From positions 1 through 40,121 of the forward strand of contig JAGGIK010000013.1 of assembly GCA_024103515.1 (NCBI GenBank): 40,121 bases of DNA, given 5' to 3'. The stretch's first letter is position 1. The number at the start of each line of letters is the position of its first letter. Both the position numbers and the translations under genes were made by a program. This document shows positions 1-40,121 of the stretch, in pieces. Source of the stretch: Snodgrassella sp. (lineage in GTDB: Bacteria > Pseudomonadota > Gammaproteobacteria > Burkholderiales > Neisseriaceae). The notes beneath the pieces were generated by a model. The model saw only the letters and a list, made by a program, of their open reading frames with translations, searched no databases and was not told the origin of the DNA.

Positions 1-370
1 ATAATTCTTTCCATACCTGTGCGGCTGTTGGTGTTAATTGCTGTTGCAGTAAGGCATGTAAATCGGTAAACAGACGGCCGGTTAAATCGAGATTAGCTGT
101 TAATAAAGCCGGAGTAAGCGGAAATTCAGCCGTATCGTCTGACGGGAGCACCCATGCAGCTTGTGCACAGCGCTCCAGCAAGGTTTGCTGGGCATGGCAT
201 ATAGCAGCAAGAAGCTGTAAATATGGCTGCCAGTCGCTGTTGTCTTCTGCGGCCAGTTCACTCAGGCGCAATGCACGCTGGCTGAAAATATCGGTCTGAG
301 GCTGCTGCCAGAATGGGATATGAAAAAATTCCTGTGCCTGTATGGCTTCTGGTGTTGCTTGTGTTTTCAT
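1..370 (-). CDS. fdhE: FdhE, formate dehydrogenase accessory protein (N-terminal part)
   Basis: An open frame of 123 codons begins at the ATG at 370 and leaves the window at position 1, so only the N-terminal portion is present. The segment IFSQRALRLSELAAED followed by YLQLLAAICHAQQTLLE matches the N-terminal helical pattern of FdhE (RRAERLRELA...AALIAHAQ). FdhE is a cytoplasmic sulfurtransferase-linked maturation factor needed for active, exported formate dehydrogenase. Its Cys-x-x-Cys rubredoxin-like motifs would lie in the missing C-terminal part. An in-frame TAG upstream of the ATG excludes a longer N-terminus, and no strong Shine-Dalgarno sequence is seen. The family assignment rests on the N-terminal pattern alone. 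Confidence 0.72.
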   Translation of the reverse strand, partial: MKTQATPEAIQAQEFFHIPFWQQPQTDIFSQRALRLSELAAEDNSDWQPYLQLLAAICHAQQTLLERCAQAAWVLPSDDTAEFPLTPALLTANLDLTGRLFTDLHALLQQQLTPTAAQVWKEL

Positions 371-709
371 GTATCTATGCTATCTGATAGTGGTTACTCA
401 TGATGATGCGATTGTGCTGATACCATTATCAATGATTAAAATAACTGAGTTTAACCAAAATTATGCATTCTGTCTGGATTTGCTGGCGGTTATTTTGCGT
501 GTATAGCTCAAAGCTGATGACAGTTAATTGTTGTGTTAATACCCCCAGCTGAGTACACGATTCACAGTGAAAATGATGCTAATTGTTTGAGTATCTTATA
601 TTAATTAGGTCAAAAAATAATTTTTGAGATTTTTAAGGGTATTGTGATTATACTTATTGTTTAGTATTTTAGCCCTTAACGATTGCACTGTTTGTACCAA
701 CCATTTACC
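371..709. other. Divergent intergenic region fdhE/recG
   Basis: This 339-base AT-rich gap separates the divergent fdhE and recG genes and holds no convincing gene. A possible recG promoter lies near 645-675 (TTGTGA, then TATTTT), but it is weak. TTAAGGG near 634 and CCCTTAA near 674 are inverted around it with a long loop, which may be chance. Confidence 0.4.
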
Positions 710-2749
710 ATGTCCGATAAATCTCAATTTCCTTTTTCTATCAGCCCCAGCACTCTTTCTAAACTAGCTAAATTGAATATCAGCAACATCTGGGATCTGG
801 CTTTACACTTGCCATTGCGTTATGAAGACGAAACGCACATTACCCCTATTGCCGATGCACAGCTCGGTGTACCGGTACAAATTGAAGCAACAGTTATTCA
901 TCAGCAAATTCAGTTTCGACCTCGCCGCCAATTAGTAGTACAAGTTAAAGATGTTTCTGGCCATATGCTTTATTTGCGATTTATTCATTTTTATCCCACT
1001 CAACAAAAGCAACTGGCACAAGGCAATGTTATTCGGGCACTCGGGGAAATCAGACACGGTTTTTTGGGGGATGAAATGGTACATCCCAAAATCCGTACCG
1101 ATATTGAAAAAGGCTTATCAGAAAGTCTGACGCCGATCTACCCTACTGTTAATGGTCTAAACCAGCCTACCCTGCGTCGTTTAGTTGATTCTGCCCTCAA
1201 ATCTTTACCAGCTGATGATACCTTGCCTGTTTCACTATTAGAACAACTGCAGCTGCCGCCCTTAATAGACAGCCTGCATTTTCTGCATTCTCCGCCACCA
1301 CTATATACTGTGCGGGATTTACATGAAGGCACCTTACCGGCATGGCAACGTCTGAAATTTGATGAATTACTGGCACAACAATTGTCTATGCGCCTGGCAC
1401 GACATCAACGCCTGAACGGTCATGCATTATCCTTGAATGGTGATGGCCATATCAGCCAGCCACTATTGGCTAATCTTGGCTTTGAACTGACCCATGCACA
1501 ACAACGGGCAATAAGAGAAATTACGCTAGATCTAGCACAAAACCATCCTATGCACCGGTTATTACAGGGCGATGTCGGTAGTGGAAAAACTATTGTCTGC
1601 GCTCTTGCTGCCGCTATCGCCATAGAGGCGGGATTTCAAGTAGCCGTGATGGCACCAACAGAAATTTTGGCCGAGCAGCACTACCTGAAATTTCAGCATT
1701 GGTTTGCTCCATTGGGTATTCAGATTGCCTGGTTATCAGGTAGCATGCGAAAAAAAGCCAGAGAAGAAACCAAAAGCTTACTAACTAATGGTACTATACA
1801 ATTGGTAATCGGCACGCACGCTTTATTTTCGGAAGATATTGAATTTAATAATCTGGGACTGGTGATTGTGGATGAACAGCATCGTTTCGGAGTTGCCCAG
1901 CGTCTGGCCTTAAAAAATAAAGGGGATAGTGTCCACCAGTTGATGATGTCGGCTACACCAATTCCGCGTACATTGGCCATGAGCTTTTTTGCTGATTTGG
2001 ATGTGTCGGTCATTGATGAGCTGCCACCTGGACGCACACCAATTATCACGCGTCTTGTTAATAGCAGCCGTCGTCATGAAGTAGAAAAATTAGTTAGACA
2101 TACTTGTGCACAGGGACAGCAGGCCTATTGGGTGTGTCCTTTGATCGAAGAATCCGAAGTATTACAACTACAAACGGCTGTAGATACAGTAGCTGAACTG
2201 CAAAATTCATTACCAGAGCTGACAATCGGTCTGGTACACGGACGATTAAAGCCGGTTGAGAAAGCAGCGGTAATGGCTGCTTTTGTGCAAGGAGATATCC
2301 AAGTACTGGTAGCCACAACGGTAATTGAAGTTGGTGTAGATGTACCAAATGCCGCTTTGATGGTGATTGAACATGCAGAACGTATGGGGCTGGCGCAGTT
2401 ACATCAGCTGCGCGGTAGGGTGGGTCGCGGAGCAGCATCCAGTAGGTGCGTGCTTCTTTTTAGTGAACCATTGAGCGATATGGCTAAAGCCAGACTAAAA
2501 GTCATTTATGAGAATAACGACGGCTTTGAAATAGCCCGTCAGGATCTGCATCTACGTGGTCCCGGTGAGTTTCTGGGCGCGCGGCAAAGTGGTATGCCAA
2601 TGCTGCGTTTCGCTAATTTGGAAGAAGATTTAGCATTGTTGGAAAAAGCGCGGGATGTAGCACCAATGCTAATTGCGCAGCAACCCGAAGTGGTGAAAAA
2701 ACATTTACACCGCTGGTTGTCACAGCGCGCAGCTTATCTAGGTGTTTAG
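710..2749 (+). CDS. recG: ATP-dependent DNA helicase RecG
   Basis: RecG is a monomeric superfamily 2 double-strand DNA translocase that reverses stalled forks and processes branched recombination intermediates in the cytoplasm. The 679-residue length is usual for the family. An N-terminal wedge/OB domain is followed by a helicase core with Walker A GDVGSGKT near residue 287 and the DEQH box (DEQHRFG) near residue 388. SATPIPRT follows. The late motifs are LVHGRLKP, TTVIEVGVDVP and QLRGRVGRG, and the C-terminus has the RecG-type GPGEFLGARQSG. The frame opens at a TTG at 683, but the ATG at 710 (MSDKSQF) gives the normal N-terminus. No good ribosome binding site is visible for either. It ends 41 bases before a strong hairpin terminator. 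Confidence 0.97.
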   Translation: MSDKSQFPFSISPSTLSKLAKLNISNIWDLALHLPLRYEDETHITPIADAQLGVPVQIEATVIHQQIQFRPRRQLVVQVKDVSGHMLYLRFIHFYPTQQKQLAQGNVIRALGEIRHGFLGDEMVHPKIRTDIEKGLSESLTPIYPTVNGLNQPTLRRLVDSALKSLPADDTLPVSLLEQLQLPPLIDSLHFLHSPPPLYTVRDLHEGTLPAWQRLKFDELLAQQLSMRLARHQRLNGHALSLNGDGHISQPLLANLGFELTHAQQRAIREITLDLAQNHPMHRLLQGDVGSGKTIVCALAAAIAIEAGFQVAVMAPTEILAEQHYLKFQHWFAPLGIQIAWLSGSMRKKAREETKSLLTNGTIQLVIGTHALFSEDIEFNNLGLVIVDEQHRFGVAQRLALKNKGDSVHQLMMSATPIPRTLAMSFFADLDVSVIDELPPGRTPIITRLVNSSRRHEVEKLVRHTCAQGQQAYWVCPLIEESEVLQLQTAVDTVAELQNSLPELTIGLVHGRLKPVEKAAVMAAFVQGDIQVLVATTVIEVGVDVPNAALMVIEHAERMGLAQLHQLRGRVGRGAASSRCVLLFSEPLSDMAKARLKVIYENNDGFEIARQDLHLRGPGEFLGARQSGMPMLRFANLEEDLALLEKARDVAPMLIAQQPEVVKKHLHRWLSQRAAYLGV

Positions 2750-2790
2750 TCAGGGATAAACACTATTGGCAGCAATAGGCTTCAAAATAA

Positions 2791-2819
2791 AAAACCTGTC
2801 TGTTATTCAGACAGGTTTT
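2791..2819. terminator. Bidirectional intrinsic terminator between recG and the tRNA unit
   Basis: A 12-bp perfect stem (AAAACCTGTCTG, loop TTATT, CAGACAGGTTTT) is followed by T-rich tails on both strands. It can end recG on the plus strand and the tRNA-Arg/tRNA-Glu transcript on the minus strand. Confidence 0.88.
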
Positions 2820-2826
2820 TAAAATC

Positions 2827-2901
2827 TGGCACGCCCACGGGGAATCGAACCCCGGTTACCGCCGTGAAAGGGCGATGTCCTAACCGCTAGACGATGGGCG
2901 C
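2827..2901 (-). tRNA. tRNA-Glu (anticodon UUC)
   Basis: Read on the minus strand, a 75-nt cloverleaf has acceptor GCGCCCA pairing with TGGGCGT (one G-U at the end). The anticodon stem-loop is CGCC CTTTCAC GGCG, giving anticodon TTC, and the T arm is GGTTCGAATCC. The CCA end is encoded. The region around the anticodon matches bacterial tRNA-Glu closely. It lies 10 bases downstream of tRNA-Arg and probably shares its transcript. Confidence 0.96.
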
Positions 2902-2911
2902 CTTAGTTTGA

Positions 2912-2988
2912 TGGTGCACCCGGAGCGATTCGAACGCCCGACCCTCTGGTTCGTAGCCAGATACTCTATCCAACTGAGCTACGGGTGC
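2912..2988 (-). tRNA. tRNA-Arg (anticodon ACG)
   Basis: A 77-nt cloverleaf on the minus strand has acceptor GCACCCG, D-arm AGCTCAGTTGGATAGAG, and an anticodon loop CTACGAA giving anticodon ACG (first base normally edited to inosine to read CGN). It has a T arm and an encoded CCA. It is the first gene of a two-tRNA unit under the promoter at 3035-3063. Confidence 0.96.
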
Positions 2989-2993
2989 ATTTG

Positions 2994-3021
2994 TTTCGAT
3001 CTCGTTAACGAGTTACCGAAA
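2994..3021 (-). other. Leader hairpin upstream of tRNA-Arg
   Basis: Between the tRNA promoter and tRNA-Arg the sequence contains the perfect palindrome CTCGTTAACGAG (3001-3012), flanked by TTTCG (2994) and CGAAA (ending 3021). The pre-tRNA leader can therefore fold into an imperfect stem just before the mature 5' end. A role in processing is only a guess. Confidence 0.45.
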
Positions 3022-3034
3022 ATTAGGAAGCGCG

Positions 3035-3063
3035 ATAATACTCAATTTACTGATGTTTGGCAA
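3035..3063 (-). promoter_or_regulatory. sigma70-type promoter of the tRNA-Arg/tRNA-Glu unit
   Basis: On the minus strand TTGCCA (3058-3063) and TATTAT (3035-3040) are separated by exactly 17 bases. They are followed by a GC-rich CGCGC discriminator, typical of growth-rate and stringently controlled stable-RNA promoters. Confidence 0.8.
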
Positions 3064-3145
3064 GTATCAAATCAGTATTAAATGCACCCATAATATTCAT
3101 ATTATTGTTTTATATAATTATTTAAACACCCACCCAAACCCAATT

Positions 3146-4516
3146 TTACAACATACCAATGCCAGATACTTCACGTGCTAGTCTAGCGGCCGTGTTGTCA
3201 GTCATACCACCGATAAAATCAAGTATTTTCATATATGCCTGATATAGATTATCCTTTTTATCGAGTTTTTGTTCTCTTAATAAAGACAGTGCTAGTTCCT
3301 GTCGCCGACTAACGGTTGGTGCTTTAATATAAGCATGTACCGCAGGCACTAAAATATTCAGAATTGAGGCCAGACAAGGGAAAGTGGCAATTTCAGTGAT
3401 TAATTTGCTGCCATGACGGAAAATACGTGTTCTCGCCAATTCTTTTGCTTCATTTAATGCTTCATTGACATCAGGGCTGGCCAAGGCTAGCAGATCCTTA
3501 CCTTGATAGGTCCCCTTTAATAAATCACGATGATGGGTAATAAAGGTTTGAGCGATATCTTCCACCGCTCGGCCAATTGCCACACCCCTAAGCCGTGCAC
3601 AATGTTCACGGCTACTCAAAGCCTGCCATGTATATTCATGATTAGTCAGTTTGGAAAGAATTTTTTCAACTTCATCAACTCGGAGTAAATCAAGCTCAAC
3701 CGCATCCTCCAGATCAAGTAAAGCATAACAGATATCATCCGCAGCTTCCATTAAGTATGACAAAGGATGGCGCACCCAATGATTTTCACCGATCAACGGT
3801 AAACCCAATTCCGCAGCAATAGCCCTAATAATGGGCAATTCTGTTTGGTAAATGTTAAATTTTCCGTCCCTGTGCGAGGCTGAACTTGTCCATGGGTATT
3901 TCAGCAATGTACCAATCACTGCAGCAGTCAGCCTCATACCGCCATCATTCTGATACATTTCGAGGCTGGTAATCAAGCGCAGGCTGTGGGCATTGCCTTC
4001 ATAGGTTTCAATATCACGACGTTCCGCTACAGTTAAATCCTGCAAATAAGAACCATTCTGTGGATCGCGGAACCAGTCACGCAGAGCATCTTCGCCAGTG
4101 TGACCAAAGGGAGGATTACCAAAATCATGAGCCAGACAAGCTACCTGCACTATAGCACCAATATCAGCAGGATGATTGACAGGTGGAAGAAAACCACCTT
4201 TATTGAGCATCACCCCTACTCTATTGCCTAAACTGCGCCCCACGCTGGCCACTTCAACACTATGTGTTAAGCGATTATGGGTATGATCATGTGTGGCGAA
4301 AGGATGTACCTGTGTTTTGCGCGCCAGCCGGCGAAAACCACTGGAAAATACCACGCGATCATAATCAATATGAAAATCGGTACGTAACGCCTCTGCCCCT
4401 TCTTCGCTGGAAGCGGTGACTGTGGGAAGAATCTGCCCATTTTCAGGTTTAAAACGTTGGGTACTTAATAAATTTACCCATTGCATGAAATCAGACTTAG
4501 ATTTAGATTTATTCAT
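3146..4516 (-). CDS. dgt: Deoxyguanosinetriphosphate triphosphohydrolase (dGTPase)
   Basis: Dgt hydrolyses dGTP to deoxyguanosine and inorganic triphosphate, shaping the dNTP pool. It is an HD-domain metalloenzyme. Visible signatures are FSSGFRRLARKTQVHP near the N-terminus, the first metal His in HNRLTHSVEV (about residue 85) and the HD pair in ACLAHDFGNPPFGHTGED (about residues 130-131). A further conserved stretch is LMEAADDICYALLDLEDA. From the ATG at 4516 (MNKSKSK) the product is 456 residues. The same frame extends to a GTG at 4591 and has an internal ATG at 4486; none has a clear ribosome binding site, so the start is uncertain. It stands alone on the minus strand, upstream of the tRNA unit in the direction of transcription. 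Confidence 0.93.
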   Translation of the reverse strand: MNKSKSKSDFMQWVNLLSTQRFKPENGQILPTVTASSEEGAEALRTDFHIDYDRVVFSSGFRRLARKTQVHPFATHDHTHNRLTHSVEVASVGRSLGNRVGVMLNKGGFLPPVNHPADIGAIVQVACLAHDFGNPPFGHTGEDALRDWFRDPQNGSYLQDLTVAERRDIETYEGNAHSLRLITSLEMYQNDGGMRLTAAVIGTLLKYPWTSSASHRDGKFNIYQTELPIIRAIAAELGLPLIGENHWVRHPLSYLMEAADDICYALLDLEDAVELDLLRVDEVEKILSKLTNHEYTWQALSSREHCARLRGVAIGRAVEDIAQTFITHHRDLLKGTYQGKDLLALASPDVNEALNEAKELARTRIFRHGSKLITEIATFPCLASILNILVPAVHAYIKAPTVSRRQELALSLLREQKLDKKDNLYQAYMKILDFIGGMTDNTAARLAREVSGIGML

Positions 4517-4666
4517 ACCAAGTATGTGAACGCGCTCATGCACTTTGCTGATTTTGCTTTCATCACGCCAGATGCCAATCATCGGTACCACTGAGCCTAA
4601 TTCAACTTATTCTTTCTATAGGTATTATGCTTATCAGATGATAACATACCCATGCTGCCGCGTTAA

Positions 4667-5428
4667 TTAAAAATGATTTTTCCATTCGCGTAAACAGCTC
4701 AATACAGCCAATGGTTGGTTAACTGCTTCTGCCGATAAACCATGGTTAATCACTGCTGCCTTCACTTGTGGCTGTTGCAGCCGCAAAAACGGGTTAACCA
4801 GACGCTCATGGGCGATGGTAACCGGTAAAGTTGGTAAAGAGCCTGCTTTATGCAAAGCATATTTGATTGCCAGATTATCCGGTTCTACTGTCTGAGCAAA
4901 GCGTAAATTAGCTGCGGTATATTCATGTGCCGGATATAACCATGTTGATGCCGGCAAAGTGTCCAGACGTTGTAGACTGTGATAAAGCTGAGCCATGGTA
5001 CCCGTAAAAACTCGTCCACAGCCTGCACTAAACAGGGTATCTCCACAAAATACCCGCAATAACTGACGGGAATTTGTTAATAAATAAGCCAAATGATCTG
5101 CAGTATGCCCAGGGATATGCCATATTCGCACAGAATGATCGAAACAATTCAACTGACTGCCTTCTGCCACGGCTGTATTGACCCCATTCCAACTATGATC
5201 ACCATAGACATGGCACTGCGGATAAGCTTGGGTCAGTGCAGATACGCCACCGATATGATCTGCATGTGCATGCGTTAGCCAGATCGCCGTTAAAATCAAT
5301 TGATGAGCTGCTAAATACTGTAACACCGGCTCGGCTTGACCCGGATCTACCGCAATTGCCTGATTTCCATGTTGTAATAACCAGATGTAATTATCAGCGA
5401 ATGCTTTTAGTGGAACAATTTGAACCAT
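4667..5428 (-). CDS. gloB: Hydroxyacylglutathione hydrolase (glyoxalase II)
   Basis: Glyoxalase II hydrolyses S-D-lactoylglutathione to D-lactate and glutathione, the second step of methylglyoxal detoxification. The metallo-beta-lactamase fold is shown by THAHADHIGG (His53, His55, Asp57, His58), PGHTADHLAY, the bridging Asp in FCGDTLFSAGCGR, and YPAHEYTAANLRFA, typical of GloB. The length of 253 residues is normal. The frame is open to 5458, but the ATG at 5428 (MVQIVPL) has a TGAGGT ribosome binding site at good spacing, and the N-terminus VPLKAFADNYIW matches the family. It starts 11 bases after the nudF stop, with the ribosome binding site inside the nudF tail, so the two are probably cotranscribed. 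Confidence 0.95.
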   Translation of the reverse strand: MVQIVPLKAFADNYIWLLQHGNQAIAVDPGQAEPVLQYLAAHQLILTAIWLTHAHADHIGGVSALTQAYPQCHVYGDHSWNGVNTAVAEGSQLNCFDHSVRIWHIPGHTADHLAYLLTNSRQLLRVFCGDTLFSAGCGRVFTGTMAQLYHSLQRLDTLPASTWLYPAHEYTAANLRFAQTVEPDNLAIKYALHKAGSLPTLPVTIAHERLVNPFLRLQQPQVKAAVINHGLSAEAVNQPLAVLSCLREWKNHF

Positions 5429-5439
5429 ATGTGCTGACC

Positions 5440-5973
5440 TCAACAATGCATTAGCCAATATTGTAAAGCAATCAGTGTTTTTCCATCCCTAATCGAATTA
5501 TTTATCAGCGCCGCGCGCGCTTCTTCCTTATCCATCAAAACGGGTTGCACAATTTCATCATCATCCGCAGCCAAAGTACTATTAGCCTGTACATTCTCAG
5601 CCAGATACAGATACATTTTTTCATCACCAAATCCGGGAACTGTGTAAAACGTATGAATTAATTTAACTTCGGTTGCGGTATATGGCGTTTCTTCGGCCAG
5701 TTCCCGTAACGCAGCATGCGCAGGATCTTCTTTAACATCCAGTTTTCCGGCTGGAATTTCTAGCAATGCTTCTCCCACTGGGTATCGCCACTGTTTGACC
5801 AATACCACCTTTTTTTCAGATGTGATGGCCAACACGGCCGAAGCCCCCGGGTGTTGTACTACAATCCGCTGTGCTTGATTACCATTAGGCAGACCAACTG
5901 TGTCTTCTTTCACTTGCAAAAAAGAACCACTATACACTTCACGACTGCTAATTTTATATTCTGTTAGATCCAT
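5440..5973 (-). CDS. nudF: Nudix hydrolase, ADP-ribose pyrophosphatase type
   Basis: This 177-residue Nudix protein resembles NudF-type ADP-ribose pyrophosphatases, which cleave ADP-ribose to AMP and ribose 5-phosphate. Supporting motifs are VVLVKQWRYPVGEALLEIPA just before the Nudix box, and FYTVPGFGDEKMYLYLAE after it. The Nudix box (GX5EX7REUXEEXGU) is readable as G76...E82...R90-E91-L92-A93-E94-E95, so the catalytic metal ligands are intact. The consensus glycine after EET is a proline (EETPY, residue 97). The ATG at 5973 (MDLTEY) sits 9 bases after TGAGG, while the ATGs at 5982 and 5979 are too close to it. It is the first gene of a nudF-gloB pair. Confidence 0.88.
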   Translation of the reverse strand: MDLTEYKISSREVYSGSFLQVKEDTVGLPNGNQAQRIVVQHPGASAVLAITSEKKVVLVKQWRYPVGEALLEIPAGKLDVKEDPAHAALRELAEETPYTATEVKLIHTFYTVPGFGDEKMYLYLAENVQANSTLAADDDEIVQPVLMDKEEARAALINNSIRDGKTLIALQYWLMHC

Positions 5974-6115
5974 TAACATCATCCTCAGCTAGAATTAGAA
6001 GCCATAGCGTAGACACTTTTGAAATCTATGGCAATATGAAAATATTTTCTTTTTACCTATAATCATGCTACAACCAATTGATGCAATTAATCGGTCAATC
6101 CTAATTTAATCTCCA

Positions 6116-6578
6116 TTATGCATAAAGCATACATGTTTTCACCATCCATTCCACATATTCCTCATCACTTAGTATCAGATCATCTTTGGTCATCGCATAG
6201 CTAGCTTCCAGTTCATTATTGGCACCTTTTCGCTTACTCACTTTGCTGGATATCAGTACTGACAGCTAAACCCATGTGCTTATTTTTCAGCTTATAGCTG
6301 CGATTGTCATATCCTAACCATAAGTTAAAACATCATCTATCTATTTTTTAGTCAACGTGGACAATTAAACCATTAGATAGGAAACAGTATAATCACATGG
6401 CTACTCTCCTCAAGTAGTTTTTGTTTAATTGAACATCAATATTTCTCTGCGAATATTGAGCCTAAAGCTCATGAATGATCAGCTTATCCTCAACAGCCTG
6501 TAATTGTTCCAACCAATGGAGATGGACGGTCGAAGTATCCAGATTGGGATGGGCAATAATAACCAGTGTTTGATTCAT
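6116..6578 (-). pseudogene. Degraded NAD(P)H oxidoreductase (KefF/MdaB-like flavodoxin fold)
   Basis: Translating from the ATG at 6578 gives MNQTLVIIAHPNLDTSTVH, the characteristic N-terminus of small NAD(P)H-dependent quinone reductases. It continues as LEQLQAVEDKLIIHEL to a TAG exactly where family members have Tyr (HELY). Downstream the reading resumes with AQYSQRNIDV, then IDDVLTYG (family: KKWLDDVLTYGFAYG). After a one-base frameshift it reads YDNRSYKLKNKHMGLAVST and finally GANNELEASYAMTKDDL. Several stops and at least one frameshift make it non-functional, and the central flavin-binding segment is badly eroded. The residual similarity across the whole length suggests fairly recent decay. 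The exact family member cannot be named. Confidence 0.8.
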
Positions 6579-6968
6579 ATTTAATCTCTTAGTTTAACCT
6601 TTAATCATATGATTATAATATTAATATACAAAAATTAACATTTAATGTTTGGGATTTTTAGTCTTTATTATCCTGTAAACACAATAATATAAGCAGATTG
6701 TTACAATCCAGTACAAATTATAAATTTTGTCTTACAGTTTAATCGAATTAATTATTTTTTATAGCAAAAGCCAACAATGAAAATAAAATTATTGCTGAAC
6801 ATATTGAAGCTTTAAGATTCATTTAATTAGAGCGTACATGCTTTAAAAAATAACTGATATTATGTACAGATATTAGTCCACCCTAGAGTTTACTTTTATT
6901 TTCGTGTTTAATTAGCCAATAATTGGGAAAACATTAATACTTTTAGACTTTCAGCTAGATCATTTTTT
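6579..6968. other. AT-rich intergenic region before crcB
   Basis: I find no gene in these 390 bases. Because crcB follows, I looked for a fluoride riboswitch and saw no recognisable crcB-motif core. No convincing promoter or ribosome binding site could be assigned either. Confidence 0.4.
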
Positions 6969-7349
6969 ATGTATTTATCTTTAATTACCATAGCCTCAGG
7001 TGCTGCATTCGGCGCCATTTTAAGATGGCTGCTTGCGTTAAGCCTGAATACTTTGCATTCGACTATACCCTATGGCACACTGGCGGCAAACTGGATAGGA
7101 GCTTATCTAGCCGGGATGGCTGCAACTTTTTTAACTCATTACGTAGATATTGCTCCGCAATGGCGTTTGCTGATTATTACCGGATTTCTTGGAGGATTGA
7201 CAACCTTTTCTAGCTTTTCTCTCGAAGCCGTGCAATTATTACAAACACATCGTTGGGGATTGGTGCTAACGCATACTCTTCTGCATACAGGCGGTTCGAT
7301 AATATTAACCATACTGGGCATGTTAAGCATGCAGTGGATGATTAGATAA
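6969..7349 (+). CDS. crcB: Fluoride channel CrcB/Fluc
   Basis: CrcB (Fluc) is a small inner-membrane protein of four helices that dimerises in dual topology and exports fluoride. The 126-residue length is typical. The family signature is clear: the N-terminal GAAFGAILRWLLAL (GGxxGAxxRY-like), TLAANWIGAYLAG (the conserved Asn of GTLxVNxxG), and GFLGGLTTFSSFSLE (GFxGGxTTFSTF, with the phenylalanines lining the pore). Four hydrophobic segments span roughly residues 3-22, 34-56, 66-85 and 98-120. No strong ribosome binding site precedes the ATG, and no fluoride riboswitch was found upstream. It stands alone, between pseudogenes. Confidence 0.94.
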   Translation: MYLSLITIASGAAFGAILRWLLALSLNTLHSTIPYGTLAANWIGAYLAGMAATFLTHYVDIAPQWRLLIITGFLGGLTTFSSFSLEAVQLLQTHRWGLVLTHTLLHTGGSIILTILGMLSMQWMIR

Positions 7350-7493
7350 ACCCTTTCTTTTATTTTCCTCAGCCAAAATCTCTTATTATTCTGATAATTT
7401 TTAATCATTTTATTGGATTTGTAATCTTCTTCACAAATAAAACAGTGTAAATAAACTATAGTTAGTATCGAACTCATATAAAAATAACGCAGC

Positions 7494-7610
7494 CTATTTT
7501 AATGCTTTATATTCAATGTGTGTCATCTTATTTAATGCCTCATGCGGTCTTTTGCTGTTATAACTTTTGATATTATATAAAGAAAACACATAATAGCTAA
7601 TGCATACATC
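7494..7610 (-). pseudogene. IS3-family transposase C-terminal remnant
   Basis: On the minus strand an open segment reads NIKSYNSKRPHEALNKM and then THIEYKAL before a TAG at 7494. YN..RPH.AL..MTP.EY is the C-terminal signature of IS3-family OrfB (DDE transposase). No N-terminal or catalytic part is seen next to it and no terminal repeats are evident, so it is a fragment. It carries the end of OrfB that is missing from the larger remnant at 20.6-21.5 kb. Confidence 0.65.
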
Positions 7611-7987
7611 ATTTTATTTATATACGTTGTTAGCACACTCTCACTATCATGGTAGAGTATATCGACAAAAGAAAATGTTGTTGGTATAAGACATGCAATT
7701 CATTTTAGACTGTGTATTTCAAAATATTATAAAATACCCGAATATAATCTTTTTTTTGCTATTATTATGATTGAATTTCAAAATCCAAGATTACAACACA
7801 ATTATAAAGATGATTACTTATTTGAAATAAAAATAATTTTCCACTTTTTATCAAATAAAGATCGTAAGACTACTAAGCAACATTATACAACTCTCATTTA
7901 GGCTAATAAATAATTTTATATAGCATGTACTCCAAAAATTAGATAACTTATTTTAAAATAATTATTTTTATTTTATTAGGGGTTTTT

Positions 7988-8287
7988 ATGAAAACTACTG
8001 TAGTTAAATTTGCAATTACTTTTAAAATAAAGGCAAAATGGAGCAAAGAAGCCAAAAAAAATAACTCAACATTAACCGAATAGATTATTAATAAATTAAA
8101 CTCGGATATTAAATTTGATTGTAATCAACATGTAGATTTGCATAATGATATTCTCCCATCACAGCGATATTTTATATCGATTACTGTTCCGAAAGAATAT
8201 AAAGGGTACTGGGTTTTTTCATCAAGATCTCTAGGGAAGAAGTTAAGAGTTTGGATAGTTAATAAATTAAATCATGGTATTGATTGA
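7988..8287 (+). pseudogene. Small unknown gene interrupted by an in-frame amber codon
   Basis: A strong ribosome binding site (AGGGG) lies 5-6 bases before the ATG at 7988. The frame is open for 31 codons (MKTTVVKFAITFKIKAKWSK, ending NNSTLTE) to a TAG at 8081-8083. It then stays open in the same frame for 67 codons (starting IINKLNSDIKF, ending NKLNHGID) to a TGA at 8285. In such AT-rich DNA the long continuation suggests one roughly 99-residue protein broken by one point mutation, or a read-through codon. The N-terminal strand followed by SKEAKKNNSTLTE-x-IINKL faintly recalls a ribbon-helix-helix pattern, but I do not recognise the family. It converges with the next entry, overlapping it by 29 bases. 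Confidence 0.45.
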
Positions 8288-8487
8288 AATTTAATACTTT
8301 TAGATTTGGTTCTTTCTTTGTCCTGAATACGCTATCAATTAAAAAATAGCGTTCACTGCGTAACAATTTGTAAAAAAAATTAAACAGTGATGTCTTGAAT
8401 CCATCATTACGTTTTAAATGATCAGCGATATCTTGCAATAAGACTTTTTGGATCAAATTAGCAATAGTTTTTTTTTTTAAATTTCAT
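8259..8487 (-). pseudogene. Small unknown gene, probably frameshifted at a homopolymer
   Basis: On the minus strand an open frame from about 8475 down to 8259 encodes a peptide containing LLQDIADHLKRNDGFKTSLF and FRTKKEPNLKVLNFNQY. It has no AUG of its own. The nearest ATG (8487, MKF) is one frame away across a run of 11 A (8468-8478 on the plus strand as T); losing one A would fuse them in frame. An ATG at 8512 with a GAGG site opens an 11-codon ORF that overlaps the start region. The function is not recognised. It may be a pseudogene or a slippage-controlled gene, and a TTG start at 8456 is also possible. Confidence 0.35.
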
Positions 8488-8520
8488 TATCTGTGTTTTT
8501 AAAGTCTTTCATTGTACCTC

Positions 8521-9349
8521 TAACTTAGTAAAAAAATTTTTGATTTTTTATTTTATTGATTTTAAATAAATATTTATGTCATTTTTATAATTAGCCATTC
8601 TTAGGTTACCTTTCATGCCTGCGCCAGATTATCAAAAAGATATCAATTCAATACATCTGTGCGATATGTAGGATTAAATCGATTACTATGAATATTTCAT
8701 ATTGAGATCTAATCTAATATAAGTATTAGATTTGTATATATCAAACAATCAAGAGTTTAGATGGAAAGTAACCAAAAATGGCTCACTATTTATACTACTG
8801 AAAACATATATTTAAAGTTTAATCTCAGATATATTTTATATAATGTATAGGTTAATCATCTGAAATAATTTAGCCAATGGCTTCTATGAAATTATTTATA
8901 TTTTGTGTCAACTGTCAATTTTTTATATAACCTTATAACCAAACAATCAACATCACTAATTCTTGTGGAGCATCTTTTCCATACTCTTTCGATATTGAAA
9001 GAAGTAGCAACTAAGCTGATAAAGAAGTCATGAAACTGTGTCTTTTTAAATTTTTTCCGTTAATAATTTTTTTAATTAGCTATTTTTAAACATACTTTCA
9101 TACTTTAAGGTTCCAGCAGTGAAATAATAAAAATAGCGAAATAAAATTTCTTTTGGTTTCATCTTTGCTTATTTACATTGGATTTAATATTATCATTTGG
9201 TTTGTTTATTATTTTTGAATAAATTATCCCTCTTCACCAAAAGACTGTTTTTGGTGATTAATGATTATACCCACCTTGAAATAGTAATATTTCAAATTTC
9301 TAGATCAATTAAGTTCAATTTTTCTGTAACGTTCCCAACTAATAATGAT
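8521..9349. other. Gene-poor AT-rich region
   Basis: I find no supportable gene in these 830 bases. Short open frames occur (for example an ATG at 8761 with 29 codons, and an unstarted minus-strand frame around 8890-9050), but none has a ribosome binding site or recognisable family. TCACCAAAA/TTTTGGTGA forms a 9-bp hairpin at about 9235-9260 without a U-tract. Confidence 0.35.
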
Positions 9350-9895
9350 TTACCCATCAACAGGTTTTTCAGGCGTATTGAGTATAAGCTGATAAAACGC
9401 CGCATTAAGCCAGTGGCCAAATTTAAAACCGATCTGCGCCAAGGTACCTGCATGTGTGAAACCAAGCTGTTCATGTAAGGCAATACTTCCACTATTATCG
9501 GCATCAATTACACCAACTAAAACATGTTTGCCAGCAGCTCGCGCACGGATAATCAGCTCGTCCATTAATTTTTTAGCCAGGCCCTGTCGTCGGTAATCTT
9601 TGTGCACATAAACACTGTGTTCAATTGTGTATTTATTGGCAGGATAGTCACGAAATGCACCCCATGAAGCAAAAGCCAGTAATTTTCCTTGGCCATCAAC
9701 CACCCCTATCACCGGACAATGCTGCGCCTGTTTAGTGGCAAACCATTTTTGCATTGATTCAGGTGGACGTGGGTGATAATCATATAAAGCAGTTGAATTA
9801 ACAATTGCATCATTAAACAAAGCCAGTATGGCTTCTGCATGTTCTGTTTCATTACAATCTATCAAATATATTTCGTTAGGTTGTGCCCTGCTCAT
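9350..9895 (-). CDS. GNAT N-acetyltransferase, phosphinothricin/methionine-sulfone type
   Basis: The 181-residue protein belongs to the Pat/MnaT (YncA) branch of GNAT acetyltransferases, which move an acetyl group from acetyl-CoA to a small amine such as methionine sulfone or phosphinothricin. The order of motifs fits: ILALFNDAIVNSTALYDYHP near the N-terminus, FASWGAFRDYPANKYTIEHS, the acetyl-CoA loop YRRQGLAKKLMDELI, VGVIDADNSGSIALHEQLGF, and GFKFGHWLNAAFYQL at the end. The frame opens at 9934, but an upstream terminator overlaps that part. The ATG at 9895 (MSRAQPN) has GAGG 9 bases before it. The physiological substrate cannot be told from sequence. Confidence 0.88.
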   Translation of the reverse strand: MSRAQPNEIYLIDCNETEHAEAILALFNDAIVNSTALYDYHPRPPESMQKWFATKQAQHCPVIGVVDGQGKLLAFASWGAFRDYPANKYTIEHSVYVHKDYRRQGLAKKLMDELIIRARAAGKHVLVGVIDADNSGSIALHEQLGFTHAGTLAQIGFKFGHWLNAAFYQLILNTPEKPVDG

Positions 9896-9917
9896 CTCCA
9901 TCACCCTCATATAAAAA

Positions 9918-9939
9918 GGACTGCCTGAAAACAAGCAGT
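9918..9939 (-). terminator. Intrinsic terminator of ybiT
   Basis: Read on the minus strand, GACTGC and GCAGTC pair across a 10-base loop and are followed by CTTTTTAT. It lies just downstream of ybiT and upstream of the chosen start of the acetyltransferase. Confidence 0.7.
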
Positions 9940-9948
9940 CAAGATTAA

Positions 9949-11577
9949 TTAAATTACACCTTTTTTAGCTAGGTAACCTTCGTAATCACCCAAATAATAT
10001 TCGAAGCCACCTTCACCGTCCAGCTCAATTATCTGAGTAGCCAGACTAGATACAAATTGGCGATCATGAGAAACAAACACCAATGTACCCGGAAATTTTT
10101 CCAGAGCCATGTTTAACGCTTCGATACTTTCCATATCCATATGGTTGGTCGGTTCATCCATTATCAACACATTAGGTTCCTGCAAAATCAGTTTACCATA
10201 TAACATGCGCCCTTTTTCACCACCGGACAATACCTGTACCTGTTTGCCTACTTCATTACTTCCAAATAGCAGACGCCCCAGTGTACCACGAATAACCTGT
10301 TCATCATCGCCTTCTTTGCCCCATTGACGCATCCAGTCGGTTAGAGTTGCCGGTTTGTCAAAATCATTTTCATGATCCTGTGGGTAATAACCTACCTGTG
10401 CTTTTTCAGCCCATTTAATTGTCCCTGCTTCGGCTTTAATACCCTCTGCATAAGCTTCTTCATAAGCACCAGCCAATAACTTCAATAAAGTGGACTTACC
10501 GGCACCGTTTGGTCCAATGATGGCTAAACGTTCGCCTGCATCGAGCATAAAACTCAGATTTTTAAATAGCTGCTTATCAAAACGCTTCGATAATCCATCA
10601 ACTTCCAGTGCTTGACGATGTAGTTTTTTCTTATCGTCATAATTAAAGCGGATAAATGGACTCTGGCGACTTGAAGGCTTAACTTCCACCATATCCGCCT
10701 TAATTTTATCTGCTAGCTTAGCACGACTGGTAGCCTGACGGGCTTTGGATTTATTGGCGGAAAAGCGCGCCACAAATTCCTGTAGTTCCTGTAACTTTTC
10801 CTTGGCCTTAGCATTGTCTTTCAGCGTTCGTTCACGCGCTTGTGTCGAAGCCAGCATATAATCATCATAATTACCTGGATAAAGTGTGATGCCACCATAA
10901 TCGACATCAGCCATATAAGTACAAACTTCATTCAGAAAATGGCGATCATGAGAAATAATAATCATGGTTGATTCATAGCTGTTTAACACTTCTTCCAGCC
11001 AGCGGATAGTATTAATATCCAGATTATTGGTTGGTTCGTCTAGCAGTAGAACATCCGGTTTGGAAAACAATGCTTGCGCCAGTAATACCCGCAGTTTAAA
11101 GCCCGGAGCTACTTCACTCATGGTCGCATTGTGCAAGTGTTCATCAATACCTACACCAGCCAATAGCTCAGCAGCGCGCGCTTCAGCCGTATAACCATCA
11201 TATTCAGCAAACTTTGCTTCCAGTTCGGCAGCATGCATATAATCGTCTTCACTGGCTTGCGGATTGGCATAGATGGCATCACGTTCAGTCATCGCAGCCC
11301 ACATTTCGGTATGCCCCATCATCACCACATCCAGTACACGCATATCTTCATAGGCAAACTGATCCTGACGCAGCTTACCAAGACGCATACCGTGATCAAT
11401 TGCGACTTCTCCGCTGGTCGGTTCAAGATCACCGCCTAAAATTTTCATAAACGTAGACTTACCTGAACCGTTGGCGCCGATCAGACCATATCGATGGCCG
11501 CCACTAAATTTCACAGATACATTCTCAAATAATGGTTTAGCGCCAAATTGCATCGTAATATTATTAGTACCAATCAC
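9949..11577 (-). CDS. ybiT: ABC-F family ATPase YbiT
   Basis: ABC-F proteins are soluble twin ATPases that bind the ribosomal E site and relieve stalled or slow translation. This 542-residue protein matches YbiT through its length, including [17 protein letters not shown] at the N-terminus. Domain 1 has Walker A GANGSGKS, the degenerate signature [14 protein letters not shown] and [11 protein letters not shown]. An interdomain linker rich in Lys, Ala and Gln follows ([17 protein letters not shown]). Domain 2 has GPNGAGKS, the signature LSGGEKGRM and [14 protein letters not shown]. There are no membrane segments. The start is a GTG at 11577 with AAGGA 9 bases upstream. A hairpin terminator follows the gene. 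Confidence 0.94.
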
Positions 11578-11723
11578 AGACGTGATTCCTTAAAGATTTT
11601 GTCAAAATAGGCTAATTTTAACATAAGGCGGTAATAAAATTCGGAAAACCGGTGTTTATAGACTACAATAAAACCATAATAATTGTAAAAGAAACACTTA
11701 TTTGTTTTTATTATCTATGCATC

Positions 11724-12959
11724 ATGCCCAAACTTACTCTTAAGCTAGTTTTGTTATTACTGATTGGTGGTATTATTGCCGGTGTGGTCGGCCTATCGCT
11801 GATTACATTACTGCATCTGATTCAACAGGCTGTCTATACAATCAGCCGCACTGATGGAATAACCTTTCGCATCATGGTTGAACAGACCAGCAACATCCAC
11901 CGTTTTCTAGCCTTACTTTCCTGTGGCGTTATAGGCGGTTTCGGCTGGTGGTCAATGCATCATTTTATGCCCAAATTGGTTGATATCAAAAAAGCCATCA
12001 GCTCTGAAACTACCTTACTACCTTTTAAAACGACCCTCATTCATGGCTTATTACAGATAATTACCGTGGGTATGGGTTCCCCGCTTGGACGGGAAAGCGC
12101 ACCACGCGAAATCAGCTCAGCGTTGATGGAACAATTTGCTCAACGTATGCACATCAGCAGCAATGAACGAAAACTCTTGCTCGCCTGCACTGCTTCAGCT
12201 GGTCTGGCAGCTGTATTCAATGTGCCTTTGGCGGGTACCTTATTCGCACTGGAAACTTTATTACTGAGCTATCACTCTACAGCCGTAATTGCCGCACTCA
12301 TTTGCTGTACTACTGCAGCATGGCTTGGCAGCATTGGCTTAGGCTCAATGCCTACCTATCATCTGCCACTATTACAACTAAATCATGCACTGTTTATCTG
12401 GGCTGTACTCTTCGGCCCAGTAATTTCAACCTGCTCATGGGTACTACAAAAACAATTGCGTGTTTGTCAGCCAATAAACCGGCAGAATCCATACTTAATT
12501 CTATACTGTATAATTGCCTTTTCACTGATCGGTATATTATCTGTGTGGCTACCTGAAATTTTGGGGAATGGTAAAGCAGGTAATGAACTAAGCTTTGCTG
12601 ATGCCATAACGTGGCGTTATGCATTGGCACTGTTGATAGGAAAATGGCTGGCATTATTGTTCGCTAGTCGCGGTGGAGCCTATGGTGGAATGATCACTCC
12701 TTCCATGATGCTAGGCAGCATGCTGGCACTGATACTGGCCAGCGCATGGAACGGCTTTTTACCAGAAATACCGATTATAGCCGCTTGTATCATCGGCGCA
12801 ACAGTCTTTCTAGCCGTGCAGCAGAAAATGCCGCTTACTGCCATCGTTTTTGTGCTGGAAATTACCGATGTTACGCCCCAAATTATAATACCCATTATGT
12901 TGTGCCTGCTCACTGCCCTACCGTTTCAGAAACTACTTCAAGCTACATCAGCTACATAA
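11724..12959 (+). CDS. ClC-family chloride channel-like protein, divergent
   Basis: The 411-residue polytopic membrane protein has about ten hydrophobic helices and ClC-family landmarks: MGSPLGRESAPRE (the GREGP helix with the gating Glu), AAVFNVPLAGTLFALE, and GGAYGGMITPSMMLGSMLA near the C-terminus. The selectivity motif GSGIP is absent (MPKLVDIKKA occupies the place). The second Glu of FxxEE, used for proton coupling in ClC exchangers, is Thr (FALET), and GxFAP is GGMITP. It may be a chloride channel or may carry another anion. There is no CBS domain. The frame opens at a GTG at 11652; the ATG at 11724 (MPKLTLK) is preferred because it leads straight into the first membrane helix. It is divergent from ybiT. 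Confidence 0.85.
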   Translation: MPKLTLKLVLLLLIGGIIAGVVGLSLITLLHLIQQAVYTISRTDGITFRIMVEQTSNIHRFLALLSCGVIGGFGWWSMHHFMPKLVDIKKAISSETTLLPFKTTLIHGLLQIITVGMGSPLGRESAPREISSALMEQFAQRMHISSNERKLLLACTASAGLAAVFNVPLAGTLFALETLLLSYHSTAVIAALICCTTAAWLGSIGLGSMPTYHLPLLQLNHALFIWAVLFGPVISTCSWVLQKQLRVCQPINRQNPYLILYCIIAFSLIGILSVWLPEILGNGKAGNELSFADAITWRYALALLIGKWLALLFASRGGAYGGMITPSMMLGSMLALILASAWNGFLPEIPIIAACIIGATVFLAVQQKMPLTAIVFVLEITDVTPQIIIPIMLCLLTALPFQKLLQATSAT

Positions 12960-13245
12960 CGGATCGAAAAAAATAACGAATAACATCTCCATAATTCTTT
13001 CTCATCACTTATCAGCAATATAACATAAATTTCGCTGATTCAAGCTTATTGAGGCCGAAGTACTACAGATTACACCGACAAACCCTGTATTTATTTTAGG
13101 CAAATAAATACAAGTCTAAGGGCAACGTTATTACACAAATGTCTCAGTTATGCTTGTCAAAAACTATCCTTATTTTTCGCAGGATACAAAAATGAAAATC
13201 ACAAGAGTGCAAATTGAGAGTGCTTATCCAGCAAGTCAGTTAAAT

Positions 13246-15129
13246 TCAATTCGGAACAAACATCTGATCATTTAACACCCATAATGGCTGTATATCACTT
13301 TCTCCCTTAATAACCATAGAGTCATCTGAACGTAAGCAAGCACCGCCATAATGGCTACCTACAGTAAATGTACATACCTGAACATATTGACCATCTACCT
13401 TTGGTAAACACCACAATTGCTGATAAATATTTTTTTGCTGAGCAAATTGGCCTTGAGTAGTATCCAAAACCTGCCGATTATGATTGACCAACTCAATATT
13501 ATGGCCGCAACGTCCCGCTATTGGCTTAACAGCATAACCTTCCTGAACCAATTGCTCACTCAATTTATAACTGGAATCAAGAAGATAACGGTGTTGAGGA
13601 AACATCGACCACAACACCGGCAAAATAGCTTTACTACTGGTTATAACAGTCCATAGTGGCTCAAACACCAGAACTTCCGGACGCAGTAACACATCGATTA
13701 AACGTACCTGATTATCAGGTTGACCAGTATTAATCGGCAACGCGATAATCTGTTTTTCATTCTGTTCACGCAATTGCTCCAACACCGTTTCCCATGCCCA
13801 CGTTTTCCAGACACATCTGACTTCACGATGGTCGGCATCGATCAGCCGTCCGAACTGATCCCAGTGTAATTCATCTAGACCACATAAAATCTTACTGTTG
13901 AATCCGGCTCGTTTTAATGCTTCTTGCATAAAACGCGCATGATAATCTTCTTCTGCATCCTTATCTTGCATAATGTGCACAAATGCGCTGGCATCACTGT
14001 GTTTCCAGCAATCAATTAAAGCATCTAGCAGGCCATCCCCCGGGTTTGATCCAGTGTTTAATCCTCCCTGAGTTGCCCACTTCTGTAAAATCAACCCGGT
14101 TTCAGTATGACAAGAAGCTGAATCAGCATTGTATTCATACACTTTCAGACCTCGCTCATCCAGACAAAAATCCAGCCGACCAGAAATCATTTGATAACGG
14201 CGATTCTGCCAAGATAAACGCAGTCTAGGCCATAGAATTTCAGGTACATTGAAATTTTTGAGCAGATTATCATCTTTCAGTACCTTTTCTGTAGCATGCA
14301 TATACATCAGATGTAGCTCATTGCTAGCCATAATCAATTCCTGCTCAGCACTGGCTGACATCGTAAAATAACGATAAGGATTATCTTTACTAATATAATG
14401 GCCGTTGGCCATAACATATGCATGCTCAATAGGGTCAGATTCATTTAGCCATGGTTTGTCAAACTGGTCTTTTGGCGGCAAAAAAGCAACATGAATCGGA
14501 CATAGATCTGGCGCAATAGCCGGTTGTGGCAGGCTGTCGGTCGGATCATCAGTCTGAATCATCCAGCCTAAAATCCTAGTATCGGAATAAGTATCGTATA
14601 GAAAATACTTACCATCCATCACTGATAAAGGTAATTCACGCGTCCATTGTTGACCGCTAGGTAAATGATGCTCAACCAAATTTTGCTCCACGATACGTAC
14701 TTTATCAGCCAATACCTCTGTAATAATAGCCACATGTCCCGTATGTTCAAATATCCCACCTTCATCCCAGATCAGCAACGCTCCAGCCTGTGGTCCCCTT
14801 TTAGTGCCATTGGCATAAGCTTGTAATGGCAATAGTGCTTCGTCAAATACCCGACGCAAAATACGCAGTGAGAAAATTTCGTACGCCATGCCTACATCAG
14901 TAAAAACCAGACCATAATTGATATACAAAAAACGACGGGCAAATTCAACACATTGCCATTTATAACCCATATATTCATGGCCGACATAACTTCGATAAGC
15001 CGCATCGTCCTTAAAAACAGTTTTATCAATATGGGTTTCATCAGCTGAGTAAATAGCAACTCCTCCGGGTGCAAACCCCAGAAGTGTACCGAAAGATTCA
15101 CATTTTTCCAGACTGCTCTTTGCCTTCAT
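13246..15129 (-). CDS. gsp: Bifunctional glutathionylspermidine synthetase/amidase
   Basis: The protein (627 residues; E. coli Gsp has 619) makes glutathionylspermidine from glutathione and spermidine with ATP and can also hydrolyse it. The N-terminal CHAP amidase has the catalytic Cys60 in YKWQCVEFARRF and its His in TGHVAIITE. The C-terminal synthetase has the ATP-grasp features RLRLSWQNRRYQM, GLKVYEYNADSASCHTETGL, HIMQDKDAEEDYHARF, VRLIDVLLRPEVLVFEPLW, AGRCGHNIEL and FAQQKNIYQQLWCLPKVDG. Identity with the E. coli enzyme is high along the whole length, higher than I would expect for a distant Neisseriaceae gene, which may point to transfer. It stands alone, convergent with the ClC gene. Confidence 0.96.
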   Translation of the reverse strand: MKAKSSLEKCESFGTLLGFAPGGVAIYSADETHIDKTVFKDDAAYRSYVGHEYMGYKWQCVEFARRFLYINYGLVFTDVGMAYEIFSLRILRRVFDEALLPLQAYANGTKRGPQAGALLIWDEGGIFEHTGHVAIITEVLADKVRIVEQNLVEHHLPSGQQWTRELPLSVMDGKYFLYDTYSDTRILGWMIQTDDPTDSLPQPAIAPDLCPIHVAFLPPKDQFDKPWLNESDPIEHAYVMANGHYISKDNPYRYFTMSASAEQELIMASNELHLMYMHATEKVLKDDNLLKNFNVPEILWPRLRLSWQNRRYQMISGRLDFCLDERGLKVYEYNADSASCHTETGLILQKWATQGGLNTGSNPGDGLLDALIDCWKHSDASAFVHIMQDKDAEEDYHARFMQEALKRAGFNSKILCGLDELHWDQFGRLIDADHREVRCVWKTWAWETVLEQLREQNEKQIIALPINTGQPDNQVRLIDVLLRPEVLVFEPLWTVITSSKAILPVLWSMFPQHRYLLDSSYKLSEQLVQEGYAVKPIAGRCGHNIELVNHNRQVLDTTQGQFAQQKNIYQQLWCLPKVDGQYVQVCTFTVGSHYGGACLRSDDSMVIKGESDIQPLWVLNDQMFVPN

Positions 15130-16221
15130 AATGACACTGACCTGTTGACATATTAGATGTTCCTACATCATAAACCTTTTTAAAACAAAGCTCTAATCAA
15201 TTACATAAAACTTACATAACGACTCACTTACCTACACCTCAATAGCAAAAATTCGCTAAAAAGCATATACTTACTTGTATAGTCACAAATAGCTGCATTA
15301 TTAATAGCACAGGCTAATCACTGTTAGAAAATACTTATTAAACAAATTAACCATCATTGAACTTGATCCAAAATCAGAAACTACCCATATTGTTGTGAGG
15401 ATATTTCCAATAAATTGCAGATAACAGGCGTTAGAACCCATTATGAAATACCTATATGCAACTATATAATTTATGATTATTGCCTCTACTGTGTGCAGGT
15501 AAGGATGATTTTTGTCTTCAGAAATATACCTGTCACTTTAGAATACCTATTAAATGATGGTGAAGACACCCACAAAAAATGATCAGCCAGTAAATGGGAC
15601 CGATACTGGTCAAAGACGACCATACTGCCATGAATAAAAGCTAAATATCTTCGATTGCATCAGTTAGTAGTGCAGCATTAAATCAAATCATACGTCCGCA
15701 AATCAGACTATTGTTTGATAGTGTAAATACATATAGTAATAGTAATAATATTCTCAGGCCACGTAGAATCTGCATCGACTTATCAGAATCCGCCACAGCA
15801 AGCAATGAATTATTATGTTGCTCAAAAAGTGCCCGTTTGGACGATTTCCAGCAAGTGCTCAATAACAGTCCTCAGCCCATCAAATATTTACAAAATGATT
15901 TTTCTGTCTTAATCCTCTAATCAACAACACTCAGTATACTAGCAGTAAATTCAGTTTCGAAAACATCTTCTTTATTCCAATTCTACATAACCTTACCATG
16001 GTGAAAAACATTGAACGGCCAGCAACCATATAAGACAATTGATAAAATTCTGATTACATATTAAACTGTAGCTGATTAAAATTTTAATGGTTACTGATAT
16101 ATGACTGCACAGTAAAGCAGCAGTAATCTTGATTTTGCCGCTATGCGGAAATGATTTTAGTTAGTTGATTAAGTTGATACTGTTTTCCTAAGGGTAATAC
16201 ACTATTTGCATAGATAAACTG
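15130..16221. other. Long gene-poor region behind gsp
   Basis: About 1.1 kb with no gene I can defend. The plus-strand frame 15711-15920 lacks a ribosome binding site and family features. On the minus strand 15551-15790 a frame reads hydrophobic stretches (RGLRILLLLLYVFTLSNN, then LTSIGPIYWLIIF) interrupted by two stops. It could be a decayed membrane-protein gene, but a part of it is just TTA/CTA repeats. Confidence 0.3.
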
Positions 16222-16580
16222 TTAGGCTGTTCGGGTTGATTTGTCTGCTGGATAAATTCGATTAGCATCAATCCCTATTTCAATTAAATATTGAACCATT
16301 ACCTTGGCTTCGGTGGTAGATTCGTCTTTGCCTTATCCGCCACAAACAATAACTTTGGTTTTGGGGTTATTTTGCAAATAATTTATGGCAATATTTAAAC
16401 GCTCAGCTAAAGTTGAAGAAGCTATAGCGGGTGTGTTAATAACTTGTGATCCCAATATGACCACGGTATCGGCATATTTTATGTTTTTTACAACGAAAAA
16501 ATATAAATCACTCTGGTAGCAATAATGAAATAGGCCAATATTAAGGCTAAACCGTACTTTATTGATTTACTATCATCCAT
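16222..16580 (-). pseudogene. Broken SanA/YdcF-like DUF218 protein
   Basis: From the ATG at 16580 (AAGGG ribosome binding site 4 bases upstream, 8 bases behind the tag stop) the frame reads MDDSKSIKYGLALILAYFII, an N-terminal membrane anchor. A TAA and a frameshift follow. In the next frame NIKYADTVVILGSQVI leads to NYLQNNPKTKVIVCGG, then a TAA where the family has GGQG. It continues GKDESTTEAKVMVQYLIE, IGIDANRIYPADKST and a stop. ADxVVILG, VIVxGG and the EA..M..YL pattern are diagnostic of DUF218 envelope proteins (SanA, ElyC, YdcF). The C-terminal third is missing. It was probably the second gene of a tag operon. Confidence 0.78.
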
Positions 16581-16588
16581 TTTTCCCT

Positions 16589-17152
16589 TTATTTTTTATA
16601 ACAATTTTCAAAGTGATCGTTGACTAATCCCATGGACTGCATAAAAGCATAACAAATGGTAGAACCAACAAAAGAAAAACCTTTGTTTTTTAGCGCTTTT
16701 GACATTTTTTCTGATATATCAGTACTTACAGGTACTTCGCATTTGTTATTAAAATGGTTAATAATTGGTTTATTATCAACGAAAGACCAAATAAATTGTG
16801 AGAAATCTTCATCATTTTCTTGCATGTTTAAATAAGCATGAGCATTTTTTACAATGCTATTTAGCTTTAAACGATGACGAATTAGTCCTTTATTGTCTAA
16901 AAGATGTTCAATATCTGCGGTCGTAAGCTGAATAATTTTGTGCGGGTCGAAATTAAAAAAGCAGCGTCGATATTCATCACGCTTTTTCAGAACCGTGATC
17001 CATGATAATCCTGCTTGTTGCCCTTCAAGGCAAATTTTTTCAAATAGTTTAAGACTATCATATTGAGCAATGCCCCATTCATTATCGTGGTAATGAATAT
17101 ATATTGGGTCATTCAATACCCAACTACAGCGTACTTTTCCGTTATTTGTCAT
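16589..17152 (-). CDS. tag: DNA-3-methyladenine glycosylase I
   Basis: Tag removes 3-methyladenine from alkylated DNA, starting base excision repair. The 187-residue protein follows E. coli Tag closely: RCSWVLNDPIYIHYHDNEWG at the N-terminus (zinc ligand Cys, His), ICLEGQQAGLSWITVLKKR with the catalytic Glu, the helix-hairpin region IRHRLKLNSIVKNAHAY, FIWSFVDNKPI, KNKGFSFVGSTICYAFMQ and GLVNDHFENC with the C-terminal zinc His and Cys. The first ATG at 17152 is preferred to the TTG just before it. A decayed SanA-like gene follows 8 bases behind its stop, so they once formed an operon. Confidence 0.96.
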   Translation of the reverse strand: MTNNGKVRCSWVLNDPIYIHYHDNEWGIAQYDSLKLFEKICLEGQQAGLSWITVLKKRDEYRRCFFNFDPHKIIQLTTADIEHLLDNKGLIRHRLKLNSIVKNAHAYLNMQENDEDFSQFIWSFVDNKPIINHFNNKCEVPVSTDISEKMSKALKNKGFSFVGSTICYAFMQSMGLVNDHFENCYKK

Positions 17153-18657
17153 CAAATTTTATCCAAGTTATTCGTTATTGATTATGCTTCATAGTGACTT
17201 ATATTTTTAAGCATGAATTGATTGTATAATAAATCAAATAAGTAGATTTATTATATACATTGAATTTGTCTGATGGAAAAAAGTATCGTTTTATGACAGA
17301 ATGAAGCTGAAACTTTGAGCTTAGATGATCACTAGACAGATTTTTTATTATCTATTTTAAATTAATAATAAGATTTTTGCATAAATCAATCTAAAATCAA
17401 CACAGAATGACAGTCCAGTACTTAACCATTAAGTCAGCTACATTTTAAAACATTAGTTTTGTCGACTTTGGGTAATACATAAGAATTTTATAATTTTTTC
17501 TCTATACACTTTACATCCACTTATATCACTACTTAATCTGTCACACCGAAATTCCCTTTACATCGTGCACACCATCTAATTGATTGCAAATTGGCAGTAA
17601 TTGTTGCAGGAAACTGCCTATCAGATTCATATAACAACCTGCCAACATTTCAGCATCAGTTGATCATAGTAAATTAATAATTCTTCTACAAAACAATATT
17701 CTCTTGAATTAGTAAAATTATGCTAATTTAATACGTGGATAAGTACCTGACCTTCAGCTAAGTTAGCATATAAAACAATTTTAATATAAACATTACCGAA
17801 CAACATTTCATCCCATGACAATTGTTTATGACTGTCATCAGATAAAATCAAATTGATAACCTTAGTATCAAAAATAATTTGTTGAATTTTTTATGCTTTA
17901 GAATATCAATTTTAGCAAAAATTCAACATTTTCATAAAGATAAAATAAGCATTATCAGCATAGACAATATTAAAGCTTTCCACTTTAGCTTTTTAACTTA
18001 CTGACAACATACTTCATTATCACAATAAATCTTTTGCCAATGAAATATTCAGCTCTAAACAACCTAACCTAATCACCATCAAAAAACTTATCAGCTATCA
18101 GGGACAATTGCTGCAAAGGCGGTAACCCCCATTATTCTTGTTTGATAAAAAGCAATAGCATTTTTACCTTTACAATGAAAACGCCAAACCGTTCACATCA
18201 TCCATGCGATAAACAAAATGATTACCATGGGCTAGACCACAAAAAATTATTACTTCACTTTCCTGTTCCACAAAAACCGATTGATACTCTAATTGCCAAG
18301 AATTCGCATTCGTCTCCTTTTAAACAAAGTATAAATATTTATATAATTTTAAATATATAAAGAAAAAACCAAAATTTACAACAAAAATAATACTAAAACT
18401 ATAAAAATTAATATAAAATCAATTGTAGTCACATCTAAAAATATATATTTCCAACAACACACCCGTATCACTCATCAGCAATATTCGCTAGATGTCAACC
18501 TAATTAACCCAACTGACCATATCTACAAAACCAAACCAATCAAAAAATATACTTAATTAACATACATTTAATACCAAAATGCAATTAAATTAAGGATAAC
18601 GTAATAACTAAAATTTATAGTAGTAAAAACAACCTTAAACAAAGTGAGGGAGTAAAA
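17153..18657. other. Gene-poor AT-rich region between tag and poxB
   Basis: About 1.5 kb without an intact gene. On the minus strand about 17545-17880, pieces of a decayed coding sequence can be read: SDDSHKQLSWDEMLFGNVY and YANLAEGQVLIHVLN, a TAG, HNFTNSREYCFVEELLIYYD, and in another frame MNLIGSFLQQLLPICNQLDG. The family is not recognised. The plus-strand frame 18142-18360 has no ribosome binding site and looks spurious. The last 300 bases are very AT-rich and should hold the poxB promoter, which I could not place. Confidence 0.35.
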
Positions 18658-20373
18658 ATGACTAAAACCAAAACAGTTTCAGAAGTACTAATCGAAGTAA
18701 TGATTGAAGCGGGTGTCAGCAACTGCTACGGCATCATAGGAGATACATTAAATTTTGTTGGCAAAGCGATCGAGAAAAGCAAGATAAACTGGATACACAC
18801 CCGTCACGAAGAAGCTGCTGCCTTTGCCGCGGGGGCCGAAGCCTTAATCACCAAAAAACTAACAGCCTGTGCCGGTTCCTGTGGGCCAGGTAGTTTACAT
18901 CTGATCAATGGACTGTACGAAGCAAACCGCAATAATGCTCCGGTGCTGGCCATCGCTAGCCAGTTAACCGCCGCATCAATGGGTACAGCCTTTCCTCAAG
19001 AAGTTGATTTTCTCAAAGTTTTTCAGGACGCCAGCGTATATTGTCAGATAATCAACCAGCCTGATCAGGCACAGCGAATATTCACCCAAGCAGCACAGGC
19101 GGCACTGAATAAGCGTGGAGTTGCAGTGGTCATTTTGCCCAGCGACATCAGTAATATGCAAGTATTTGAAAAACCCATTCGCATTTGGCGTCCCCAACCT
19201 ATTATTCGTCCTAACGATCAAGAAATCAACTTATTGGCAGAAGCAATCAATAACGGGCAAAAAATCACCATCTTTGCAGGTATTGGCTGTCACAATGCGC
19301 ATCAAGAAGTCATTGCTTTGGCAGAAAAACTGAAAGCACCAATAGTACACACCTCACGCGCCAAAAACTATATTGCCTATGATAACCCCTATCAAGTTGG
19401 TATGACTGGCATGTTTGGTACCAAAGCCGGATACGAAGCGATTAAAGACTGCGATACCCTGTTGCTACTAGGCTGTGGCTTCGCTTGGCCAGAATTCTAT
19501 CCAAAGCAGGCCAAAATCATCCAGGTAGATCACGATGCGACCCAACTTGGTTTACGACACCCCATAGACCTAGGTCTTGTTGGTGATATCCAACCCACAC
19601 TCCAAAACTTATTACCGCAAATAAAAGCGCGAAGTGACAGCAACTTTCTAAATAAATACACTGCTCTTTTTGCCACAATTATGGCGAAATATGAAACATT
19701 TGCCGGTAGCGTGCATGACAAACAGCCGATTCACCCACAACAATTAGTAGAACTAATTGATAAACACGCTAACCAAGATGCCCTATTTACGGCTGATGTT
19801 GGTACACCTATGTTATGGGGAGCACGATACCTGACCATGAATGGTAAACGTTATTTTCTAACCAGCCTCAAACATGGCACCATGGCTAACAGCATGCCTC
19901 AAGCTTACGGATTCCAACAAGCCTTTCCAGACCGACAAGTTATTTCCCTGTCCGGCGATGGAGGCTTGGCCATGCTTATGGGGGATCTGCTGACTGCAAA
20001 ACAGGAAAATCTACCTATTAAAATCGTTGTATTCAATAACAGCTCACTGAATTTTGTCGAGCAGGAGCAAAAAGGCGAAGGCTTAGTAGAAGTGTATGTT
20101 GACTTGAAAAATGGTGATTTCAAAACCATTGCAGAAGGCTGTGGCTTGAGTGCTCAGACAGTCAGCAAACCATCCGAACTGGAAAATGCTGTGAAAACAT
20201 TTCTCACCACAACAGGGCCTGCTCTACTCAATGTCATCATTAGTCCCGATGAACTGATCATGCCTCCAGCAATTAGCTATGAAAATGTCAAAAATATGGT
20301 ATGGTACAGCTCCAAAGCCATCTTAGCAGGCAAAGGCAAAGAAATCGTTGAACTGATTAAACACAATATCTAA
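18658..20373 (+). CDS. poxB: Pyruvate dehydrogenase (quinone) / pyruvate oxidase
   Basis: PoxB decarboxylates pyruvate to acetate and CO2 with thiamine diphosphate and FAD, passing electrons to the quinone pool at the inner membrane. The 571-residue protein has the three-domain ThDP fold: the activating Glu in HTRHEEAAAFAAGAEA (near residue 51), GSCGPGSLHLINGLYEA, a central FAD domain with LGCGFAWPEFYP and KIIQVDHDATQLGLRHP, and the ThDP/Mg motif from LSGDGGLAMLMGDLL to VVFNN. The C-terminus KAILAGKGKEIVELIKHNI matches the amphipathic lipid-binding tail of E. coli PoxB but stops about two residues short. A good GAGGGAG ribosome binding site precedes the ATG. With maeB and FdhE it points to pyruvate, malate and formate as important fluxes. 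Confidence 0.95.
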   Translation: MTKTKTVSEVLIEVMIEAGVSNCYGIIGDTLNFVGKAIEKSKINWIHTRHEEAAAFAAGAEALITKKLTACAGSCGPGSLHLINGLYEANRNNAPVLAIASQLTAASMGTAFPQEVDFLKVFQDASVYCQIINQPDQAQRIFTQAAQAALNKRGVAVVILPSDISNMQVFEKPIRIWRPQPIIRPNDQEINLLAEAINNGQKITIFAGIGCHNAHQEVIALAEKLKAPIVHTSRAKNYIAYDNPYQVGMTGMFGTKAGYEAIKDCDTLLLLGCGFAWPEFYPKQAKIIQVDHDATQLGLRHPIDLGLVGDIQPTLQNLLPQIKARSDSNFLNKYTALFATIMAKYETFAGSVHDKQPIHPQQLVELIDKHANQDALFTADVGTPMLWGARYLTMNGKRYFLTSLKHGTMANSMPQAYGFQQAFPDRQVISLSGDGGLAMLMGDLLTAKQENLPIKIVVFNNSSLNFVEQEQKGEGLVEVYVDLKNGDFKTIAEGCGLSAQTVSKPSELENAVKTFLTTTGPALLNVIISPDELIMPPAISYENVKNMVWYSSKAILAGKGKEIVELIKHNI

Positions 20374-20385
20374 AATTGAGCACAT

Positions 20386-20420
20386 ATTCATCGATTGAGC
20401 TTTACTGCTCATCGATGAAT
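20386..20420 (+). terminator. Hairpin after poxB
   Basis: TTCATCGATTGAGC pairs with GCTCATCGATGAA (one bulged T) around a 6-base loop, 13 bases behind the poxB stop. No U-tract follows, so it may protect the mRNA 3' end rather than terminate transcription alone. Confidence 0.5.
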
Positions 20421-20574
20421 AAATTACATGGAGTAATCTTTACCATTGAAAGGGCAACACCCATTCCAACAACAAAATTAAGAAGTAACTGTTTGTTAAA
20501 TGCTAGCGCAGGCAAATAATCTAACAATAAATATCACCGTATGCGATTGTACCAATAAGTATAAGCCGCAAAGG

Positions 20575-21520
20575 CTTATTTATCATGCTTGAGTTGGTAT
20601 GAATTTTTCCCTTTTAACAAATTCAGTTTTCATGCTGTTAAATGTTGCTTCTGCCTCTGCATTGTTATACGGACACCTCTTTTGACTGCGTGAACGCTGA
20701 TTATTTAATCTATTGATACGCTTACCCAGCAACTATTTAGCAAATGCCCTTTCTTTTTCTAAATGAAATAGATTTAATGATAAATACAGTAGCTTAAACT
20801 GACTTAATACACATATTACTCAACCTGCTGATTTATATTGACCAACACCATAGCCAAGACACATGTCGCTTAGATAAATTAAATTGTACACATAAATAAT
20901 TCCGGCAATAGTTAACACAAATATAGCTTAAGTCTGTCACGATAAGCTGCTGCTCTAGGCATCGACATCCAACTGACGTTCTAAATGATTAATGGTGGCT
21001 GCGCTATTGCTTGCCGTCTGGTGTCTTCGATAAGTTTTAAGCGTATATTTTGATATCAATGCTAACAACTTCATTACTCGGGCAATGTCACAACCAGAAA
21101 CATGGATATCTACCGCTTATCAGACCAAACCAATGCGTCAGCTTGCATAGGATTGATCGTTGTGTTTAACAGTAATCACTATTGTATCGGCATCATGGAC
21201 AACCGATTCCAGTTTAGTGGCTTGGCATTAATCATAGGCGTATTGTCTGCGATATTCCTAAATCCCGCCATCAAGCCGCTACCGCATAACAATATTGATT
21301 TATTGGCAGGATTTTAATTGCCATCCCCATGATCAGTGCAGCTTGCTTTAGGATATCGCGTTCCAGCCGTAGCTGCTTGAGCTCTTTTGGTCAAGCAATC
21401 AGTTCATTTTCTTCTGGCGTGTGCTTATCTTTGGTCTTAACAGAACCGCTTTTACTAGATTGGTTTATCCAGTGGTCTAAAGCGAAAGGTGTCAAATCAT
21501 ATTGCTTGACTTTATGTAAA
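20575..21520 (-). mobile_element. Degraded IS3-family insertion sequence
   Basis: On the minus strand an OrfA segment reads KQYDLTPFALDHWINQSSKS, a single TGA, then ELKQLRLERDILKQAALIMG (21340-21507), the classic LRxERDILKKA of IS3 OrfA. Further on, OrfB fragments read DIARVMKLLALISKYTLKTY and TINHLERQLDVDA, then the later part YNNAEAEATFNSMKTEFVKR (near 20.6 kb), which matches the DNAxAESFFxxLKTE block around the third catalytic residue. Many stops and frameshifts interrupt it, and the OrfB C-terminus is missing. I could not define terminal inverted repeats or target duplications. Confidence 0.75.
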
Positions 21521-22151
21521 TATTATCTATTACTAAATGTTTAATTTTATCAATTAAATAAAATTATATTAGTAATTTTATCTTTTTGGCATTGTTTTTT
21601 ACTTTTATAAACTATTGATTTTTCGATATTTTAAAATGAAAGTATCTTCAATAAGATGGGCAATTTTGGAATTTGTTATGAGTTTTGTACGATTTTTTCT
21701 TGAGCTAGTTATTTTCGTTATATTGGGATTTTTTTAATTTAGTTATAATATTATTTTATTAGGTAATATTTAATTATATTATTAAGTCCGAATGACTGGC
21801 GCAGTTTTAGTTGTTTATCCACTATTGAAAGCGGCTAATTGTAATTGGAGTGACCACAGTTAAATATAAAAAATTTAAAGTTTCCGAATTAATTAAGTTG
21901 ATATATAAAGAATTTCTATTCCTAAAGTGCTATACCAATTATTTCTTTCTTGTGCGCTATACCCTTAACCTGAATCTTAGTATTTATCACCTACTTTTAA
22001 TAAATAAGAGATCATCATTTTCTTAAATAAAATAATTTTCCTGGTGTATACATCAAATTTTTCTTTTGTATTAATTCTACGTGCACCTTTTCTTTCATTT
22101 AATGCTTTCAGCTTAAATCTGTTTCAATCGCATGAAATTAAGCCGCAATTT
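21521..22151. other. AT-rich region downstream of the transglutaminase operon
   Basis: No supported gene in 630 bases. A 33-codon frame at 21636-21737 on the plus strand encodes a hydrophobic peptide ending FLELVIFVILGFF, but it has no ribosome binding site. A minus-strand stretch 21981-22120 is open (containing LNERKGARRINTKEKFDVY) but has no start. No terminator for the operon is obvious. Confidence 0.3.
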
Positions 22152-24146
22152 TTACATTTTTCGTATCTCACGCTTCATCTGCCGATACCAGACACGTTGT
22201 TGCCGTTTACCTGGCACTGCGCCTGCACCATATTGCCAAATAATATATTGATCTACTAAATTAGCCATTTTGGGAGTTAGCATATTGGCTTCTTGTAATA
22301 GCTGTTTTATTTCAATAGGTCCGAAAGCTAGGATTTGATCATGCTCCCCATCAATCACAGTTTCTCTGAGCAGATTAAATCCTTCAACTAATGGGGAAAT
22401 ACTGCTTTTTCCTTGGCGCCATACCCAAATTATTAAGGGTATTAATGTAGCGATAATAACTAGAATAATCAGAACAACCAGTAGCGATGGTGGCAGATTT
22501 TTTAAACCTAATTTAGATACAATATTTTTCTGCTGACTACTATCATAATTAACAACCCATTGCTGCCAGTAAAACTGTCCTTGATCAAATTTCTTTTCGA
22601 TCCATGGATATTTGGGGGCTAATTGATTCCTCTGTTCAGCCGGTAGCGCATGCTGAATGCCTTCTTCTACCCTTCCTGCAGAAACAGCACTGGTTGGATC
22701 AATTCGTTGCCATTGATTTTTTTCGCGTATCCAGATTTCTGTCCATGCATGAGCATCTTTACTACGAATTTGCCAAAATTGCCCATTTGGATGATATTCT
22801 CCCCCTTGATAACCAGTAATCATTCTGGCTGGTATTCCCGCTGCTCGTGCCAGCCACACAGTAGCATCAGCATAATCTTCACAAAAGCCTTCATGACTAT
22901 TAAACAAAAAATAATCTGTATGATTTGCCTTATCACCACCACGCTTCGGTGTCAGGGTATATTGAAAATGGTTTTCGCGATAATAGTTCAGTACTTGGTT
23001 TACAAAATCTTCGGTGTTAATCGACTGTTGAGCCAGTTGTTTAGCGAGCATGCGTGTCTGCGGGTTTATATCTGGAGGAAGTTCCAAATAAAAGCGCAAT
23101 AAATTACCATTCATACGCTGTTGTAACTGCGCAGACAATGAAGAATACAGCTGTAAACGATGTAATCCTTCGCGTTTTTGTGCCATCCGCAGCACATTAC
23201 CAACACGCCGAGTCAAATCTGCCTGATTATCGGCCAGTGGCTGATCTAAAGCAGGAACCCGACCATTATCATCCTTGATTGTTATTTGATAACTAACTAG
23301 TTTAGAGTCTAATTGTTGCCCAAGCTCACGCAGATTGGGTAATTGTAAAGAATCTTCATCAGAATATTGCTCTTTTACTGCATGCCATACGCCATTGAAA
23401 TTGCGTCCCATAACCAAAACACGCCAGTATAAATCCTTCTGTTTAGGAATAAAATTCTGATCAAAAGTGACATTAAACGCCAACTCATTACTCTGAATAA
23501 GATTACTGATACTGCCAGAATCCACGCTATTAGAAAGACCGGTAGCGGCAGCAGTCTCAGATGGTTGAATTCCCCATAAGGGCGTATTTTTCCTCGGTGC
23601 TACGACAAATAAAATTATCATCAGAGGCAAAGACAATAGCAATACCACCGCTCCCTGCTTAATAGCTGCTGGCGGTTCAATTCCCGCTAGGAGGCCAAGA
23701 GAAGTCAGTAGACAGAATAACGAAATGACAAGCCATGGTGCCATCAGCATATTCTGATTAAACAGCATTGCACCGCCCATCAATATTATTTGTGCCAGCA
23801 ATAAAACCTGCCAATCGCGCAGAGTTTCACCTTCATAAGCTTTCAACACTACCATCAATAATAGAAATGCAACACCACCATCACGCCCAATCACTGTACC
23901 AATTTTAAAATAAACCCATGTTCCCGTTGCTAACAATAGAATAAGCACTCCCCATAAGGGTAATTTTTTTAAGCTTGTTAGCAATAATAACATTCGCATA
24001 ATTAGTAGCAACCCAAACACAATACAAACAGTGAGCGGTAACGCTAATAAAAGCGGTAATGCTACCCAGCTTAGCATCAGTAATAAGATAAATTGAGCGG
24101 GAACTTTCGGTGTTTTACCTAAAAAGAGCGGATTTGCAAGCCACAT
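22152..24146 (-). CDS. TgpA-like membrane transglutaminase (DUF3488 + transglutaminase core)
   Basis: The 664-residue protein has an N-terminal block of about six membrane helices (DUF3488). A long periplasmic region follows with the transglutaminase-like core: catalytic Cys in GFCEDYADATVWLARAAGIP, His in DAHAWTEIWI, and Asp in WQRIDPTSAVSAGRVEEG. A last membrane helix lies near residues 545-570 (LLVVLIILVIIATLIPLIIW), with a short cytoplasmic tail. In Pseudomonas TgpA is essential, and the family is typically linked to MoxR and DUF58, as here. The ATG at 24146 overlaps the DUF58 stop (TAATG) with AGGA 8 bases upstream, so translation is probably coupled. An ATG two codons earlier is less well placed. 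The periplasmic substrate is unknown. Confidence 0.9.
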   Translation of the reverse strand: MWLANPLFLGKTPKVPAQFILLLMLSWVALPLLLALPLTVCIVFGLLLIMRMLLLLTSLKKLPLWGVLILLLATGTWVYFKIGTVIGRDGGVAFLLLMVVLKAYEGETLRDWQVLLLAQIILMGGAMLFNQNMLMAPWLVISLFCLLTSLGLLAGIEPPAAIKQGAVVLLLSLPLMIILFVVAPRKNTPLWGIQPSETAAATGLSNSVDSGSISNLIQSNELAFNVTFDQNFIPKQKDLYWRVLVMGRNFNGVWHAVKEQYSDEDSLQLPNLRELGQQLDSKLVSYQITIKDDNGRVPALDQPLADNQADLTRRVGNVLRMAQKREGLHRLQLYSSLSAQLQQRMNGNLLRFYLELPPDINPQTRMLAKQLAQQSINTEDFVNQVLNYYRENHFQYTLTPKRGGDKANHTDYFLFNSHEGFCEDYADATVWLARAAGIPARMITGYQGGEYHPNGQFWQIRSKDAHAWTEIWIREKNQWQRIDPTSAVSAGRVEEGIQHALPAEQRNQLAPKYPWIEKKFDQGQFYWQQWVVNYDSSQQKNIVSKLGLKNLPPSLLVVLIILVIIATLIPLIIWVWRQGKSSISPLVEGFNLLRETVIDGEHDQILAFGPIEIKQLLQEANMLTPKMANLVDQYIIWQYGAGAVPGKRQQRVWYRQMKREIRKM

Positions 24147-25081
24147 TACCATATTCCTAACGCGATTAAACAGTATGTGCGCTGAGCCGTCCTCACTTCA
24201 AAGCGCTGATGTGGCAGTTCTAAAATATATTTTTTGCCACCGGCCTCGGCGCTGAGCACACGGTAACACAACATACTAGCCAGTTTCTCTTTAGGTATAT
24301 TAGGCGGATAATTGCGATAGGAAATCAAAGTTGGTTCAATCGCCGATCCGCTTTGCTCAAAATATTTATCTAACAAATTACCACTCTTGGCATAATGCTT
24401 CCAAGCTATATATTTTAGAGGTGTGGTGTTTTGATGAGGTAGCAAATAAGCCGGATTTTCTCCACTTAGGCTTATCTGAATAGACTCATCATGGTGATCG
24501 ACGCTTGCAATAGGTAAGTCATGCAACAAAGGTGCTGGGAATATAATAATTTTGTTGGTATATTTCCATTGTGCCTCCACCATTAACAGACCAAATGGTG
24601 CCATACTGGCCCCTGCCAAGATTAATGAAGGTAAGTAGCCTCGATTTTGCGGTGGTAATTGCCAGCGAAAATCTCTAGATTCAGCAGTGATTGTCCAAAG
24701 TTGCCAGTCTTTGGCACTGTGATTGTCTTCTAAGCTGGTACGCAGCCACAGCCAGCGACGACGTTTACAGTCATCACATGCTCGTAAGGTCAGAATAACA
24801 TCCTTTTGCGCAAAATATTCTGCTTCAGGAATAATATCCAGCACAAGACCGGTTAATTGCCGCAATCCAGCGATAGCACCGAAAAACAGAATTCCGATTA
24901 ACCAGAATACCAGCGCATAGGCCACATTGATCTGATAATTAACCGCCATGATCCATAATAATAAACAGGCTATAAGCAATCCCCAACCCAGTCGAGTCAG
25001 ACTAAAACGGATATCACGCAGACGTAATGTTTGATGACCGTCAATGTTAATTGGCGGTGGTAATTCAGACCACGGCCACAT
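24146..25081 (-). CDS. DUF58 domain membrane protein
   Basis: The 311-residue protein has two adjacent membrane helices at about residues 31-80. A cytoplasmic DUF58-type domain follows, recognisable by RGYLPSLILAGASMAPFGLL, IIIFPAPLLHDLP, and the conserved WKHYAKSGNLLDKYFEQSGS (family: W+..A+...L+VKEFE). DUF58 proteins are partners of MoxR AAA+ ATPases. The C-terminal von Willebrand-like part seen in longer DUF58 proteins is short here. The ATG at 25081 lies inside the end of moxR (17-base overlap), and its stop overlaps the start of the transglutaminase gene. This strongly suggests one three-gene operon with coupled translation. Confidence 0.88.
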   Translation of the reverse strand: MWPWSELPPPINIDGHQTLRLRDIRFSLTRLGWGLLIACLLLWIMAVNYQINVAYALVFWLIGILFFGAIAGLRQLTGLVLDIIPEAEYFAQKDVILTLRACDDCKRRRWLWLRTSLEDNHSAKDWQLWTITAESRDFRWQLPPQNRGYLPSLILAGASMAPFGLLMVEAQWKYTNKIIIFPAPLLHDLPIASVDHHDESIQISLSGENPAYLLPHQNTTPLKYIAWKHYAKSGNLLDKYFEQSGSAIEPTLISYRNYPPNIPKEKLASMLCYRVLSAEAGGKKYILELPHQRFEVRTAQRTYCLIALGIW

Positions 25082-25988
25082 GATTGAGCATCTCAGTCAA
25101 AATTGTTTTACTTTCCTGCTGACTTTGAATTGCTTGTAGCCGATGCGCGGCAACGGCTACCCAAATAGCTTTAATATCCTCCGGCACAACATGCTCACGT
25201 GCATTTACCCAAGCATGTGCTTTAGCTGCTTTAACCACCGCTAGACCGGCACGTGGACTCAGGCCCACAGCAAAACGTCCTGGGATACGCGTTGCCTGAA
25301 CTAGCCGGTAAACATAATCAGCGGCAGCAGCAGAAATGGTAATTTCTTCAGCTTCTGTTTGCCACTGCTGCAATATCTTGCTATTGGTCACCGGCTTAAT
25401 TTTCGGTATAAACTGCCTGCGACCACCACTCAGATAAAGTTGTTTTTCTTCTTTTTCAGCCGGATACCCCATACTTAGGCACATCATAAACCGGTCTAAC
25501 TGTGATTCCGGTAAAGGATAAGTACCTAACTGCTCAACCGGATTCTGTGTCGCAACCACCAAAAAGGGCTTAGGCAAAGTATAAGTTTTACCATCCACAG
25601 ATACCTGTCCCTCCTCCATCGCTTCCAATAAAGCTGACTGCAATTTAGGTGATGCGCGATTTATTTCATCTGCCAATAAAAAAGGATTGAAAACTGGTCC
25701 GGGCTGAAAAATAAATTCACTATTTTGTGGCTGAAATATATTTACCCCTAACAAATCTGCCGGCAACATATCGTTAGTAAACTGTACCCGTTTGTATCCC
25801 ATCCCCAATACTGTTGCTAATGCATGAGCAAGCGTGGTTTTGCCTACGCCGGGCACATCATTCAATAAAATATGTCCTCGGGCAAGTACACAGGTAAGGA
25901 TCTGTACCAGTAATTGTTGTTTTCCTAGTATAAGCGCGTTGAGTTGTTTAAATATGGGATCGAGTTTAGGATTCATTATTAGTAGCAT
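25065..25988 (-). CDS. MoxR-type AAA+ ATPase
   Basis: MoxR ATPases act as chaperones that activate or assemble partner proteins, often VWA or DUF58 proteins. This 307-residue protein has Walker A GVPGVGKTTLA, then VQFTNDMLPADLLG, Walker B with FLLADEINRASPKLQSALLE, sensor 1 VVATQNPVEQLGTYPLPESQ, the MoxR signature LDRFMM, and sensor 2 GLSPRAGLAVVKAAKAHAW in a C-terminal lid. It is the first gene of the moxR-DUF58-transglutaminase operon. The ATGs at 25988 and 25976 (MNPKLDP) are both possible and neither has a clear ribosome binding site. Confidence 0.94.
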   Translation of the reverse strand: MLLIMNPKLDPIFKQLNALILGKQQLLVQILTCVLARGHILLNDVPGVGKTTLAHALATVLGMGYKRVQFTNDMLPADLLGVNIFQPQNSEFIFQPGPVFNPFLLADEINRASPKLQSALLEAMEEGQVSVDGKTYTLPKPFLVVATQNPVEQLGTYPLPESQLDRFMMCLSMGYPAEKEEKQLYLSGGRRQFIPKIKPVTNSKILQQWQTEAEEITISAAAADYVYRLVQATRIPGRFAVGLSPRAGLAVVKAAKAHAWVNAREHVVPEDIKAIWVAVAAHRLQAIQSQQESKTILTEMLNHVAVV

Positions 25989-26165
25989 TCAGAATAAATA
26001 ATATTACAGAACTAATACAAGGTGTATATGTAAAATAATTTGTGGGTTGATTGAACTTAAATTAGAATTACATACATAACATAACCAGTTACACACCCAA
26101 AATATTTAGATTTATCTAATGCATAAAATTAATTTTATTTTACATTATATGTAATAATACTTCCT

Positions 26166-26666
26166 TTAATCAATACAAATATACTTTACAGTTAAAATTT
26201 CTATTATTTCTTCACCGTCTACCCCAACCAGACGCACTTCATCTCCTTCATGTGCTTTAAGCAGACATCGTGCTAAAGGTGAAACCCAAGATATTTTATT
26301 TCTACTCAAATCTATTTCATCGGTACCAACAATATGAACGGTTTGTTCAATACCATTTCCGCGTAAAATAGTTACAGTAGCACTGAAAAAAACCTGATCA
26401 CATGCTTCACGCGCTTGTGGATCTACTACTTGCGCAACTTCAAGACGTTTGGTCAGAAAACGTATTCTACGATCAATTTCACGTAGACGCCGCTTGCCGT
26501 AGAGATAATCACCGTTTTCACTCCGATCACCATTTCCTGCTGCCCAATTCACCACATTCACTATTTCCGGACGCTCCTTGTGAACCAGTTGATATAGCTC
26601 ATCCTGTAACGCTTGATGGCCACTGGGCGTAATATAATTAGGGATTTGTTTTTGCTCAATACTCAT
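26166..26666 (-). CDS. greB: Transcription elongation factor GreB
   Basis: GreB enters the secondary channel of RNA polymerase and stimulates cleavage of backtracked RNA. The 166-residue protein has the N-terminal coiled coil with GDRSENGDYLYGKRRLREID, where the acidic tip carries the catalytic residues. LYGKRRLREIDRRIRFL distinguishes GreB from GreA. The C-terminal FKBP-like domain shows ISWVSPLARCLLKAHEGDEV, matching S.xSPxxxAL.....D. The ATG at 26666 has AGGA 7 bases upstream. It is downstream of the maeB terminator, so it is likely transcribed from its own promoter in the short gap. Confidence 0.95.
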   Translation of the reverse strand: MSIEQKQIPNYITPSGHQALQDELYQLVHKERPEIVNVVNWAAGNGDRSENGDYLYGKRRLREIDRRIRFLTKRLEVAQVVDPQAREACDQVFFSATVTILRGNGIEQTVHIVGTDEIDLSRNKISWVSPLARCLLKAHEGDEVRLVGVDGEEIIEILTVKYICID

Positions 26667-26689
26667 TATCTTTCCTAAGGCAATAAAAC

Positions 26690-26713
26690 AGGCTGTCTGT
26701 AAACAGACAGCCT
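26690..26713 (-). terminator. Intrinsic terminator of maeB
   Basis: AGGCTGTCTG and CAGACAGCCT form a perfect 10-bp stem with a TAAA loop. On the minus strand it is followed by GTTTTATT. It lies between maeB and greB, both on the minus strand. Confidence 0.82.
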
Positions 26714-26853
26714 AGTCAGATGCAGACTACATCGCTTACTGAACTTCAATGAACAAATTGAATTTTCAAATACTGCTTACCAAATTAAGGCAAATTCATT
26801 TTCATTTTAATCATAAGAGTACGTACACTTCGGTCATGTCATCTCAATATTAC

Positions 26854-28134
26854 TTAGCTATGCAAACTATTTTTTAGTTTTTCCACATAAGCATTCATAT
26901 CACTGATAGGACGAGTTGCCACGCCAGAATCCATTGCTGCCTGAGCCACAGCAGGAGCTACTACCGTAATAAGACGAGGATCAAATGGTTTAGGAATCAG
27001 ATATTCTCGTCCAAAGGTCATATCAGCATCTTTGTACGCTTTAACCACTTGTGCACTAGGCGGTGTTTTTGCCAGTTCTGCAATGGCATTGACACAAGCC
27101 AGTTTCATTTCATCATTGATGGTTGTTGCCCCTACATCTAGCGCTCCGCGGAAAATAAATGGGAAACACAATACATTATTTACCTGATTAGGAAAATCCG
27201 AACGGCCAGTACCGATCACAACATCAGCACGGGCTGCTTTAGCTTCATGCGGCCATATTTCTGGGGTCGGGTTGGCCATAGCCAGAACAATAGGATCATT
27301 ATTCATGGTTTTCAGCATATCTGTGCTCAGCACACCCGGTCCAGATAATCCGAGGAATATGTCTTTACCTTTTACAGCATCAGTCAATGACCGCTGACCC
27401 TGATCAGGCACAGCAAATGCTTTTTTGGATTCGACCATATTCGCTTCGCGATTCTGGTAAATCACCCCTTTCGAATCACACACAGTAATATTTTCACGCT
27501 TCATACCCATACTAACCAATAGCTCTAAGCAGGCTATAGCAGCAGCGCCTGCACCAGAACAGACCAGTTTCACCTGAGCAATATCCTTCCCCACCACAGT
27601 CAAGGCATTTTTAATAGCAGCTACAGTGATAATGGCCGTACCGTGTTGGTCATCATGAAATACCGGAATGTGGCAGCGTTCGCGTAATTTTTTTTCGATA
27701 TAGAAACATTCAGGCGCTTTAATGTCTTCCAAATTGATTCCGCCAAAAGTCGGCTCTAATGCTGCAATGATATCAACCAGTTTATCCGGATCAGTTTCAT
27801 CAATCTCAATATCAAAAACATCGATACCACCAAATTTTTTAAAGAGGACTCCTTTACCCTCCATAACTGGCTTACTGGCCAGCGCGCCGATATTGCCCAG
27901 ACCAAGTACGGCCGTACCATTGGAAATTACAGCCACCAGATTGCCACGATCAGTATATTTATACGCATTGGCCGGATCACGATGGATCTCCATACATGGC
28001 GCTGCTACGCCGGGAGAATAAGCCAATGAAAGGTCTTCTTGCGTATTCAGAGGCTTAGTTGCCCTAACTTCGATTTTACCAGGGCGTGGTTCTTCGTGAA
28101 AATGTAATGCTGCTTCTTTGATTAATTCATCCAT
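26854..28134 (-). CDS. maeB: NADP-dependent malic enzyme
   Basis: The enzyme converts malate to pyruvate and CO2, making NADPH. It is 426 residues, the short form without the C-terminal phosphotransacetylase-like domain of E. coli MaeB. Visible signatures are [49 protein letters not shown] with the metal-binding acids, [11 protein letters not shown], the nucleotide-binding loop [15 protein letters not shown], and ANPTPEIWP. The ATG at 28134 ([14 protein letters not shown]) gives the usual N-terminus; the frame extends to 28170. A TATAAT at 28249-28254 (minus) may be its -10 element. Confidence 0.95.
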
Positions 28135-28455
28135 ATATGTTCTCAGTCTTAAGGTTTTTAACACCAACAAGCTGTTCTTGAAAGCGTGTGCTCAATAACT
28201 TTTAGCCAGATGTACTATTCAGTATTTGATCGACTGAAAGTGATTCATATTATAGCTTTATTTAACAAAGTTATGCACCGCATTTATGGTTAATATTGCA
28301 TATTACACAATACAATTGTACAGATAATTGTCTATTACCTATTAGAAGCGCAAATCATTATGCGATAAAAGCGACACATTTTCCCAAAAAGCTCAAAATG
28401 CCTTGGCAAAACTTAACATAAGTAACCGCCTACTCATAACTTTATAAATAACCTA
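28135..28455. other. maeB upstream region
   Basis: Some 320 bases hold no gene. On the minus strand TATAAT (28249-28254) is a plausible -10 for maeB, but no matching -35 is clear. TACAATTGTA near 28313 is a perfect 10-bp palindrome that could be an operator or chance. Confidence 0.35.
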
Positions 28456-28707
28456 TCAATACAATTTTGCATCATTTTGCTGGCAGGCGTACTCAATCGC
28501 ATTACTGATGGCTTTTCTAGCCTGAGGACTATTTTTCCAGCAACTGCTGCCAACCAAACTGGCTGCCTGCCCAGTAATATCCTGCGGATTTGCCTGTGCC
28601 AGTTTCGCCAACGAATCAATGCCCATTTGCTCCAGACGCAAAATCACCTTTTCTCCAACCCCTTTTACCGTCAACAACCCTGCTTTTCCAGTTGCATTAA
28701 ATGCCAT
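28456..28707 (-). CDS. Small helix-hairpin-helix protein
   Basis: The 83-residue protein carries a helix-hairpin-helix element, TVKGVGEKVILRLEQMGIDS followed by LAKLAQANPQDI. It ends with LVGSSCWKNSPQARKAISNA, a conserved ending of a small HhH family that resembles the Cdd1/TfoX C-terminal domains. Such folds bind DNA backbone non-specifically, but the role here is unknown. A very strong ribosome binding site (AGAAGGAGG) precedes the ATG by 5 bases, so it is likely well expressed. It follows mgtA on the same strand, separated by the mgtA terminator. Confidence 0.82.
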   Translation of the reverse strand: MAFNATGKAGLLTVKGVGEKVILRLEQMGIDSLAKLAQANPQDITGQAASLVGSSCWKNSPQARKAISNAIEYACQQNDAKLY

Positions 28708-28834
28708 CTAGCCTCCTTCTGTTACTGATAATTCATCTGAATATAGAAAATTTAGGATAAATCAAACCGACAAAGTAAAACTAACCAAATGTAATACAAT
28801 TTATCTAATATTAGCCTAATGATTAGCAACAAAA

Positions 28835-28859
28835 AAGAGCGAGTATTTAACTCGCTCTT
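28835..28859 (-). terminator. Intrinsic terminator of mgtA
   Basis: AAGAGCGAGT and ACTCGCTCTT form a perfect 10-bp stem with a 5-base loop. On the minus strand it is followed by a run of T. It sits 15 bases behind the mgtA stop. Confidence 0.88.
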
Positions 28860-28873
28860 ATACTAATTAACAC

Positions 28874-31570
28874 CTAAAACCATTGTCCGAAGCGGCGAAT
28901 ATACCAGCGTTTCACTATCTGAGTAACAACGCAGTAGCAGCCCAGTGTGAGTACCAGCCACGGGAAATATTGCCATGGTAGTGCAGTCAGGCCAATCCAG
29001 TTGCTTATCGGTGAAAACGGAATACAAATTCCAATTGCCATAATCAACCCTGTCATCAGCAATACCGGCAATGCAGCAGTGCTTTGCACAAACGGAATTT
29101 TGCGTGTACGCAACATATGCACCACCAGCGTTTGTGACAGCAATCCTTCCACAAACCAGCCGGAATGAAACAAATTCTGTACTTCTGGAGTATTGGCATG
29201 GAATACATACCACATCAGCGCAAAAGTGCTGATATCAAAAATAGAAGAAATCGGACCAATAAACAGCATAAAACGACTGATATTAGAAACATCCCATTTA
29301 CGCGGTTTGCGTAAAAACTCATCATCCATTTTATCCCATGGCAATGAGAGCTGGGAAAAATCATATAGCAGATTTTGTATCAACAACTGAATGGCCAGCA
29401 TAGGTAAAAATGGCAAAAAGGCACTGGCAAATAATACTGAAAATACATTACCAAAATTGGAGCTGGCCGTCATATTCAGATACTTAATAATATTACCAAA
29501 AGTTTCACGCCCTTTAATCACGCCCTCTTCCAGCACCATCAGGCTTTTTTCCAGCAGAATAATATCGGCGGATTCCTTAGCAATATCTGTGGCGGTATCT
29601 ACAGAGATACCGACATCCGCATCACGCAAAGCAGGAGCATCATTTATACCATCACCCAGAAAACCAACGGTATGACCATTCTCCTGCAATAGGCGAATAA
29701 TGCGCGATTTCTGTAAAGGAGTCAGTTTGGCAAAAACAGTATGCTGTTGCAACAATGATTTCAGCACATCATCACTCAAACCCTCTATATCGCTGCCCAA
29801 TATAGGCAGACCGGCTTCGATGCCCACTTCATGACAGATTTTTCGAGTCACAATAGCATTATCACCCGTTAATACTTTTACCGTAACACCATTCTGACTT
29901 AAAGCGGCAATAGCTTGTGCGGCACTGTCTTTAGGTGGATCAAGAAAAGTCAGAAAGCCATACAACGTGAGCTCCGTCTCATCTGCAACAGCATATTGAG
30001 ATTTTTGCATTTCTGGCTGGATATACTTAGTACCAATCGCCAGTACCCGAAATCCTTCTTTATTGTAGCTTTCAGTGAGAGCCAGTAATTGCTTGCGCCG
30101 AGACGCATCAAGGGGGAGAAACTGTCCTTGTTCATAAACACAGCTGGAAATCGCCAGCATTTCTTCCACGGCACCCTTACAAATAAGCACATGACGTTGT
30201 TGCTCATCACGAAGAACAACAGATAAACGTCGACGCACAAAATCAAATGGCAATTCATCTATCTTCTGGAAAGCACTACCATTAATATAAGCCCTATTTT
30301 CTGGCTCCTGCGCAAAGCGAATAATCGCCTTGTCCATCAGATTTTTCATCCCACTTTGATGAGAGCTGTTCAGCCACGCCAGTTGTAAAACCTCATGATC
30401 ATTATTACCATTTATATCAGTATAATGCTCTAGAATAATTTTATCCTGTGTGAGCGTACCAGTTTTATCAGTGCACAAAACATCCATCGAACCAAAATTC
30501 TGGATAGCACTCAGGCGTTTTACCACCACCTTACGCCGCGCCATCGCCATGGCACCCTTAGCCAGATTGGCGCTTACTATCATCGGCAGCATTTCCGGTG
30601 TCAGCCCCACAGCTACCGCCAGAGCAAACAAAGCCGCATCACCCCAGTCGCCCTTAGTAAAGCCATTAATCAGCAGCACTACCGGCACCAGAATCAACAT
30701 AAAGCGAATCAGCAAATGGCTGACACTGTTAACACCACGATCAAATGCTGTTTTACCGCGTGTACCAACAATAGATTTAGCCAGCGAACCAAAATAAGTA
30801 TCATTACCAGTGGCCACTACCACCGCCTTAGCAGTACCACTGACAATATTGGTACCCATAAAGCATATATTTTCCGCATCTAACGGGTTAGCCGATTGAA
30901 GTGCTGTTTGCGATTTAGAACCAGCCGATACTATCGAACCAAGCGTATCTGATTTTTCTACCGGAATAGATTCCCCTGTAAGCACAGCCTGACTGATAAA
31001 CAAATCACGCGATTCAATTAGACGTACATCGGCAGGCAACATATCTCCTGCAGACAGAAAAATAATATCACCCGGAACCACCTCTTTAATCGGTACTTCC
31101 AGCTGTTGGCCATCCAAATCATCATGACTACGCCGCAATACCGTAGCAGTAGTACTGATCATCGATTTTAGTGCCTGGGCTGCCTTATTAGAGCGGTATT
31201 CTTGCCAGAAGCTAAGCACACCACTAAGCAAAACCATCACCAGAATAATAACAATACCACTCAGGCTGGTTTCCTCCCCATTACGAAGAGGAATCAGATA
31301 ATCGGAAAAAAAACTCACACCCGCCAGTGCAAGCAACACAAAAATAAAGGGATTTTTAAATGCCAGTAATAATTGCAGCCAAGCAGAAGGAACTTTGTCG
31401 TGCACGACATCATTGCTGCCAAAACAAGCTAATCTTTCCTTAACATCGTTTTCGGTCAGACCATACAAACTGGTTTGTAAATTGGATAGCGTTTTTTCAA
31501 GACTGTTGCGAGATTCCAGTACAGCCTTAATGGTCACTGGTTGATTTGTAACTTTTTTTAATTTTTTCAT
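28874..31570 (-). CDS. mgtA: Magnesium-translocating P-type ATPase
   Basis: MgtA is a P3B-type ATPase that imports Mg2+ across the inner membrane. The protein (898 residues) contains the N-terminal cation ATPase domain, paired membrane helices, the TGES loop (QAVLTGESIPVEKSD), the membrane motif GLTPEMLPMIV typical of MgtA/MgtB, the phosphorylated Asp in LCTDKTGTLTQD, the nucleotide-binding ICKGAVEEM, and the hinge VGFLGDGINDAPALRDADVG. A final block of six helices includes LLIQNLLYDFSQLSLPWD. The ATG at 31570 (MKKLKK) has GAGG 8 bases upstream; the longer frame to 31591 overlaps a leader stem. It is preceded by an unusual leader (next entries) that probably couples expression to Mg2+ or translation status. 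Confidence 0.95.
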   Translation of the reverse strand: MKKLKKVTNQPVTIKAVLESRNSLEKTLSNLQTSLYGLTENDVKERLACFGSNDVVHDKVPSAWLQLLLAFKNPFIFVLLALAGVSFFSDYLIPLRNGEETSLSGIVIILVMVLLSGVLSFWQEYRSNKAAQALKSMISTTATVLRRSHDDLDGQQLEVPIKEVVPGDIIFLSAGDMLPADVRLIESRDLFISQAVLTGESIPVEKSDTLGSIVSAGSKSQTALQSANPLDAENICFMGTNIVSGTAKAVVVATGNDTYFGSLAKSIVGTRGKTAFDRGVNSVSHLLIRFMLILVPVVLLINGFTKGDWGDAALFALAVAVGLTPEMLPMIVSANLAKGAMAMARRKVVVKRLSAIQNFGSMDVLCTDKTGTLTQDKIILEHYTDINGNNDHEVLQLAWLNSSHQSGMKNLMDKAIIRFAQEPENRAYINGSAFQKIDELPFDFVRRRLSVVLRDEQQRHVLICKGAVEEMLAISSCVYEQGQFLPLDASRRKQLLALTESYNKEGFRVLAIGTKYIQPEMQKSQYAVADETELTLYGFLTFLDPPKDSAAQAIAALSQNGVTVKVLTGDNAIVTRKICHEVGIEAGLPILGSDIEGLSDDVLKSLLQQHTVFAKLTPLQKSRIIRLLQENGHTVGFLGDGINDAPALRDADVGISVDTATDIAKESADIILLEKSLMVLEEGVIKGRETFGNIIKYLNMTASSNFGNVFSVLFASAFLPFLPMLAIQLLIQNLLYDFSQLSLPWDKMDDEFLRKPRKWDVSNISRFMLFIGPISSIFDISTFALMWYVFHANTPEVQNLFHSGWFVEGLLSQTLVVHMLRTRKIPFVQSTAALPVLLMTGLIMAIGICIPFSPISNWIGLTALPWQYFPWLVLTLGCYCVVTQIVKRWYIRRFGQWF

Positions 31571-31583
31571 AAACAGTACCTCA

Positions 31584-31630
31584 CCGACCATGCTGTTTCC
31601 CGGTCGGCAGATACTGTTAACCCGGAAACA
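31584..31630 (-). promoter_or_regulatory. mgtA leader with two mutually exclusive stems
   Basis: In the minus-strand RNA, UGUUUCC directly after the leader-ORF stop (31624-31630) pairs with GGAAACA (31594-31600), plus 3 more pairs after one mismatch (stem A). CCGACC (31602-31607) pairs with GGUCGG (31584-31589) (stem B). The two share bases 31602-31604, so both cannot form at once. The 3' arm of stem B is directly followed by the UGAGGU ribosome binding site of mgtA. A ribosome on the leader ORF would block stem A and allow stem B. The pairing is read from sequence; the switching is inference. Confidence 0.6.
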
Positions 31631-31693
31631 TCAACGGCCTAGTTGCAGTTGTGGTATCAATAAAATAAACGGTCGACTCGAATCTTCTTCCAT
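31631..31693 (-). CDS. Putative mgtA leader peptide (20 aa)
   Basis: A 20-codon ORF begins at the ATG at 31693 (GGGAA about 8 bases before it) and ends with TGA at 31631, some 60 bases before mgtA. It starts MEEDSSRP and ends PQLQLGR. Enterobacterial MgtL is a 17-codon leader beginning MEPDPTP whose acid/proline start destabilises ribosomes at low Mg2+ and so turns on mgtA. Here the length, the place, an acid-rich start and prolines are shared, but the sequence otherwise differs. It is not in standard gene catalogues as far as I know. The role as a sensor peptide is inferred. Confidence 0.5.
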   Translation of the reverse strand: MEEDSSRPFILLIPQLQLGR

Positions 31694-31724
31694 TGTTTTA
31701 TTCCCGGTTAAATAGTTAGAAACC

Positions 31725-31739
31725 TAATGCACAGCATTA
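31725..31739. promoter_or_regulatory. Inverted repeat upstream of the mgtA leader
   Basis: TAATGC-ACA-GCATTA is a perfect 15-bp inverted repeat about 30 bases upstream of the leader ORF, where the mgtA promoter should lie. It may be a regulator-binding site; no regulator can be named. Confidence 0.35.
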
Positions 31740-31809
31740 AATTCACCAATACTGAAACAGACATAACAGATATAAACTGCCCAAACAGACAGCCATATTT
31801 CAGCAAGAT

Positions 31810-31834
31810 AGCGTTTATACGTGGTTATAACGCT
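31810..31834. promoter_or_regulatory. Second inverted repeat between mutY and mgtA
   Basis: AGCGTTTATA and TATAACGCT are inverted around a 6-base centre with one unpaired T. It lies about 115 bases upstream of the mgtA leader ORF. It could be an operator or the 3' end hairpin of the upstream transcript. The gap 31694-32024 holds no gene otherwise. Confidence 0.3.
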
Positions 31835-32024
31835 AACGTCAATTAAATTTACGCTATCATACGCTTCGAACAATAAAAAATAACAACATTCACAAGATAA
31901 CCACAAAATAATGCCAAATTAATAAAACAGCCTTTAAAAATTAACCATACCTTAGCCACAGTCGGCTTAGAAACCACAGGATAAAAATAGCCCTAGATTG
32001 CATGCATAAATTAAAAGAAAAAAA

Positions 32025-33077
32025 TTAAAACAAATTACCCTGTGCAGCACTTAAATAAGCATGCAAAGGTCTTGGAAGACCATAATCAGCCAGATTTTCT
32101 GGCAAAACCCACTTTCCAGCGATCGATAGCGAATTAACTGATGACTCAGCATTTATCAGTGCAGAAAAAGGTAAAATTTGTAATTGACGATGGGTCAGGC
32201 GATGACTAATTTCAGCACCTTCGTTTAACTCATTTGCCGATAAACCAAATTCAGCCGCCAATTCATATAATTGTTGCAAACTGTCTAGACACGGTACACA
32301 CCACAAACCGCCCCATATGCCCTTAGCATTTCTTTTATGTAAAAAGAGTGCACCTTCAGCATTTCGCATAATCAACCAAAACAGCACCAGATTTTTTATC
32401 GTAGTAGTCGTTTTCTTGCGTGGTAATTCACAAATACGATTTTGAGCACGAGCCAAACAAATATCGCTCATAGGACAGGTTGCACAAATAGGATTGCTAC
32501 GTTTACATACAGTAGCACCAAGATCCATCAAACCCTGAATATAAGCCGGCATATCGGCCGCATCTTCTGGTAATAGAGATTCCGCAGTACGCCAAAGCAG
32601 TTGTTCAAACGTCTTATTGGTTGGATGACCATCCAAAGCAAGCACACGACACAAAACACGCTTAACATTGCCATCCAGAATCGTCTCACGTGCATCAAAA
32701 CAGAATGCCGCAATTGCCGCTGCCGTACTGCGCCCTACCCCGCACAACGTTTGTAATTCAATCCGGCTGCGCGGAAATTTGCCCGCAAATTCAGTTACCA
32801 CCTGTTTGGCAGCCTTATGCAGATTGCGCGCACGACTGTAATAGCCCAGCCCCTGCCACAAGCCCATTACCTCATCTTCATCGGCAGCAGCCAACGCCTG
32901 CACGTTTGGAAAAGCAGCCACAAACCGCGGATAATAATCCAACACTGTCGCAACCTGTGTCTGCTGTAACATAATTTCCGACAGCCACACCAGATACGGC
33001 TCACGCGTCTGCCACGGCAACCCGTGCCGGCCATACATTTTTTGCCAAAAAACCAACCGTAATGCAAAACTTTTCAT
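32025..33077 (-). CDS. mutY: Adenine DNA glycosylase MutY
   Basis: MutY removes adenine mispaired with 8-oxoguanine. The 350-residue length equals E. coli MutY. The catalytic Glu lies in WLSEIMLQQTQV (Glu34) and the helix-hairpin-helix is LCGVGRSTAAAIAAF, followed by ETILDGNVKRVLCR with the catalytic Asp. The iron-sulfur cluster ligands are CKRSNPICATCPMSDIC (C-x6-C-x2-C-x5-C). A C-terminal Nudix-like 8-oxoguanine-recognition domain follows (RNAKGIWGGLWCVPCLDS, ISHRLTHRQLQILPF). The ATG at 33077 is preferred over the preceding TTG, but no ribosome binding site is clear. Confidence 0.96.
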   Translation of the reverse strand: MKSFALRLVFWQKMYGRHGLPWQTREPYLVWLSEIMLQQTQVATVLDYYPRFVAAFPNVQALAAADEDEVMGLWQGLGYYSRARNLHKAAKQVVTEFAGKFPRSRIELQTLCGVGRSTAAAIAAFCFDARETILDGNVKRVLCRVLALDGHPTNKTFEQLLWRTAESLLPEDAADMPAYIQGLMDLGATVCKRSNPICATCPMSDICLARAQNRICELPRKKTTTTIKNLVLFWLIMRNAEGALFLHKRNAKGIWGGLWCVPCLDSLQQLYELAAEFGLSANELNEGAEISHRLTHRQLQILPFSALINAESSVNSLSIAGKWVLPENLADYGLPRPLHAYLSAAQGNLF

Positions 33078-33546
33078 CAACGTATCTGTTCATTCATACC
33101 GGCATTACCCTCAATCTGCAACAAACAACAAAAGAATAACCGGCATTACCCAAAAGCAAAAATGCAGCCAAATCTTAGCCGCATTCAACTGAAAACCATT
33201 TTGACCAAACCAGATAGGCCTGTAAAACAATAAAAGCCACCTATCCGAATACAATTGCAATTAAATTATAAGCCAACACAAAAAAACAACAAATCAGTAA
33301 ATAGTCCTAATAATCTCAAATGTATGAATACACAGAATATCACATAATAAAACAACACCAATCAGATTAACTCCTTAACCCACTGAAAACACACAATAAC
33401 CATCCATTTTCATCAAAAAAAACCGGCCAAATAGGTTCAAGAATTAATCATCACCAAAGTAATATCATTATTTAATTTACCAAAAAACACGCACAAAGGA
33501 ACCGACTTATAATTGAAAACCCCATAAAATACATAAAGACTTGCTA
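33078..33546. other. Divergent intergenic region mutY/lipoprotein
   Basis: No gene is seen. The sequence is A-rich on the plus strand. ACCGGCATTACCC occurs twice (about 33099 and 33140), a 13-base direct repeat with a 41-base period near the mutY start; its meaning is unknown. Confidence 0.35.
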
Positions 33547-33575
33547 TTATCTCTTTACATAAAGTATGTTATAAT
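33547..33575 (+). promoter_or_regulatory. Promoter of the small lipoprotein gene
   Basis: A perfect TATAAT (33570-33575) stands 17 bases behind TTATCT (33547-33552). It precedes the lipoprotein ATG by 55 bases. The -35 element is weak. Confidence 0.55.
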
Positions 33576-33630
33576 AACCAAAAAAAATCATTCAGCATTG
33601 ATGTTAACGTTATTTAATTAAGGATACAAA

Positions 33631-34044
33631 ATGATTAAAAAAATTTCTTCCACTGCGGTGTTTTGCCTTTTAGCCTTAGGCTTGTATGGTTGTGATAACT
33701 CGGACAAATCAAACAATATAGCCAGTGGTACTGCCAGTGCAGCAAGCGCTCCTGCGGTCGCAAGTGAAACCATCACACCTGCTGCCACCAGTGAAGCGGC
33801 CACTAATGCAACGTCAGCACCTCTCACCACAAATGCAACTCCCCAGACAAATTCTTCAGGTATTGAAGAATGTGATAAATACTTTGCTGCAATTGATAAG
33901 CTTGTGGTTAACCTTCCGGAGAACCAGAAAGCCATTTACCATGCCAATTATGAGAATTTCAAAAAAATGGCAGCAGAACAGCCTGAACAAGCAAAAGAAG
34001 GCTGTAAACAGGCTTACGATGCGCTTCCACCGCAATATCGTTAA
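33631..34044 (+). CDS. Small lipoprotein with C-terminal DUF5339-like domain
   Basis: The 137-residue protein starts with a lipoprotein signal (MIKKIS, a hydrophobic core, lipobox LYGC with Cys21). A low-complexity Ala/Ser/Thr linker spans about residues 30-75. The C-terminal domain has two cysteines (EECDKYFAAIDKLV and KEGCKQAYDAL) that probably form a disulfide between two helices, as in DUF5339 proteins. Asp follows the lipid-bearing Cys at +2, which in E. coli keeps lipoproteins in the inner membrane; whether this rule applies here is uncertain. AAGGA lies 6 bases before the ATG. Function unknown; the compact charged helical domain suggests a periplasmic binding or stress role. Confidence 0.85.
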   Translation: MIKKISSTAVFCLLALGLYGCDNSDKSNNIASGTASAASAPAVASETITPAATSEAATNATSAPLTTNATPQTNSSGIEECDKYFAAIDKLVVNLPENQKAIYHANYENFKKMAAEQPEQAKEGCKQAYDALPPQYR

Positions 34045-34742
34045 TTAAATACCCTATCCATACAAAAATCAGGCGAGGCAATCAAACTGCCTCCTCTGGT
34101 AAATAAAATCAGATCCGCAAACACCATCATCAACACCAGATCAGACGCTTGCATTGATTCATATCTTCGTTTTATCAAGAAAATTCATTACTTATAATTC
34201 CTACTACTAAAAACAATGAGTAAAATAGCCATAAATTAAAACACATATTTTTGCATATTCACTCATTATATTAATCTAACTAAAACCACTTAACTGATCA
34301 CAACTAACCAAGTTCCGCCATCTATCAATCCAGCATTTAGATTGCCGCTTGTCGCATTCAAATAATTAGCTTAACAAACTAAACCATTTCTTTGAATGCC
34401 TTTATGTTTTTTTATGATCATTTTATACCATGGATTTAGCACTAACTGTCTTATAACATACAGTTCAACCTTACCAAGCCAGTAATGTAGACACCATTTT
34501 TTATATTTTTTTCAGTTTCTACAATTTGTCTGACTGGTTTTAATAACCTTCATCTCTACTTATCCCGTTTATAAATAACTTCTTACTTCCTTCATTTGTT
34601 CGTATAGGCCCCTGTAAACAGTCATTATTTTCAGTGAATTACATTTAAACACACTTATTGCCATTGTTGACATCAACTGAGGGTGCACCCATCTGATGTT
34701 TGGCTATTAGACCTTATTAATACTATCTGCCTCAGCACAAAT
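34045..34742. other. Intergenic region between lipoprotein and pilC
   Basis: About 700 bases without a gene. GAGGCA/TGCCTC (34075-34093) makes a weak hairpin behind the lipoprotein gene without a U-tract. GGGTGCACCC (about 34681-34690) is a perfect 10-bp palindrome. Otherwise nothing recognisable. Confidence 0.35.
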
Positions 34743-34768
34743 AAAAACCAGACATTTGTCTGGTTTTT
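34743..34768 (-). terminator. Intrinsic terminator of pilC
   Basis: AAAAACCAGAC and GTCTGGTTTTT form an 11-bp stem with an ATTT loop. On the minus strand the stem ends in a T-rich tail. It lies 11 bases behind the pilC stop. Confidence 0.88.
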
Positions 34769-34779
34769 ATTTGCTTAGT

Positions 34780-37700
34780 TTATAGATTGAAGCCTTCCTT
34801 GATTTCGCGCCACGATAATACTTTGAATGTTATCGGTGCACAGAGAACATTTTTGATATCACTTTTATCAATCAAGCCTTCGGTGGTACCCACTACCGGC
34901 AGTTTATCCATACAGTGATCTGGTGAGGGCGGTGTACTGCCCAGCGGCAGCCAGTTGCCTGTACCACCGATATTATTAATGGCTTCCGATAAAATGTCAA
35001 AACCCACCAGTCCTTCTTTGCTGACAATCGATAACGGACTGTCTTTATCAAACACAATATGTGGATCGTTTTCAGATAAGCCGGAACCTGTGCGCAGACT
35101 AAACTGCATCATGCGGGTTTTTGCCGATACATCCTGTGTAAAGATCTCTGAACTACATGGATCTTTTTCCTTGGCCGAAATCACGCCTTTTTTCACCTCA
35201 TAAATCCGTGTCGGTATGATTCCGGTTGTCAGTAAACGGGAGAAATTGGAAACAACTCGCTCACCATCGGTTGGGTCAAGGTCGATATACCAGCCTTTAT
35301 AGCGTACCGGATCAAATTTATTCTTACTTATGCTGCGGTATTGACCATTTACGCTGATGGTTTGCGGCAATAGGTCTTGTTTCGATACCTGCGCAGTGCT
35401 ATCAGTTACATTATAGTCGTCATAGATACCATAAATTGCCTGCTGATCACGGTTGTCTAAATCCTGATCATATAGATCACTACCGGTACCAAATACGACT
35501 ACCAGTTTCTGACTACCCGATCCATTCTGATCTGCTTTTAATACTAGCGGTGCTGTGGTGATCGGCCGATTCGCAGTAAATATTTTCACTCCTCTCCATT
35601 TACTCGGATCCGGATCGCGGATATCGAAGCGGAACAGATTGCCGCCATAATCACCTGCATAGACAATATCTGCTACATTATCGCCATTAATATCAAAGGC
35701 AAACGGACTGGATAAGCCACCTCTACCGCCTTCAGCAACGATTTTCTGGATTAAATCGCCCTTGTTGCCCAGTGGTTTATAGCCATCTGTTCCTACATCC
35801 GCACCCAAGGCATTATATACATATAATGCTGATTCTGCAGACTCTTTTCTGGCTGTATCGGTAGCTAGGGTATCTGAGTAGTTGTAGCCGTTGCTGATAA
35901 AGGCTGCCGCCACAATATTATGTTTATATGAATTAACATCTGCCCTGCTATTACCATAATTGACGCGAATTCGAGCTACCGCCGGCATGCCGACTGTGTA
36001 GCCTAATTTGTTATTGTTTCCAGCAGGGGTACGGAATAGCTGCAGATCCTTATACCAGTCGGGCGAGCTCATATTATCTACGCCGATATTCTGCTGGCTG
36101 AGTATATCCTTGCCGCCAATATTGATGGCAAATGCTCCGCGGCCGCCCTGCCCCATGGTTGACACCATAAAGGTTTGTTTCACACCATCACCACGGTCAT
36201 CTGTCTGTTGTACCACCATGCCACCATTCAACAGATAGTGGTGTGGCTTGGTTGTAAACTGACCATATTGATTATCGGTTAGATCCTTAAAGTAATGCTG
36301 AGCCAGATCGCTGTTGTCATTACTTTGCCGCTGCATATTTAAAGGCATGTAGTTAAATTTCAGGTCATAAGGTTTGGCTTTATCTTTAGTGGCACCAAAT
36401 ACATATACCATACCATCATTGGCGGAGGTGATCAGGTATTTCTGGTGGCGCATGCCTTCGAGTTGATCGCCAATGGAAATTAAAGGATTATTAAGAATAT
36501 CGCCAATATTGCGACTGTTGCCAAAATTTGCCACATCAGTACGATTGCGATAGTCTAGCACAAACCAGCTATTGGATATGACTGTTTTGATTGCATCGTC
36601 ATCTTTGGCCCGAGCCAGCCAAGTGAGCAGGCCATCGCGCCATTCGGTTTTATTATTGTTTTTCTCGGGATCTAGATTAGAACCTATTGTGGGATCCGGT
36701 CGATTATCTTTGATTTTAAATGCGGTATTGTCCAAGCCGTTGACAGTTAGATCCGCCGAATGTAAATAACTTTGTGTACCATCATTGAGCACCAGTTGCC
36801 GATTGGCATAACTTGGCTGCACGGCACAAGAGGACGGATCTTCGCCACGGTCATGTATGCAGATCTGACTGCTCCAGCTACCGGTATCAACCTTTGCGGT
36901 GACCGAAGTGTCACCTTCTGACGTACTGGAAAGTCCTACTGTGGCGGCAACAGTATCAATTATAGAAACAGCGGTGCTGGATTCATAAATTTTGCGGAAA
37001 ATATCGTCAAAAGACGTTAATAATTCATCATAACCATTTCCGATATCATAAAAACGACCATCCGGATTGTTGACCGGATCATGCTTACTTACCGGCGTAG
37101 CAGCAAAATATAAAATGTGAGCGCTGTCTGCATCAATTTCTGAGTTCCACCCAGTGTTTTCCTTATATTTCAGTCCCATACCAATGGTAAAGGTTTCGGC
37201 GGTCTGGGTATACGGCCGGCCAGTTTGCGGATTAATGGCACCCCAGGCTTCGCCGGCATTATCTTTTTCTCTGCGTTCCAGGGGTGATTTACTGGTACAG
37301 AAAAAGTCAGGACTATTCACTGCCGGCACTGCTAAGTATCTTCCATATTCTACGGGATCGCTTAGTTGCTGTTGGTAAAGCGGCGGCTCGAGAGCAGCCT
37401 CGGATGCACCGCTCGGCAGTGTGAATTCTTCGTACTTCTTATATATTTTGTCGGTATAATTTTGTTTGTACTCTACAACTCTCATACAGGAGCTATAATA
37501 ATCATTTTTATAGATATAAGGACCAAAATTCTTGGTAGCTAGACGCTGGGTGTAGTAACCGAGAGTGGCTTCAGTAGGACTGACCCTTAAGTGAGCGATT
37601 TTGCTATCGCAATAGGGCATGCCTTTTTTGCTTGCGATATAACAATATTTTTGGTTAAAGTTGCGATATATATCTCCGTAAGGAGTTGCCATCCGATCCG

Positions 37701-38793
37701 CATCAAAATACCCATCCCAGACAGCATCGGGCTTGAGATGCAGCGGAGGTTTTAGCTCTAAGTTACTCTCCCACCAACTTTTTGGAAACAAAAAACCACC
37801 ATCACCTGAATCAAGATCCCCACCGGAAACAATATCTTTTAAATCATACACCCGGTGGCTAGCCCTACGATATGTATACCTATTAAGATCTCGGCCATTG
37901 GAAAGAATCACTAAAAAAGATTTCTGGCAGCGATATTGTTGTCCTTTCATGACCACATCTTTCGCTATTTTAGGTAACGCATCCATTAGTTTCAACTCGT
38001 TGCCTTCACTCATTCTGGGAGTCAATAAATCAATATTGCGCAGCAATTGATTTAATTCACCAGCGGAGGTTCCATCATAATATTTGCTTGGAATCTTAAG
38101 TGCTTGCTCGGCATCCGCACTCAGTTTAAAAAAATTCTTATCGTACTGGAGCCCTCCGTTATCATTATGAATATGAGGCATGCCCCAGTGATCGAATTGT
38201 GTTTGGAATTGGCTTCTTACCTGTATAGCGGTATTAAAATTTGATACGGGCAACACGGCAAAGTGCATTTTATCGCGGTATTTTTGGATTAACTCCTTTA
38301 GTACCAGTTGCACGGTACGTATGGCGGTGCGCCCTCCGGGTTTACAATCATTGCGGAAATGCCGGGCAATACGATGACCAAAAGCATCTGTATCACATAA
38401 TCCTGATCCTCTGCATTTTCCTCCCGATCGCGGACCATATTTCCGTTCTTCTTCCTGCAGTACTCTGTCCAATTCTGCAGAACTATCAAATTGAGTCCAC
38501 CACAATTCATCATTACCTGTTTCTTTTACCCAAGTATCATACCCAGAATGATAAATGTATCGACGGCACATGATACCGATGGGAGCCGGAGTCTGAACAA
38601 CTTCGCCCATCATCTTATGATTATCAATAACCAAAGCCACATTTGGCTTCACATCATGGGATAAGGCAGTGGTTTTTTTATTTTGGTAAATTAAGGGCAA
38701 ATCAGCAAAAATACTGGGGGAGGCAACGGTCAAGGAAGGCTGCGAAAGTAAAATACTGGCCAGTAAAGTTAGGGCGTGTGGTTTGCGGTGCAT
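34780..38793 (-). CDS. PilC/PilY1-type type IV pilus tip adhesin
   Basis: PilC/PilY1 proteins sit at the pilus tip and control extension, adhesion and DNA uptake. From the ATG at 38793 (MHRKPHALTLL) a signal peptide ends near ASPS, giving 1337 residues. The N-terminal half carries a von Willebrand-like region: NVALVIDNHKMMGE replaces the usual DxSxS metal site, and VILSNGRDLNRY follows. The C-terminal half is the PilY1 beta-propeller, with YLITSANDGMVYVFGAT, STMGQGGRGAFAINI, the calcium loop DINGDNVADIVYAGDYGGNL and VVFGTGSDLYDQDL. The frame extends to 38838 but lacks a better start. No poly-G phase-variation tract is present near the 5' end, unlike Neisseria pilC. It stands alone; other pilus genes are not in the window. 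Confidence 0.93.
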   Translation of the reverse strand: MHRKPHALTLLASILLSQPSLTVASPSIFADLPLIYQNKKTTALSHDVKPNVALVIDNHKMMGEVVQTPAPIGIMCRRYIYHSGYDTWVKETGNDELWWTQFDSSAELDRVLQEEERKYGPRSGGKCRGSGLCDTDAFGHRIARHFRNDCKPGGRTAIRTVQLVLKELIQKYRDKMHFAVLPVSNFNTAIQVRSQFQTQFDHWGMPHIHNDNGGLQYDKNFFKLSADAEQALKIPSKYYDGTSAGELNQLLRNIDLLTPRMSEGNELKLMDALPKIAKDVVMKGQQYRCQKSFLVILSNGRDLNRYTYRRASHRVYDLKDIVSGGDLDSGDGGFLFPKSWWESNLELKPPLHLKPDAVWDGYFDADRMATPYGDIYRNFNQKYCYIASKKGMPYCDSKIAHLRVSPTEATLGYYTQRLATKNFGPYIYKNDYYSSCMRVVEYKQNYTDKIYKKYEEFTLPSGASEAALEPPLYQQQLSDPVEYGRYLAVPAVNSPDFFCTSKSPLERREKDNAGEAWGAINPQTGRPYTQTAETFTIGMGLKYKENTGWNSEIDADSAHILYFAATPVSKHDPVNNPDGRFYDIGNGYDELLTSFDDIFRKIYESSTAVSIIDTVAATVGLSSTSEGDTSVTAKVDTGSWSSQICIHDRGEDPSSCAVQPSYANRQLVLNDGTQSYLHSADLTVNGLDNTAFKIKDNRPDPTIGSNLDPEKNNNKTEWRDGLLTWLARAKDDDAIKTVISNSWFVLDYRNRTDVANFGNSRNIGDILNNPLISIGDQLEGMRHQKYLITSANDGMVYVFGATKDKAKPYDLKFNYMPLNMQRQSNDNSDLAQHYFKDLTDNQYGQFTTKPHHYLLNGGMVVQQTDDRGDGVKQTFMVSTMGQGGRGAFAINIGGKDILSQQNIGVDNMSSPDWYKDLQLFRTPAGNNNKLGYTVGMPAVARIRVNYGNSRADVNSYKHNIVAAAFISNGYNYSDTLATDTARKESAESALYVYNALGADVGTDGYKPLGNKGDLIQKIVAEGGRGGLSSPFAFDINGDNVADIVYAGDYGGNLFRFDIRDPDPSKWRGVKIFTANRPITTAPLVLKADQNGSGSQKLVVVFGTGSDLYDQDLDNRDQQAIYGIYDDYNVTDSTAQVSKQDLLPQTISVNGQYRSISKNKFDPVRYKGWYIDLDPTDGERVVSNFSRLLTTGIIPTRIYEVKKGVISAKEKDPCSSEIFTQDVSAKTRMMQFSLRTGSGLSENDPHIVFDKDSPLSIVSKEGLVGFDILSEAINNIGGTGNWLPLGSTPPSPDHCMDKLPVVGTTEGLIDKSDIKNVLCAPITFKVLSWREIKEGFNL

Positions 38794-39711
38794 AATTTTG
38801 CCAATCCTATTGTAATTTGTCAAGTTAATCAATTCCATTAAACAAATTCTTTATTATTATTAATAATAGCTATTTTTTTTTACACAATCAATGCATTTTG
38901 TATCATATTTCATTGTCAAATTATCAATTTAGCATAATATGTTTGTTTTTTGTTAAATAGATGATATAGTTACAACTTTGATCAATTACATGTGTGCTTA
39001 TGGTCAGTTTGTTGTGTTTGTGGTCAATTTATTGTTTAATTATTTAATCTATGACAAAGTATTTGAAGTTTTTGGTATGCTGCTTTTCATTACAAATGTA
39101 AGTGGGCAATCAGTGGAAGGATGTTAATCAGGCTTTTAGTTAAGTATTGATCAATCAGATGCTTTCAATGGTTTAGGCGCGGTGGGTGTTTGTATGGTAT
39201 GGTCGTATCTTTACTAGGCGGATTGGAGATGTAGGCAAGTTCATATCGGCATACTATTTGCGCGGAAAGTGATGCTTGCAGAATTAGTAATGATTTGCCT
39301 GTTATTTTAGTATAGGCTAAGGCATATTCTGACGGCAGCTAAGTGGTCAAAGCTTAAAGCTGATTTACCGATTAAGTGGATTTGGGCCGCATCGGTTAAG
39401 CTGTTTTTTCTGACGCGTTCAATGACCGGCGATAGAATCGACGTTTGGCCATAATGACGTTTGATCCGATCCAACGGTTTTATCTATGCGTGTACGCTGC
39501 TAATCATTTTTATTCAAAGGTGATTCTGCATCCGTCGTTCTTCTCATTCTTGCATGCTTTTACATTTTAAGCTTGCATTTGGATTAGAGTCTTAATGAGG
39601 CGTTAAAGCTGTTTCCTAGGGAATCCAAGCTTTTTTATTTCATTATGCTGTTTAAACTGAAAGTTATATTGTTAAGCTGTCGTCAAAACCAAACAAACTG
39701 CTCGTTTGTAC
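38794..39711. other. pilC upstream region
   Basis: About 900 bases without an intact gene. The first 200 bases upstream of pilC are extremely AT-rich and include the 20-base-period repeats listed separately. At 39.3-39.55 kb both strands carry open stretches of about 40-55 codons (plus: LTAAKWSKLKADLPIKWIWA; minus: IKPLDRIKRHYGQTSILSPV) with no start or family, possibly a decayed gene. Confidence 0.35.
39002..39035. repeat. Two 14-base direct repeats, 20-base period, upstream of pilC
   Basis: GGTCAGTTTGTTGT (39002-39015) and GGTCAATTTATTGT (39022-39035) match at 12 of 14 positions and start exactly 20 bases apart, about two helical turns. They lie some 210 bases upstream of the pilC start and could bind a dimeric or tandem regulator on one face of the DNA. 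Confidence 0.45.
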
Positions 39712-40121
39712 CTAACATCTATGATTGATAATTATTTTCTCATGATTAATCAGCCATTGTTTGCGTGCCAATCCACCACCATAGCCAGTTAATTGGCCAT
39801 TAGAACCGATTATTCTGTGGCAAGGAATCATGATGGCGACACGATTAAAGCCATTGGCACGAGCAACAGCCCTAACTGCTTTAGAATTATTCAGCTTTTC
39901 TACCTGTTGTTTGTAAGTAGTGACTTCGCCATAAGGTATTGTTCTCAAACAATCCCAGACAGCCTGCTGAAAATGCGTTCCGGGGGTATGCAATTGAACA
40001 GTGAAGATTGTTCTTTTACCCGCAAAGTATTCATTTATTTCAACCTTGGCCTGTAAAATGTGATTATTTTCACCAAAGATAATTACGCCATTAAGCAGAT
40101 TTTGTAACTGCCTGAACTCTG
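39712..40121 (-). CDS. Methylated-DNA--[protein]-cysteine methyltransferase (partial)
   Basis: The protein removes O6-alkyl groups from guanine by a one-time transfer to its own cysteine. The C-terminal DNA-binding domain is complete: GTHFQQAVWDCLRTIPYGEV, the helix-turn-helix region KAVRAVARANGFN, the active site IMIPCHRIIGSNG, and LTGYGGGLARKQWLINHE. The frame stays open past the TTG at 39993 to the window edge (reading ...EINEYFAGKRTIFTVQLHTP), so the gene starts outside the window. It may be a stand-alone Ogt or the end of an Ada-type fusion; the N-terminal part needed to decide is missing. Confidence 0.92.
   Translation of the reverse strand, partial: EFRQLQNLLNGVIIFGENNHILQAKVEINEYFAGKRTIFTVQLHTPGTHFQQAVWDCLRTIPYGEVTTYKQQVEKLNNSKAVRAVARANGFNRVAIMIPCHRIIGSNGQLTGYGGGLARKQWLINHEKIIINHRC

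Follow-up and report, generated by a model that had tools for sequence, protein, structure and literature searches.

A conserved leader precedes the gene of an MgtB-type Mg2+ transporter in Snodgrassella, and it is likely to be a variant of the translation-abortion attenuator known from mgtQ in Salmonella. The leader itself is real and conserved, and it is probably functional. It was found in a 40,121-nucleotide stretch of Snodgrassella DNA, here called the window, and the case is built on its anatomy and conservation, on the family of the downstream gene, and on a modelled dependence of its fold on ribosome position. The principle itself is already known; what is new lies in the host and its leader layout, and in the wider spread. 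A literature search whose coverage left most subscription journals outside found nothing on this leader.

The locus and its transporter

The genus from which the window comes, Snodgrassella (Neisseriaceae), inhabits the bee gut. The transporters of the loci named S. alvi and S. communis are 90–91% identical to that of the window. The transporter gene starts with ATG at 31570, preceded by a good Shine-Dalgarno sequence (SD), and the leader lies between this gene and mutY (Table 1). The leader is about 240 nt long if transcription begins near 31807.

Table 1. Window coordinates of the leader elements and of the genes on either side.
Feature	Position	Strand	Support
mutY, gene upstream of leader	32025..33080		
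Predicted sigma-70 promoter, TTGACG-N17-TATAAA; expected transcription start ~31807	31814..31842	-	11/11 leaders
Possible basal helix, UUGCUGAA with UUUCAGUA, enclosing the variable region	31750..31805	-	consensus fold
Hairpin E, just 5' of the mini-ORF	31720..31744	-	pairing, covariation, fold z -4.0
Region 1, the mini-ORF SD, AACCGGGAAUA; pairs with region 2	31699..31709	-	11 leaders and the window's own fold
Mini-ORF, 20 codons, MEEDSSRPFILLIPQLQLGR then stop; acid start	31631..31693	-	start, frame, stop, conservation, acid-start count
Region 2, overlapping the stop codon of the mini-ORF; partner of region 1 or 3	31619..31632	-	
Region 3 as paired in helix 2:3 (stem A, extended)	31592..31604	-	
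Hairpin 3:4 (stem B, extended), 18 pairs including the transporter SD GAGG	31572..31618	-	z -5.6
MgtB-type Mg2+ P-type ATPase, 898 aa	28874..31570	-	NCBIfam NF011702 1596.7 bits, TIGR01524 1401.5 bits; tree

The gene had been labelled mgtA in an earlier note on this DNA, but it is of the MgtB type. In a midpoint-rooted tree of 42 proteins the Snodgrassella transporter falls among the MgtB-type proteins, and the MgtA-type proteins are split off by a 100/100 branch. Of two paralogues in one Salmonella genome, the one with an mgtQ-like leader ORF shares 67% identity with it and the other 56%; the leader ORF of the latter, MDPEPTPLPRWRVFLFR, we take to be MgtL-like. The leader ORF of the 67% paralogue reads MDIPEHTK, 8 codons with Asp2 and Glu5, matching the description of mgtQ. 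Homology to MgtL had been the initial assumption and was given up after the paralogue search and the tree.

In the same tree the Snodgrassella transporter is sister to proteins of the Orbaceae (96/99), for which bee guts are a known habitat too. At the cut-off used, the gene is present in 15/83 Neisseriaceae genomes, of which 11 belong to Snodgrassella and 4 to a second genus, g4. On a simple reading, the transporter would have been acquired by transfer from a gammaproteobacterium. A search for the PhoQ sensor domain matched 0/14 Snodgrassella genomes, and among 14 control genomes only E. coli matched.

Leader and transporter occur together in the same 11/14 Snodgrassella genomes, and both are absent from G074 (60% complete), G077 and G078. 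A DNA search of the 83 Neisseriaceae genomes gave 32 genomes with a match at E ≤0.1, and only in 11 Snodgrassella were the matches strong (~1e-53 or better). An RNA model, R1, used 10 of the 11 leaders; the other, L010, is a near-copy of L009. With strict filters its one match among 300 genomes of the order was to the window's own genome, and when both strands of 35 of 163 loci were searched it matched only L032, the sole Snodgrassella locus included. The system is not spread across the Neisseriaceae: at the cut-off used 68/83 genomes lack such a transporter, and the RNA was found only in Snodgrassella.

Elsewhere in the window, a PilC-like type IV pilus tip adhesin is encoded at 34780-38838 (-), its score of 257.9 of 350 bits lying under the NCBIfam cut-off.

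Conservation of the mini-ORF

A 20-codon ORF with an upstream GGGAA had been proposed, and both are present. GGGAA ends 7 nt before the ATG of this mini-ORF, whose SD is weak (3 matching bases), and the stop codon lies 60 nt from the transporter ATG. Alignment of the leaders found the start, frame and stop in 11/11 Snodgrassella genomes that carry the gene. The mini-ORF alone, among 839 ATG ORFs of 8–60 codons on both strands of the window (nested starts counted separately), has acidic residues at all of positions 2–4. Across the 11 genomes the peptide follows the pattern MEEDSS[RL]PFILL[IK]xQLQ[LQ]GR. The acid/proline character claimed for its start holds for MEED and Pro8, each invariant in 11/11, but not for the second proline, Pro14, which is kept in just 4/11.

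Among the 11 leaders, all from the single genus Snodgrassella, 54/63 columns of the mini-ORF are invariant. Codon windows of 63 nt in the transporter gene have at most 49 invariant columns, and 0/882 windows reach 54. Mean pairwise identity is 98% in the mini-ORF SD region, 96% in the mini-ORF and 93% between its stop and the gene, as compared with 77% in hairpin E, 61% in the variable 5' region and 85% in the transporter gene (65% at its third codon positions). The variable columns of the mini-ORF are distributed 2, 4, 3 by codon position. This spread shows no coding-type bias, suggesting that the mini-ORF is conserved at least partly for its RNA.

Architecture of the leader

Both hexamers of the predicted promoter are identical, with no gaps between them, in 11/11 leaders. 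A consensus promoter scan returned 0 promoters at this site; the scan accepts only T as the final base of the -10 hexamer, and the site has A there. Downstream, 7 of 9 pairs of the possible basal helix are retained in 11/11 leaders, and since the helix shows few changes it has little covariation support. Hairpin E is 94.2% paired over 121 cells (0/500 shuffles as high), and 3 of its pairs are changed on both sides (26/500 shuffles as many). Its covariation score was reached by 6/500 shuffles, and folded alone it was matched by 0/200. This hairpin has the best covariation of the leader; protection of the 5' end and binding of a regulator are possible roles.

The window holds 3 candidate intrinsic terminators, with 1.4 expected. 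One is a weak terminator-like site inside the leader at 31794-31775 (-), with 8 pairs of which 3 are G-C; it was set aside because it falls in the variable region. Rfam at gathering cut-offs gave two tRNAs and nothing else in the whole window, and at E ≤5 it gave a single sRNA match in the leader (E 2.5), far below the cut-off of that family. Identity with an Rfam Mg2+ riboswitch or sensor was rejected, since no curated family fits.

The earlier note had described two stems, A and B, competing for the same bases. That competition stands as helix 2:3 against helix 3:4, but a third helix, 1:2, which joins the mini-ORF SD to region 2, had been overlooked. Stem A is longer than claimed: 31632-31620, including part of the stop codon, pairs with 31604-31592 in 12 pairs around a 1x1 mismatch, and 11 of these form in the window. 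Stem B has 18 pairs (31618-31601 with 31590-31572) instead of 6, and contains the transporter SD rather than touching it. Helix 1:2 can form in two registers, 31709-31701 with 31627-31619 or, shifted, 31707-31699 with 31630-31622. Nine pairs are made in one register or the other in 9/11 leaders and eight in G072 and G073. In G079 and G080, where region 1 is changed, nine pairs still form in the first register; the other leaders make eight pairs there, and in the second register they make nine, or eight in the case of G072 and G073.

Pairing amounts to 93.9% of 132 cells in 2:3 and 98.0% of 198 cells in 3:4. Compensatory changes were found in both stems, one double-change pair in each, at counts that shuffles also reach: U-A to G-U in 2:3 (G072, G073; 209/500 shuffles) and G-C to A-U in 3:4 (G079; 56/500). 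The covariation score of 2:3 was reached by 7/500 shuffles. In helix 1:2 the only double change is C-G to U-A, seen in G079, and 77/500 shuffles have as many. When partners were slid by 1–3 columns, pairing dropped for every helix, least for 1:2 at -1 (85.9% vs 90.9%). Folded alone, 3:4 has -25.2 kcal/mol and 2:3 has -18.1 kcal/mol (z -3.7), and 0/200 shuffles were as good in either case; the stretch 31560-31740 has z -2.7, with 1/200 shuffles as good. Covariation in the switching helices 1:2, 2:3 and 3:4 is thin, and support for the helices is consistent but not strong.

An in-frame ATG at 31591 (-), with GGGAAA upstream, lies in the loop and stem of 3:4 and is kept in 11/11 leaders. Because 3/5 changes between 31591 and 31570 are non-synonymous, this ATG is probably not the transporter start.

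The hairpin at the gene bears on an alternative in which full translation of the mini-ORF would expose a Rho site and stop transcription before the transporter, burial of the SD being secondary. The acid start of the mini-ORF resembles MgtL, as do the ORFs before the mgtA paralogues of the Salmonella and Klebsiella loci, which are presumably MgtL-like. In such ORFs before mgtA, drop-off at EPDP is tied to Rho control (PMC11282234). Here, however, the gene is not of the MgtA type, the mini-ORF has no EPDP, and an 18-pair hairpin buries the SD right at the gene; moreover the precedent with the same layout, mgtQ, affects translation only (PMC8092293). MgtL-like control is therefore unlikely.

Proposed mechanism and modelled ribosome positions

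In the attenuator that we favor, region 2 would pair with the mini-ORF SD (1:2) when no ribosome is bound, and 3:4 would bury the transporter SD, leaving the gene OFF. Loading of a ribosome at the mini-ORF would mask region 1 and release region 2. If the ribosome dropped off or slowed in MEED, free region 2 could capture nascent region 3 (2:3), which would block 3:4 and turn the gene ON. If the ORF were completed, the ribosome would cover region 2 at the stop codon, 3:4 would form and the gene would be OFF. Early drop-off would become more frequent at low Mg2+, and the pump would thus be made when Mg2+ is scarce. The proposal thus supposes that the mini-ORF is translated, that ribosomes drop off at EED, that Mg2+ is the signal and that 2:3 is captured during transcription.

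The 11 leaders were folded with the bases held by a ribosome blocked, and each helix was scored by one pair. With no ribosome P(3:4) was 0.999 and P(2:3) 0.000 in 11/11 leaders. With a ribosome at the mini-ORF start of the full-length RNA, P(2:3) ranged from 0.000 to 0.916 (0.029 in the window, 0.000 in G079, 0.916 in G068) and exceeded 0.5 in 6/11, a tally that takes in G072 and G073 with identical values. Placing the ribosome at the stop gave P(3:4) of 0.999 in 11/11, 2:3 being excluded there by construction. A ribosome at codon 7, which leaves region 1 free, gave P(2:3) ≤0.001 in 11/11, suggesting that the ON state needs the start itself to be occupied. When region 1 was blocked, 2:3 was 0–3.5 kcal/mol above the best fold in 10/11 leaders and 6.8 above it in G079; when region 1 was free, 2:3 was 6.5–15.6 kcal/mol above the best fold.

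At equilibrium with a ribosome at the start, P(3:4) was 0.97 in the window's leader and 0.999 in G079. Because both favor 3:4, their ON state would need capture during transcription. When the RNA stopped short of region 4, P(2:3) was 0.96–1.00 in 11/11 with a ribosome at the start, as compared with 0.00–0.97 without a ribosome and 0.00–0.99 with a ribosome at codon 7. Helix 2:3 was the best fold 20–23 nt before its loss in 10/11 leaders and was never lost in G069.

In the first model, openness of the transporter SD in the 11 leaders was 0.20–0.24 with no ribosome and 0.20–0.34 with a ribosome at the start; a simple equilibrium switch was set aside, as SD openness alone moved little. Forcing 2:3 raised openness from 0.26 to 0.41 in the window, and from 0.25–0.39 to 0.35–0.54 over the 11 leaders. 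SD closure in the window is not special when compared with shuffles (openness 0.20 against 0.33 ± 0.22 in controls, 30% of which were as closed). As modelled, these small shifts and the shuffle result tell against a clean two-state switch. The other 24 acid-uORF leaders showed no consistent SD closure, the automatic choice of start and SD being poor in several of them. The models nevertheless suggest that ribosome position sets the direction of the switch as proposed. The earlier expectation, in which completion of the ORF forms stem B while a ribosome lost early on leaves stem A in place and the start open, is partly backed, by conservation and by the direction seen in modelling. At equilibrium the window's own leader keeps 3:4.

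Plain translational coupling would have finishing ribosomes melt 3:4 or restart, so that the ORF simply promotes the gene. The distance from the stop to the transporter ATG would bring a terminating ribosome near the hairpin. The modelled ribosome at the stop, however, leaves 3:4 intact, and coupling leaves the conserved acid start, region 1 and region 2 unexplained. We consider it quite unlikely.

Acid-start uORFs upstream of other transporter genes

Upstream ORFs (uORFs) were counted as acid-start if they had an ATG, 6–60 codons, at least 2 acidic residues in positions 2–6, at least 3 Asp/Glu/Pro in positions 2–8, and an SD match of at least 4. The loci surveyed were the best-matching relatives, 80 of 234 from one search and up to 30 in two further searches. 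They were thus not sampled at random, and within a genus many of them are nearly the same. L032-L035 and L057, whose leaders were already in the Snodgrassella group, and L126, with a partial gene, were omitted.

By this rule acid-start uORFs precede the mgtB-type gene in 28/40 other Gammaproteobacteria, 6/7 of the alphaproteobacterial group (L071 counted in it) and 3/3 g4 Neisseriaceae (two nearly identical; a fourth, partial, omitted). In these 50 loci the reverse strand gave 0/50 and shuffles 0.0–2.1%; over all groups the reverse strand gave 0 in each and shuffles 0–2.5%. The rule was also satisfied by 1/3 other Burkholderiales of the MgtB clade and by 2/2 mgtA. It was satisfied by 0/23 Orbaceae (L036-L056, L058, L091), the sister group in the transporter tree, 0/2 Alcaligenes, 0/3 Mycolicibacterium and 0/26 other Burkholderiales genes. 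Snodgrassella passes only when an SD match of 3 is accepted (11/11; reverse strand 0, shuffles 3.6%), a relaxation that in the Gammaproteobacteria gives 3/40 on the reverse strand and up to 9.3% in shuffles.

Several of these loci deserve mention. In g4 (L123, L124, L125) a uORF of 40–44 codons starting MDDDPRPLIA stands before the mgtB-type gene, and the leader RNA of these three loci gave no match to the Snodgrassella RNA model. A uORF starting MNDDSYPPIQP precedes the mgtB-type gene of L127, from another family of the window's order. The uORF MDDDSSRWLCAV stands before the mgtB-type gene both of Pseudochrobactrum L075 and of L071, a contig filed as Bacillus subtilis SK6B4; the L071 assembly is perhaps mislabelled or mixed. 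MDDDSSRWLCAV and MEEDSSR share a beginning, which may reflect either descent or convergence. Many of the Orbaceae loci examined have a conserved reading that ends ..LEPPSCI or ..LEPPSCL plus stop about 200 nt upstream of the gene, and this is perhaps the end of another gene.

The survey also weighs on whether the mini-ORF is translated at all. If it were not, its conservation would come from RNA structure alone and its acid start from chance, and the spread of variable columns over codon positions and the weak SD would fit. Yet frame, start and stop are kept in 11/11 leaders, and mgtB-type genes are preceded by acid starts more often than the reverse strand or shuffles would give; an untranslated ORF is quite unlikely. 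Direct Mg2+ sensing, in which the SD would be hidden by a Mg2+-dependent pseudoknot of 2:3 with the outer pairs of 3:4 and the ORF is just a landing site for ribosomes, can be drawn on paper since the 3' arm of 2:3 lies largely within the 3:4 loop, but the geometry (stems of 10–12 pairs, short loops) looks strained, no Rfam family fits, and an acid start that is invariant here and recurrent in other leaders would be needless, making such a sensor the most improbable of these alternatives.

A broader reading is that self-aborting uORFs with acid starts are a cis-acting sensor of MgtB genes across the proteobacteria and, in an SD-armed form, the sole Mg2+ sensor of the gene in Snodgrassella. We offer it tentatively, as a possibility that is more doubtful than the attenuator itself. 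In that reading the uORF's own SD, as one arm of the switch, would let ribosome loading itself set the switch. If the attenuator works as proposed, control by drop-off at acidic codons, known from enterics, would extend to a distant gut symbiont in which PhoQ was not detected, and such uORFs would accompany MgtB-type pumps across three proteobacterial classes. The leader offers a natural and compact system for testing whether Mg2+ can be reported by drop-off alone.

Comparison with known systems

The mgtL leader of mgtA in E. coli and Salmonella works through intrinsic ribosome destabilization. Like mgtL, the Snodgrassella leader ORF has an acidic/proline start and precedes a Mg2+ P-type ATPase gene. 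Unlike mgtL, it has no acid-proline alternation, and mgtL serves the paralogue MgtA, via Rho-dependent termination (PMC11282234). As in trp-type attenuation, the position of a ribosome on a leader ORF would choose between alternative hairpins, but here by early abortion instead of stalling, and the last hairpin hides an SD rather than forming a terminator. The comparison of trp-type attenuation with mgtQ is drawn in PMC8092293.

The closest precedent is mgtQ, an 8-codon ORF before Salmonella mgtB in the mgtC-mgtB intergenic region (Choi et al. 2021, PMC8092293). As described in that paper, mgtQ forms stems 1:2, 2:3 and 3:4, with 3:4 over the mgtB ribosome binding site (RBS). Translation alone is affected, and Asp2 and Glu5 are required; stem and Asp/Glu mutants were made. 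In a leader of the mgtQ type, acidic codons are expected to reduce translation of the uORF and increase that of the transporter, with a dependence on L31. According to the same paper, mgtQ also occurs in Erwinia, Yersinia and Serratia, and mgtB of Brucella is preceded by a similar ORF.

Snodgrassella differs from mgtQ, as described there, in several respects. Its mini-ORF has 20 codons instead of 8 and a weak SD, and its region 1 is the mini-ORF SD, whereas region 1 of mgtQ consists of ORF codons. Helix 3:4 is more stable than 2:3 in Snodgrassella (folded alone, energies as given above), whereas mgtQ has -12.26 kcal/mol for 3:4 and -16.4 kcal/mol for 2:3 (PMC8092293). The host is a betaproteobacterium, and the gene has its own 5' leader behind a sigma-70-like promoter. 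A position between mgtC and mgtB was not found in Snodgrassella, where mutY is upstream. That position may not define the mgtQ type, since PMC8092293 itself describes another genus in which an mgtQ-like ORF precedes an mgtB that is not next to mgtC.

Other features are shared. An MgtB-type transporter lies downstream in Snodgrassella as well, and the ORF is short with acidic residues near its start, MEED being kept in 11/11 leaders. Helices 1:2 and 3:4 are exclusive of 2:3, with 3:4 over the RBS, and all can form in 11/11 leaders with few breaks. The earlier note had called this control analogous but apparently unrelated. Set beside what PMC8092293 describes, it instead shares both the 1:2 / 2:3 / 3:4 layout and the acid start with mgtQ.
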